Shown in pieces: positions 1-64,000 of a DNA stretch of 64,000 bases. Both the position numbers and the translations under genes were made by a program. The stretch comes from Rhodocollybia butyracea (lineage: Eukaryota > Basidiomycota > Agaricomycetes > Agaricales > Omphalotaceae). The stretch is taken from contig JADNRY010000248.1 in assembly GCA_015501585.1 (NCBI GenBank), forward strand, positions 1 to 64,000, in the 5' to 3' direction. Position 1 is the stretch's first letter. Every line of letters starts with the position of its first letter. Below the pieces are notes generated by a model. That model worked only from the letters and a program-made list of their open reading frames with translations, ran no database searches and was not told the DNA's origin.

Positions 1-1660
1 CCAGACTGACGGTGAAGGCCCTGAACGTTGCTGGTTGAAACTCAATGAGTACAAAGAGGATGGGACCTGGGTCAAGGTGGGACACCATGGATGATTACTT
101 TGGGGACCACAATTGGAGGAAGACCATGTCAATGGGTAATGAACCTTTTCATAGATTTTGTCTTTTTCTTACGTTTTCGCTTCAGTGTCACTTCTTCTAG
201 TTCAAGGTAATGAAGTTCTGAAAAAGCGTCCTGGGGCTGTAATTGCATTCAAAGGCATGAGCGAGGGTATCAAAACCTCTATCGTCAACGAGTGGCTCAA
301 GATGGTCCTGGAGTGGGAGGAAGACCAAACAAAACCTAACCCTTTGGTCACTACTATTCGGCGTAAGTACTCCCTAGCTTTCATTCTATGCTGATTGATA
401 TCTTTATCCCAGCGTTGACTTATCAAAAGGTCCGTCTTGACCTTGCGAAGAAAGACGAGCAACGTGCCAGGGATACGCCTAGACTTGTGGACATGGCGAT
501 CTCGCCGTTGCAGCTTATCGTACGAGGCCTAGAATTGGAGGAGCAACAGTAAGCTCATGGCTACGTTGTAGTACTGTAGCATTGAAGCTCACCATACCTT
601 GCTGATATTGTTACAGATGGGATTCTACTCATTTGAGTTCGCGTGCAACACCTCTCCAGCAAACCAAGATCAGAGAGTGGTCGGCAACTCTTTCGGAGGC
701 GAATTGACTCATGATTCCAGGCCCAGCATTTTCATATTCCGGCAGCATGCATCCTTTGTAATCGTGTAGTATCATCGATGGGCTCTGTCCGTGATATCTC
801 TCTGTTTCTTCCGTCAGCGGTCATGTTGGGAGGAGGACTGTGCTCTGCTGAGTTACTTGAGATTGAGTGGAAGTTGCGGGCAAGTCAAGGGTTGGACGAG
901 TTGGAAAACCTACGGAAGTATTTGCTCAGCAGGACAGCAATATTCAAGTACAAGCTGAGGTATGGCCATGGTCAGTATGACGGTCTCCGTTCTGCCAAGG
1001 CAATAGAGACCATAAGTGCAAAGATAGAGGCATGTGCTGCACGTTATCGCTTACACCATGTGGTACTAATCCAAGCCACACCATTACTGAGGTTGGGCGG
1101 AACAGAGACTGTGTTTAAAGAGTTCCGGGTTAAAGATACCCGTGGCATCGACTGTGATGCCATGGATGCCGAACATGAAGCTGAAACTGACCTTTTGTGG
1201 ATCTGGCTAGGCGAGGGCATCGATCCTAGTGATCAAGAGACAATAAACGAATGTGAGTAGCGTTTATGACTTTTAATATGCTTCTCTAACGTCATTCAAG
1301 CGCTACGGATTGCATGGTGCAAATCTCGGGCTCTGGCGCATCGCTGGCAGGAAGAGGGACTACTTGTACAGGAGGAGATGCGGAGGACTATTGAAACTTT
1401 TGAATACAAAGCTCGCGAGTGGGAGCAGCGAGGTACTTTGGCAAAAGAGATTAGGAGTCACAGTATCGGCGGACAGGTTTTGTTGGAGGATGATAGCGGT
1501 TTTGTGCAGGGTCGAGCGGCTTACACGGCTAGACAGGCCGCTATTCGCTGGAAGCTACGAGATTACTGTAACAGTACATGGTCGCAGATGTTGTCTTTGC
1601 TTAGGAGTGGCGTGGGGGATATTGGACACTGGGCATAGAACATTTAGCGTGACCCCTCAG
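1..1660 (+). pseudogene. KDZ-family transposase, C-terminal part, degraded
   Basis: This is the 3' part of a Kyakuja-Dileera-Zisupton (KDZ) DNA transposase; the gene begins upstream of the window. Family-type peptides appear in order: TDGEGPERCW near the start, then GPGSRWDTMDDYFGDHNWRK (one frame over), LELEEQQ near 530-548, LRKYLLSRTAIFKYKLRYGH near 920-970, and EEMRRTIETF followed by a charged tail ending at 1638. Introns of about 50-70 nt fit at roughly 137-186 and 549-616, and one ends just before 1300. A frameshift between about 38 and 45 and a stop near 707 break the frame, so this copy should be dead. The catalytic core is not in view. Family assignment rests on remembered KDZ C-terminal motifs. 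Confidence 0.8.
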
Positions 1661-1765
1661 GCGTGACCTGGCGTAACCCAGAAACGTAGCCCAGGCGTCA
1701 CCCTGGCGTCAGCCTGAAGTCACTCTAAGCTGGCGTAACCCTGGCGTGACCCCTTGAAGTTTGTG
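1640..1765. repeat. degenerate GCGTRACC short-period repeat, block 1
   Basis: The octamers GCGTGACC, GCGTAACC and GCGTCACC recur every 10-25 nt immediately after the KDZ stop codon. The sequence is noncoding. The same motif forms the longer block at 2490-3110, so the two blocks may be one array split by the unrelated stretch 1770-2490. Confidence 0.75.
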
Positions 1766-2022
1766 TGACCTTTGGATGACTATTATTCATTGAAGTGTCC
1801 AGCTCATGAGTGCCATTTATATAAAAGTTTAAAAGTACTATACACAGGGCAATTGTAATTTTTGAAAGCATGGTAAGTCTTCATCAACAAAACCTAACAT
1901 TTCTGAGACCTATCTTGAAAGAGGTCCCAGAGCTGGTAATTTTAGAGAATCTGGGAGGTCAGGAATCATTCTGTTAAAAATCTGAATCCCATCTGATATG
2001 TTTAGGCAATCTGGAAACTCTC

Positions 2023-2130
2023 ATCCAATCTGGAAGTTCTGGAATGGACTTCCAGATTGGATAGGAACTACCATGAGGTCCAGATTGGATGGGAACTACC
2101 ATGAGTCCCAGTTTGGACAAGGACTACCCG
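2023..2130. repeat. 15-bp-stem hairpin plus tandem 'CCAGATTGGAT' units
   Basis: Positions 2023-2037 and 2048-2062 are perfect reverse complements (15 bp) around a 10-nt loop. The right arm is then repeated in direct orientation, slightly changed, near 2080 and 2110. No gene is visible between 1770 and 2490; a 72-codon ORF at 2293-2511 has no family features. Confidence 0.7.
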
Positions 2131-2489
2131 GACTCACATAAAGGAGTCGAGTCGGTGATGCCAACACGAAGATAGATCTAGGTGAACGGTCAATGGCGGT
2201 GTCTACAAACAGAGTCACAGTTGTATGATGTTGGAGATATGAGTGGTGTTCCTAATGTTACTCGACGTTAGCGGATACATACGCATCAAAAATTGATGGA
2301 AACAATTAATCAGCGGCACTATGCCGTCTTTACCGTTCAACAGCACGTAGAGCAAGGGGGAAGTATCACTAAAATAAAAGTACTATATAACAATGATGTA
2401 TTAGTCTGTAGTGTCCCGTATGTACAATATCTAACACCAGTCTCAAATAATGAGCAAGCTGTCTACCAATCTACAGGAGTGCAATACTT

Positions 2490-3110
2490 AGACTGTGTAA
2501 CCCTGGCGTGACCTCTGAAATATGTAGTGTAACTTTTTACTCCAATTAGCGTGACCTTTCTTATATCTGGCGTAACCTTTGTGCTATTTAGCGTGACCTT
2601 TACTATATTTGGCGTAACCCTTGTGCTATTTAGCGTAACCTTGTACTACATTTAGCGTCCCCCGGCGTAACCTTATGTGCATTTAGCGTAACCTTGGAGT
2701 GTCCTTTGGTATATTTAGTGTGACCATTGCTATATTGAGCATGACCTTTCCTACATTGAGCATGACCTTTCCTACATTTAGCGTAACCTTTTAACATACT
2801 ACTTAGCGTGACCTTTCAAGGACTTAGCACAAACTTGGAGGCTGTAGTTAGCACAACCCTGTCATTGGAGCTAATGGCACCCATCATTAGCAATGTCTCA
2901 TGAAAATAACTAATAAAGAGATAGTGTGTATTCAAAGCTAAGTAGATATATAATAGAGCTGTATGGAGGCCAAAAGAACTTGTCAAATGAGGGGTATTCA
3001 ACATAAAGATAGCCTGACCATAAATCTAACAGGCGTAACCCGGCGTCACCCAGCGTCACCCAGCGTCACCCCCACGCTAGGGTGACGCTAAATGCTAATG
3101 GCCCATTGGA
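2490..3110. repeat. degenerate GCGTRACC array, block 2
   Basis: About twenty copies of a roughly 25-30 nt unit of the type TTTAGCGTRACCTTTNNTA, with drifting spacers. The end near 3030-3095 carries tighter GCGTCACCCA copies, the last inverted. The phrase TTGGACACTGG(G)CATAG occurs at both outer ends, near 1622 and 3104, which suggests the two blocks delimit one element. After it, 3110-3250 holds two copies of a 50-nt unit containing CTAGCGTAGAATCG. Confidence 0.7.
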
Positions 3111-3289
3111 CACTGGCATAGCATCGTTGTTGAATATACAATCGGACACTGGCTCAGACTCGTTTACTAGCGTAGAATCGTTTTTTTGAACATACATGGG
3201 CACTGGGTCAGACTTGTTTACTAGCGTAGAATCGTTTTTTAGACATACAAATATAAGTATGTGTTAAAAGTTGATGATCTTATCTTGTT

Positions 3290-3585
3290 ATGTCATCTAT
3301 ACGTTCGTGGATTCATGCCGTAACGAAACCAGAATATTTTCTGCTTTCATTACATTACTTACATACATCCCATGTGACACATTCTTTTAATTGTATTTTA
3401 CATATATTGACACCTCAGCGTCGTTCTACCACTGTCGCTGAGGTTAGTACTCACATTCTTTATTTCTTGTACTTATTACTGACTATGTACCTAGAACTCT
3501 CTTTTATTTCAATAGGTACATAATACAGCGTCGTTCTACCACTGTCGCTGAGAACTCTCTTTTATTTCAATAGTTTCAATAGTAT
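3290..3585 (+). repeat. LTR-like repeat with intron-containing and intron-less tandem copies
   Basis: Two copies of a segment P (CAGCGTCGTTCTACC...GTCGCTGAG, itself an 8-bp-stem hairpin in the first copy) are each followed by a segment Q (AACTCTCTTTTATTTCAATAG). In the first copy, P and Q are separated by a 52-nt insert starting GTTAGT, carrying TTACTGAC and ending CCTAG, which is a textbook fungal intron. In the second copy, P joins Q directly. The copia LTR at 40155-40501 has the same layout with unrelated sequence. I read this as a solo or partial LTR of another copia-like family. Its outer ends and a TSD are not resolved. Confidence 0.5.
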
Positions 3586-3599
3586 GGCTTAAAATAGTA

Positions 3600-4790
3600 A
3601 TCTCATGTTATGTCATTTTGTGCTGATGATCAGATCAATTGATCTCTAACCTACCAGAAAAAGGAACAGCGTCGGGATCCTGACATGCCCTACTACCTCC
3701 TACTACCCAGGGATTTTATCAAGGGAGCGCAAATAGCAACAAGACGTGGAGTGGGCTTATAACAACAGTGGCAATATCTCTATGCCTTGCTGTAACAAGA
3801 GAATATAAATTATCCGATATTTGGGATTAGCAAGTTTGCTAATATATGGAGGGTGTCGTAGGTTGGTTGTACAGGTCATGCTGGGAAGGGTGTAGGCTGC
3901 ACATGAGTAGGCTGGGCCAGATGTGTCACTGCATGGAGATTGCGAAAATCCTGTACTGTCCAAATAATGTCTGCAAAAAAGTCATGTGTATTACACCTAA
4001 TTTCATCTTCGAGAGCATTCTTCCAGGTGCAAAGGTATTCTTGAAGCCTGAACGGTGCAAAGTCCTCGACTGCAAAAATAAGGAGAGTTTTCAAGGCCGT
4101 GTTGGTGAGAGCATATGCCAATTCAGCATTAAGTACTTGAATACCCTAGAATGAAACATGAACGTCTATAAAACCAGAAAGAAAATAGTAATCCTCGTGC
4201 CAGCGTAGTCACTTCCCATGAGGATCATCAAAAGAAAAATACTGTGAGGTGTCACAGGCCTTTCATTGCCTCTGGAGAGATCTTTGGTAGAGAAAAAAGC
4301 AACTGTGTCAAAATCTTGGAAGAATTTTGCACATTATTATTTTTCAAGGATTAGCCAGTAGTGGACTAGTGGGGATTGCCATAAATGGCAGGTCCGAGTT
4401 CTTACCATTGGATGAACTATTGATGTTCTTGGTTTCAACTTGTGTAGCTCTGAGTAGTGGGATTCAATCAAGCAATACAATAATATCATGATTCTATTAC
4501 TCTAAATATAGAGTAACATATCCATGCATATTGTTGGTACCTTATTATACAACCACACAAACTCATTTGCTATCTTAGATGTATTATATCATGGTTTATA
4601 GACAAAGAGCTTTCAAGGTTTTGCATATATGCAACTGCTTGATATCCATTCCACTGAGTGATGTCCTTGATTTGTGTCAGTTGACCCTCATAGGAGCAAT
4701 TTCTTCCAGTGGAAATTCCATCATGAAACCATACCATACTATCAGGAGTGACAATTCTGGAAATAAAATGATCTTTGCCAGTAGATAAGG
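3600..4790. other. no recognisable gene
   Basis: Only short AT-rich ORFs occur here on either strand, for example 3846-4154 and its antisense. None has a recognisable motif or a convincing intron structure. Confidence 0.6.
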
Positions 4791-4799
4791 ATGGACACA

Positions 4800-4985
4800 A
4801 GTCCCGGCCCCAGTAACCGGCGAGCGGGAGCACAGGTAACCGGGGTAGAAATAGTCTGACCTGTGACCGTAATGAAACCCGTGGGAACCGGTACCAGGAC
4901 CCACGGGTATTTAAGCAGGTATACCTGCAGTTACCGTCGACCTGCACAGAGCCGGTATACCTCCAGGTACCGGTTACACACTGGC
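4800..4985. repeat. cluster of GGTACC/CCGG palindromes
   Basis: This small island is GC-rich compared with its AT-rich flanks. Visible structures are CCCGTGGG pairing with CCCACGGG across 14 nt, the 14-nt perfect palindrome GCAGGTATACCTGC, and CCGGTA pairing with TACCGG. Repeated GTAACCGG/CCGGTTAC words lie at both ends. It may be a degraded MITE; a TSD is not visible. Confidence 0.5.
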
Positions 4986-4989
4986 CAGC

Positions 4990-7500
4990 TGTAAAGCACT
5001 TGCACAAGGTTCTTGCACATGTACAACATTTGTGCACATGCATATATCCCCTGTGCACGCAATGTATAATGAAGAGATGTGTGTACTACCTATCTTGTAC
5101 AAGCAATTACCAATGAATCAAGTACTGGGCAGTTCAATATAAATAATATCCCAAGTCTTGCCAGACGCAGACCACTTTTAGCAGTCCAAATTCATCACTA
5201 AAAGTGAGCATTTATTGTATGGATAAACTGTAAGAGCCCTGACTCTTAATGCCTCAGACCATGAGCAAGATCTCATTCTATTAGAGAAATAGACCGAAAC
5301 GAGTAGGTGGTACGAGGATAAGAGTAGACTAATTATGTAATATCGGCGCTAATGGCAATGAACGTGCCGTAGGCGTTACATAAACACAGGTACAGTCACC
5401 AACACCTATCACCACCACCTATCACCACCACTTACAAGCTCAAAAAAAATTTCTACAGTACCCCCAACATACCCTCTAATGACTTCACTCCAGGGGGTGA
5501 GCAAACCACTATGGCCAGGCATGACCTTGATTTTGGGCCCTAAGAATTTTTTTGACCCCCCCCTCCCTCCGCTCCTTATACAGAAAAATTTTCCCACCCC
5601 TCACCGCCGGCATCTGGTCAGCCCAGACGTTGCCCACAGGCTCTACTCCACATGTATTGATAGTGTTTTGTTCATCCCTTAATAGATCAGAGCAGTATTA
5701 TGCCTCAATCAGTATGAATGGCTGCAGTATGGAAAGTGTCTGGGGATATTCTAGAGCACTGACAGTGCCAAAACCCAGTGTTTGGCCCATGATAATGGTA
5801 TTTTTGATGGTTCATAGCTGAATTTGCATCAGAAGGGTGTATAAAGCAGCCACAGGCCATTTAAACACTACAAGAACACCATGATGTAGGGTTAAACTTT
5901 TCGGCCATAAGCTAACTTTTGACCCCCCCCACTGCGGGGTTTACTCGATAATCCGGCCCGGAAAACTTTGAGAAAACGCAAGGATTAAGTGTCAATACTC
6001 TTGACTATTCTTGAACGGAATTTTCTAAATAAGTACAAATCAATTCTGTAATTATTACTCTGGGCATAGTCAAGGATTTTTCAAACTAGCTCTTGTACAA
6101 TCTTGGAATTATTATATTGAATAACTCTCTTTGGAAAACTACAAGTATCCTACCCCAGAATATCTTAGGAAATTTTTTCATAAAGTGACTTAAAATATAG
6201 CAAGAATATTTAAACTAATCTCCACATAGGTCCAGATTATCACTGACAATTTTACCTAAAGATTACCCTGAGGTTACCATGAGATTATTGAAAATATTCT
6301 TATAGTAAGAGGAACTGGAAAACTAAAGATTTTATTGGAATAATCCCCGCATGGAAAACATGAGGTTTTTTTAAATGAACTGGCTCGGATTATACGTACC
6401 AGATGTCGAGACGTCGATGATGTCTAGACATCGGGATGTCTTGCAGTTGAAACGTCTTGGACGTCGGGATGCATGACATCTGCGCGTGACAGTGGTTTAT
6501 CGCGGGAAAGTCGGGATGTCGGGATTGACGGGTGTTTGCGTTAGACCGTCAAATGGAAAATAGATAGATGCTTAGAGGCCATGGATGATTTGCAATGGAG
6601 AGGGGAAGGGTGAGGTTTGTGTTCAAATTTGCGGTGTTTCCAGAGGTGCCAGATCCACCATACGCATACGCGAAGGAGAACTGGCGCATAATTCAATGAG
6701 GATAGAAAGGGGGACATAGCCATAGAGTAGGAGCGCGAGAATCATGTTGTCGAAAGAGATTTCCAGGGCTTTTGTAGAATCTATAGGGGTAGATTCTTGT
6801 TGGGGGTGGGGACGGAATCGAGACCGTTTCTGAGCTGGTTCCTCTCCTAAGTCATTGTTATCTAGTGTCTGGCGATTATCACGCATCTTCCCCGAGTCTG
6901 GGATGCACCAAAGGGTGTGGATGGTGAGGTAGGTCCCAACCTTTGTGAAAACAGAAGATTTGTTGACGATGTCAGCCCGAGGAATGGGTCAGCCTGAGTG
7001 TTTTTGTACGTGGCGTGAAGTTTTCCAATCCTCTCCAGTGAGAGCTGTGTTGGAAGAGAGCCTGAAGGTAGCTACATGATGTGATGTGACGAGAGAGTTA
7101 GAAGAAAACAGTGTGATGAGAAGCTGAAGCAAAGTCAAATCGGTCGCAAGTATGGCGCCGCTGTACATCGTCGCCTGGCTCGTCCTAGCTCGCAATCTGA
7201 ATAACGGGTACTATGGGAGGATTTGTCGGGATCTCGGTTATAGGATCTCGATATTGAGCGACTTTGCCTTACACGGATGAAGAAGTAGCTGGATTTTGGA
7301 ATAATTACATCTAGATACAAGCACAAGATCTTCTGATACATACAACTAGATCCCACTGGACACTATTCAGTAAGCACAATCTCAAGATCAAAGAAAGCGC
7401 ACATACAAGTTCATTTAACGCGTGAGGCAATCAAAAATTGGTTTAACGACGCCAAAGATCTGAGCGGCACCGAAAGTTAGCAGTTTGCTATGTCACCTTC
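4990..7500. other. intergenic, no confident gene
   Basis: The region holds C-rich runs near 5560 and 5925, a TCACCACCACCTA repeat near 5400-5430, and a degenerate GACGTCGGGATG repeat at 6395-6530. A minus-strand ORF at 6623-6886 (87 codons, hydrophilic start then a hydrophobic patch) could be an exon, but I recognise nothing in it. Confidence 0.5.
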
Positions 7501-9785
7501 CACCTATATCCTTGTTAGTCGAGTTTTCGCTTCGAAAGCAGAAAAATTACATGAGATACAGGTGGTTCTGGGCCTGTCAATGCAGACAGCTTTGAGCTCT
7601 AGATGTAATAAAGACTCTACACATGAGAAACCAGTTGGAAGAAAAAAAGGAGAGATATGTATATAGTACCTGTTTGTCTTCTCCATCTTACCGTCTTCCG
7701 CCACAGTATGCAGCGGTTCACGTTCAGGCATCGATGTTGATGCTCTCGATACCTTTGCCAAAAGTTTATGGTCATACCAAATTTGAGAATCAAGTCATTG
7801 AAAATTGTAAGGCCTTCATAAAGCGCATAGATTACGCCTCTTCCATCTGATTTGGAGACTGGTCGCTGTCAGCGTTTGCGAATCAACTGTCGGACTAGGC
7901 GAGTGCGACGATGAGTCATGAGAAAAACTGTCCCAGATGAAGCACGAGATGAGGCCAAATAATCAGCAACGAAGCTGAAGTGATTAGTCAGAGAGTGATC
8001 AAAAAGCTTAAAGAGCGATAACATTTTCCGGAAATACTACAATCGGTGGTAATTACAGCGCAAGAGGCTTATTGAAAGCACAAACACAAGGAATAATATT
8101 TGAAAAGATGACTTGCTCTTTGATGAACAGCCAATCACTTGTTCCATCCAACACCTCTAAAATCATGCTAGAGCTTCTGGAGTCCAGGTACTCATCGTAG
8201 ATCCAACAACCCCTAGGACCGCTGCATCTCATCCCTCTCATCTACCAGAACCTCACCTACAACTCAACTTCTAGCTCATCAAGTAGTTTCCGCTGCTCCT
8301 CATAGTTTGCATCATCGTAGCAAATTTCCATTCCCTCAATGGCCTCCTTCGCTGAACATTGGCACTTCTTCCAGTCTGTCGACCTACCCATCCCCGGCTC
8401 CTCTTCCTTCCCTTCCACTTCTGGAGGCACTGCAACGGGTACACCCGCTCCAACAACCACAACCAAAACGCTATACTCCTCGATGTGTTTCGCAGCTCTC
8501 ATCAACATCTCTACCCACCCATTCAAACCAAATACTCGATATCCCCATCATCTCAAGTTTTTCTTGTCCTACGACTTGCTTATTCGGATCACACCGGGAT
8601 CGCAGCCTGAGTTCCACCGAGGAAACATTTCGATATTCAGTATTCATCGTCTGTGAGGGCCTGCTAAACGGAGTCGTAGGGGAACACCTGGAGGGACAGT
8701 CAGATAGTAGTCGAGGTGATTGAGGTGATAATGGACAGAATAGTGAAGGGTTATCAATAGAAAGCTTATGCCGGAATAGCAATGAGAGTGTTTGGAGTAG
8801 TCTGAGTAGATGGAGCGGAAGAGAGAGTAGGTGTGTTCAGAGCTGAGTATCCTTTTCTTTGTATCCTCTTGTCTGCTCAGACCAGCACGATCTTTGCCAC
8901 AGACGCAGGCTTCAAAGAAAATCCCCATTATACACATCCGATTCCATATTGACCAAGACGAGATCTGTTCAAGCAGGATATCAATATTGATACGGAGCCT
9001 ACGCAGGCCCCTTTCAATTCCTCATCCTCGACCGTTGGCGACGACTGTTGCCTACAGTTTGCCATGCCGTCAAGGATTGCGTCACCCATTGACAAAAACT
9101 TCACTCAGCACTCCTTCACCTTCCTTCAGACACGCTCGCTCCCTTATCTGTACCAACCCTGCATCCTCGACTTGCTCCGCCTGAGGACCCGCGATTGTCC
9201 TCCGCTTACATCTGGTACGAGCTGTGGCATTTTGTTGGAACTGTCCCCAATCTCAATCCACAAAGACGGCAGCACTTCCCCGTCCAGTAGGGTTAACATA
9301 TCCATGATAACCCCACCTGCTGTATCCTTATTATGGTTTGTTAATCCTCCACCTTCAACGTTGCCTGGACATCCGGTAAGACCTCTCCCAAGAACATCCA
9401 CCTTCACCTCTTGCTTTCATTCTTCCATTGGGTTGTGTCCTTTCTGAGGTCGTGGATCGCTCCAACTCGCCTCTCCCGGTAATGCTACTCCGTTTGTCAT
9501 CCTGAATTCCTTGGATGTTGGACCCCCTTCAGTCTCCGTATCTCTTGGAATTTTCCCCTTTGTTCTTGCTTCTCGAGATGTGGAACGTCAGCTGGAATCG
9601 CTCGCTCTCGTCATCTCGTCATCAAGTGATGGACAGGTCAGTCGGGTTGAGATCATCGAAAAGCTAGTATATCTGCGTGTCCAATACGCCGAGCTACCTA
9701 ATGTACCGTATGTATAGTCTAACGGTGATGCATAACCAAACAGGGTCCAAAAGATAACAAACGTATCCACTTACACCAAGTGGCT
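7500..9785. other. weak coding signals only
   Basis: Both strands carry overlapping ORFs of 80-140 codons. The most protein-like are minus 8257-8526 (ends in an acidic tail) and minus 9144-9407. Serine/proline-rich plus-strand ORFs around 8307-8723 and 9064-9447 look like the antisense of these. No start, intron chain or family could be established; this may be a decayed minus-strand gene. Confidence 0.35.
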
Positions 9786-9794
9786 GGGAAAATT

Positions 9795-10215
9795 GATACC
9801 TTGGTTATGCGCTGTCGATGATATCGAGTTCCTATTCGGACACAAAATACAACAAGCATGAATCAGTACCACATACAGTACGTGATAAATGGATAAAGGC
9901 CGACCACGCCTGAGCGTACCATGAGAAAAGTGCAAGCGATCCAGTATCCATCCAAAGTTGTCAAGAAACGCAATACTTGCTGAACTGTCCAGTGTTGCAT
10001 GAAATCCGAAGTTCAAGTCCAGGTCCCGGTGAGAGAAGGCAAGGACATGTATGGCAAAAGAAAGTTGTTCAAAAGACCCAAGTCTTACTCGAGTCTAATG
10101 ATCAGAGTGGATGAGAGTGGAACAGCGTAAGCGCTTATCCTGCTTGATTTACGGCTCTTTTTGGACCGGAAATTTGATCATGTGCGTGGTTGTCCGTGTT
10201 ATCTTTAATCTAATC
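9795..10215. repeat. dispersed repeat, copy 1
   Basis: This segment is clearly related to 19870-20262. Shared blocks include AAAGTTGTTCAAAAGACC, CTTACTCGAGTCTAATGA, GGACCGGAAATTTGATCATG and TGCTGAACTGTCCA in the same order and spacing. No coding potential is shared, so it is probably a noncoding transposon piece or LTR. Direction is unknown. Confidence 0.65.
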
Positions 10216-10423
10216 ACTAATGTGTGGTCAAAGTGTTGTATATCAACCTTGAAAAATCCAAGTCCTACCTTCCTACACCCTAGACAAACCTCACCATTAT
10301 GCCTCTCCCAACAGCTTATCGACGGCAGAGTTAAACATACCGCCAGGACTTCCATCTTCGTGAATTTCATTTCTTTATCCCCTCATTCCGAATTTGATCC
10401 CCTCAGAGTTCACCCATTGCAGG

Positions 10424-13400
10424 AGCATTATTTAAATACCCCCAGTATCTGTTGTGGAGATTATGATAATAAACCCAGTAAGCTACTGTACAGTAAGAGT
10501 GTAGGGGCATTTTAATCCCTCTGTGTTCGCATTTGATGAGGTCATGTGACTCGTTCGTTGCAGCTTTTGGGTGGCTGGACGAAAATAGGTTATTTATGGG
10601 CCTATTTAGGCAATTTCTGGGATGGTAGCTAGCCCAAAAAAGACTATATATAATGTATTAATATTTGAGCACTACTCCGAGGTGGATTAGGCACCATAAG
10701 GGGATGGATTCATCGAAAAAATCTAGATGACGTTCGGTCAAAGCTGGCTGAGCATTACCAAATTGGGTAATGCCATCAAAACAGTAAAAGCGGCCTAAAA
10801 AGCCTGCTTCTACATGGATATTCCGCCCTATAAGAGTGTAGATAGTATCTTTACATATATAATAGGTCCCTGAAGCGAAATTACAGCGATAGCTGCGGTC
10901 AAAGCTGTTTTATTACCATATTTAGAATGCCAGCAAAGCGGCCTAAAAGCTTGTTTATGCATGGGTATCCTACCTAATAGCAGTCTATACAGTGTTTATA
11001 GATGTACAGTAGGCACCTAAAGCGAAATTAAAGCAGGTATATGGTGTAATAGTAGCATTGCTTCGATGTTTGGGTCTGTGGCTGTGTTGTAAAAAATCGA
11101 AATAAAAGTAGGGATGTTTAATATACTAGTGGTACAGGCATGGTCTCTGCATATATATATATGCCTGAAGCAAAATCAGAGCATTCTATGAAGAGAATAG
11201 ACTGTAATTGCCTGCTCTAGGCCGGAGGAGGTCAAAGCTGTATGACCAAATAGGGAAATCTATGATTACATACAGGTGGTGTTGAGTCGAAGTTGGGCTC
11301 AGTAATGGCGTGGCCTCTCAAGGTCTGAGGTCTGGAATACATATCTGAGTGCTGTAGTATACTAGCTACGCCCTCCAGGTGTTATATTTGACAATATGTG
11401 GGCAGGAATATGTACATGGAGTGATCAATGGTGAGTAACCATCAAAATTCGCATTTTTGAGGAATTAAATACTAATAATGAGTGTCTAAGCGCAGGTAGG
11501 ACCTCAAACCTCGGTAGGTATACTCTCCAACATAGTATACACTCGATCCGTGTCCAAGAACCATTTATATGGCACCAGATGCGATGGTATACACTGATCT
11601 TTATTGATTTTCTGTCAAAACTCGATTTTTTGAGGAATTATCATGGAATATTGGGCCTTAAGAGTAGCCAGGGGGCTAAGACGTCGTATATAGACTGTAC
11701 TATATAGTATTAGTCTTTTCCATATGCAAGAACGATTTATGCAGCACCTGAAGCGATGGTATTCCCTGATCTGTATGGATTCTGCCAAAAAATGCGATTT
11801 TCAGGAAATAAAACAGGCATAGAGTGTGCTATACACCTCAGACTATGCTCAAACTTGGATAATCATGTATTCGAATCATATAGAGGCCCTCCAGACCAAA
11901 ATGTTTGAGTATGTACATCTCAATGTCACGATCTGAACTTTGAGCCAAGTAGAGATATCCTAGTGTGCACTTACAACAGTATCGTTCCATGGAGGTACCC
12001 AGATGTGGATATAACACCTGGTCGTCATTGAATTCGATTCGAAGACATTTTTCCCAAGTTTTTAGTATGATCTGAGACTTGTAGCACACTCTATGCCTAT
12101 TTTATTTCCTGAAAATCGCATTTTTTGGCAGAATCCATACAGATCAGGGAATACCATCGCTTCAGGTGCTGCATAAATCGTTCTTGCATATGGAAAAAGA
12201 CTAATACTATATAGTACAGTCTATATACGACGTCTTAGCCCCCTGGCTACTCTTAAGGCCCCAATATTCCATGATAATTCCTCAAAAAATCGAGTTTTGA
12301 CAGAAAATCAATAAAGATCAGTGTATACCATCGCATCTGGTGCCATATAAATGGTTCTTGGACATGGATCGAGTGTATACTATGTTGGAGAGTATACCTA
12401 CCGAGGTTTGAGGTCCTACCTGCGCTTAGACACTCATTATTAGTATTTAATTCCTCAAAAATGCGAATTTTGATGGTTACTCACCATTGATCACTCCATG
12501 TACATATTCCTGCCCACATATTGTCAAATATAACACCTGGAGGGCGTAGCTAGTATACTACAGCACTCAGATATGTATTCCAGACCTCAGACCTTGAGAG
12601 GCCACGCCATTACTGAGCCCAACTTCGACTCAACACCACCTGTATGTAATCATAGATTTCCCTATTTGGTCATACAGCTTTGACCTCCTCCGGCCTAGAG
12701 CAGGCAATTACAGTTTATTCTCTTCATAGAATGCTCTGATTTTGCTTCAGGCATATATATATTATGCAGAGACCATGCCTGTACCACTAGTATATTAAAC
12801 ATCCCTACTTTTATTTCGATTTTTTACAACACAGCCACAGACCCAAACATCGAAGCAATGCTACTATTACACCATATACCTGCTTTAATTTCGCTTTAGG
12901 TGCCTACTGTACATCTATAAACACTGTATAGACTGCTATTAGGTAGGATACCCATGCATAAACAAGCTTTTAGGCCGCTTTGCTGGCATTCTAAATATGG
13001 TAATAAAACAGCTTTGACCGCAGCTATCGCTGTAATTTCGCTTCAGGGACCTATTATATATGTAAAGATACTATCTACACTCTTATAGGGCGGAATATCC
13101 ATGTAGAAGCAGGCTTTTTAGGCCGCTTTTACTGTTTTGATGGCATTACCCAATTTGGTAATGCTCAGCCAGCTTTGACCGAACGTCATCTAGATTTTTC
13201 GATGAAATCCATCCCCTTATGGTGCCTAATCCACCTCGGAGTAGTGCTCAAATATTAATACATTATATATAGTCTTTTTTGGGCTAGCTACCATCCCAGA
13301 AATTGCCTAAATAGGCCCATAAATAACCTATTTTCGTCCAGCCACCCAAAAGCTGCAACGAACGAGTCACATGACCTCATCAAATGCGAACACAGAGGGA

Positions 13401-13492
13401 TTAAAATGCCCCTACACTCTTACTGTACAGTAGCTTACTGGGTTTATTATCATAATCTCCACAACAGATACTGGGGGTATTTAAATAATGCT
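10424..13492. repeat. 3.07-kb giant inverted repeat (fold-back element)
   Basis: The left arm, 10424-11831, is repeated as its reverse complement at 12082-13492, leaving a 250-nt unique centre. The arms differ by only a few indels, for example one extra T near 13207. The ends read AGCATTATTTAAATACCCC and its complement, including the palindrome ATTTAAAT. The central ORF, minus 11838-12089, has no recognisable family. The element lies inside sequence otherwise related to 22660-22960 (CCGAATTTGATYCCC to the left, TTTAGCTTA to the right), so it looks like an insertion. It could be a fold-back transposon or two tail-to-tail copies of one repeat. Confidence 0.85.
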
Positions 13493-13778
13493 ACTGAAGC
13501 GGCTGCAGAGTTGCCAAATTACTGTATGCTCCAGCACAGTTATTGTGAACAGACAAGGTGTGGGCATTATGGTCCCTGTTTTACGGTTTTGTTTAGCTTA
13601 CGAAACTTAAAGTCGCGGAGTCAGACTCAAAAAATATTGAACAACTAGTCTGCAGTGTCCAGGAACAAGTACTGTACTGAGCCAAAAAAAAAAACTTAGA
13701 AAATGTATAGCTAATATCAGTGATGATCACAGGTAAGAAAACCGTGTAATGGTATCTAGAACACATTAGCCCAATGAA

Positions 13779-14190
13779 CTACAAGTATTCAGTGGCTAAA
13801 CGATCGTTGTTTGCAGAAAGATATGCCACATCTTTGTTGAATTTGAGCTTTGGACGCCACTTGTTATTGGTATAGATTGTCCCAGATGGTGTTGAGGATG
13901 GGATATGTTCCAGGCGGGTTTGAAACCACTGTTCTGCATCCCTTGACCAATACCCACAGTTCAAACCACAAACCTTCCAAGCTGCTGGTCTTAGCCACCA
14001 GGATCGAAACGATGTTTGCATTGCTCCATCTTTTGCTTTGATACCTAAGAAGAAAAAGAGTTAGCTTAACTTCCAAATTAAACAATAAAACATACCAGTC
14101 AACACCTCATATAGATAACAACTTTCCGAGCCAGACAATGATGAGGCGAGAGGGATAATGAGAATGAGAAAGAGAGAATAGCCGCGTGCC
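13779..14190 (-). pseudogene. C-terminal exons of agaricomycete repeated family (copy 1)
   Basis: On the minus strand an exon ending YEVLTG joins, over an intron of about 50 nt, to an exon reading IKAKDGAMQTSFRSWW and later LNCGYWSRDAEQWFQTRLE. This is the C-terminus of a large multi-copy family of unknown function common in agaricomycete genomes. A near-identical second copy lies at 22921-23282. Here only the C-terminal part is present. The 3' flank shares sequence with the other copy until the giant palindrome interrupts it. Copy 1 keeps CGA at 14004-14006 where copy 2 has TGA. Confidence 0.65.
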
Positions 14191-14405
14191 TACAAACTGG
14201 CATTTCAGATCATGACATGAAAGGACAAACGAGGCAGTAAAACGGCCAAAGCTGTAGTTATTGCTCTTCAAGAAAACTCTATAATACATCATCTAGTACA
14301 TTAGTTTCCAATACATCAGTTTCCAGTTCTAAGTATAATGAGTTCTACACTGAAAACAAAACAATAAATTTTTACTTTGAAGAATAAAATCAAATACCTG
14401 CACAC

Positions 14406-15036
14406 CTAGCGAGCTCGAGCTATTACTTGTAAAATAGTAGGCCGAACTTTGTTAGAGTATGTCCACGCTGGAGGGCCTGAGAAGAAGAACTTCTCGACGT
14501 GGGTAGTACCACCTGGCCAGTCAAACTCAATGTCGGACAAAAGTAAGCAGAACAAGCTCGAAAAAAAATACTTACAGCTACAACAGTGACGCGGTTGACA
14601 ATTGCAAAGTTCCTCCAACACCATATGGATAAGTGATTCTTTTTGCACGAGTTAGTAATTATCAAAAGACGATTAAAGCATACTTGCCTACTCTCATTGC
14701 ATTCAGTGTCCAAAATGCCTCAAGCCAGATCCTGGCGGCATTGGGACATTTACGGTTCCATTCTCGTCTTCGATGACACATATTATTCATTTGACCGACT
14801 TTAAAAATCCCATTTCCCTCGTAAAACACATAAATCCACCCATCACGGCTCACTTTTGTGAATAGATGCTTCATCAGCTTGCGCCAAGCTTTCAGCCGCT
14901 TGAAATACGGACGACGGCCATCAAAGATGGCCCTCCAAGGACGTGTACGGACCATAGTTGTGACTGCAGAGCACAGAGTAGCACGAGTCGATTTGTTTGT
15001 GCTTGTCAATATCATTAGCCGCCCATGTTCTTCCAC
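14406..15036 (-). CDS. T5orf172 / GIY-YIG-like protein
   Basis: The first exon, about 15036-14692, contains GWIYVFYEGNGIFKVGQ, then HRRREWNRKCPN and ARIWLEAFWTLNAMR. This matches the T5orf172/Mug113 branch of the GIY-YIG superfamily (start Y-x-F, then KVG, then a basic helix). A second exon (ESLIHMVLEELC, then a Cys cluster) and a third (HVEKFFFSGPP to a stop at 14406) follow after short introns. The first junction does not fit a clean GT-AG frame, so the exact splice sites, or the gene's integrity, are uncertain. Such proteins are small basidiomycete nuclease-like paralogs; activity is unproven. Confidence 0.6.
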
Positions 15037-15039
15037 CCA

Positions 15040-15967
15040 TCATTCTTCTCTACTCCCATTACGCACCACAACGCCATTTGATCAACCAGTCATACATCAA
15101 CGCGCTGGAGAGGGATATAGCAATAGGAGTGGTTTTGGGCCTATGCTGCGTGTTCTATTCTTTTTCATTGACATATAGCTGAAGCTTACGTTCCAGAAGG
15201 TCCTCTAATGCGATGGTACCAAGTGGACTGATGGCTGGATCTTGCCCTCGGTAGCTCCATATCTTTCGCCTTCAGTCACCCCCTCAAAAGCGCAGTCCAC
15301 AAAACCATTCCTTCTAAAGATCCATCTGTGGCACTTTCGGTCGCGTCGCCCACCGTCCTTCCAAAGCACAGTCCATTGCGCCATCTACGACTCCTTCTAT
15401 TACACCTTCCATCGCCCACATCAAACACCATCATACCTTCCATTCCTTGTTGCGTAAAGATCGGTTTGTGCCAGTTAAAGTTGTACTATCTGCAGCTTCT
15501 TCTTTTAACCATACAATGCCTGTGCATCGCTTCATCGTCTCCCTGAAAACAACCCTCAGCCTCTTCTGGACCTGAATCCATAGCCCCATCCCCAACCACG
15601 AAGGGTCCGAAAACAGGGAGAACCTTCTGGCGGTCATCTTCGGATCTTCCTGGTCTGTTCGGCAACACCTCCAATGATATCGCCGAATGCTCTCGGCATT
15701 CTCTTCCTCAATCCCAATCTCCCGCTCCCACACCTGCACCCCAGCCTCTCGTCTTCATACACCGAGTACAATCTCCACTGCCCACGATTTCTCAGATATT
15801 CCGAAAAGGGACAGAATCCAAATACGATGACTTTTTGGGCCGAAGCTGATACAAGGGAGAAGCAGGGGAAGAAGAAAGAGGAATGATGAATGAGACTCTC
15901 AGAGCTATCAGGTGGGAACAAAGCCGCCATGATGTCCAGTTTGTTCCAGGGCGAAGCACTGTGGAGC
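15040..15967. other. weak minus-strand coding signal up to the MITE
   Basis: Minus-strand ORFs at 15634-15930 and 15431-15739 overlap in different frames. They could be remnants of a gene that continues at 16317-16565, on the far side of the MITE. I recognise no domain. Confidence 0.3.
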
Positions 15968-15970
15968 GTA

Positions 15971-16313
15971 CATCAGGAAAAGCCGTTTTTGCCTAGGTGA
16001 CCTATGAATCCTATGGCATCCTAGGAATTTGGGCTCGTCCCTTGCCAGTCAAGGCTCTTGAAGATTCCCTAGGGTATCCTAGGCAAACCTAGGGCAAGCC
16101 TAGGTTTGCCCAGGTTTGCCCAGGTGTTCCCCAGGTGTTCCCCAGGAGCACCTGGGCAAACCTGGGCAGACCTAGGCTTGCCTGGGGAATCCTCAAGAGC
16201 CTTGACTGGCAAGGGACGAGCCCAAATTCCTAGGATGCCATAGGATTCATAGGTCACCTAGTTTGCTTTAGGCCACTCTGGGGTCACCTAGGCAAAAATG
16301 GCTTTTCCTGATG
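15971..16313. mobile_element. MITE with TA target duplication
   Basis: The terminal inverted repeats start CATCAGGAAAAGCC and end GGCTTTTCCTGATG, with TA dinucleotides just outside (15969-15970 and 16314-16315). Almost the whole element folds back, including a long internal arm around CCTATGAATCCTATGG. The centre, near 16080-16190, is an array of CCTAGG and CCCAGGTGTTC words. There is no ORF. A TA TSD and this size point to a Tc1/mariner-type nonautonomous element. Confidence 0.75.
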
Positions 16314-16316
16314 TAC

Positions 16317-17170
16317 CATGGGAGCGGAGCCTGGGTTTAGACATTGGAATAGAACAGGCTCCGACTCCCTTGTGTTGGAAGGTAAGAATGATTTGGGGGA
16401 TGTAGTGAATGGCGGTGAGGAGGATGATACACCGAGGAAAGTGGCCCATTGAGACAGGGAGGCATGCCACGAATAACCCGTCATAAAAGATACTATCATT
16501 CTGGAAACGTGTAAACCAGCGAGCAAAAGAAGCCAAATGTAGAAGTATACGTACGAATGGACCACCGTAATAAAAGGGCGTATTTGAGATGAGGCGAATA
16601 ATAAATCATGTAAAGGACCATTCTATGAGGATGGGATAAGCCAGCGTAGCTTCACCGTCAGATTGCTCCTCGATATCCTTACTCTTGCGCTTAGGAATCC
16701 ACCGTCATCAACAGCCGCACTGTGCTGATGACCAGACGAAATTTTTTGCCATCAGGCTCTTCGATGTAGCCTACCCAACTCATTGTGTTAGAAATTGGAA
16801 GAAAAAGCGACAGTCAAATTACGCACAAGGATAGTCGACAATGTCAAACGCAACCCCCGTTTCCAGTATACGCTTGACTGTTGATCCACTCCCAAGCTGA
16901 CCTTTTTCACCGCTGCCAAAATCAATGCCTAACAGACTTTTCATTCGAGTATCCACGCCAGGAGAAGACAGATACTAGTTACATATCTACTAATCTACTA
17001 TTGGTTGTATGTAGTCAGTCGACATTGAAGCGCTATAATAACCTTGATTAATGCACAAGGTCAATAAAATGCAATATGTACTGGCCGGTTTCAGAGCTTT
17101 GAGGAGCTTTTTTCTTCATTTGAAACATCGGCTCTGAAAGAAGACTGGATTGGAGTCAGAACAGCACCGT
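16317..17170. other. short minus-strand exons possible, unrecognised
   Basis: A minus-strand ORF at 16284-16565 has a hydrophobic N-terminus. At about 16970-16690 the minus strand can be read as LLGIDFGSGEKGQLGSGS, an intron, then YIEEPDGKKF and a stop. Neither could be tied to a family. Confidence 0.3.
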
Positions 17171-17179
17171 GACAAAGGG

Positions 17180-19740
17180 TCTTGCGGTAAGACATAAGCA
17201 GACTAGAAAGGCTTGCTGAGATAAGGTCGAGAAAAAAAATTGATACCACCTACTTTTATTCTTAACTCACGCAAAGGTTGAGGTGTGGGAGGTGCTCGGA
17301 TTTGCGTGACGATGGGCCTGTTGAGACCACAAACCACAATCCTGTCCCCTTCATGCAGAATACCATTCGACAGGACGACATTGGTAGTAGTACCGAGACC
17401 TTTGATAACCTTGACTTCAAGTACAGTTACTCCAGCTCCGACCAGTGCATCAGCTGGTCGCTCATCCTCTGCTGTGTGAGGTTCACAAGAAGCATAATCA
17501 TATCGGGGACTACAGATCCAGGCAAAGCTCTTGTTATCATAGTAAAGAACTGCGTTAAGATCTCCTTTGGCAAATTCTATGATGATTTTGGAAGTACGCT
17601 CTTCAAACTCAAGTTGGACAGCTCTTGTCTGTTTCACGAGAGACTCCTGGAAAGCGCCATCCGGTGTAGCCTGCCATCCATACAAGCGATCAATCTAGCG
17701 AAATTAAATAAGTTGGCTGGCTTGAATGGAAGACAACAACCCGAACCTTGTTTAAAGCAACAATGAATGGCGTCTTGTGATCACGAAGAAGTTGTAATGA
17801 TTCGTTAGTTTGAGCTTCAAGGCGATGCTTTAGGGATATCAGTCAAAGATCCGACCCTAAGTGGAAAGGATTTACAAACCATGATATCAACCACGAAAAT
17901 AGCAATATTACAGAGCAAACTACCCCGAGACTGCAGATTTGTGAAAGATTCATGACCAGGGGTATCAATAACAAGTAGACCCGGGATCTTGTATTCTTGT
18001 TTGCCATGCTAAGCGCGAAATTAACATCATGATTATCCCTTCTAGACAAATCTCTGGTCTGACCCTGTTCATAACCGCAGTCTTTGTCTTGATTGCATCA
18101 AGAGGGAAGTAAGTTGCACCAATTTTTTGAGTGATACCACCAGCTTCACCTTCCTGGACGTTAGTTTGCCGAATCTGCACGAAGGGAACGATTCACTTAA
18201 AGGATGTAAATGTTTGATGCTCCACTTACTTTGTCGAGGAGCTTTGTCTTTCCGGTATCGACATGTTCCAGGATACAGATAGGACTTCATAGGTTGTCTT
18301 TACTCCTAGCAGCCAAAGCAGCTTTGTGAGCCTTGACACGCCGAGCGGCCACCTCTGCTTTCTTCTGAGCTGCTAGCTTCTGGGTTGCAGTAAGCTCATC
18401 TTTGGATTCTGATTCTGAATCCTCGTCAGAGTTCTTTTGGTGAACAGACTGGTTTGACCGGAGGTTTGGCAACAGGTTTTGGGATGGCCAGTTTCAAAGC
18501 AGGTTGTGTAGCTATATGTATATCAGTGAAGAAATATGACATATAATATACAAAAAGCGACGTACATTTGCTTGCTGCTGCATCAGATCCAAGAAATCCT
18601 TTGATTCCTTCTGGTGTTGGTTTGATTTCGTCGTCACTGCTGGCATCCCAATTGTTATCTTTCACTGTTACATCTACTGATGCATTCGTCGCCGTTTCTG
18701 CTTTATCATCTTTTATGACCGAGGGCTCGACCGTGAAGGAGCAGGGGACGCCCTGTTTGCAGCAGGACCCTTCTTCCTTCTATTTCCGTACAGAACTTTC
18801 TTTGTTGATGGACCAGAGGCGTATTGCTGCAAACCTTCAATCTGGACTCCTGATGCCAGAAGGGCTTGTTTTCTTATTTTGGCTGCGGCCTTTTCCTCCC
18901 CCTGTTTTTTTGGTTAAAAAAGACAACCCTCCTTCTTCGCAAGTTCACGTTTGGCCTATATCAAATAGACATCAGTCAAAGGATCGGGACTGCCAGCAAC
19001 TTACTTTCTCCTTTTCCTTCTTCCTTTGTTTCTCCTCTTCCTTGCACTTTGCCTCCTCCTCTTTCATACATTTTCATTCCTCCTCAGCTCGCCCAGTCTC
19101 TTCTTCGAGCCGTTTTTTCTCTTCCATCATTGCCTTCAGAGCACTTATACCAGCTTTCGTTTTGGCTACAGCAGGAACAGGAGGTTTGTCATCTTTTTTG
19201 GTTTTCTTGTTGTTGTCCTTCTTCTTAGACGCAGTAGTCTCCTCTGGTTCTCCGTTGTTTTCGTCTGCTTTGGAAGGTATGATATCTGGGACAGGTTTCG
19301 GGGGCTCTTCTGCGGCCGATATGATGGTTTCAGCAGTGTTGGTCTTTTTTGCGACTGCCTGAGTGGTCGGGCCTGTATATGTAATATAATCAGAACAGCA
19401 TGGTCAAGTAAAATTGCTGAGAGCAACCTTCTCTCATTCCTTCTTCTCCTTTGATAATATTTTGCCCTTGCCTGTATTGTCATCTACATCCAACCTATCT
19501 TCGTCTACTTCAGGGTCATTGTTAGACGTTATCACCGGTTCTGATGATTTTAGTTGATTGAACAATGAAATATCACCATGTACTAATAGACCTACCAGGT
19601 TTGTTATTGTCATTTTCCTGTCACTTTCCCTTTTTGCCTTTTGCTTTCTACTCCTTCTTTCCCTTATCATTTGAAGGTGCCCAATCGTTCAAAGTCATCC
19701 GCTGTAACTGTGACAGGCTGTTTGGACGCCGCAGCATATT
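17180..19740 (-). pseudogene. decayed eIF5B (IF2-type translation initiation GTPase) copy
   Basis: On the minus strand the eIF5B order is clear. An acidic/lysine-rich N-terminus includes VTVTADDFER and ISALKAMMEEKKRLEEE. The GTPase domain follows: HVDTGKTKLLDK (G1), [19 protein letters not shown] (switch I), DTPGHESF (G3), and ALNK with an intron before IDR. The chain then runs YGWQATPDGAFQ, TVLEVKVIKGLGTT, LSNGILHEGD and LRELRIK, and stops after SAYV, so domains III-IV are missing. Damage: a TGA just before G1 (18287-18289), Gly to Glu at the first residue of G1, a TGA at 19074-19076, and a compensated frameshift (about 17420-17510) giving a nonsense stretch. Introns are kept, so it arose by DNA duplication. 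The functional gene must be elsewhere. Confidence 0.85.
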
Positions 19741-19869
19741 CGTTGTAACCGCTCAGTCTGTGTACTATTTCAAGAACCATAGATCTAGACATTGCTATAA
19801 CATTGCATGATGTAAATAACAGTCTTCATCTGCAACAGTATTCACTCACGATTCACACTGAGGGGCTAG

Positions 19870-20262
19870 AAAATTTGAGACTTCAGTTGTGCGCTTCGGC
19901 ACAAAGTACGACCGAGCAATGGTTCCCGTTCTCTTAGAAATACAATAAGCATAGATCAGTACCTCAGAAGGTACATGACAAGGGCTGGCCACACCTGAGC
20001 GTATGATGAGAATAATACAAGTGGTCAAGTATACATCCAAAGCTGTTAAAAAGATGTGATACTGGCTGAACTGTCCATTGGCAGAGCTGAAGAAGGCAGG
20101 CCCTTCTGCGGATGGTACCAGTGACGTGTGTGGCAGAAGAAAGTTGTTCAAAAGACCTGAGTCTTACTCGAGTCTAATGAGAGTTTCAGGAGCAGATGGA
20201 GCGCTCCTGGTTGAGTTTACGGCTCTTTGCGGACCGGAAATTTGATCATGTGCGTGGTTACC
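19870..20262. repeat. dispersed repeat, copy 2
   Basis: Partner of 9795-10215 (same blocks, same order). It lies directly upstream of the eIF5B pseudogene's start. Confidence 0.65.
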
Positions 20263-20264
20263 CT

Positions 20265-21420
20265 GTGATTCTGTACGAGTCCGACGTACGTGTTTCTGAA
20301 CAGTGAACGTTTGAACTGCCGCAAGTTATGCACAGAGTGAGACTCCTTGCATACTTTGTCTCCCTTCAAGCTCTACTTATTTCAATCTCAAACCGCAAGT
20401 TATCAAAAATCTACCTTAGCAATAAGTATCCAATCTCGACTTCCACGTAGACAAATCGTCAGTATGATTGAGATGTTCTATGAGATAATTGCTGATAGCA
20501 GAACTCCGGAAGCCTGTAGGACCAAAACAGATTTTTCAAATCCCAAATCGCAAAAGATCTTGCTGAAATCACTACGAGATTGCTTCTCCCGCTGGCTTCC
20601 TTCCTATCAATCCTTTCTTTAAAAATATTGTGCCGTTCCAGATGAAATAAATGTCACAGAGTTACAGTATATTCCATTAACAGCGCGAATTTTTGTGGTA
20701 CATCTGATACATAAGAGGTGTCCCCGCCTTCTTGTGGATATTGTCCCCCAGGATGCTTCCAGAACTGTGTGTACATATGTCTCTATCTTGGTAACTTTTC
20801 TTACCAGATATTCTTTTGCAGTCCAGCCACCTCTGAAGATACTGTCTTTGACTGCTTGAGTCCAAGAGAGCTCATCTCTTACTCACAGACATCAAAGACA
20901 TCTCGAGCGGCCGTAACACACTATTTCCTCCACGCATTTTCCATTTACACCCTCCTTGAGCCCTAATTTTCTCTAACCGAAATCTCACAGTTTTGGATTA
21001 TTCAGGCTCTCACTGGCCTGCTTATTTCAGGCTCATCAGCTCTCCAGTTTTTTATATGACACTCTTGAAGTGACTCACGTTCTAGTAGTTCTGACGTCGA
21101 TGTCTACGTCGAACACAGGTACAGCTCTGTCGTAGGCAAATTCCTCCTTTGGTGTAATTTTGCATACATCCATCGTCCTACCCAGCACTCAGACTTTGAT
21201 GTGGCCGTAAACCAAGGAAAAAGACAGATGCATGACTACCCTCGCCATGATTATTCGAACGGTCGGGGATTCATTAGTGTTTATGATTTTTTCTAAAGGA
21301 GAGATAAAAATCCAATTGATCATGGCTCGTAATTCCCCGTTGGATATAATCCTCAATTTTCATTCCAGTACATCCTTTCCTTGTAAAGACCAGACAAAGC
21401 TGACATCTGTTACTTAGCAA
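20265..21420. other. no recognisable gene
   Basis: A 91-codon plus-strand ORF at 20347-20622 and an 82-codon one at 20718-20966 have no family features. The last 150 nt are the likely promoter of the next gene. Confidence 0.5.
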
Positions 21421-21425
21421 TTGTC

Positions 21426-22233
21426 ATGAATCTTATTTCCCATTCTCATGCTTATTGCCTATATCCTCGAGCGCTTCAAGATAAGGTTTCCCTCATCTGT
21501 TGCTCAGACAATCGGCCAGACCGTGACGATGCGTGCTCAAAGTATGTGGATCGTGGGTACTACATGATCAACGGAGACGGAAGAGCTTGGAGAAGTCGAA
21601 CAGGGCTCCCATCTCCGACGCGCCCATCCGACGCACCGCAATTCAATCACGCCAAGGTGTTTGACTATTTCTACATATCGAAGGATAGACACCTCGAGGA
21701 CAGATTAGTCTGGAAAATATTACTAGATCCAATTACCGAACCAGAGAATGCCCAACTCGAGCTTCCTTGGATTTTTGCATCTGGGTATCCAATCATGCCT
21801 CCCCTCCTTGTTTACGAATGTTTAACGAGCCGTCCGGTTATTGAAACCAACTCCTGGAGCCTGGAAGCTGAAGAACCAATGGACTCTGACTTGCAGACGC
21901 TTTTGGGGTTAGATGACTTTTCTATTCCAACTCGCTATAAAGTGACTTATACCATCTACCAACAACCAACATTGCGCCACACTTACTGCTTATCACAAAG
22001 AGTTATCGATAACTTTGTCCACACAATCGAGGCAATCTTATTCAGAGATATCTTTGTAGATGAGAGAAAGGCTTTCCTTCGTGACGAAGGCCAGCAACAC
22101 AATGACTTCTTGGAACATGTGTATGTTTCCCAAAGTTGTCTTTCCATTAAGTTGCTGATGTTTCAACAGCGTTGACATGGACATTCGGCAAATGATCAAG
22201 ATATACTACTACTTTGTGTCTCGAGAAGATTGA
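21426..22233 (+). CDS. hypothetical protein, one intron
   Basis: I do not recognise the family. Exon 1 runs 21426-22120. A 49-nt intron (22121-22169, GTATGT to CAACAG) is followed by exon 2 to TGA at 22231-22233, giving about 252 residues. Splicing turns the exon-1 end FLEHV into FLEHVVDMDIRQMIK, a natural continuation. The protein is soluble-looking and rich in aromatic and acidic residues, with no signal peptide or membrane segment. The frame is open and the intron canonical, so it is probably a real gene. Start chosen as the first ATG of the open frame. Confidence 0.65.
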
Positions 22234-22239
22234 TGGGAG

Positions 22240-22920
22240 ATTGATGGAAGGAGAATGTGAGGAGAATACGAGGAGACTGATACTAGACTGATGTGACTCT
22301 GTGAGGGTGGAGATAGTGCTCTCTGCCCATATTACTCAACGTAAATGGCAGCTGTGTACATCATCACTCAATTCAGACAATACTCTAGTTGTTTTACTGA
22401 TATCTAGCACTACTTCTATATAACTAGCAGGTTTTCGAACGCAGACCGCAGAGATCTGCTGGCTCGGGATGCCCGGGAGGAGACAGGCAGCAAGGATGTG
22501 CCGTGTCTCATGAATGCCAGCAGACATATACGGTTCTAATTGCAACTTATCTATGCTTAAATTATGTCTAATGTTACTTTAAGGGAGCAAGGTGCGCACG
22601 CGGGATGGTCACCCGACCCTCATATTTACATGAGTACACCAAAGTCATTTCCCATCCCCTTACTCCGAATTTGATTCCCGGCGTCGCCGAAATGCCTTAT
22701 CCCTTGGACGCACTTGTCGTCGGCAGATTGTTTAGCTTAGTAAACTTGGAGCCGTGGTCATGAGTTCCTCCGCTCGAAAATGTTAAGTAGCTCTGTATTT
22801 GATAGATCTACAATGTCCACGAACAAGTACAGTATTGTTGAACCAAAAAAAGCTAGAAAATACATAACCAATGACCGATGATAGCAAGATAGCATAACTA
22901 AGAGAACGGTGTGATGATGT
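22240..22920. other. 3' flank shared with the palindrome-bearing copy
   Basis: From about 22650 onward the sequence matches, with divergence, the left flank of the giant palindrome and then 13560-13790. It is the downstream region of the repeated family's C-terminal exons. No ORF of note. Confidence 0.5.
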
Positions 22921-23282
22921 CTAGACCACATTAGGGTGAATTGACTTCAAGTATTCTGCGGCTAAACGATTGTTATTCACAGAAAGATATGCTGCATCTT
23001 TGTTAAATTTGAGCTTTGGACGCCACTCATTATTTGTATAAATCGTCCCAGATTGCGTTGAGGATAGAATATGTTCCAGGCGGGTTTGAAACCATTGTTC
23101 TGCATCCCTTGACCAATATCCACAGTTCAAACCACAAACCTTCCAAGCTGCTGGTCTTGGCCACCAGGATCAAAACGATGTTTGCATTGCTCCATCTTTT
23201 GATTTAATACCTAAGAAGAATAAAGTTAGCTTGGACTACAAATCAAACAATACGACATACCAGTCATCACCTCATACGTGCC
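22921..23282 (-). pseudogene. 3' end of the split gene (copy 2)
   Basis: Read on the minus strand from 23282: GGCAC completes ...VCGT, then YEVMTG, a canonical 50-nt intron (GTATGT to TTCTTAG), then IKSKDGAMQTSF, a stop (TGA at 23170-23172), SWWPRPAAWKVCG and WFQTRLEHI. This is the exact continuation of the reading frame that ends at 35903 on the plus strand, 12.6 kb away. The separating event is the LTR insertion plus inversion. Compared with copy 1 (13779-14190), CGA has become TGA. Confidence 0.8.
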
Positions 23283-23535
23283 TATAACGCGCCCTATGGG
23301 CAAAGTCCTTAAGAACACCGGTGAACACAACAAATAGGATACTATTGTGTGTACGACAGTGTAAAAGACTAACTAGACTCTTAAGTAATCGTACGATACT
23401 TATAGTAACGGATTTATTATATAATTAATAATAAATAGAATGATAAGATAGACCGTTTGGTCTATCGGCGGCGTCTAGGATGACCGTATCGCCGGATACG
23501 GTCAGTGGTGATTATGGAGAGGCGGAGGCGTTACA
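23283..23535 (-). mobile_element. solo LTR of the gag-only element family
   Basis: This 253-bp LTR, on the minus strand, starts TGTAACGCC and ends GCGCGTTATA; it is nearly identical to the LTRs at 35904-36156 and 38996-39249. Its own flanks do not match each other (GTGCC left, AACAG right). GTGCC is, however, the complement of the GGCAC flanking 35904. It contains a hairpin with stem TGACCGTATC/GATACGGTCA and another with GATAGACC/GGTCTATC. Confidence 0.9.
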
Positions 23536-23742
23536 AACAGTCAGGTTGTTATGACTTGATCAATAGTCTCGTCCAAACCTTCACAGTACGTAACTCGGCA
23601 GAAAAATGATAAGAGAAATTAATGAGATTATAGAGCAAGCCTTTCCGTTTGTTGAAACCGCTAGGCAAAAAATATATACTCAAACAACTAGGCTCAAGTA
23701 CAGTTAGTAACTAGTTTGTAATACAAAACTCACAGAAGTTAT

Positions 23743-24142
23743 TATTTGGAGATAGCTCGACAAATAATAATAAGATTACCCTCGGAGATGGCTCGACAAG
23801 CAGTAATATGAATCAGAACTAATACTCGGAGTTGGCTCGACAAGTAGTAGTGAGTGTGGTGTCTAATACTCGGAGATAGCTCAACAAGTAGTAGTGAGTG
23901 TGATGTCTAATACTCGGAGATAGCTCAACAAGTAATAGTGAGTGTAATGTCTAATACTTGGAGATAGCTCAACAAGTAATAGGAAGTTGCAACTCGGAGA
24001 TAGCTCAACAAGTGGCAATTAAAGAAGTATTCACTAGGAGATAGCTCAACAGGTGAATGTTAGTGGATACAACTCGGAGTTAGCTCAACAAGATGTATAA
24101 ATGTGTATTGTAGCTTGGAGATAGCTCAACAAGATACAATGA
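23743..24142. repeat. array of ten hairpins with a shared apical sequence
   Basis: The core GGAGATAGCTCRACAAG (small variants GGAGATGG, GGAGTTAG) occurs ten times at 30-45 nt spacing. Each core is embraced by its own complementary arms. Examples of left/right arms: TTATTATTT/AAATAATAA, CTAATACT/AGTAGTAG, TTGCAACT/AGTGGCAA, ATTCAC/GTGAAT, ATACAACT/AGATGTAT, ATTGTAGCTT/AAGATACAAT. Arm sequence changes from unit to unit but pairing is kept, usually with one mismatch three to five pairs from the loop. There is no ORF. The array lies next to the solo LTR and may be an LTR-element interior. Confidence 0.85.
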
Positions 24143-24249
24143 GTTGGTCTGGTGATTCACACAAGTGATAACAGCAAACAAGTGGGGGTTTGGATTTAAG
24201 AAAAATAATACGTCTAACGTACATTGGTAAATCTAGACTACTTATATAC

Positions 24250-24620
24250 TGTGCAATGTGTACTAGTTAGGAAATGCTGCGGAATGACTAGATTTGAGTC
24301 ATAACTGCGGAAATACTGCGGATGAGTCAGTCTGACTATGTAATGCTGTGCAATGACTAATATTGAGTCATGTATGCGGAACCGTAGTTGACTCAGATAT
24401 CTGGCTGTGCAATGACTGATATTTAGTCATTGATGTAAAGAGGCTATGCAATGATGTCATAGCTGTGGAGCAGTGATGTGATATCATAACTGCGGAGCAA
24501 TGGAATGACATCATGATTGTGGAGTAGCAAGATGACATCATAGTTGTGGAGCTAGAATGATGTCATGACTGTGCAGACTGTGCAGTGACTGTTAAAGATC
24601 ATTCTGGTGTTCTGGAAGAA
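24250..24620. repeat. second hairpin array (ATGACT/AGTCAT and ATGATGTCAT units)
   Basis: Stems ATGACT/AGTCAT with six- to seven-nt loops (GATTTG-, ATATT- type) recur three times at 24285-24430. The near-palindromes ATGATGTCAT and ATGACATCAT then recur to 24570. They are separated by a spacer of the type CTGCGGAGCAA or CTGTGCAA. It is noncoding. Confidence 0.65.
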
Positions 24621-24782
24621 TGTGTGCAGCATTAACCCAAATGGTGTTGAATAACTAATGAATGTAAAATGTTAAGTAGAAGTATTAATGATAGTGTTCA
24701 TAGTTGGTTACAGAAGAAAAAAGATTGGGTGTATAGGATTTAGATCCGGGTCATAACACAGGTTGGCTACTAAACCATGGTA

Positions 24783-26607
24783 TTAAACCTGATTATGAGG
24801 ATTGAGAGCCTCGGTACGAGCCGAAAATCGAATAAGTCCAAAAATCAAGACTGTTGGCATGAAAAAACTAACTGTAGCCACCGCACAGACCAGCATATAG
24901 GCAAACATTCTGACAAAAAATAGGAGGTGGGATAGTTGCTGCAATGCAACACTGGCGTCAGCGGCAAAAATTTTTGGGTGACAAAGTGTGCACTCACTGA
25001 GGAAAGTCCCTGGGATCTCCCTTGTCGCAGTACACACTGGTATTCAATATCAGAGGTGGACGTTTGCCTCTGTTCCAGATCTTGGTTGTTTTTCCCCAAA
25101 CCCTCACTCAACTGACATGCGGAATCATCCACTCATCCTGGCTCCCCCAAACCAGCATCCGTTTGCGTCGACTGGTGGTGAAGTTTTCTGTACTCCGCTG
25201 GAATATTGACTCGGGCTTCTTCTGCAAAATTTTGGGTAGACTGATCTAATTTCGCACGCTGTTTCATGCGTTCCTTAATTCATCAGGGTGACAAGGGTGC
25301 AGGCTTAAGCTTCCAATCGCTTTCTCCAGAAGCCACGAACTGGAGTGATATAAGATCTGAGGAGCCATCGTACGCGTGCCTATCTGTGACACTTACAGTC
25401 CTGGATTCAGATGGTCTAGAATATAGCTCTGCATTCTGACCAGGGAGCCAGGCTGAGGGCTACATATCGTGAGTGAGTGATTGATTAACTGCATGGTTGA
25501 AGCTCATCTGTAATTACGCACTGATGATTCGTGAGTCTCGGAGGCAGTCTATGAAATAATGAAACTAGTTGCAAATATATCATGAAGCAAGACTTACCTG
25601 TCCACTGAAGCTAGGAGTAAAAACTGAATCAAAATGACAAGAAACTAAACCCAACTTGAAGCTCCGTGTTCTTGATTGCATCGTGGTATTCCTGAAGAGA
25701 AGGCGCTTCCTTCCTCCAAGATATTACTACCAGCATAAGAACAATAGAAATCCGAGGCCTACCGCTAATTCATCTGGGATGAAAACGGTCCTCCATTGAG
25801 CCGCTGGAGCACTGGTGACTTCCTGCAAAGAATTGTCAACAAAAAATGAGACGTAGAGAGATGTTCTTGCCTCTTTGGGTTTCGTGCGACTTGCGCCCAA
25901 CATTTTCTAGGAAACAACGGAAACAATGGAGGCGATTATAAAGTTATTGAGGATGCTAGCACACACTCACCTGTTTTGGCATCACATTGTCTGCGTCAGT
26001 CTACAAGAACAGCGAGCACACCTATGTCAGCAGAAAGATATAAAGAAGCATTGTTATACTTACCTCTTCTGGTTGTGCTTGTACAATTGCGGACTATAAT
26101 CTTCTCAAAACCAGACAATATTGCGTGTATTAACGCGTTTGCTTGCCTCTTTTGGTGTCTGATCGTCTGGTTCAGGTTCCTGTGAAGGGGGGGGGAATGG
26201 GCACTTGACACATGTTAGAGACGGAATTGGGTCACTTACCACCTCTTCTATATCCGCATTTATAGACGTAGACTATAACCTTGTCAAAACACGATCTGGA
26301 AAGCAATGAGCCTAACCTCTTGGCTTTCGGGATAGTCCGAGGCTTTGGGAGGCAGAAAACTATCTTGAGGTAGAGAAATTTGTGCAAAATCCTCGACAAT
26401 GTCGTGCTGGTTTGGTTCAAAGCAATGAGCAACCGTGAGCTATTCGAACATGTAATCTTACTACCGGACTCGTTGCCCTGTCTGAAGGATCTACCGCTGG
26501 CTATGGAAGATATATCGTGTAATCGACTGTAGAAATTAGTATAGGCCCACCTCGAAAGATGGGTTATCTGGATCCATTGTGGAATTTGGGGCGATGGCAC
26601 TCGACAT
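24783..26607 (-). CDS. hypothetical multi-exon protein with C-terminal hydrophobic segment
   Basis: Read on the minus strand, ATG at 26607 begins MSSAIAPNSTMDPDNPSFE. A chain of very short exons separated by GT-AG introns follows: HDIVEDFAQISLPQDSFLPP, INADIEEV, EPEPDDQTPKEANALI, KMLGASRTKPKE, EVTSAPAAQWRTVFIPDE, EYHDAIKNTELQ. Further exons include MKQRAKLDQSTQNFAEEAR. The last ORF, 25037-24783, ends with a strongly hydrophobic stretch (FAYMLVCAVATVSFFMPTVL) and a short polar tail. No family was recognised. Exon joins in the middle (25250-25560) are uncertain. Confidence 0.45.
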
Positions 26608-26808
26608 TTATTATAATTAAGTGATCAATCCATGCGCTTAACATGCGTTGCTCTTAACACGTGACTCGCATGACGCTAAAGCACGTGATGGGCAAAATGA
26701 ACTTTGAACTTCGACTTAATTCCTCTATTAGTATCTGAGCCAAACTTTGGGGTAAGACTCTAAAAGTTCTCGCACTACTACTACTTGCCATTATACGTCA
26801 GATTAAGA

Positions 26809-29800
26809 TGCCCAAAACCGAAGCACAGAAAGCAAGTCAAAAAAAATGGAAACAGAAAGCGATGCGAGAGTAAAAGCTTACCTTTGACCGAAAGTGCCGG
26901 AGTGCTAACACGATCGTAAGTAAAACAAAAGCTACATGTATAAGGCAGCAAAACAAAAGAGCAAATGCCAACTATTATTGGTAAGTAAAAGCTTTCGTTC
27001 CTGGAGTAATTAACATGATGAAAACCCCGGACACAGTAAGCTCAAGGCTACCGCGCCTACAGATGTCACTGCTTCACAGACCTTGACATACGAAAATATT
27101 GACCTGATGCAAACCCAAATGCCTTCAGTGGAGGTTGGTCTTACTTTGAGTGTTTCGTTTTATCCAAATGACGATTTCTTAGTTTGAAAACTCATCTTAT
27201 CGTCATGAATTTGAGACAACACGTTACGCCAAACAAGAGGAATATCAAGCTCTAGAGTGTCACGGCAATTCTGAAGCAAGCCTTTTGAGATTACCTTCCA
27301 CTGATCACGCGAGCTCATTTTCTGTCCAAAACCATGGAGATTTCAAAGTAATTCCTGGGCATCATGGTGGTTTTGGACCTGCATCATCGAGACGACCTTC
27401 AGTTGATTACTTGCGCGGGTGGGGCGCTCCAAATGGCTTTCGGTAAGCTGGTGACTATGAAGTCAGGTCATTGAATGAGCCTGGGCAGTCGGGGCTCAGT
27501 CAAAATCATGGGGATCTCGAGCCAAAGTCATTCTCCAGCCATAACAAGTGGATGCAGTCTGTCGATCACAGAACATCATCGTCATTTAATAATTACTATG
27601 CAGCCACTTCCCCTGACTACATCCCAAGTACACAGTCAATTTCCCCTGTCATGAATCACAATTCATCTTCATTCATGACTGGAGACTCTCCTCAACCACA
27701 TTTTCGCATGAAACATTACTACGATCCAGTCCGAGATATAGATGATCACCCATCAGACAAGATTGAATCCATGGGTTTCGGCAGCTCGTCCATTAGTCAC
27801 TTTGTCCAGTCTCCAAAACCCACCCAGAGTTTACCTTTTCAAGATGTTCCTGTCAATATTAGCGATGGTCCTATGTTGGATTTGGCATCGCCTTTGCCGA
27901 TCCATGCCCATACCCATGTTACACTTGGTGAAAAACTCCACTTATCGACGTCTCGATGCACACCGAGCTTGTCAGATCCTTCAACATCACATTTAGAGAC
28001 CGAGTTGGATGCCTCACTCTTTGTTGATCCTACTGAAACTGCTCCTATCCTTTCCAATGTGGCAGAACCCATACTGTCAACCTCAACCGTTCCTTTCATC
28101 CTTGAGACTGAATCTGTGGGTCCAGGTTCAGTGGTTGTACAATTGCACGAAATTTTCGGCTCTGATTCAATGCTCACTCCAACTCCAGATTCTCCCATCT
28201 CTACATCTCACCTCCGATTGTGCGGTCGAATTCTCGTCCACCTACTACTCCAGTAGGCCTCATTATTACTCTGACCTGGTTTTTGAACCGACTGATTTTA
28301 CCGCCGAAATCCTGGGGTTGCACATGGGAGAGCAAGCAGAAATTCAAGTATGGCCAAATGGGTGGAAGACTATCTTACCAGAGTTAAGACACGAATCGCA
28401 TTCCGGAAATATTCTAGAGGCAGTAAGTGCTCCGATTACCAGTGAATCAGTGTTGACAGTAATTATAGGATGCCAAAGCGGTGAAGTGGATGGCGAATCC
28501 TGCAAATATAGCACCACCAGAGCAGTCAATTGTTCGTTATCTCGATGCCAAATCCTACAGTAGCCCGGCCTCCCTGATCAAAGATATCCGTAGCCTTATG
28601 GCGAAATCTTTTGTTGTCGTTCTTCCAAATGCAGTGGCGCCTGTGGGCCCAAGACAGTTAGACACGCTGGAAGATATTACCTATGTACTGGGAGCTGGCT
28701 CCAGTCAAGCTCAAGCTATCACCTACCATGGTAAAAATTGTTTTCAAATTCCAGAGACAATCTGTTAACGGCGTGGCACAGATATGGAGCTTAGGGCCAG
28801 GGACCCAGGACAACCTACATTCCTGCACGACATGAAACAACCAAGTAAGGTCCATATGCTTCTAGACTTCCCTGTTGCCATTGAAACTATTCCTCATCCC
28901 TTCCAGTACGTTGATGGGCTCTGACTGATGTAATGTGTTCACTCTTCTTATTAGCCTCCTAAATGATGGCAAGATTTCTGTGGAGCAAATGAACTCTGAT
29001 ATGTTGTATCGAGTGAGGAGTAAGCCGTCATATCTCTCGAATCACCTAGCTTCAAAATGGGGGTTGCTACACATGGCAGGCACTTTCACATACCCCCATA
29101 TAGACACCGCAGGTTATGCAGTTGGAGGACAGGTCACGGGTGACCGGAATGACCCCCAACCAAAGATCTGGGCTGGCTTGTCACTGAAGGATCCATCTAT
29201 GGCTAAGCTACCCATGGAGAAACTGGCTGAAAAATTCCAAGACGTGACTAGCATGATCGCCTCAAGTGCTGAAGAGTACCACCAATGGCTCAAAGGCTTC
29301 AAGAAAGCCAAGAACAATGCGAAAAAGGTTCCATTGTTTCCAACACAAGGCCCAGATACGTGGTCTGAGGTTTGGAATGTGGAGTTAATATATCTACGCC
29401 CTGGAGACATTTTGTAAGTTATTATGCCTACGCCAGTATCAAGCTAATAAATAACAGCTTTCAACCGCCCTCCATCCTTCATCTGGTCTACACACCTGCT
29501 CCATGTGTAGCTTTCAGTTCTCATTCCTATGGCTATGACACAATGCACTTGACAGAGACTGCGCGTCGCATTCAGCATCTCTCACGAGGTACCGTTACAA
29601 ACCAAGAACACATCGGCACCTACGAAACACTTGAACAAATGCTTCTGACGCTACATGGGCATACAGAACGAGGTAACTTTCTTGAATGCCTCCTTCAAAT
29701 GTATTCTGAATTGTTACTACATAGTGTTTTACAGACGAGCAATCGGCGCGCTCTGCTTGATGATTTTATTCCCCACTCAATACTTCAACAGGGAAGATCA

Positions 29801-30074
29801 AGAAGTGCTCGACGAAGCTTCAAAGATATACAAGGACATCGCTTGTGAAGTTGCCATTTTTGTGGCTGGCCATTACTTGGGTATACCACGGGGAGAGAAG
29901 AAGAAGTTTACTGAAGACGTGCTGGTAGACTATTTGTATGATGGAAATACGGACTACACAGATGCTGGTGTTTCGTTTACACTAGGAACCTTACTTACAG
30001 AAGAAACCAAGAAAATCTTCGTGCAGCGGGAAAAACGAGCCAAAAAGAAAAAAGAACCAAGGGCCAAGAAATAG
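26809..30074 (+). CDS. JmjC-like (cupin dioxygenase fold) protein
   Basis: The C-terminal half is well supported. DAKAVKWMANPANIAPPEQ (28470) leads through introns to a Met/Pro-rich exon (28782-28904) and HLLNDGKISVEQ. The cupin core follows: WGLLHMAGTFTYPHIDTAGY supplies the His-x-Asp pair, and the next exon supplies ILFQPPSILHLVYTPAPCVA with the distal His. The protein ends in a lysine-rich tail at 30074. This is the pattern of the JmjC-like 2-oxoglutarate/Fe(II) proteins expanded in agaricomycetes. The N-terminal part (26809-28260) is Ser/Pro-rich and begins with a basic segment (MPKTEAQKASQKKWK). It shows an in-frame TAA near 27443 and a frame change near 28200, so the front may be misread or decayed. 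Introns are 45-66 nt. Confidence 0.6.
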
Positions 30075-30215
30075 CATTTGTAGAATGTAGCTTATATCAA
30101 TTATGTTGTACACTTGTCAGCGCGTCACCATAATAAAGGCGTTTTCCTCCACCTTGCTCAAGCTTCCGTGACCACTCTGGTTTTCCCAAAAGATTTTGGC
30201 AACAAATATGCGTTT

Positions 30216-30317
30216 AGTCCTGAAGAGGAATCGAACCCCTGTCTACATAATATAATTGCTTGATTCTCTACAAGAAATAACAACGTCATGTTGTGTTAAT
30301 CACTACACCATCAGGAC
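30216..30317 (-). tRNA. tRNA-like gene with probable intron, isotype unresolved
   Basis: On the minus strand, acceptor arms GTCCTGA and TCAGGAC pair perfectly. A box: TGGTGTAGTGATTA with D-stem GTGT/ACAC. B box: GGTTCGATTCC, perfect consensus, in a T-arm AGGGG/CCTCT with one G-U pair. At 102 nt it is about 30 nt too long, implying an intron in the anticodon loop. Stem CATGA/TTATG (or ACATG/TATGT) closes that loop. I could not place U33 and the anticodon, so it may be a pseudogene. Confidence 0.55.
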
Positions 30318-30319
30318 AT

Positions 30320-30990
30320 ATTCCTCTTGAGGATATTTAGGTTTTTGACTGTTTGACCGGTTTGCTACGTTAGTTCTATAGATTTTATCTCAACAACATA
30401 TAAAGCCGAAGCAGTATCATCTAACTTTAGAAGGCTGACAAGAGACTGATCAGTTGATAGGAGGAGAATAGAAGGTGACTGGGAGATTGGGAGAAAACGG
30501 GAGACGGAGACGGCGAGGTGAGAGATCCCAACGTAACCGCAGCCTGACTTCTGCACAAGCCCCAAAACAAAGTCTGATATCTTAGTGAACAAGAAAATCA
30601 CCCAAATTACAATGACCTAGACCATCAGCGCTGACTTGAAGTAGAGTATTTCGGTGAACTGCGTGTACAACAAAATCGTTGTATTCGGAATTCAAAGGAA
30701 ACTTGACCCCGATAAGAGTATCCTCCCCTTCAAACTGCGAGCGAGTTCATGCAACCAACAACAGAATCTGCTCTTGCAAAACCACCTCCCATCTCGATGG
30801 GTAAACAGATATGTCAAATTGAATTAGAATGTTCTTCGCACCCAGACTCGCAGACTCTTGGAGGTGATCCAACGGGATATTTCATCGGCATGGAGAATTT
30901 TAATTTCAGCGACAGCTCTCAATATAAAGTAGTGTTGTTTGCGAGTATTTATGAGCAGATATTGAGGAATAAATGTTGGCCCAATGCAGT
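30320..30990. other. intergenic
   Basis: No gene recognised. An 82-codon plus ORF at 30749-30997 has no family features. Confidence 0.5.
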
Positions 30991-30993
30991 GGT

Positions 30994-32437
30994 CTAACAC
31001 ACATGATAAAGATAGTCTTGTACATGAAGCTTTACTAACTGTGACTTACCCAGTCGCTGTCTGTTGAGTTTCCAACAGACTGCTTTGTGATTTGCATGCC
31101 AATCTTCCTTTTGACAAAAACGTCCACAATAGCCTACAGCCTGAGATCCACTACAAAGCTTCGAGCGATGAAAACGACCAGTTTGGCTACACTGTAAAAT
31201 CCAAGTACATGAAGCGAGAAACCTTATATTAATGTGATTGAGCACTTACATTCTCATTGCTACATGTCTCCAACACTTTGCTGTGACACTGAGAACGCAT
31301 GGATGCACCCTTCGAGTCATATGCTACCCTCTGTAAGTGATGCCAAAGGGCAACACAGACTGGAGATGCTAGGTGGCTACTGATATTTGGGGACCTGATG
31401 TTTGTGATACACCTATGGACCTTACATGCAACATGCTCATAGGCAGAAAGTTGGAGAACGATGGTCAGAATCCCACAAATGGCATCACATATCTGGGGAC
31501 TGATTGATTCAATGGCCGGTCGGTCCTGGTTGTCAGAGTGGTGCAAATGATCAAGCCAAGTCAGGGTCTTGGGCAAAAGGTATAGAATATGGACATTAAG
31601 TGCGTGCAATGTCCACTTTGGACCACCAGACATCAGAAACAGAAAGAACTTGGCTGTGAGCTGAACAGCCGATAAGAACTGGGATTCGGGGAATTTTATC
31701 TGGTGAGCCCATACGCGGCGCATACAGCTCATCAAAGATCTAGATGTATCTAGTGTCTGCCCTTGAAAAAAATGTGATCCAGTTATGACTAGTAGGAGTC
31801 CCTGACTTTTCATCTGATGATGCGAAGCAGAACTCCAATTGCTGAACTCGTGGGAGGCCTTTATCCACACCTTGAAAAGAGAAAAGCCTGAGAGAGAGGG
31901 GCAAACTTCTGTCACCACCTGTGGCAAGTCTTTGAGGTGCGGCCTCTTCTCGTAAACATCAATGAAGAATCAAGCAAAAAAATCGACTATAGCCTCAAGC
32001 ACCGGCGCTTCCCAGGGTATTATGAGGGCAAAGACCCACGTTTGGGCTAATACCTCGATGATACCCGGGGTGTACTCTAGCTGGACTGTAAAATGCCAGT
32101 TTTCGGATGGAGAGGAGTTGCCAATAGTGATATCTAGAAAATCATAGATGACTACTATGAATTGGCCCCAAGTATCGAGGACAATCTTGTTGACAATTCT
32201 ACTGGGGTCTTTGTAATGATCCATCGTGCGTAGAAGAGCGATGATCCAAGGGGAAATCTTGGGCCAGTGCACCTTCACCAGATTATAGCGACTTTGGAAG
32301 CTGGGGATTGGCGATAAATAGGCAGACAGCACCCTGATTGTTGCAAGTACCTGATCCACTTCAGTGGGAAGAGGACACGTGCAATCCATGTTAGGAGGAG
32401 GAATAGATTCAATGTGATGAGGTGATGTGGTAGCCAT
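30994..32437 (-). pseudogene. MYND zinc-finger protein, one in-frame stop
   Basis: Minus strand. The N-terminal exon starts MATTSPHHIES (ATG at 32437) and continues as an all-helical region (PKISPWIIALLRTMDH, DTWGQFIVVIYDFLD). At 31970-31972 a TGA interrupts an otherwise continuous frame (VLEAIVDFFA, stop, FFIDVYEKRPHLKDLPQ). The frame then runs to CSNEN, a short intron, and the C-terminal MYND finger: CSQTGRFHRSKLCSGSQ, YCGRFCQKEDWHANHKAVCW, stop at 30994. The overall plan (long helical region, MYND near the C-terminus) is a common basidiomycete family with unknown partners. The TGA fits CGA to TGA decay; one sequencing error would also explain it. Confidence 0.65.
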
Positions 32438-32573
32438 GTAAAAAATCTGAATGCAAAGATGGTGGTTATTGGAGAGTCCTGTGTATTTTGACGTGAAGCA
32501 TATCTCATATAACTTAAACGGTAGCCTAACAGAGCCGCCTCCACTTGAGAATGCAGACTGATTAGCTGATTGT

Positions 32574-33545
32574 TTGATAAGCACTTGGTCTGACTGTCAT
32601 GCTGGTTCTGATGAATTTACTTCCATTAGAAAGACTGAGATGGCCAACCATGTCTATCAAGAGATATTGCGAAGTAAGTACATTAACAAGGCTCAGCCGG
32701 TGGAGATATGTATCAGTCATCAGGCAGATGGGATTCGGTTTTGTGTATTGACGAATGAAATTCATCTTCAGCAACCATCATGGCTTTCACTGATTGCCAC
32801 CTCGTGCTGTGGTGGAAGTTACGTCCACTAAGCCATTAACATTGTACGAAACACAAGATGTATCCTACAACTGGCCCACCCTACCCTACCCTCTGTCTAT
32901 CATAACGGCGGACAATGGAGATCTGAAGATCAAGATTAACAGATCTCGGGAAGCCTCGGCTCATGAAGGCGTCTGGTACTTATCAGCCTCCTCAAATTTT
33001 TTCTTTCTGAATGTCCCGTGCGATCAATATATGTAGCGAAAAACGAAGAACATTAACATTTTCTTTCGCACCCACAATTTTACTTCTTTTATTATCCATG
33101 GACGCTAGTTGTCCCTCAGCAAATATGAAATACACCAATCCAACTCGACAGTTCACTCGATAGTTAACGGACCTTTGTGTGGCAAGGCAAATGGAAACAG
33201 GAATGCACCAAGCTTGAATCCAGAACTCTCTTCCAACCGTTATGCAGCAGTAGGCAGAGGCAGATGACCTCTTGGATGTCCTGCAGCAATTCAATGATAT
33301 TATTGATGCAGGCGCGCTTTGGGACGCTTTGGCTCTTACTTATCAGCGATCAGGTGACAGAGATTAGATATCCGGCCACTGTGCCGCGCCGCATTTTCAA
33401 CATTTCTCATTCTTAGTCTGTTATTGTTTCTCGTTTTTCAGTTTGTTCTTTTGGTTCGACTAAAAGAAAAACTTTCACCCACTCAAGCATCAGGTAATAC
33501 AGCTGCAAAGATTTGTTCATCATCTAAATCCTTTCACCTTATAAG
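32574..33545. other. no recognisable gene
   Basis: Plus ORFs at 32574-32831, 32794-33036 and 33177-33416 overlap in different frames and carry no family signature. The last 100 nt are likely 5' flank of the next gene. Confidence 0.5.
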
Positions 33546-33550
33546 ACACA

Positions 33551-35903
33551 ATGGAGTATCGCATTGCAACCTGTAAACCAGACATGAAACCTTCCATCCA
33601 CGCCTTAATCGAAGTCAAAGCTGAATCTCTACATGATTCCGTTCCACCTCGAGTTTTCACGTTTGTTGGTCCAAAACCTCACAATTACCCGATGGTTCCT
33701 CCTGAAACTCAACCTCCAGATCCCGATTATCATGCCCTAGCTCTGCCTCGTTTTGATCTACCTGGTTGGTTCGTCTCTTCTCTGCCTTTCTTGGGGTTTG
33801 CACCTAGCTCCAATCCTTTTAAATGTCAATTTCTACAATGTCTTGATTACAACATTGACATGTTGCCCATTGAATTGCATCACGAAAGTGGCTGTTACAT
33901 TCTCAATCCATCTTTGAGAGACGACTGGGATTCCTTAGAACGGAATATGAGAGCTTTCCTTGGCGCATGCAGGCACGTTAATCCCCTAGGATTAACCCAT
34001 GATTTCCGGTTCTGGTTCTATCCTCAACAATTTGGATATTGCTTCGCTTGGGAGACAGAGAAACTGGCTCGATGGGCGGCGTCGAGATCTCGGCAAGCTT
34101 TCATTCTGCTGATAGCGGCCATATCCTTCTTTCTTAAAATGCTGTATCATATGGAAAAGAAGTGGGTTGCACTGTTTGAGAATTGTACAACTCAATTACC
34201 TGACCCAAATCCATTTTGGAGCGCGAGGCAGAATGAGTACGCCAAACTTTGTTGTGGACTGGTTCCTTCGAAATTCGAATGGCAGGAGTGTTTGCAAAAA
34301 GAGACATCCATTAGCTCGGAGTGGCTTTCTTACTTTTACCAAATCATGGAAATGCCAATGGCGGGGGTCTTCATGAACGTCAACGACCGCAGTTGCATTC
34401 CGCTGATTCCTGTGTTTCTTGAGGCTAATATGCCTTTGGTGCTGTGCTGGGGTACTCTAGAAACATGGTACAAATCAGAACTACCAAAAGCGTTGGCTCT
34501 GCTTATTTCTGCACCAAATTTGTCCAATGTTAAGTCTAACGTTGCTCCTTATGTCTTCCTGTCCGTCGTTATGGATGTCTCACGTGTCGCAAATCCTGGG
34601 CTATGCATTCCCCGAGTCACAGGTGGAACTCAACCACGTGCAAATGAAAACATTCATACATTCATCAAGCGTCAAGAGGAGCATAGGATAAAATCTATAG
34701 CCTCTGAGACTCCTGTCAACCGCCAGTCTTGACTACAACAAGAAGCAAATGCCCAGAAAGACCAACCTCCCGGCCGGAGAGGGCTTGTGTCTATTATTGG
34801 GATCTGGTTGAGGGAGTGAGAGTTCCGAACGGTGTGCTGCAGGCAGAGGAACTACAAAAGTATTTGGGAAAGATATGGACCTAACCGGCGACACTATGAT
34901 TCTGTGGCTGATGAATGGGAGGTGTCCACAGATCTAGATCCAAACGATAGTTATGAGCCAGGCTTTGATGATGAGGAAGATGACATCTTTTGTCCAACAG
35001 ACGATGTTCTCGATCATACTGCTGGGTGTACCTCATCCCAGTCTTATATTGACCGCCTTCATGGCCAGACACAAGTCCCGACAAGTGTCGTGCTGTTTTA
35101 CGATGCTGTTGATGACATTGCCTTCCATCGTTTCGGTTTCATCGCTCCTGCTCCTCTCCCCTCTGACCGTCCAGTGGTCCTTTCCACAAAGGTATGGGGG
35201 CAGATATTAGATATGCTTGGATCAGGGCATCCTCCAAAACCTCCAATTCATAACCCTGCCTCCGAACACCAGATGTGTACATTTTTCTTCGACTTACTAC
35301 GTGCGAAGGATATCTCTGAGGTACCACAATTCTGTGATCTGGTGAATACTAAATTCAGCCCTGTTCCCCCTTTCAAGATTGATTTCATATCCGGCTACTT
35401 CCTAATTCAAGCTCAAGAGGCATCAGATGATGAACCCTTCGTGCTTGGTATTCCAAATGCCTCTACTATTCTCGAAATTGCAAGGAGAAAATGGGGGCCT
35501 AAAACCATCGACATTATGAAAGGCTTGCTCAAGGAGGGAATCCCATTCAAAACCTTGGTACCTTACAGTCACCCTCAGAAATATATAGCACCTCCGGTGA
35601 GAAGAGTCAGCGCATTAGGCATTGGCCCTGCTGGATTTTCGCCCAGAATAGAAGACTACCACGCTTATGAACACTGCTGCAATGAATACCTTTGCTCAGC
35701 CAGAGGGCAAGCAGCGCTTCTGAGGGTGGCCTTATCGCTCGACTTGGCCGAGATATCGTCAATGAAAATGATGTTTTCGATGGACCGACAGAGAGTGCTC
35801 TCACAGGAAGCGAGAAAGTGTTTTGCTTATCGGAATCGACACAAAACCATGCGTTCTGGGATGACCAGCTTACTGAAGAAGAAATAGACCTCGTTTGCGG
35901 CAC
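33551..35903 (+). pseudogene. agaricomycete repeated-family gene, 5' part, truncated by LTR element
   Basis: Large protein of unknown function. The open frame 33551-34732 (393 codons; WYKSELPKALALLISAPNLS, RANENIHTFIKRQEEHR) ends at a TGA (34730-34732) where the family has an Arg codon. The frame continues LQQEANAQKDQPPGRRG, shifts twice around 34775 and 34840, and resumes as NYKSIWERYGPNRRHYDSVA, DEWEVSTDLDPND and so on to 35730. One more shift gives GGLIARLGRDIVNENDVFDG and AFWDDQLTEEEIDLVCG. There the LTR at 35904 c uts it. The missing C-terminus is at 23282-22921 on the other strand. No catalytic motif recognised. Confidence 0.75.
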
Positions 35904-36156
35904 TGTAACGCCTCCGCCTCTCCATAATCACCACTGACCGTATCCGGCGATACGGTCATCCTAGACGCCGCCGATAGACCAAACAGTCTATCTTATCATT
36001 CTATTTATTATTAATTATATAATAAATCCGTTACTATAAGTATCATACGATTACTTAAGAGTCTAGTTAGTCTTTTACACCGTCGTACACACAATAGTAT
36101 CCTATTTGTTGTGTTCACCGGTGTTCTTAAGGACTTTGCCCATAGGGCGCGTTATA
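35904..36156 (+). repeat. 5' LTR of the gag-only element
   Basis: Starts TGTAACGCC, ends GCGCGTTATA. It holds a 10-bp hairpin, TGACCGTATC (35935-35944) with GATACGGTCA (35949-35958). A second hairpin, at 35973-35992, is one base short of perfect because CG became CA; the 3' LTR and the solo LTR keep GATAGACC/GGTCTATC. Confidence 0.9.
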
Positions 36157-36180
36157 CTTTTTTGAACATCAAAAAATTAC

Positions 36181-38955
36181 TATTGTGTGAATAACACAAA
36201 GCTATTAGTTTAACAAGCTAAAAACAGTTATACTACCAAGTATAACAACCATTATTCCAACTCACCACACAATCTACACAAACCCGCTCCATTTTTCCGT
36301 CCCACTATATCATTTGCTGTCTCAATGACCTCTCGAAATCAATCAGAGAAGTCATATCGGAGCATGCGCGATCGCGCACCTTCCATTCGTGGTGACGTGT
36401 CACCACAATCAATCTATTCAGTCGCATCAGCGACTCATTCCGTGCGTGCGTCTGAAGGACGGCACTACAGGCAGGACAAAAGTCCACCTAATGAACAGTA
36501 TATGACTATTCGTACGACCCGAGAGGGTTTAAGTGAGATTTCTTCTGCGCTACGAGATGTAGCGGCATCACTCGACAAGAGTATGCAAGTACTCAATCGT
36601 ATTCTCAATATAACTGAGAAATGGGATGCATCTAGCATCCAATCTAATGAAGAAAGATCTTCTTCATCGAGAAACAGCAATAGAATCACTATTGCTGCAC
36701 CCACACCGAGACGGCCTGCCGTCACACCGCTGGTATTGCACAATGCAGCACCATCTGTTCCTACCGAGGCAAACAACTTGGTACGCCAATGGCGTGAGAC
36801 TGTGCCCAAGGCAGCGTCAGTCCAACAATCACTGTTGGACAAACAGTATTCACAAGGGATGACCAAGTCACCCCGTCATGTTCCTGTATTCCGACAGGAA
36901 TACGCACCAGTGTCAGTAACTATACCGACACCCATCTACACATCCCGCATGAGACAGAGTCCCAATGCGGAGGCAGCGTCTCTGACACTGCGAGGTCCCA
37001 GGCCATTACTGGTGACCAAATCTTGCTCACCACAAAGCGCGGTGAACATTAAAAGTGAACCAAAGTTACCTCGTAACTTCAATCAGGTAGTAGTGATACC
37101 ACCACAGGAAAGTACAATGTACTTCCCTACTGCAAGGGCGCCAATGGTACCCAATATTATTACACCTCCAGTAGTTGTACCAAACACTACTGGAAATCAT
37201 TCCAGTATGGGACCGCAACACGGTACCCTTCCGGTAGTTCCTACTACCATATCCATCGCCCCAGCGACACAAAGTGTTGCCCCTCCGGTAGTACACACTA
37301 CCGTAAGACTGCCCAAATTGCCGCCCAGCAATGCGCCAGAGCCAAGTTCAATGCCAGTACCAACGGTATTGGCTGAGTTGCAACCACAGCCGCTTCCGTT
37401 GGGAGTAGCTAAAGATTGGATGAGTCGCATAGCGATTCAACGCCAACATAACACCAGTCTCCGAGATTTCGGATTCGTGCCATCTGGGCTTCCCAACCAA
37501 ATGGTGGGATATAATGTCGACGGAATACCCGTTGATAAATTGACTACTCCCAGAGAAATCTGGGATCGATTTTACATTCCACCCGCTGAGTCCTTTCCAG
37601 GACCAAGCAATAATGCCGGAGCAAAAGCGCCTAGCAAAAAATCCCGTGAAGGGGGGAGGAAGCACAAGAGTGCTAAATCCAAAGGCCGCAAACGCAGGCC
37701 ATGGTCGGATGAATCATCTGACTCTAGTGATACCGAGTCAAATACTGACTCTTCATCTGATGCCTCTTGGCTAGACAAATTTGCTACCCGTAAGGGTAAA
37801 ATTACTCCTAATGAGCGCCGTAAAATACTGCGTTCACTTGCATCTAAGATGCGAGAAACAACAGGTGACGACGAATGTCGTTCCCGATGGAAACACAAGG
37901 TACACAAAGTGTACTGTAAACAAATTCGAGATAAGGTAGGGAATCCTATCCCTCCCATTGAGAGCCGTAAAGCTCTTAAAGTTCCATCTCCGGAGGTCTA
38001 TGACGGATCTCCGGATGTCGATGTCTTTGAGCGGTGGCTAATGTCACTTCTCCAATGGATGGTAGTCAACCGCATGTGCGGTGACGATTACGGTGCTACA
38101 CGGACTGCCGTGCTTGGTATGTTTCTAAAGGGCAAAGCCCTTGACTGGTATAACGACAAAGTCGCTGGTATACACCGCACTGTCCTTAAGTGGACATTTG
38201 AAGGTGCCATCATTGGTGTCTTTGATCGTTGCATCCAAGCAACGACCATTCATCAAGCTGCACGGCAGTTTGACCTTATTGAGTATTCACCCGATACGGG
38301 TGTGAGGGATTATTATTCCTCACTTACACGATGGGCATCATGGATGCTCCAAACACCGGATGATGCAACAATGCGGAAACGGTTCATTGAGGGATTACCC
38401 TTCAATATTATCAGGCAACTCACAAACGAGGGGATCGTTCCGGAGTATGCCAAATTAGAAGTGATGGTCAGAGCCGTCACACACAGTGAGGACCACATGG
38501 CCCTCACTAAATATTATGTCTCTTCTAGGAATAGAGACAATGAACTTAAATCATCAGAACACCCCGATGAGTCGGACACCGAGAACATTAAAAATGTTCT
38601 TGAGCAATCAGGAGGACACCTCCTTAAGTATCGGAAAGGATAAACCTTCCGAATGATTTACTGGTTATTCTGACGCCCAGGTAATATGCCTTACCTGGGC
38701 ATCACTACTTATCCTCAGCCCGGATTCTCACTGAGAATCCTCATTAAGCAATACTCGGAAAACTTCCGAGTCTGCGCGTTGAACATTCGGACATTTCCGG
38801 ATCAAAATCATGCTCTAGTGGTACGCCCCACTATTGTTTGATTCGGACAAGTCCGAAAATCTGATGCGCCGCATCAATTAATCCCGTACTTGATACGGGA
38901 TCATTCTATGTTAAACCAAATTAAAAATGGTTTGGATGGTGATGATGTCATTACC
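36181..38955 (+). repeat. interior saturated with short hairpins
   Basis: Short inverted repeats follow one another almost without gaps through the leader, gag and 3' region. Perfect stems of seven or more pairs with loops of ten nt or less include: 36390-36405, 36675-36697, 36820-36840, 36881-36900, 37063-37079, 37286-37303, 37548-37565, 38226-38245, 38485-38508, 38517-38539, 38582-38600, 38675-38700 (10 bp), 38722-38740, 38753-38771, 38842-38857 and 38881-38901. At least ten more have one G-U pair or mismatch, for example 37353-37373, 37431-37449 and 37837-37855. Five- and six-bp stems fill most gaps. Stems and loops are all different. Confidence 0.85.
36325..38643 (+). CDS. retrotransposon Gag-like protein
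   Basis: Intact 772-codon ORF. Residues 1-390 are Ser/Pro/Thr-rich and disordered. A basic patch (KKSREGGRKHKSAKSKGRKR) lies near residue 440, then an acidic Ser/Asp run. The C-terminal 200 residues carry the Gag core of Ty3-type elements: VYDGSPDVDVFERWL, GKALDWYNDKV, FDRCIQATTIHQAARQFD and MRKRFIEGLPFNIIRQL. No zinc knuckle, protease or polymerase follows. It should form a particle or bind RNA. Start chosen as the first ATG of the open frame; it follows a 168-nt leader after the LTR. The coding sequence is itself built of hairpins. Confidence 0.75.
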   Translation: MTSRNQSEKSYRSMRDRAPSIRGDVSPQSIYSVASATHSVRASEGRHYRQDKSPPNEQYMTIRTTREGLSEISSALRDVAASLDKSMQVLNRILNITEKWDASSIQSNEERSSSSRNSNRITIAAPTPRRPAVTPLVLHNAAPSVPTEANNLVRQWRETVPKAASVQQSLLDKQYSQGMTKSPRHVPVFRQEYAPVSVTIPTPIYTSRMRQSPNAEAASLTLRGPRPLLVTKSCSPQSAVNIKSEPKLPRNFNQVVVIPPQESTMYFPTARAPMVPNIITPPVVVPNTTGNHSSMGPQHGTLPVVPTTISIAPATQSVAPPVVHTTVRLPKLPPSNAPEPSSMPVPTVLAELQPQPLPLGVAKDWMSRIAIQRQHNTSLRDFGFVPSGLPNQMVGYNVDGIPVDKLTTPREIWDRFYIPPAESFPGPSNNAGAKAPSKKSREGGRKHKSAKSKGRKRRPWSDESSDSSDTESNTDSSSDASWLDKFATRKGKITPNERRKILRSLASKMRETTGDDECRSRWKHKVHKVYCKQIRDKVGNPIPPIESRKALKVPSPEVYDGSPDVDVFERWLMSLLQWMVVNRMCGDDYGATRTAVLGMFLKGKALDWYNDKVAGIHRTVLKWTFEGAIIGVFDRCIQATTIHQAARQFDLIEYSPDTGVRDYYSSLTRWASWMLQTPDDATMRKRFIEGLPFNIIRQLTNEGIVPEYAKLEVMVRAVTHSEDHMALTKYYVSSRNRDNELKSSEHPDESDTENIKNVLEQSGGHLLKYRKG

Positions 38956-38995
38956 ATTTTCGATTCACATCCCTGATGTTAATCTGGTGGGGAGG

Positions 38996-39249
38996 TGTAA
39001 CGCCTCCGCCTCTCCATAATCACCACTGACCGTATCCGGCGATACGGTCATCCTAGACGCCGCCGATAGACCAAACGGTCTATCTTATCATTCTATTTAT
39101 TATTAATTATATAATAAATCCGTTACTATAAGTATCGTACGATTACTTAAGAGTCTAGGTAGTCTTTTACACTGTCGTACACACAATAGTATCCTATTTG
39201 TCGTGTTCACCTGGTGTTCTTAAGGACTTGCCCATAGGGCGCGTTTATA
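38996..39249 (+). repeat. 3' LTR of the gag-only element
   Basis: Near-identical to 35904-36156. Of five substitutions seen between the pair, four are CpG to TpG or CpA; there are also three one-base indels. Confidence 0.9.
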
Positions 39250-39885
39250 ATAATGTGTTCAGGCGCAAGGGCGCCTATCACTCTCGCCCCAAAACTGTAT
39301 TAATGGTCATCGTGCTATTCATTAGTGCTGGGTATAGAACTGTGACTTATCATACCAGCCTGTATAATATATGTATCATACATATTGTACCTCAAGCCTC
39401 TGAGAAACCATGTATAATATGTATACAAGTCTGAGGGTGGTCTGAGCCCTCTGAGTACTCTAAGATGGTCAAGTAGCCCGAGATGCAATTTGCCAATGAA
39501 ATATTCAAAAATCCCCAGTACTTACTAGTGGTTCACTATTCAATGCTCAAAAAGGACGAGTAGGACAGGTTGAACAGCGCGGCACATTCATTTCTTGACA
39601 GTGTGCATTTGGCTTAGTTGGCAAAGTCATGGAGCAAATCTTGGATACTGACCTAGACTGACCTGCCTTGACCTACCTCTGCGCGCGGGTTGACCTACCT
39701 TCCATAAGTTGAGCTAATCTCACCTAGAGATTGATAAGTTTGTCCGTGGGAGGCAAACGGTATGTCATGGTAGCCATTCATTATTATTATACATGTATTA
39801 TATGTATAATACCTCAAAAAAAATGCCTGCGGCGCTTGTATAATACTTATTATACCTTAATTACTTACAAGACACGGAGCCTCTT
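39250..39885. other. AT-rich flank, no gene recognised
   Basis: Contains several TATTATACATG-type words (39350-39420, 39780-39860). The promoter and first exon of the membrane-protein gene that follows should lie at its end. Confidence 0.45.
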
Positions 39886-39889
39886 CTAT

Positions 39890-40149
39890 CATACAGTATC
39901 ATACCAAGCCAATTCAATATCATACCCAGCACTACTATTCATGTTCCTGGTATCGACCACCTTGTTTATACTCCACATATACCAGTTTGCAGTCCAAGTC
40001 CAAAGGAATTTACCTCAAGAGTATGGTTAAGGGTCAGTCTCTAACTGAAAAAGGCGCACCTTCAGCGTCTTAAGTGACAAGGTAGATTTTGCAAGCGATA
40101 TCCTTTTTGGATTTGAGGTTCATCAATCTTTTTCTTCAATTAATCCGTA
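39890..40149 (+). pseudogene. membrane-protein gene, 5' part upstream of the copia element
   Basis: The frame reading PALLFMFLVSTTLFILHIYQ is a transmembrane segment in the position expected for helix 2 of the basidiomycete seven-helix family whose rest lies after the element. Further on, FINLFLQLIRIV runs into the insertion site. A TAA follows the first segment (about 40030), so at least one intron or lesion lies between. Joined with 45313 onward it approaches the full family layout. Confidence 0.5.
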
Positions 40150-40154
40150 TAGTC
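40150..40154. other. target-site duplication TAGTC (left)
   Basis: Identical to 45308-45312. Five bp is the usual copia integrase duplication and fixes the element's ends. Confidence 0.9.
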
Positions 40155-40501
40155 TGTTGGTATTCGGTCCGCGGTATATGGCCGCCAGTATGTACAGCTC
40201 CAATACCAAGTAGATATCAGACCCAAGTTCTTATCATTTGTTTTAACTTTTATTTCATTGATACGGATTTCTACTTATACTGTATGTATCGACGTTCCCT
40301 TCTTTTCCTCAGCCTTCATCACTTCTGGCTGAGGTATGTCTATTATACTTATGCTCTATGTCCATTATGCTCATACTGTACCTATAGCTTAGTTGTACAT
40401 CGTACTAACGTGTCTCTTAGGTATGGTAATATGATTAAGCCTTCATCACTTCTGGCTGAGCTTAGTTGTACATCGTACTAACGTGTCTCTTAGTTCCAAC
40501 A
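40155..40501 (+). repeat. 5' copia LTR
   Basis: Contains hairpin CCTCAGC/GCTGAGG around 40309-40335, an intron-like insert (40334-40387; GTATGT to TATAG), then segment Q with the branch-site word TACTAAC and CTCTTAG. After a 19-nt linker, P and Q are repeated without the insert. Three of its four substitutions relative to the 3' LTR are CpG to CpA. Confidence 0.9.
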
Positions 40502-40518
40502 GGTTATGGGCCCCGAGT
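40502..40518 (+). other. candidate primer-binding site
   Basis: GGTTATGGGCCCCGAG directly follows the 5' LTR, the position of the tRNA primer site. It resembles the TGGTATCAGAG-like initiator-tRNA sites, but only in part. Confidence 0.45.
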
Positions 40519-40600
40519 CCGCCTGATACAGCCAGCCTTATAGTGATTACCGGAATCGAATCTTTTATCTTCTCTTCCTGCATAACCCTCGTCTCTATCG

Positions 40601-43600
40601 ATGTCTACTACCCCTTCCGCTCCTACTACCCAACCTACTCAGACTACTTCGAGTACACAGACCACTATGACCGCGCCGACTATTCCGAGTGATTGGACCA
40701 TCCCTAGTGGTGGAAATTCTCTTCCCTCGTGACACTAAGCTCAAAGGTGAAACAATTTTTGTCTTGGTCTGCCGTCTTCCTCGCTGGTGCTCGCACAGTA
40801 GGATGTCAGTCTATTTTGTCGGCACGCTTGTTTGTCCTCCGATACCGACACTAAGTATCTTATCTGGCAACGGATGGATTCTTATATGATGAACATGCTT
40901 CTCCAGTGTATCTCTGAGAGCATGGTCAGCATGGTAGAAGGTCTTACGAGCGCCGCCGCCTATAAACGACTTTCGGGTACTTATGGTCCTCAGGGTTCTG
41001 GTCTCATCATGACGTTCTTCTCCCGACTCACCCGCCGACTTCCGCTCCAGCATAGCTTTGATTCTTTGTCTGCCCATCTTCAGGGTTTCGAATCTGCTCT
41101 GCAGGATATCCGGAAAGCTGGGTACGTTGTGGAGGAAGGGTTTGCCTCTGCTATTCTTGTCACTACTCTCCCCAATGAGGAAGGTGCGACCGGGTCTTGG
41201 CACACCTGGATCCGCAGTTTCTCTCTCACCTCCAGCACTACTCTTGAGTCGACTGTCCAACAGATTTTAGGTTCTTACCGTTCAGCTCATCCTGACGAGA
41301 ACTCTAATTCCGGCATGTCGAACGTAGAAGCCGCCGTCGCTGTGCTCGAACGCTCCTATGCGGCCCGTGGAGATTATTATTGTGTCAACTGCCACACTCC
41401 CGGTCACACCAAGGATTTTTGCCGTAAGCCCGGTGGTGGGAAACATGCTATGGAGGCTAAGGGAGGTAACAGAAAGGGGAAAAATAAGAAGAAGGGCAAA
41501 GAGAAAGCCCACCATGTGGAGAGTGGGGGAGGAGGTGAAACTGAGCAGTCTACCTCATCACATTTCGTAGAATCTTCTTCGGGCGCCAATATTATCGATT
41601 TCTCTGCTTACCCGGTGACCGAGACTTCTACAAATGTGAATTCCTCCCAGCCTATGTCTGAGTCAGTGTATCCAGCTGGTACTACTGCCGATAGGCCTCC
41701 CATCATTATCGACTCTGGTACTACGTCTCACATTCATTCTGTTCGTGCCGACTTCACTCTTTCCACCATCCGGCCATTTCTCAGAAGGTTACTGGATTTG
41801 GTCATGGTACTATGAAGATTGCAGGTCGAGGTATAGCCGTTTTTCTTGCGCGTCGTCGCCATCGTCAACTTGTCCGTCTCAATCTGAAGGACACTGCTTT
41901 CGTTCCTGACTCCTCTCCTACCCTCATTTCCGTTTCCCGACTCGACGAAGCTAAGTGTTATACTGTCTTTGGCGCAGGGAAATGTGTAACATTCAGTAAG
42001 GATGATGCTGGTACTTTTATCCAGCGCCTTATTGATGAGGAGGATGTTGTTTTCACTGGAACGAAGGACGATTCTCGACTTTATCACCTTGACTCTGCTC
42101 CCTCCACCTCTGCGTTTACATCTTCCACCTCGGACAAACCTCCGCTTTACTCCAAACTGGTTCAGCTTCATAACGAGCTTGGGCATTTGAACTATCCCGC
42201 TTGTCGTGACTTGTACCGTTCGGGTACGCTTGAGGGGATGACCGTGAAACTTACGGCCTCAGAATTGGCTGCAGAACCCCCCATCTGTGACGCCTGTGCG
42301 CAGGGAAAGCTCACCCGTGCGCGCTTTCCTGAATCGAACTCTAGAGCTTCAGAGCCACTGGGCCTAGTTCACTCAGATCTTTGGGGACCAGCTCCGGTCT
42401 TGACCACGACCGGCATGGGGTATCTCATCACGTTTCTTGATGATTGCTCCCGTATGGCTTGGGGTTACTTGCTTCGCCGCAAGAGTGATGCTTTTACTGC
42501 TTTTAAGCAGTGGTTAGTTGAAGTAGAGAAGGTAACCGGCAAAAAGTTGAAGGTTTTCCGCACTGACAATGGTGGGGAATATATAACCAACGAGTGGCGC
42601 GATTGGATGAAGGAGCATGGTATCCGCTGGGAAAAGACCGCTCCTTACACTCCTGAACAGAACGGCCGTTCTGAGCGCCTCAATCGTACAATTTTTGACC
42701 GGGTACGCACTATCCTTATTCACTCTCAACTTCCTCTCTCTATGTGGGGCTACGCTGTCTGGTACATTCTTAATATCCGTGCCCGGACTTATGCTAGTCC
42801 TCTACCTAAAGGGGAGACACCCTATCATCTCTGGTACAAGAAGCACCCTGACCGTCGAAAATTGCATTCTTTTGGATGTAAAGTTTGGGTATACAACAAC
42901 TCCAGGAGCATAAACTTGACGCTCGTGGTACTCCTGGTATTTTTCTAGGTTTTGACGAGACTCGGGTGGCGTACTATGTGTACACGCCAGGTAAAGGTGT
43001 ACGTTCAGCAATCTCTGTGAAGTTTGATGACAACACTAATGGAGATGGACTTTTGAGCGCCGCGGGGGAGTCCTATGATTATTCGTCTCTCAAAAATCCT
43101 ACTTATAAAGATGACGATGAGTTTTCCCCTATAACCGCTCCATCCGCTCTCCCACCTGACCCTCCTGTTCCTGTTCCTCCTGCTACTCCTCCACCTCGTG
43201 CCCCTCGTCCTAATCCCCGCATGCCTTCTGATGCTACACCTGCTAAGACTCGCTCTCTGCGAGAGCAGAAGTCCAGCCACAGATTGATGAGGATATTCCT
43301 CCGCATGTTGAGCTTGATATGGATGATAGCGGGGATGAGGGGGAGATGCCCGAACTGGCTCATATCTTGAGTGGTGAAATTCCATTCAATGTTTCGCAGG
43401 CTCTCAACTCTCCCGATCATGCAGAGTGGGAAGCCGCTTGTCATTACGAGCTTAACCAGCTCTTGGAGACTGGGACTTACTCTCTCGTTCCACCACCTCC
43501 TGACCGTAAGGCCATTGGTACACGCTGGGCTTCGCGCTATCAAGCGCAATGCCGACACTCAGGCCATTGAGGTCTACCGAGCTCGACTTGTAGCTCAGGG

Positions 43601-44954
43601 TTTTACCCAAATTCCGGGTATTGACTTTGTCGATATCCACGCTCCGACTGCTCGTATTGAATCCATTCGTGGTATTGCAACCGTAGCGGCCATCCAGGAT
43701 TGGGAAATTCATGTCATTGATGTGAAATCTGCTTATCTTAATAGCACCATCCCTGATGACCAGCCAACGTATGTGAAGCAACCCCCGGATTTGCAGTCAG
43801 AGGAAAGGATTCGTGGGTTTGGAAGCTTAACAAGGCACTCTATGGACTTAAGCAGTCTGGTTTTCTCTGGTATGAGAAACTAAAAAGTGTTTTGGTTGAA
43901 CTTGGCTTTCAGGTTTGCATTTCCGATCCTTGTGTCTTCTTTCGTCGTTCTTCCGATGGAATAATCATCATTGCAACTCACGTCGATGATCTAGCTCTCT
44001 TTGGTTCCTCCATTCTACAGATTATTCAATTCAAGGATGAGTTCCGTACTCATTTTGATATCTCGGATAAGGGGGAGATCTCTCAATTTTTGGGTATGAC
44101 TGTTACTCGTGATAGATCTGCTCGAACCATTTCCTTTTCCCAACGTTCCTACATCTTGTCTCTCATTTCGCGTTTCCGACTCGATGATGCTCACCCCTTG
44201 GAACACCCATGGAAAAGACGGTATTGTCCAAAGCTGATTGTCCTTCTGATGATTCTCCTGAACAGAGAGAGATGCGCTTGGTGCCCTACGCTGAAGGTGT
44301 TGGTTCTCTCATGCACGCCTCCACTCGAAGCGCCCGGACATCACTCGCAGCACCCAACAAGTAGCGCAGTTCATGCATAATCCCGGTCATATCCACTGGA
44401 AAGCAGTGAAACGGATTATTCGCTATTTGAAGGGGACTGTTGACTTCGTCCTCGTCCTTGGTGGCAAGTCACTCCTTTTCTTTGCCTATACCGACTCCAA
44501 CTTTGTTGATCACCTTGAACATGGTCGTTCGGTGTCTGGCGCCGCCCTCACTTTCGGTACAGGTTGTTTTTCCTGGTATACGAGGAAACAGACTGCTGTT
44601 GCGACTTCCACCAGTGAAGCCGAATATTATGCAGCTGGATCTTGTGGTAGGGAAGTTGTTTGGTTCCGCTCCCTTCTCCAGGAACTCGACTTCACTCAAC
44701 CTGAACCAACTCAGATGTTTGTTGATTCATCTTCGGCTTTGAAGAACATTAATTCCGACCAAGTCACTAATGCAAACAAACATATCAAAATTCACCACCA
44801 CTGGATTCGTGAAGCGGTTCATTGCGGTGATATTCAGACAGCTGTTGTTGCTTCTAGGGATAATGTCGCCGACATATTCACCAAAGCTCTTGATGGTGAA
44901 ACTCATCGACAGGCAACTCGACTACTGGGACTTGTCCCAATGCATTCTCGTTGA
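40601..44954 (+). pseudogene. copia gag-pol polyprotein, multiple frameshifts
   Basis: ATG at 40601 starts a Ser/Thr-rich Gag. After a break near 40732 it resumes as WQRMDSYMMNMLLQCI and ends in a CCHC knuckle (CVNCHTPGHTKDFC, near 41385). Protease: IIIDSGTTSHIHS (41710). Integrase: HNELGHLNYPACRDL, HSDLWGP, FRTDNGGEY, PEQNGRSERLNR (the D, D and E are present). Reverse transcriptase: WEIHVIDVKSAYLNS and THVDDLALFG. RNase H: DHLEHGRSVSGAALTFGTGC, STSEAEYYAAG, NVADIFTKAL. Breaks lie near 40732, 41780, 42905, 43270, 43545, 43830, 44210 and 44330. All catalytic motifs survive, so damage is mostly small indels. Confidence 0.9.
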
Positions 44955-44961
44955 GGGGGAG
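44953..44961 (+). other. polypurine tract
   Basis: GAGGGGGAG immediately precedes the 3' LTR, overlapping the end of the pol frame's stop; it is the plus-strand primer position. Confidence 0.8.
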
Positions 44962-45307
44962 TGTTGGATATTCGGTCCGCGGTATATGGCCGCCGGTATG
45001 TACAGCTCCAATACCGAGTAGATATCAGACCCGAGTTCTTATCATTTGTTTTAACTTTTATTTCACTGATACGGATTTCTACTTATACTGTAGTATCGAC
45101 GTTCCCTTCTTTTCCTCAGCCTTCATCACTTCTGGCTGAGGTATGTCTATTATACTTATGCTCTATGTCCATTATGCTCATACTGTACCTATAGCTTAGT
45201 TGTACATCGTACTAACGTGTCTCTTAGGTATGGTAATATGATTAGCCTTCATCACTTCTGGCTGAGCTTAGTTGTACATCGTACTAACGTGTCTCTTAGT
45301 TCCAACA
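44962..45307 (+). repeat. 3' copia LTR
   Basis: Same P-insert-Q-linker-P-Q layout as the 5' LTR. Keeps three CpG sites that are CpA in the 5' copy. Confidence 0.92.
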
Positions 45308-45312
45308 TAGTC
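45308..45312. other. target-site duplication TAGTC (right)
   Basis: Matches 40150-40154. Confidence 0.9.
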
Positions 45313-46190
45313 AACTTGATATCTATGGTGTTAGTTTTTGATTGGAGATGCGGTGGTTTTATGGAGGACTTGGGCAGTTTGGTCCCCTCATGGGTCCCCT
45401 ACTAGTACGCATTCCATTGTCATTGTTCCTATTGTTTTGTGGATCTCATCGTTCGGTGTGTATACACTGAGCAACGCTGGCGGCACTGATGTTTATCTGA
45501 TCATACTACTTGAAAGGGTGCCTTCTTGCTTGGGTTATTACTCGCGTGACTCAGGCTATTGAGCCTTTGCACTGGTTAGACTTTAATTTCCGCAATGACG
45601 ACCCTGAGTTTCTATTGCTCACAAATTACATTCTTTCCTTGGTTGTAAACGGGGTATCAACAATTCTAACAGGATACAAGGCATGGTGCGTGAACAAACC
45701 TTGAATACTTAGCTTTACTGAATTGTCTGTGGATAGGAAACATCGTAACCTAAAAAGGATTCCTTCACTGTTTTGTCTGTACCAACAAGGGCTGGAAGAA
45801 CCCTTGCATTGTTGGTGGAGTCTGGAATGATCTACTTTGTGTTATTTGTGAGTGAGGCTGATTCCATGATACATTTTGTCCATGCTTGGAGCTCTAAGAT
45901 GGGCGATTCAGAGCATACTATTCTTCGACTTTGTTCCTAACCCAAATACTGCCGGAATCGCGGCATCAATTATTGCAAGCTTAGGAGACCAAGTTATGGT
46001 ATGAATGTCAAATGTTCCTTCGGAGACAAAAGTTCAACTTCTTCACATTCCAATCAGAGTTTGTACCGACCTTAATTATCATTCTTGTACAGAGGGAACA
46101 GACAATATGGGACTCAGCTGAAGTCTGGGAAGCTATTACAACCGTAGCCTTTGAACCAGGTACCCACTATGAAGATATAGTAGTTTGATA
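45313..46190 (+). pseudogene. membrane-protein gene, 3' part downstream of the copia element
   Basis: Exons of a basidiomycete seven-helix membrane protein family of unknown function: FLIGDAVVLWRTWAVWSP, HSIVIVPIVLWISSFGVYTL, then CLLAWVITRVTQAIEP, TNYILSLVVNGVSTILTGYK with AW, and LALLVESGMIYFVLF. After an intron come ILFFDFVPNPNTAGIAASII, another intron (GTATGA to ATCAG near 46054) and FVPTLIIILVQREQTIWDSA, ending near 46160. Strong continuity of helices after 45340 says the host gene was real before the insertion. A one-base shift near 45325-45335 and others follow. Confidence 0.65.
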
Positions 46191-46194
46191 AGTA

Positions 46195-46925
46195 ACTTAA
46201 GATAGAAGTAAAATCAGCGGTGTCCTAGTCTAGGTTTGTATTAGGCCTAGTTCAACTTGGGAGCTCTCACTCTCGCGATTGGAGTGTGAATAGGTTTGGC
46301 CACCGGTGCAGGAAGTTGGTGAACGATTCCAAAATCTTCGAGAGACGCCGTATTCTGGTAGACTTTTTTCGGAGCCCATAAATTTCTATTCAGATCATGA
46401 ATATTTTGTGTTCCGTGGGGAGGTAGTCTCGCAAGCCAGAATTCACGTCACGAGAGTGAAGAAAAGTCGTTAGCGGGAGATGCATTTACAGGCTACAAGC
46501 GGCCTACATGGAACCATTAACCAATACGAAGAGAATCAAAGCCCAAATTAACGCAGATACTTTATCGAATATCCACCAACGGATGCCATCTGCGACTAAT
46601 GTGTATAGAGGATGCTACCTCCTGTACCAAGAAATCTCGTCATACCAACGTCATACAGAGCGCATGCAGGAGTACGGATCATACCTTCAAGGAACCTTCC
46701 TCTTAACCTTCATCTTCCAACGCTAACCCCTAGTGCTCAAATCCAGTTATAAAACTCCCTCGTAGACTTATTCCTCCTGCTAAAGTAAGTCCCTTTGCTC
46801 CAGTCAGTCAAACTGTCGACTTGTAATTACAATCGTAATTACAACTGGGTTGCAGCCCCCGCCTTCCAACACCATACTCTCTAGTCGCGTCTCATGGGGT
46901 TCGAGTTAACGGCCAGAGTGCATTA
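46195..46925. other. intergenic
   Basis: No gene recognised. A 72-codon ORF at 46508-46726 has no family features. Confidence 0.5.
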
Positions 46926-46929
46926 TCGT

Positions 46930-47390
46930 ACCCCGAACTCTCCGAGCATGTTTCCGAAATCCGGATCCCTTCGAATCTGAGAGATTACAGCACATAGCTT
47001 AACTCAGGCAACAGGAGAGTCGGGAATATCGGTGTGGCGGCTTTTGTCATGGAATCCTATGTGAAGTGCCTGGCAGGAAGATTCGAGGGTATGTCAGAGG
47101 ATGCGAGGAAGTCAAGGTTCCAGAGTACAGCCGACTAGCACGCGGTTGAACGTTGGCTTCGGAGTCCGGACATGGTGGTTGTTACGTTGTAAGCAACGCG
47201 CGAGCGGTTCACGTTGGCCAAGAAGTACAATTGACATTAGTAGCATTGTTTGCTTCCAACTGAAATGCGAATCATTGGGCCTTGGCAAACTCACGGTCTG
47301 AATTTTGAATTTAGCCAATGATATAGATCCTATATTTAATGCAGATTTAATGGTATCTGTAAAGAGGCACTTGTTTAGATGCATAATCCT
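46930..47390 (-). pseudogene. F-box gene fragment (promoter and N-terminus), tandem duplicate
   Basis: Co-linear with 48545-48990: shared words include GGCAACAGGAGAGTC, GTGTGGCGGCTTTTG-type, GAACGTTGGCTTCGGA and CCAACTGAAATGCGAAT. It therefore holds the 5' flank and start of a second F-box copy whose body is gone. Confidence 0.65.
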
Positions 47391-47497
47391 TCCAATCCTG
47401 CAATGCTATGTTCCCAACGAACCGCCCTTCAGCTTTCACCGACAAATCCTTGAAAAAGTACTCCACTATTTCGAGTACAGACTCGGGCCATGCACCA

Positions 47498-48790
47498 TTA
47501 TTCTCCTCGTAATCTTCCACGAGTGTTTCCAGTTTGACATACTCTAATGCACACTCTGACCGTTTTTACTACCTCTTTCAGCTTACCAAGAGGGGTGGCA
47601 GCTGCAGAAGCTCCTTCCCACTGATCATAATCAACAAGGTCGACCAGTGTAGCATGTAGCCTGGCCAATTTGGGGAGTGTAACGCAGTCCCAGACCCCGT
47701 TATCAATGTAATGATAATCCATGTGCCCACCGATTGTCAAGTTTGATAGCGAGGATTGGCAGGGGATTTGTTTAGCATCAGGGTTACCTCCGAAACGGAA
47801 AGACCGGAGTGTCAAGGACTCCAAACAAGGGCACATACAGAGTAACCTAGCAAGAGATACGCCGCTGTAGCGGTCGAGTTCCAAGACCTTCAAGTTACGA
47901 CTCGCTATGACATCTGTGTATGACTCGGAGAGCTTTGATAGTTTCAGTTTCTGGAGAGGAGGGCGACACTCCAAGATTGGATTTAGGACTGGATCTATCC
48001 AATACTCATCCCATTGGAATGACAAATCTTTGAGAAGAGGAAAATGCGCAGAGGAGAGCTTGAAGGGGAAGATGATGTCAATATCGTGCAGGTAGGTAAA
48101 TGACAATGCAGCCTGTCTCCATCTATGAGCCCGCGCCACCAACATGGTAACGACAGCTGGAGGACTTTGATACTTCGGTAAAGGGGTGAAAATTTCAATA
48201 CTCATAGGTACTGAGACTCCCGATCGTAAAATGCATTCATTCAGAAATACAGTCAATTCGGTGGAGAGCGCAACCTGAAAGCCACAGTTAACCTTTATCC
48301 TGGACCAGAAGGTAGAGTATGAAACAGCCTGGTCCCGCCACCAAAAGCAGATCCAGGTGAATAAAAAAATACACCCAGATAGATGGAAGGTAGGCTTCAA
48401 GAATGGCCATGAGTAGGTAATACCAGGTTTATTGGATGTCTCGATGACTAGTTGAAAGATATCTATCAAAACATCCGAGGGAAGGGTTCGAATGGGAGCC
48501 AACAGAGATTCCTGCAGTTCCAGGACCCTCGAAATCTCGCTACGAGTCGTACTCTCCGAGCATGCTCCCATATCGCTTCGGGTCCGAGCGATTAGAGCGC
48601 ATAACCTAGTTCGGGCAACAGGAGAGTCAGGAATATCATTGTGGCGGCTTTTGGCGAGGAATTCTGTGTGAAGTGCCTGGTAGGCAGTTTCGAGGGAAGA
48701 GTACATCGGAGACTCCAAGGAAGTCGAACTTCTGGAGTACAACAGACTATGCGGTAGAACGTTGGCTTCGGACATGGTGGTTGCAAGCAA
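47498..48790 (-). CDS. F-box/leucine-rich-repeat-like protein
   Basis: 430 codons. Residues 30-85 form a coiled N-terminal region; the F-box core is LAPIRTLPSDVLIDIFQLVI at about residues 92-111. The rest has irregular leucine-rich repeats (FPLLKDLSFQ, LQKLKLSKL, NLKVLELDRY, CLESLTLRSF, LPKLARLHATL). It would be an SCF ubiquitin-ligase adaptor. The end is odd: after LKEVVKT the frame runs into VRVCIRVCQTGN and a stop, whereas one base over reads ALEYVKLETLVEDYEENNG and continues to about 47395. A one-base frameshift near 47545 is likely. Remnants of two more copies flank it. Confidence 0.65.
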   Translation of the reverse strand: MLATTMSEANVLPHSLLYSRSSTSLESPMYSSLETAYQALHTEFLAKSRHNDIPDSPVARTRLCALIARTRSDMGACSESTTRSEISRVLELQESLLAPIRTLPSDVLIDIFQLVIETSNKPGITYSWPFLKPTFHLSGCIFLFTWICFWWRDQAVSYSTFWSRIKVNCGFQVALSTELTVFLNECILRSGVSVPMSIEIFTPLPKYQSPPAVVTMLVARAHRWRQAALSFTYLHDIDIIFPFKLSSAHFPLLKDLSFQWDEYWIDPVLNPILECRPPLQKLKLSKLSESYTDVIASRNLKVLELDRYSGVSLARLLCMCPCLESLTLRSFRFGGNPDAKQIPCQSSLSNLTIGGHMDYHYIDNGVWDCVTLPKLARLHATLVDLVDYDQWEGASAAATPLGKLKEVVKTVRVCIRVCQTGNTRGRLRGE

Positions 48791-49004
48791 CCTGAAGCAC
48801 GCAGTTCACGTGGTTCACGTTATGCACTCGCTAAGTATATTGACTATGGTATTGTTGCGTCCAACTGAAATGCGAATACTCGCAAAACTTACCGAGGTTG
48901 TTCAAACCAAGAGTGTTGCCTTGGTTTTGAATTTAGTCAATGACATAAATCCTACATCTAATGGTATCCGCGACGAAATAAATGCTTAATCCTTCTAATC
49001 TTGC

Positions 49005-49145
49005 AACAACTCGCCCCCAACAAGTCCTCGACGAGACACCCTTCAACTTTGACCGACTAATCCTCGAAAAAAGTACTCCACTATTTCGAGTACAGGCTCG
49101 GGCCATCTGACATGGTAATCTTCCACACGCTATCAGAAGTTGAAA
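49005..49145 (-). pseudogene. F-box gene C-terminal fragment, third copy
   Basis: Matches 47400-47515 (AAAGTACTCCACTATTTCGA, CAGRCTCGGGCCAT, AATCTTCCAC). It marks the end of a further upstream F-box copy. Confidence 0.6.
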
Positions 49146-49149
49146 TGGA

Positions 49150-50570
49150 GGTCACGCCCGATTACAGACAGATTCTCCCGTCGTCTGAGTGGTGGGGAAC
49201 TCGGCATTAAGATTCCCGCAGTCACGATCCAAATTTTTCGAAGATGTTGCTATAACGCACCAAAGCCACCAGATTAAGCGCACGATAAGAGAACTTGAAT
49301 ATGTGGAGACTATGTATACAAGGAAATAAAATCCTACGAGTTGTCTTCAAATTGGTCTTCAAGTATCAAAAATGCAGCGAACAATTAGTCTTCCCTATGC
49401 AGACCGGCTTGTTACACATTGACGAATCAACATAATCATTAGCCGCTCGAAGCAATACAAGTCCACGGGCTCTTGCAGAATTTGGTGGGTTGAATGAGTT
49501 CAGCTATGAATGCGGCTTGCAGCCAGCACCGGTTTTGGTAGGCAGAGCCTTCGAGCTCATTAGTAGGAGTCCCTTCTTTGTCCAAAGAAACTTCGAAGTC
49601 TTAGTGCAGTCTTATCGCAAGATTGATGTTTGGTATGCTTGTGCGCGCTCAAGAACGGTGTGAGACGAAAACAAAGACATAGATATATTTTCAAAAGGTA
49701 CAGGTTTGGAATGTATCAGGTAGATGGCTGCTCTGGTGGAGAAGAGACAGCCGAAGCGGAGCGTGTGGTGGAAGAAGACGGGCTCCGATGCATTAGAGTG
49801 CCCCATGTCGAGGCGTTAGATCTAGAACTGGTACCTCTGAAAACCTTGAGAAAAAATCGATATTTTGGAAAACAGACGGTAGATATAATTACTCACCAGG
49901 CCAATAGGCTGATACGGAGCTAGATCTTCTCTTCCCTGCGTTGCTGAATCCCTCTCTACCTGCTGTCTGTGACCTGAGTCGAGGTCGCTCAACGGGACGT
50001 TTCAGACCTGCCTCATCGTGTGGTGCGTATTGCAGTTATTGCAGTACAGATGCTGGGCGTTGCGCTGAGGTTTATTAATGTTCATTCCCGGTACTGCTAC
50101 CTTCAGTTCTAGAGCTGGGTGTGCTAGGAGGTTGGTGAAACACAAATTGAGTGTCTGCATTGGCCGAAAAGTTTGAAGTCATTGCGAGAAACAAAGATAC
50201 GTATTAGCTGGGTATAAAGTAGAGCAAGAGCAAGATAAGTGGTGGATGAACGTTCTGAACGTTGAACGTTGTTCGTGAACGTGAACGCGAGCGAGAGAAG
50301 AGGAGAGAGCGAAAATAGTGTTCACGTGGTGTGACGTCATTCCATAATCCTGTCCGTGTCCAGACGTCCAGACTTCGCGTCTAGCTATCTGATTCTCAAT
50401 TTCATCTCATTTACCGTTCAAATCAACGTAGACAGTCTTCCTCAAGGCGTGTGTCGGCGTATCTAGAGCTTTCGTCCCATCTTTGACTCCTGACGACTCT
50501 GGTCTCTCCCACCGATACTCTCATCTCCCTACTGCCGGGGGGTGCAACTATTTCCAAGGCCATCACCAAG
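49150..50570. other. intergenic
   Basis: One plus ORF, 49630-49923 (97 codons, basic then acidic), without a recognised family. GAACGTT words recur at 50250-50285. Confidence 0.5.
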
Positions 50571-50573
50571 GAA

Positions 50574-52270
50574 ATGAGTCATTTATCCGACTATCCGTAC
50601 GCCTTCACCGACTTCTTCGGGTCCGGCACCCCGTGCGTTTTCAAGACCGGTCCTTCGTGGCCCATCGCTGTAGGTCCTGAGTCGCAGAAGATTGTCCGCG
50701 CTGCCCGCCCCATCTACTCTAATCATCTCATTGCCCCGACCTGGCTCGAGACTGCATGGGCCATCTCCGCTCGGCTCGATGAGCTCCAGGTCAACTGGAA
50801 TACTATCAATCCTCTCGCATATGCAAATGCAGGTGAGGCGGCCTTGATTTGTGATTTTGTCATCACCATCGGCGTGCAACCTCGCTCCCTTGCTTACGCT
50901 GCTGCCGTAGCTGCTGCTAATGCCATACACGAGATACTCCAGGTAAGGAGAACTATCTGACTATCCCATTATTCTCGTTATCTTGAATTGAATGAATAAG
51001 GGGCCAATTTTTATTCTAATTTTTTTTTACATTCTAGGCTACAGGCTTCCCCGAGATTCAGGTCGCCTTCATCGAGTCTGTCTACCGTCGCCGTTCCGGC
51101 CCCCAACTCATGAGCTTCAATCCCTTGTTCGACTCTGTGGGTATTCCGGCGCTGCGCAAGCCCTTCACGCCTACTCTCGGTCTCGCGATCGCGCCTCTCA
51201 AGTCACCTCACCTCGAGGGAACGGGTGGTCTGTTCTTCTGCCCCAACACTGAAGAGGGAGACAAGGGTGTCGCGGTCTTGACTTGCGCCCATGTCACCCA
51301 CCCGCCTCCGCTTTTCGAGAACAAGAACTATACACGCAAGAACGACACCCAGCCGCGTGAGGACATCATTCTTCTTGGCACGGGATCGTATGATAATGCC
51401 GTCATGGCCATCATGAAGTTCATCGGCGACCAGACCATTGCCATTAGCACTTGGGAGGCAACCCTCGTTAGGCTCCCACAGCCGACAGATGACGAGCCTA
51501 AGGGTATCACCTCGAAGCGTAAGGAGCTCATGGACTTGATCACTGCGGCGACGAACAAGATTGAAGACGCCAACCAGCTTCACGCTGAGGTCACAAAACA
51601 TTTCACGACGACTGCCTCACGCGTAATCGGCTTTGTTCTTCACTGCGCCAAGATCGAGGTAGGTGAACACCGATTCATGTACGACTGGAGCTTCATCCAG
51701 ATGGATGAAGACAAAATTGAATGGAAGGAATTTCAAAGGAACAAGCTCTTCGTTGGTACATTGATTACTTTTCAGTTTTCTTTTTGTTCTTTTGAACTGA
51801 CGGTTATTTTTTTTTTCTCTTTTTTCTCTTTGTCCACAGGAGGAAACAAGACTAATGTTGACTGGGTTAATTATATGTTCCCTCAGGCTCACGATCGTCG
51901 CGATTTCCATATGCCTGAGGACATGCTTCTTCAGCTTAAGGACTACGTCCCCGAGGAAGAGTTCCGCAACCCACAGAACCTCGACATCCACAACGTGAGG
52001 ACGCTGCTTGCCGTCAAGAATGGTCGTTCGACCGGCACCACCTACGGACGCGTCAACGGCCTCGAGTCCATCACTCGTCACTACTCTGAGCACGGCGTTG
52101 CACAGATTGCCCTCGAATACATCGTCTGCGGCTACGACACGGTGACAGCCAAGAACGACAAGTTCTCCAACGTTGGTGACTCTAGTTCGTTTGTGGCAGG
52201 TAGGGATGGGCGTGTCATTGCTGGGATAATAGTAATACAGGAACTGCGGAGGTGGTGGTGGTTCCATTGA
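50574..52270 (+). CDS. trypsin-like serine-peptidase-fold protein, basidiomycete family
   Basis: Exons 50574-50942, 51038-51755 and 51840-52270 (introns 95 and 84 nt, canonical). The N-terminal 250 residues are the family's own domain (FGSGTPCVFKTGPSWPIAVG, FTPTLGLAIAPLKSPHLEGT). The peptidase-like part has the His motif AVLTCAHVTHP and the Ser motif NVGDSSSFVAGRDGRVIAG, where most relatives have GDSG. No signal peptide, so probably intracellular. The end, IIVIQELRRWWWFH, looks like a frameshift: one base over, the frame has a Gly-rich segment typical of the family end. A real, perhaps slightly truncated, gene; its codon use is more GC-rich than the surroundings. Confidence 0.75.
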
Positions 52271-52274
52271 TGAG

Positions 52275-54165
52275 AATGTCACCACTGGTGATGTAGGTGC
52301 CCGTTGAAAATGTTTCGTAGTAGCTGAAGCACTGAAGCCTCATATTTGCTCCTCCAGTTCGAGTTGATGTCAATGACGGAACTTGGTCTTGACATTGATT
52401 GTCTCGAGACATGATGAGACAAAGACCTCGAATGTGAATCAAATTAGTGGACATCGATAAGGATTGGAGAATGTAGTCTAAATCCAACGCTGGCCCTTTC
52501 CCATCGTCCTCCTCTTGGTTCTGAAGTACAAACTCTAGCAACCTAGCCGCGAGGAATAGATCGCGTCAGTCTCCAGGAGTCTCCAGGATCCATTTCTGAG
52601 AATTCCCATCTCGTTCTCAATGATCTTCAGGACTCGTAAAGCCCCCAACTGTGCTAGGCTTCCCGCAACTCTCGGAGCCCCTTCATTTGTTGCTGGAACT
52701 GGTCTTTGGATTTCGCATGCAGTTGATGTTCAGAGACTACCAGGTTTGTTCGCCTAAATGAAATAAAGATCATCGAAATTGTACACTAAAAATGATATCC
52801 TCCTAGAACGAACCCAGCTTTACGAACAGCACGTCCGACGAGCAACATGTACTTGGAGTGGAACAATTCATAGATAGATGCAGAGCGAGAGGTGGTATGA
52901 GTTACATAGACATAGCTGCGGCAGCTTCACGACACGGAGAGGCTTGTTCATGTCGGTGTGAAACTCGACCCAGTCGAGAGAAACGAATGAGAAAATGTGC
53001 CACATTCGTTCTGAGGGACGTTTTCGTTAGTTCAACATTGACACAGCGGGCAAGGACCGTGGCAGTTGATCTGCAACTGCGTTTAACGCAGTGGAAAGGT
53101 GTTGCCCCAGGCAGTGGCCGGCAAAGCATATAACCGGTTCTTGCATTCAGTTCTTTCGTAATGTACCTCGTAATGTAAAGTTGGTCATGTCCTCGCACAT
53201 GGTCATCTCGTACATTGCATGACATCATAGCTAGCATTTGTAACGACGTAAATCAGTCTCCCGCTCACGCACTTTGCCCTTGTACATGTTCTACTGCTGA
53301 CATTCCCCAAGGGCAGCTGGCAGTCATTTTGTAAATGCTTGTGTGGTTACATGCTCTAATTTTTTCCCGCCCTGTAAACCAAGCTGGTAATTAATCCAAA
53401 ATCAACTTGTAATTTGTTGCTGGCCACAAGCTGGCCATAGCCTAAGTTTGTTTGAGAAGTGCTATATGAGCCATATCCTCATGTCTTCCATGTTCAAAAT
53501 ATTCACTTATGATGGTGTTGCACCCATAATCTGGCTCACACTGCTACTACTACTATGATACTACCGCATCAGTGGTGTCTTGAACATCGCATCTCTCAGG
53601 TATCTGTTTCAGGCATTTCTCAAAGATGCCAGGACTCAACCAGGACTAGCAAGTGGACTGAAAGGGAGTTGGAAGGGGGTCCCACACAGGGATATTACTA
53701 TACTTCCACCATACGTACTAGGACCATACTAATTTGCATGTACTGACATGTTTCCCATTTTCGATGCTTACAGGATGCCTATGTACTAGTCAAAGTGTAG
53801 CCTAGGCTACTGTTACTGTGCCAATTAGTAGTAGAGGTTTTTATTCATATTAAATTATTATCTATAATTTTCTTTCAGGCTATTCTCAAGACCCTCAGTT
53901 GTTCATAAGATACTTGTGGTCACTGGTTACTTTCAACTTGAGGGTAGGTCTCTAAGTTCGTACACTTGACAGTACTTAGCAGCCTGACAATGTCTTGCCA
54001 GCTAAGCATTGATCCCTTTAAAATGGTTCTGTATCTGAAGACCGGCATCATGCTGTATTGTAGATACGAGTACTATAATATTTAAATAACTAATGTTTTC
54101 ACCCTATGCTCTATTTAATTACTTTGAATGCATTTAAATCTTTAGTATATCTAAACCTCCAGTGC
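52275..54165. other. intergenic
   Basis: No convincing gene. ORFs of 60-110 codons on both strands have no family features. CTACTACTACTATGATA words near 53540. Confidence 0.5.
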
Positions 54166-54169
54166 TAAT

Positions 54170-54440
54170 AGTTGTGCAGAAACTCCTCCATTTAAATGTC
54201 TTCAATCCTTTCGTGCCTCTGCCGCATTTCGCTACCATTCAAATCATTCAAATCATTTAAAGCTCATTCGAAATCCCCTTTTTAAATGCCATTTAAGTAA
54301 CTCATTTCACGACGATTTAAATTCTGCTTTAAATCCTGTTTAAATGCCACTGTAAATTGGTTCGTCAAGGAGGAAGACTCGCTCGCTGCATTTAAATCCC
54401 TTTCCACTTTAAATCACCACCCGTTACATTTAAAAGCTGC
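54170..54440. repeat. cluster of TTTAAAT words
   Basis: About fifteen TTTAAA or near-TTTAAA words in 270 nt, many as CATTTAAATSC, separated by non-repetitive C-rich spacers. Noncoding. Confidence 0.6.
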
Positions 54441-54449
54441 CACTTCACT

Positions 54450-55105
54450 GAGCGTCCTTACGCAGCCGGCGATTCTACTTAATGGGTCAGAATTGTGCTT
54501 TTGGTGTTTCATTTGGCGGTTCTTGCGGTCCGCAACCGTCGATGTTACAGGTTTTGGCATGGAGAGCAGGTGATTTTGCAAGTCCATTGGTGTTGGATAG
54601 TTGACCGTATTAGACGTATAGCATGGGAGACGGTGCGTCAGACGCATGGGTAGCTGAGTGAGAAGGTGGCGGTAGAAAGACAAGAGGAAAGTGACTGTAA
54701 AGAACCATAACCACGGTCAAAGCGATATCTCGTGATCGGTGATCACGAGGATCTTGGAAGGAGAATCGAGATCTTTGCCACTACTGTACAGTGGAAGCCG
54801 ATGTTATCTTAAGGATAATTGAAGATCTTCTCATACAGAATTGCGTTTCCTCTAAGAGATCAAAATTGGACATCACAAAGTAGTCTCTGGGTCTTTGTGC
54901 TCTCTTCATCTCTTCATGCTTCGTGAGGAGCGTAACCCTCCATCTTCAGATTTACAATTGAACTTATCCGTCGAGTGAGATGATTGCAATGCGCCGCGTG
55001 AATGCAAACATCATATAAGTACTCATGAGCCAATGGTACGAGCAAGAGCATCGAAGAAATTTGCATTGGGAAAAGCAGGGCGGATTCGTGACACAGCCCC
55101 GCAAA
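54450..55105. other. no recognisable gene
   Basis: A minus ORF (54414-54683, 89 codons) has no recognised features. Confidence 0.45.
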
Positions 55106-55109
55106 TATG

Positions 55110-55530
55110 TTACAGGTCGCATTCTAAGGCCCCCTCATATTCAGGGAGATACCAGGTGAATGTCTTACACAATCGTCCTGCACCTTGTGCCCCTCCTGGC
55201 CCATACATCTCAACTAAAGCCTTTGCTCCAGGATGGTGAAATGTATACGACGCCGTGTCAGTCTCCGCAATATACGCTCGTATCGTATGACGAGGGTGTT
55301 GTACATCGTATCCTGCGCTATCAAACAGGCTTTTTAGCGAATCGGCAGAAAAAGAAAACGATGTTTGGAGACTTACACTAGCATCCAATAACGAGGTATT
55401 TGTTGTCCTGCCCTTGTTATTTCGGGCCCATATACATCCAATATATCCTTGATGAGCATCTTAAGATTCTCTTCGGAGTATGAGCCTTTAGCCCTTCCAG
55501 AAATATAGAGTTGTAGTGTTTGCATAGATC
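55110..55530 (-). CDS. possible small hypothetical protein
   Basis: Minus strand: MQTLQLYISGRAKGSYSEEN at about 55525, reading to RYWMLV, then a GTAAGT-to-GCAG intron-like stretch and YDVQHPRHTIRAYIAETDTA, ending ECDL at 55110. The splice phase does not close perfectly, so gene structure is uncertain. No family recognised. Confidence 0.35.
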
Positions 55531-55534
55531 CTCC

Positions 55535-57390
55535 ACGAAGGTTAGAACATGGAAAGAAACTTATAAACGAATGGACTCACCTCAGAATTCGTAAGTCAAG
55601 GGCTATCCTAATGGAAATGTATGCCAGTTGTCAGTTGCTCGCTTTGAAAAAGATTCAAAAGCCAAACTCAGACGAGCACGCCACTAGAAGAGCAGCGCGA
55701 GTAAGAAACGGATTTAAACTCTAATTGGCGCCGGAAACACTTGTTCTTAACACTCTCCCAGCATGCATTCAAGGAGCACCTTTCTCGAGCTCTTGACTTT
55801 CACGTTGGCATCACGACGCTGCTATCAACGAGATTTTCGCGATTACCTTCTGGGACGGTGGCCGCTGTACAGATTCAAGAGTCGGATAGGTTTTTGGTCT
55901 TGTTTCAACTTTATGCGAATCGGTTCAAGACCGAATCTTCCAACTTGGAGGGACTGGCGTCGTTCGTCGTGGCCGTATAATAAAAGGGAGTGCTATAGCG
56001 AAGTGGTGTTAGATGCCAGATGTAGACACTCTGTCAAGTCTGTTACGAAGGTGCGTACCTGGATTGTAATTTGGAGTCCATTGTGCTCAAGTAATTCCAT
56101 ATCGCAGTCCAATGACTTTTCAAACCGCCATCTTCTCTTCTCCTTCAACATCCGTTACCACCAAAACCTATGGATTATGGGTTTGGCCTTGCCCGTGGAA
56201 ACGAGCGTAATGCGCTTTGCCCGCACCTCCGACTACTGTATCTGGAACTACGAGTCAATGTTTGACTGACCGACCGTTGAATCACCCATACCAACAGCGC
56301 GCTCATGCGTATCTCTTTCTCTTCAGACGGACCGGTTTTGTCATTGCTTGCCCGAGTGCAGGGCATACACTGAACATCACGCTAATGGTGTTCTTCAGGC
56401 TCCAACAGAACGAGTTGTATGGTATGAACATGACTCATTCGTGCCATAATGCACTGGTGGCAAATACTGCTGAAGATGGTATGATAAGTCAATGGACTTG
56501 TGCGGTCGCTGTTTCGGAAGGTCCAATAGGTGCGTCTTCCGACGAAACACGAAAAACAGTAAACTGAGACGTCGCGACAGCCAAAAAAATACATGCTCGA
56601 GGACAACGGCTTCGACAGCCAAGGATAATCGCAACCTGCGTGCTGGCAAGGAAAACGAGGAGAGGACGCTATGCATCTTCGAATGATCATCTGGCCATCA
56701 TAATCATCGTTGCCGAGTTGTAGATCTCTAAGTAGCTTGCTGTAAGAACCTGCAAATTGGGTAGACTATCGATACTACTCAGGCGTTCTGGTGAATAGCA
56801 AGTAGGCCGGAATGGAACGGGAAACTCGTGAATAAGGAAGACACTGAGGCCACCCATGAGATTTATCTCGGTTGGAGGATCCATGGTGCGTGAGATGGGT
56901 TGAGGCGGTTCGTGTACAATTCGATAGCATCAGTGGGAACGATACACTGTACATGAACCTATTTTGTAAGACTTCATCGTCTAGCAAACGTATTAGAAGA
57001 ATATTCAATGGCGGCACAAAAACGAACCCTGTTTCATATTCTCTCCCAAGTCTCTTTGTTAGTACCAAGCAGCGTGAGTAGACTATTTAAGATAGACCCA
57101 AAACTTGAAGCCGTGCATCACAAACACCTCCGCACTTGATGTCCAGCGTAAATTTGGCGAGAGATCTGACATGACCAGCTAGCTTCTTGCAATGTATGGT
57201 GATTTCCCAAGAACTACGCCCGATTTTTGTTTCATAAATAATACACGTTAACATGATTGAAACAGAAACTGACCATAATTTTTCATTTTCAGGAACCAAG
57301 ATACGCATGCTCCACCAAGGGACGTGATACCAAAGAAAGCAGTAGATAGAAAGCAGTATTATATTTATTATTACATAGAAAATGCGTATT
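55535..57390. other. unresolved, weak coding signals
   Basis: Overlapping ORFs on both strands (plus 55741-56269; minus 56395-57068 and 57087-57449). Nothing reads as a known domain. Confidence 0.35.
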
Positions 57391-57396
57391 CGAGAA

Positions 57397-59891
57397 TCAT
57401 TGTTCACGTTTCCGTTTAAGCTTGAGCGGTGTTGCAAGCTGCCACTCAAAACTGGGCCGGGCTCCTGAACTGGTGTCTACGATCGTTGTTGGTAGCTTGA
57501 GCTTTGCATTATGATCAATAGGTCGCTTCTCCCGAACACTACGTCGGCTGCTCTCACCCTTCTCACCATCGTTGAGCTTACGTCTGCGAAAGGAGTGTCA
57601 GCGAACTGATGAAATTGAGCCACGGGGATGTCCTACCTTTTCTTGGATGGCAATCGGGCGCTTTCACCCTCAGTCTGACTATCACCCTTCTCACCATCGT
57701 TGAGCTTACGTCTGCGAATATCAACGAACTGATGAAATTGAGCCGCGGGGGTGTCTTACCTTTTCTTGGACGGCAATCGGCTGCTTTCGCCCTCAGTGTG
57801 ACTATCGCCCTTCTCATCACCATTGAGCTTACTTCTGCGAAAGGGGATATCAACTAACTGATGAAATTGAGCCACGGGGATATCCTACTTTTTCTTGGAT
57901 AGCAATTCCATATTCTCGAGTACCTTGCTCTGTTTCTTCAGCATCTTTTTGAGTGACCTGGCTGATGGCGACTTAATAGGGGAGGATGTCGGAATGTGGG
58001 ACGATTCCTTCATGATTGGAGGAATCTGCATGTGAGGCTCCTCAGTGTCGATCATCGGGGCTTTGGGAGTTCTGGGGGTTGATATCTTGCTGAACGAAGG
58101 TGAAAAAGGGTCTACAGTCGTAGCGGCGATGTTAGTCGATACGGATGTAGGAGATAAACAGCTCGACTCGTCGTCCAACGCCTTCTTCTTGTCTTTGTTG
58201 CGTTTGAGCGAAGGAGACATCGTTGAATCAGCAGTGTTAGCCGATTTGGTAGGAGATAAAGAATTCGACTCGTGCTCCGATGTTTTCTTGCCCTTGTTGC
58301 GTTTGGGCGAAGGAGACGTCGTTGAACCAGCCGTCATGGAGGTGTTGTCAATCGATCCAGATGTAGAACATAGAGAGTTCGACTGGTCCTTCTGCGCCTT
58401 CTTCTTGCCTTTGTTGTGTTTGGGCGAAGGAGATGCCGTTGGACCAGATACCCCTGTACTTCGGGCAGATTCACTGTCCTTGACAGGCGATGAGAGCAGA
58501 GACTTAGACGCTGAATCTACAACAGTTGGAACACTGGCATTGAAACGCTTGAAGAAGCGGGGGGTTTTGGCAAGATATGCGATTAGTGAGTCCAGCTCGT
58601 TTTCAGCCAGAGTGAAGGGGTCCTTGAATAGGCTAACTTGGCTTGCATCGGAGAGATATCGATCAGGACGGTCACGGATAGCGTCAAACGGTACACTTTC
58701 AGTTTGAGCCAACGTTGGGTCTACTTGTAGCTCAGAAAATAAGAAAACATTTACATGTAAAAGCTTGCTCACCGCAGTATCGTACAAAGTGGGCTGTCAT
58801 GTACCCTTCCAAATAATCTAACAATGCAGGGCGGTTCCTCGTGTCGATCTCTGCATTCCACACCAAGGGAGTTGACGTCGGGGATGCAGCAGATGCCCGA
58901 GACGGGAGATTAGCTGGGTGATGAGTTCAGCTCGGCACAAACAGCTACCCGCGGGTTGACCACTCTGTGGATAGATAACTCACCTTCTGCATATTCTTGG
59001 AAAAGTTTCCCGTACTTTTGCCCAATCATCGTAGCAGCAATATGTCCCGACCCTTCACCAACGGATATACTGAAGAAATGAGATCAATAAATACTCCCTA
59101 CTGCAAACGATGAGGAACTTACAAGCGAGTCTGAATCTTATTGTATTCATCACGTACAGCGAATGTACATCCGAACATGGCTGGTCCCACTTGACCCAGT
59201 CCAGTTCCTATGAGTGACTCGAACAACCTCTTCAGTGCACCGGGCATTTCGGCTTGATTTCTAGAATTCGATTGAGAAGTCGGTCCTCACTGAACAAAAC
59301 GTTGTACTCACTGCTCTAAGGAGTTTTCCTTCGCTCCCTCAGTAACTTGACGATTTGCGATGTCCTCATACCCTGCCTTTTCCTCATCCGACAGCTCATT
59401 CCAACGTTGGGTCAGCATCTTAGACCGCAATCCAAGATGGTGAGTCTGATTCAGCCCTTGCTGAGCTCGCACCTCCTTCACCGCGGCATTGACACTCCCA
59501 CTGGCCCCTCCCTCCATGTAGTCAAACACCGCTCTTGCGGTAGTTTTGGGTTGCGGCTGAGTTAAAAGGCTAGCAGGAGAAGCGGAGACTGAGCCTTGAG
59601 GGGCAACTCGTTTCGCTTGAGCGCGTTGATTATTGTAGAACTGGAGAATTTTCTAGTCAATGAGGATCGTTGTAAGCATTTTATCGCGGTCAAATGATGG
59701 AAACAAACCTTCTTGTCGTCATCTGTTAATTCTTCGTGATTGGCGACTATCTCAGCGACCTTCGTGTCTCTGAATTCGTTCTGAACCGTGATGCTTGCTC
59801 CATCAGCCACAAGCTTGCGAAATTCGTCGCGAGACCGATTGAGGATTGCTTGTATATCCGCGTCCAAAGACGATTTAAGTCCACGAACCAT
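57397..59891 (-). CDS. HMG-like/nuclear hypothetical protein with duplicated C-terminal exons
   Basis: ATG at 59891 (MVRGLKSSLDADIQAILNRS). Residues further on, HHLGLRSKMLTQRWNELSDE followed by EKAGYEDIA, resemble an HMG-box helix. Short exons follow (EMPGALKRLFESLIGTG, MIGQKYGKLFQEYAEG, WNAEIDTRNRPALLDYLEGY). The big exon is 58725-57890: VDPTLAQTESVPFDAIRDRP, then Ser/Pro/Lys repeats such as TASPSPKHNKGKKK. At the end the same exon-intron unit occurs three times (RKLN-D-G-EKG core), starting near 57556, 57684 and 57807. Stop TGA 57397-57399 after LKRKREQ. Basic tail suggests nuclear or chromatin role; that is inference. Confidence 0.6.
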
Positions 59892-59984
59892 GTTGAAAGT
59901 GGACGAGGTGGTGGGAGTGAAGTCGAAGATATCGCTGGTCCCAACGCCTTTTGTAAATGTGGCCAATATTGTCTTACGCATCAC

Positions 59985-60025
59985 CTTGACCAGCTTGGAC
60001 CAGCTTGGACCAGTTTGGACCAGTC
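59985..60025. repeat. TTGGACCAGC tandem repeat
   Basis: Four near-perfect 10-12 nt units (TTGGACCAGYT) in the shared region between two divergent genes. Confidence 0.8.
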
Positions 60026-60183
60026 ATTTTTGGACCACCGGGGATTGGACAATAGCCTGCGCTGATGATAAGTTACTTGAAACAAAATATTAGGGAGCTA
60101 TAAATACGGGCTTACCTTCGCGAAAATCATAAGTTTTGCACTTTCTCCCTCGTCAACGACTACACTTTTACTCCTCACTCATC

Positions 60184-61095
60184 ATGACTCCCGAGCAGTT
60201 ACTGAAAAGGTATCCGCTAATCGCTGGCGATCCCTACTTTGACAATAAGAATTGCGAGACAAAGGAAGATCTCGTTAAGGTTGTCGAACAGGGTATTGCA
60301 GATATTTGCCATCAATGGTCCCCACCGAAGCCGAAGGGCGAGGTCGGCGCGACAGTAAAGTTGTACACCGGCGACAGAGAGTACAACCTTGGCAGATGGA
60401 CACTTCAGGTTAGGGTTTCGACCATTGTGTGGGCGATATATTGACCTTTGTTTCACAGAAACGCATCCAGACCACCAATGGATGGCGTACAGACACAACA
60501 TTCTTTACCCAGAGCAACATCCAGACTCGTCACCCCGAGCTCATGCAGGGGGAGTTGGGAAGGCTTTTGGGTCTACGGAAGAGCCTCTCTGAAGCTACCC
60601 GCCCTCGCAAATCCAAAGCATCCAAAGCCTTGGTGCTTGATGAAACAGAGACACCTACGCGCCAGCAACAAAGGAAGACTCGTCGACCCGCACCCTACGA
60701 GCCACGCTTTGTGAAGGCCAAGTCTGAGGAAGCCCAAACGGAAAGTGCTCGTGATGGTATTGTAACTATTAAGGGATGGTCCAAGGCGAGCACACATTTA
60801 TTTGTGCTAACGATTCTTATGCTGAACCTGGACGTTATAGAACGGAGCGGATGCTACTGTCTTGCGTGTCAAGTCTAAAGGGCTGCGAGTGGTTCTTGCA
60901 GAACATAAACAAGAACTGGGAAGACATGGGATCGAAAAGGGAAGTTCATTGGAGGTAGTATACCGGGGCGAGAAGACTTGGATGACTGCGACCTGGATGA
61001 CTCCCATTCCTGCCCGAGAGGGAGAGATGATTCTACTTCGTCCTCTGGGTGTCACGAACACTCCTGGATGGGAGTTCGACGTTGAATTCTTGTAA
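60184..61095 (+). CDS. hypothetical protein, basic central region
   Basis: Exon 1, 60184-60408: MTPEQLLKRYPLIAGDPYFD and further to GRWTLQ. A 50-nt intron ends at TTTCACAG. Exon 2 reads KRIQTTNGWRTDTTFFTQSN, ..., PRKSKASKALVLDE, RRPAPYEPRFVKAKSEE, IVTIKGWSK. The next intron appears to use a GC donor (AAG|GCGAGC) and ends at TTATAG. Exon 3: NGADATVLRVKSKGLRVVLA to GWEFDVEFL and stop at 61095. About 275 residues, no recognised domain; the C-terminal part is beta-rich. Divergent from the gene starting at 59891, sharing a 290-nt intergenic region. Confidence 0.6.
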
Positions 61096-61109
61096 ATCTA
61101 AACAATTTA

Positions 61110-61508
61110 ATTAGCTCTAATGAAATAGCTTGCTGAATATCATTCTGAACTCACCTGGTCATAATCGTAAAGTCGATGATCTCGTCCAAGCGTGCCGGTC
61201 CTCGTTGTATAGCTTTAAAAAAATATCAATTTACGAGGAAATGTGAAGTCTGTAGACTCACCTTGCTGTGCTCAGCTTGAAGTCGAACCGCTCAGCTTTG
61301 GATGATCTACAGAATAAGAAATCAGGTTTCGAGACTCTGCTTTCGTTCGGGATGCACACCTTGTCGTAATCAGGTTGACCCGTTCATAGGACTGTGTGTT
61401 GGGCGAGAGGGAATCGGAATAAGTCCGAGCCCTAGGGAAGATTCGGGATAAGCCCGAGTTTCTAGCAGTCGGGAGAAGCCCGTACTGAGATATCTTGGAG
61501 GCACCCAT
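61110..61508 (-). CDS. small hypothetical protein with basic N-terminus
   Basis: ATG at 61508: MGASKISQYGLLPTARNSGL, rich in Arg and Ser and low in acids, like a mitochondrial presequence. Introns of about 50 nt lie after NLITTR, after LSTAR and after DFTIMTR. Exon pieces: SSKAERFDFKLSTAR and AIQRGPARLDEIIDF. The last exon is a few codons (about 61110-61120). Family not recognised. The presequence-like stretch is encoded by three tandem hairpin units (61414-61482). Confidence 0.45.
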
Positions 61509-61944
61509 GTTGAAGCTTTGAAGGCGCCGGGCGGGGCCTGGGCGGTGCTGGTCACATGAAAAATCGACGAAGGTGATCATGTGACTATTTCTCTTCCGTA
61601 TTCCAGTCTCCGTACTACACACACCAACTTGTTTTTTTTATCTTCAAAATATCCGCATCTTCGAAGACCTTACTTGGAAAAGTCGGTCTTATACCGCTTG
61701 ATCTTGTAGCTCGCCATTGTGCGACTACTTTGGAAGTATATTTGATCTTATATCAATATTACCAAGTACGACACGCTTGGCAAGGATCCTGTCGGACATT
61801 CAAGTGCGTACCACTCGAGCGAGTGCTTTGCTACCTCTATTCACCTTTTGGAATAATCTCACAGCTAATCTCAAGTCAGTAAGTCTAATCATTTTACCTA
61901 AGGGTTACACCGTATTCACGTCTTCGGAAGTCGAAAATTTCACC

Positions 61945-64000
61945 ATGGAGAGCCAGGATGAGGAGAGCCAATATGGCACTGATTCATCATCAATTAAGGC
62001 GACCAAGCTGCCTCCAATGACTTATAGTGCTGTCCAGGATTTCCCTGATCTTCTGACCCAATTCGCTACAAATTCTGGTATGTCTGTCGTTTTTCCTGCG
62101 AAGTCTTGTTCATGTTCATTTCTGTTAGCACTCCGATCTATGGATGGACGAGTAGGAAATATACTTCCTGGAGATATACTAGTGTCGTCTCCGAATACAG
62201 ATGTTTTGTATCTTCCTCCGCTTGGCGCGTGCCATGTCCGTATGAGACGCGATAACCACTTCGGATGTCACGATCCTCTTTATTACCCGCAACCCTTTTC
62301 GTCAACAACAGCTCATTTAGCTCTTATTAAAAGTCCATCGCCAGATCCCCAGCACAAGTTCCACTGTGCTTGGGTGATCCCAACTGATCGTCACTTCAAC
62401 GAGCGTCCCTCCAGCGGCCTATGTTCGGGTTTGGGTACGCTTAATGAGACATTTCGCTCAGAGCTTGAAGCACTGGCCAATAACGTTCTCAAACATAGGC
62501 CCTCTGCCTATACCGGGAGTGATGAGTATCTTATTCTAGGGTCTACTCAAATCAAACGCCTGTTGGATCGTTTACACCTCCCAGCTTCCCGGGAAGAGCT
62601 TTTCCTCCGAGTCGCGTGTCTTCAACGACAAATTCTAGAGTTGAACGCCCGTAATCACTGGTTGGGGCCTAAATGGCAAGAGAGAATCAATGATGCCAAA
62701 GCTCGGAGAAAGATCCATGAACCGATTGATATCATTGGTGCTTTCACGGAGGACTTGGACCACCTCGACGTGCTCTTTTACGCGGGCGTCCCGGTTTGGT
62801 TTGTTCGCTCTGTCTCCAAGACGCCTGAAGCCCGAATTGATAAAGTCGTACCGTTAACGAGTGAAGACTTTCGGCAGCGGATTCTACTCGCTTCCGGCCA
62901 TTCCCTAGACTGCAGAGACGCAATACCTGCATGTCGAGTCGTCTATGATGGTCTCGCCGCAAAGCCAGAACGTTACATAGCAATGGCAGCTTACATTCGG
63001 TCGCTGTTCAACTACTCTAGCCTTTTCGGATCCTCGGAGCCTCGCAGTTCTACCTCGCTCATGAATGCCCATAACGCTTTGCCCTCCTCTTCAGCACTTC
63101 CAATAAGCTCTTCGTCTACTAACCGCGCACAATATCGTGCCCAGCCTTGTGAGTGCGTATCAACAAGCTGTGTATATGAATACTCATCAGTTGTAGATTC
63201 TACTCAACAGCGCAACAAGCCCGTAGCAAACCAGGGCGTGAACACATTTCTTGAACCGACAAGCCCTCTGATGCCACCGCCCGTTCCGATTTGGGAAAAC
63301 GCTCTCAAACTCCTCTCGAATTATAACCAATCGCTCCCAAAAGGCAACGAGACCAAGGGTGGCTATTATCTTCCGCCTCCCCGTTTTTTTATCACTCCTC
63401 AGAATGCCACGACAAGATGTAGTTTATTTCATGGGTGGCTGAGAATTCGCGAACTTGTACTTTATCTCCTTGCCAGCCCAACATGTGACAGTCTCTGTTT
63501 GTCGTACAAGGAATGGCACGCACTTTCGGATATCACTTCAGGCTTCTGGAGCCCAAATGCTTCGGAACGAGAAACCAAACGAGGAAAACAACATGTTCAG
63601 ATGATGGCGGTCCTCGAGAGATGCCTGCAACAAAGTTCAGTGAACTTGAGGCTGGAGATCATTGCATTCGAGGTCACGTACTGGCAAGGACGGGAGCTAC
63701 CTCGATCCGAGATGCCAGAGCCGGGCATCTGTCGGCGCATCCTGTGGGAGGTGAATGAGCTCAACTTTCGCCAAGAGTTGATCTCACTTGACCGTCACCT
63801 CAACACAAGAACAACAGTAGATCGTAGGGATATGCTGGACGCTTGCTGGGTCGGGTCAGCGGACAATGTTGAGAATCTCAAGGGCAATGAAGGCTTGGCG
63901 GCGAACGGAATAGAAGATCGTCTACCCTTTCTGCATGCTTTGCATCAAGTAATGTCGACCTGGAGGGGTCATCGGCCGGCCGAGTTGGTTGAAAAGTTTC
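61945..64000 (+). CDS. large agaricomycete family protein of unknown function, 3' end outside window
   Basis: Exons 61945-62077, 62129-63148 and 63197 to the window end, joined by canonical introns of 51 and 48 nt that keep the frame. It reads without stops: MESQDEESQYGTD, VGNILPGDILVSSPNTDVLY, HVRMRRDNHFGCHDP, FHCAWVIPTDRHFNERP, PSAYTGSDEYLILGSTQIKR, AFTEDLDHLDVLFYAGVPVW, then a Ser-rich linker, ITPQNATTRCSLFHGWLRIR, ELNFRQELISLDRHL, LDACWVGSADNV, VMSTWRGHRPAELVEKF. This is a family repeated many times in mushroom genomes. The Ser-rich linker divides two conserved halves. Intact here. Start: first ATG after an in-frame upstream region without continuity. Confidence 0.75.
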   Translation, partial: MESQDEESQYGTDSSSIKATKLPPMTYSAVQDFPDLLTQFATNSGMSVVFPAKSCSCSFLLALRSMDGRVGNILPGDILVSSPNTDVLYLPPLGACHVRMRRDNHFGCHDPLYYPQPFSSTTAHLALIKSPSPDPQHKFHCAWVIPTDRHFNERPSSGLCSGLGTLNETFRSELEALANNVLKHRPSAYTGSDEYLILGSTQIKRLLDRLHLPASREELFLRVACLQRQILELNARNHWLGPKWQERINDAKARRKIHEPIDIIGAFTEDLDHLDVLFYAGVPVWFVRSVSKTPEARIDKVVPLTSEDFRQRILLASGHSLDCRDAIPACRVVYDGLAAKPERYIAMAAYIRSLFNYSSLFGSSEPRSSTSLMNAHNALPSSSALPISSSSTNRAQYRAQPCECVSTSCVYEYSSVVDSTQQRNKPVANQGVNTFLEPTSPLMPPPVPIWENALKLLSNYNQSLPKGNETKGGYYLPPPRFFITPQNATTRCSLFHGWLRIRELVLYLLASPTCDSLCLSYKEWHALSDITSGFWSPNASERETKRGKQHVQMMAVLERCLQQSSVNLRLEIIAFEVTYWQGRELPRSEMPEPGICRRILWEVNELNFRQELISLDRHLNTRTTVDRRDMLDACWVGSADNVENLKGNEGLAANGIEDRLPFLHALHQVMSTWRGHRPAELVEKF

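What the first reader, a model, noticed from the sequence alone, without database searches (positions are those of the whole stretch)
36181..38955. Retroelement interior built almost entirely of short hairpins
From the leader through the 772-codon gag and the 3' region, short inverted repeats follow each other almost without gap. I count about 18 perfect stems of 7-10 bp with loops of 10 nt or less, at least ten more with one wobble, mismatch or bulge, and many 5-6 bp stems. By rough arithmetic a random 2.8-kb sequence should hold one or two perfect 7-bp stems with such loops. Stem and loop sequences all differ, so this is not one amplified repeat. The hairpins run through codons, so the protein has evolved under a nucleotide-level rule. 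Possible roles: RNA packaging, hiding from or feeding RNA silencing, template-switch-driven growth during reverse transcription. I know of no described LTR element like this.
Basis: partly seen in the sequence, partly recalled or inferred. Interest (0 to 1): 0.92.

Follow-up and report, generated by a model that had tools for sequence, protein, structure and literature searches.

The report
Hairpin-dense fungal Ty3 retrotransposon lineage
A family of jumping genes, probably from a mushroom-type fungus, carries dense short hairpins throughout its sequence, protein-coding parts included, and seems to preserve many of them during evolution, for a purpose that is not yet known.

Summary
36181-38955 holds 20 perfect stems of 7 bp or more (loops 3-12) vs 1.3 in dinucleotide shuffles (max 5 of 200); the Gag frame alone 15 vs 1.5 in synonymous shuffles (max 6 of 200). 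The window element is a gag-only LTR element with many copies in this 95.6-Mb genome; 27 aligned copies hold 17-25 such stems each. A related, apparently autonomous Ty3-type family is as dense through gag-pro (27 vs 2.3) and pol (30 vs 2.9); a third family also shows it. Pol pieces of four other Ty3 elements and a copia frame show no or slight excess: folding excess 32-45% vs -6 to 10% in controls. In pol, fourfold sites diverge 34% in stems, 55% elsewhere, 72% in loops, and doubly changed pairs stay complementary more often than controls; gag gives weaker or no support. G-U is not preferred over A-C, so both strands seem to matter. Best reading: selected local self-pairing of both strands, perhaps limiting duplex formation. 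Function is not shown.

The parts
35904..36156 (+). 5' LTR (TGTAAC...GTTATA), itself holding hairpins of 10, 7 and 9 bp
   Evidence: Matches 38996-39245 (97%) and a solo LTR at 23283-23535 (98.8%); ends fixed by target duplications of other copies; stems of 6 bp or more: 5 vs 0.6 in shuffles
36157..36324 (+). Leader, starting with an 8-bp hairpin TTTTTTGA..TCAAAAAA where the primer-binding site would lie; further stems at 36183 and 36227
   Evidence: Stem list; stems of 7 bp or more: 2 vs 0.1; the F2 relative has TTTTTGAGCATCAAAAA in the same place
36325..38643 (+). Gag frame, 772 codons: capsid-type Gag ending before the zinc-knuckle and protease motifs of its relative P0001; carries 15 stems of 7 bp or more
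   Evidence: 47% identical to P0001 over 535 residues; no Pfam match at E 0.001; hairpin statistics
38226..38245 (+). 7-bp hairpin fully paired in the F2 family too, with two changed base pairs (Arg codon CGT vs AGA, with ACG vs TCT on the other arm)
   Evidence: TCGTTGCATCCAAGCAACGA vs TAGATGCGTACAAGCATCTA
37188..37207 (+). 8-bp hairpin with an A-T to G-C double change in 8 of 44 other copies
38644..38995 (+). 3' untranslated region, dense in hairpins (8 stems of 6 bp or more in 352 nt), ending in a purine tract (ggtggggagg)
38996..39249 (+). 3' LTR
   Evidence: the window copy's flanks show no matching target duplication, unlike 25 of 27 other two-LTR copies

Best explanation
The window element is a gag-only, non-autonomous member of a Ty3-type retrotransposon lineage, probably in an agaric-type fungus. 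The lineage, including a pol-bearing relative, is kept dense with short local hairpins (5-10 bp stems, loops mostly 3-6 nt). SHOWN BY COMPUTATION: the excess over synonymous shuffles in gag and pol; its presence in three families and near-absence from other elements tested; lower fourfold-site divergence in pol stems than in loops or elsewhere; excess of compensatory double changes in the F2-F3 comparisons; no preference for G-U over A-C. INFERRED: natural selection keeps most stretches of the sequence, and of its complement, folded on themselves. MOST LIKELY USE (inferred, not shown): self-folded strands anneal poorly with a complementary strand (antisense transcript or cDNA), so the element yields less long double-stranded RNA for the host's Argonaute/Dicer machinery, while stems of 10 bp or less stay too short to be good dsRNA substrates themselves (the length need of such proteins is recalled). 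It works like the genome-scale ordered RNA structure of some RNA viruses and like replicable RNAs that avoid double strands, but stronger.
For: Excess over synonymous shuffles, stems of 7 bp or more: F1 gag 15 vs 1.5, F2 gag-pro 27 vs 2.3, F2 pol 30 vs 2.9; over dinucleotide shuffles: F3 gag loci 17 vs 1.9 and 17 vs 2.0, F3 pol locus 28 vs 1.9. Folding excess 32-45% in five sets vs -6 to 10% in six controls. F2-F3 pol fourfold divergence: stem 24 of 70, loop 23 of 32, other 112 of 204 (stem vs other p=0.0035; stem vs loop p=0.0006); stems taken from F3: 30 of 80, 17 of 22, 102 of 188. Both-changed pairs still complementary: pol 16 of 26 vs 361 of 998 isolated pairs (p=0.012), gag F2-F3 19 of 35 vs 460 of 1280 (p=0.032). 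Strand symmetry: F1 span-40 z -16.8 sense and -16.7 antisense; one-mismatch stems A-C 26, G-U 13 of 62; single-sided changes in pol stems G-U 22, A-C 28 of 79. Fewer unpaired G+C on both strands in all three sets tested, e.g. F2 gag sense 0.273 vs 0.374, antisense 0.238 vs 0.313, the feature that PMC6913131 (abstract seen) associates with less dsRNA. No perfect stem over 10 bp among 454 of 5 bp or more, against about 11 expected from a geometric tail. The host genome has Piwi and Dicer_dimer domains.
Against: Nothing here shows antisense transcripts, siRNAs or any phenotype. The F2-F1 compensatory test is not significant (16 of 36 vs 391 of 1173, p=0.21), and the F4-to-F2 direction gave 8 of 28, below one third. 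Fourfold sites in gag show no stem constraint: F2-F3 19 of 34 vs 84 of 139; F2-F1 15 of 21 vs 68 of 108. Within the F1 family, linked double changes in stems are complementary in both states in 5 of 39 cases, elsewhere in 107 of 1010. The strands are not fully equal: the sense strand gains more relative to shuffles in all five sets (energy ratio 1.54-1.72 vs 1.45-1.62; z e.g. F2 pol -26.6 vs -21.7, F4 -18.9 vs -12.0; F1 without the 40-nt limit -15.5 vs -12.6), which leans to RNA. The F2 LTR has one stem of 6 bp or more (9 bp) against 0.4 in shuffles, so it is hardly enriched. Lower unpaired G+C is partly a restatement of the excess pairing. The sharp fall above 9 bp could mean saturating benefit, not avoidance. 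Three of the six controls show a slight folding excess (L063 7.3%, L064 9.6%, copia frame 10.0%; z -2.6, -4.1, -3.0). Hairpins were not tested outside this genome.
Confidence: 0.4

Rival explanations
1. Sense-RNA structure for the particle: the hairpins compact or protect the genomic RNA, or are many weak packaging sites for Gag; the parasite element keeps them so that its RNA is packaged.
For: In F1 the leader, gag, 3' region and LTR are all enriched, and the gag-only element and its pol-bearing relative share the trait. Relative folding gain is larger on the sense strand in all five sets. Loops are A-rich and G/C-poor.
Against: Selection on a sense RNA should tolerate G-U far more than A-C. 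Observed: one-mismatch stems A-C 26 vs G-U 13 of 62; single-sided changes G-U 22 vs A-C 28 (pol), 16 vs 15 and 6 vs 16 (gag). G-U pairs in the F1 gag fold are below shuffles on both strands (49 vs 64, 72 vs 101). A-rich loops follow in part from an A-rich sequence with complementary stems.
Confidence: 0.27
2. Mutational origin: the lineage's reverse transcriptase folds the nascent strand back and copies it, turning imperfect inverted repeats into perfect ones; hairpins accumulate without use, limited only by protein constraint.
For: Near strand symmetry and many perfect stems; trait shared by elements with related enzymes; in F1, density is lowest in the conserved capsid part (8.9 stems of 6 bp or more per kb vs 16.6 in the N-terminal part and 22.7 in the 3' region); clustered multi-base differences exist between F1 copies, and at some of the 17 places viewed one allele has a longer local stem.
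Against: Density is higher in the pol frame (56 stems of 6 bp or more in 3.46 kb) than in gag-pro (51 in 3.98 kb). Unbiased arm-to-arm copying should not lower divergence (my reasoning), yet pol stems diverge less than loops or other sites. 10 of 13 compensated F2-F3 pol stems have a single changed pair. At other places viewed the alternative allele has a shorter local stem. Hairpin codons are not clearly less conserved to P0001 than others.
Confidence: 0.15
3. Single-stranded DNA function: the minus-strand cDNA, bare after RNase H, must fold locally for strand transfer, protection or integration, so the DNA strand is what is selected.
For: A-C mismatches (G-T in the minus strand) are about as common as G-U or commoner.
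Against: The A-C excess over G-U is small relative to expectation (26 vs 13, expected 2.4 vs 1.7). Pol pieces of four other Ty3 elements in the same genome lack the hairpins.
Confidence: 0.12
4. Chance, composition or repeat artefact.
For: None found beyond the fact that short two-arm repeats occur by chance.
Against: Synonymous and dinucleotide shuffles, in-genome controls and three families.
Confidence: 0.01

Closest known systems
[quoted passage not shown]
   Different: Here it is an LTR retrotransposon lineage. The excess is 32-45% against genome means of about 15% in SARS-CoV-2, 7.5-10.7% in HCV and at most 23.4% in the vertebrate RNA viruses quoted there (local peaks above 50% occur); shuffling method and fragment size differ. 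Some pairs are conserved with compensation. G-U is not preferred.
Replicable RNAs of Qbeta replicase that avoid double strands ('fewer unpaired GC' rule)
   Same: Strong self-pairing with few unpaired G and C, here predicted on both complementary strands (abstract of PMC6913131)
   Different: No RNA-to-RNA replication is known in this lineage; the complementary strand would be antisense RNA or cDNA
Ty3/gypsy LTR retrotransposons
   Same: The F2 relative has RT, RNase H and integrase in Ty3 order and a Tf2-1-like SH3 domain; its Gag homologue P0001 has zinc-knuckle and protease matches below the curated cut-offs
   Different: Pol pieces of four other Ty3 elements of the same genome lack the hairpins; LTR ends in TA instead of CA
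Non-autonomous LTR elements with Gag only
   Same: Two LTRs, purine tract, 5-bp duplications, one Gag frame, no pol frame seen
   Different: Hairpin density; such elements are named here from recall

Membership tests
Ty3/gypsy retrotransposon (lineage of the pol-bearing relative F2) | Pol order RT - RNase H - integrase | tested here: met
   L057:516-3974: RVT_1 163-323, RT_RNaseH 415-517, Integrase_H2C2 714-768, rve 784-882, SH3_Tf2-1 1001-1066
Ty3/gypsy retrotransposon (lineage of the pol-bearing relative F2) | Gag with CCHC zinc knuckle followed by aspartyl protease | tested here: inconclusive
   Scanned in P0001, 87% identical to the F2 copy, not in F2 itself: zf-CCHC 17.6 bits (cut-off 20.8), RVP_2 14.8 bits (cut-off 20.3); DSG and CCHC motifs visible
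Ty3/gypsy retrotransposon (window element itself) | Own pol gene | tested here: not met
   The 772-codon Gag frame is the only frame of 150 codons or more between the LTRs; therefore filed as a non-autonomous relative
LTR retrotransposon | Two LTRs with short target duplication | tested here: met
   25 of 27 two-LTR copies with both ends in view have identical 5-bp flanks; the window copy itself does not
LTR retrotransposon | LTRs TG...CA | tested here: not met
   TGTAAC...GTTATA; the rule is from recall
LTR retrotransposon | tRNA primer-binding site after the 5' LTR | tested here: inconclusive
   The LTR is followed by CTTTTTTGAACATCAAAAAA, a hairpin, with no TGG start; no primer was searched for
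GORS | Folding energy well above composition-matched shuffles along the genome | tested here: met
   the F2 LTR alone is hardly enriched
GORS | Genome of a positive-strand RNA virus | tested here: not met
   LTR retrotransposon; so it works like GORS but is not filed as a viral GORS genome
GORS | Folding present in the real RNA | not testable with these tools
   Needs chemical probing
dsRNA-avoidance structure | Less duplex with a complementary strand | not testable with these tools
   Only the predicted drop in unpaired G+C on both strands was seen

The most novel reading that the evidence does not exclude
A retrotransposon lineage has evolved a both-strand hairpin code overlaid on its genes and controls: protein sequence, codon choice and non-coding DNA are jointly constrained so that either strand folds on itself every few tens of nucleotides. 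This shields element RNA and cDNA from duplex formation and RNA silencing, and even its gag-only parasite carries it. If so, it is a new anti-silencing strategy written in nucleotide structure with no suppressor protein.
Probability: 0.3. Interest if true: 0.95.

Novelty: new variant of a known kind. Interest (0 to 1): 0.85.

Why it matters
Pervasive structure in coding RNA is known from RNA viruses, where its use is unsettled (recalled; the passages of PMC7642675 seen propose shielding from recognition). Here it is about 1.4 to 1.9 times the highest vertebrate-virus genome value quoted in that paper (methods differ), in a DNA-resident element whose copies preserve many versions side by side, together with a gag-only parasite and hairpin-poor Ty3 relatives in the same genome as natural controls. 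That makes the question of what selects genome-wide folding (silencing, packaging, or the polymerase itself) testable by comparison and by simple reporters.

Tried and rejected
Sequence-family route: Pfam gave nothing for the window Gag at E 0.001 (only weak, unrelated names at E up to 0.5). Rfam found only a tRNA in the window. Viral contigs (two scans) and genome contigs (one scan) held no relative. Protein search gave P0001 and three weaker relatives, recorded under Lentinula raphanica, Gymnopus androsaceus and Pleurotus ostreatus. No DNA for P0001 or the other three was at hand, so the hairpins were not tested outside this genome.

Within-family test: F1 copies are mostly 92-98% identical to the window copy, too close for a strong covariation test. 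Four pairs co-vary (36363/36380, 37010/37032, 37195/37200, 37734/37752), but the overall count is not enriched (5 of 39 vs 107 of 1010). One search used 27 of the 29 copies then in hand; L022 and L034, whose interiors are interrupted, were dropped. Its stem vs non-stem difference rates (0.0128, loop 0.0147, other 0.0312) are biased, because stems were chosen in the window copy; (44 copies; shared non-CpG changes per site: stem 0.034, loop 0.070, other 0.066) is less so but still chosen on that copy. I give neither weight.

Rejected as trivial: A-rich loops (expected in part when an A-rich sequence has complementary stems). The count of F3 pairs kept from F2 (235 of 324 vs 173 in shuffles) is not used as evidence of selection, since shared descent alone raises it. 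Axis phase of stems relative to codons: 8, 5 and 2 of 15 stems of 7 bp or more; not interpreted. The further F2 loci L058-L061 are about 99% identical to the F2 copy used, so no test was made among them.
Full report
WHAT IS THERE. The window holds an LTR element at 35904-39249: 5' LTR 35904-36156, leader, one 772-codon frame at 36325-38643, a 352-nt 3' region ending in a purine tract, and 3' LTR 38996-39249. LTR ends (TGTAAC...GTTATA) and 5-bp target duplications are read from other copies: 25 of 27 two-LTR copies with both ends in view have identical 5-bp flanks. The window copy has none, and its LTRs are 97.2% identical, so it is probably not a fresh insertion. Most copies align only to residue 761 of its 772, so its last 11 residues differ from theirs. 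The protein has no Pfam match at E 0.001 but is 47% identical over 535 residues to P0001, a 1326-residue Gag with zinc-knuckle and protease motifs (both Pfam matches below cut-off). The window Gag stops before those parts. Weaker Gag relatives are recorded under Lentinula raphanica, Gymnopus androsaceus and Pleurotus ostreatus, so the host is probably an agaric-type fungus (inference). The genome holding the window has 95.6 Mb; the Gag search returned 64 matches, a lower bound. Call this family F1.

THE OBSERVATION. Perfect stems of 7 bp or more with loops of 3-12 nt in 36181-38955 number 20, against 1.27 +/- 1.13 in 200 dinucleotide shuffles (max 5). In the frame there are 15 against 1.50 +/- 1.09 in 200 synonymous-codon shuffles (max 6). 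Windows of 2775 nt that do not touch the element hold 0-7. With pairs limited to 40 nt, the frame folds at -708.6 kcal/mol against -423.6 +/- 17.0 in 60 synonymous shuffles (z -16.8). The 28 aligned interiors (window plus 27 of the 29 copies then in hand; two interrupted ones dropped) hold 17-25 such stems each. Coverage is high but not gapless: non-overlapping perfect hairpins of 5 bp or more cover 30-46% of the sets examined, with median gaps of 14-28 nt.

NOT ONE ELEMENT BUT A LINEAGE. P0001 matches a family in the same genome (F2; C1230 and others). F2 has LTR ends and leader start like F1 (TGTAACGCCTCC...GGCGTTATA, then CTTTTTTGAGCATCAAAAA) and a 1152-codon pol with RT, RNase H, integrase and a Tf2-1-like SH3 domain. 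It is therefore the likely autonomous partner or a close relative of it (inference; its 3' end was not seen). F2 gag-pro has 27 stems of 7 bp or more against 2.3 (max 6 of 100 synonymous shuffles). F2 pol has 30 against 2.9 (max 7 of 100). A third family, F3 (loci at C526 and C507, the latter also called F4; 93-97% alike), 47-55% identical to P0001 in Gag, has 17 against 1.9 and 17 against 2.0 in its gag loci and 28 against 1.9 in its pol locus (dinucleotide shuffles). Excess folding energy in 240-nt pieces is 39.2% (F1 gag), 43.0% (F2 gag), 44.7% (F2 pol), 31.8% (F3 gag part) and 40.4% (F3 pol, dinucleotide shuffles). Six controls give 2.4, 7.3, 9.6 and -0.2% (2-3-kb pol pieces of other Ty3 elements of this genome, 30-36% identical to F2 pol), 10.0% (neighbouring copia frame) and -6.2% (upstream frame); three of the six have z between -2.6 and -4.1, a slight excess. 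Stems of 7 bp or more in the four Ty3 controls number 2, 2, 5 and 0 against 1.4, 1.6, 2.2 and 0.8, within the shuffles.

SELECTION OR MUTATION. F2 and F3 pol are 79% identical in protein over the main match and 73.6% in aligned DNA; the F3 copy has stops and so is decayed. Taking stems of 6 bp or more from F2 alone, fourfold sites differ at 24 of 70 in stems, 23 of 32 in loops and 112 of 204 elsewhere (stem vs other p=0.0035, stem vs loop p=0.0006). Taking stems from F3 gives 30 of 80, 17 of 22 and 102 of 188. Pairs changed on both sides stay complementary in 16 of 26 (isolated complementary pairs: 361 of 998, p=0.012), and in gag F2-F3 in 19 of 35 (460 of 1280, p=0.032). In gag F2-F1 the figure is 16 of 36 (391 of 1173, p=0.21, not significant). 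With stems taken from F3 pol it is 11 of 21. One F1 stem, 38226-38245, is fully paired in F2 although two pairs differ, with an Arg codon CGT in one and AGA in the other. In an alignment of the two LTRs (137 identities in 262 columns) a 10-bp and a 9-bp hairpin with 4-nt loops sit in the same place with mostly different stem sequences; the F2 LTR as a whole is hardly enriched (one stem of 6 bp or more vs 0.4). Against: fourfold sites in gag show no stem constraint (19 of 34 vs 84 of 139; 15 of 21 vs 68 of 108), the F4-to-F2 comparison gives 8 of 28, and the within-F1 test is flat (5 of 39 vs 107 of 1010). Together this favours maintenance by selection with turnover, seen clearly only in pol. 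Templated growth by reverse transcriptase is less likely as the maintaining force: pol stems diverge less than their surroundings, pol is denser than gag-pro, and 10 of 13 compensated pol stems have one changed pair.

WHICH STRAND. A sense-RNA fold would tolerate G-U far more than A-C (general knowledge). Among 62 stems with one mismatch in four coding sets, A-C makes 26 and G-U 13 (expected 2.4 and 1.7). Single-sided changes give G-U 22 and A-C 28 of 79 in pol, 16 and 15 of 93 in gag F2-F3, and 6 and 16 of 49 in gag F2-F1. For F1, sense and antisense z-scores are alike with the 40-nt limit (-16.8 and -16.7) but not without it (-15.5 and -12.6); the relative gain is larger on the sense strand in all five sets (ratios 1.54-1.72 vs 1.45-1.62). 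So pairing seems wanted on both strands, or in DNA, with some lean to the sense strand.

HOW IT MOST LIKELY WORKS. Of functions that need both complementary strands folded, avoidance of duplex formation is the simplest. Replicable RNAs evolving with Qbeta replicase showed less dsRNA formation together with fewer unpaired G and C (abstract of PMC6913131). Here unpaired G+C is lower than in synonymous shuffles on both strands in all three sets tested (F1 gag 0.281 vs 0.359 and 0.256 vs 0.313; F2 gag 0.273 vs 0.374 and 0.238 vs 0.313; F2 pol 0.287 vs 0.363 and 0.252 vs 0.313), which is partly a restatement of the excess pairing. No perfect stem exceeds 10 bp in the 454 counted, where a geometric tail predicts about 11; a plateau of benefit would also do this. 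The host has Piwi and Dicer_dimer domains. The link to silencing is inference; packaging, cDNA folding and a mutational origin remain open.

COMPARED WITH THE KNOWN. The nearest known thing is genome-scale ordered RNA structure. PMC7642675 (passages seen) gives about 15% for SARS-CoV-2, 7.5-10.7% for HCV and 23.4% as the highest in vertebrate RNA viruses (genome means; a local peak above 50% is mentioned), and describes stem-loops similarly placed but with non-homologous pairs. Those values use another shuffling method and 350-nt pieces, so the comparison is rough. Literature searches for a retrotransposon of this kind (listings only seen) listed nothing that fits; only open-licence papers are held there.

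Noticed in passing
window 10420-13496: A 3.1-kb stretch matches its own reverse complement at 95.7%, a large near-palindrome; a weaker one (79%) lies at 15993-16261.
   Followed up: no
window 40155-45307: A copia-type element: 348-bp repeats at 40155-40501 and 44962-45307 (98%), with separate frames bearing integrase and reverse transcriptase domains between them. Used only as a control.
   Followed up: partly
window 23283-23535: A solo LTR of the hairpin family on the minus strand, 98.8% like the 5' LTR.
   Followed up: partly
window 36157-36176: Where a tRNA primer site is expected there is a hairpin CTTTTTTGAACATCAAAAAA, nearly the same in the F2 relative; possibly self-priming, untested.
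   Followed up: no
window 33551-35887: Two long frames (393 and 351 codons) just upstream of the element, without Pfam match and without hairpin excess.
   Followed up: no
L057:1-515 (minus strand): Downstream of F2 pol the sequence goes on with hairpins; no LTR start was seen within 515 nt, so the 3' end of F2 was not reached.
   Followed up: no
window 30216-30317: A tRNA gene on the minus strand by Rfam (42.8 bits).
   Followed up: no
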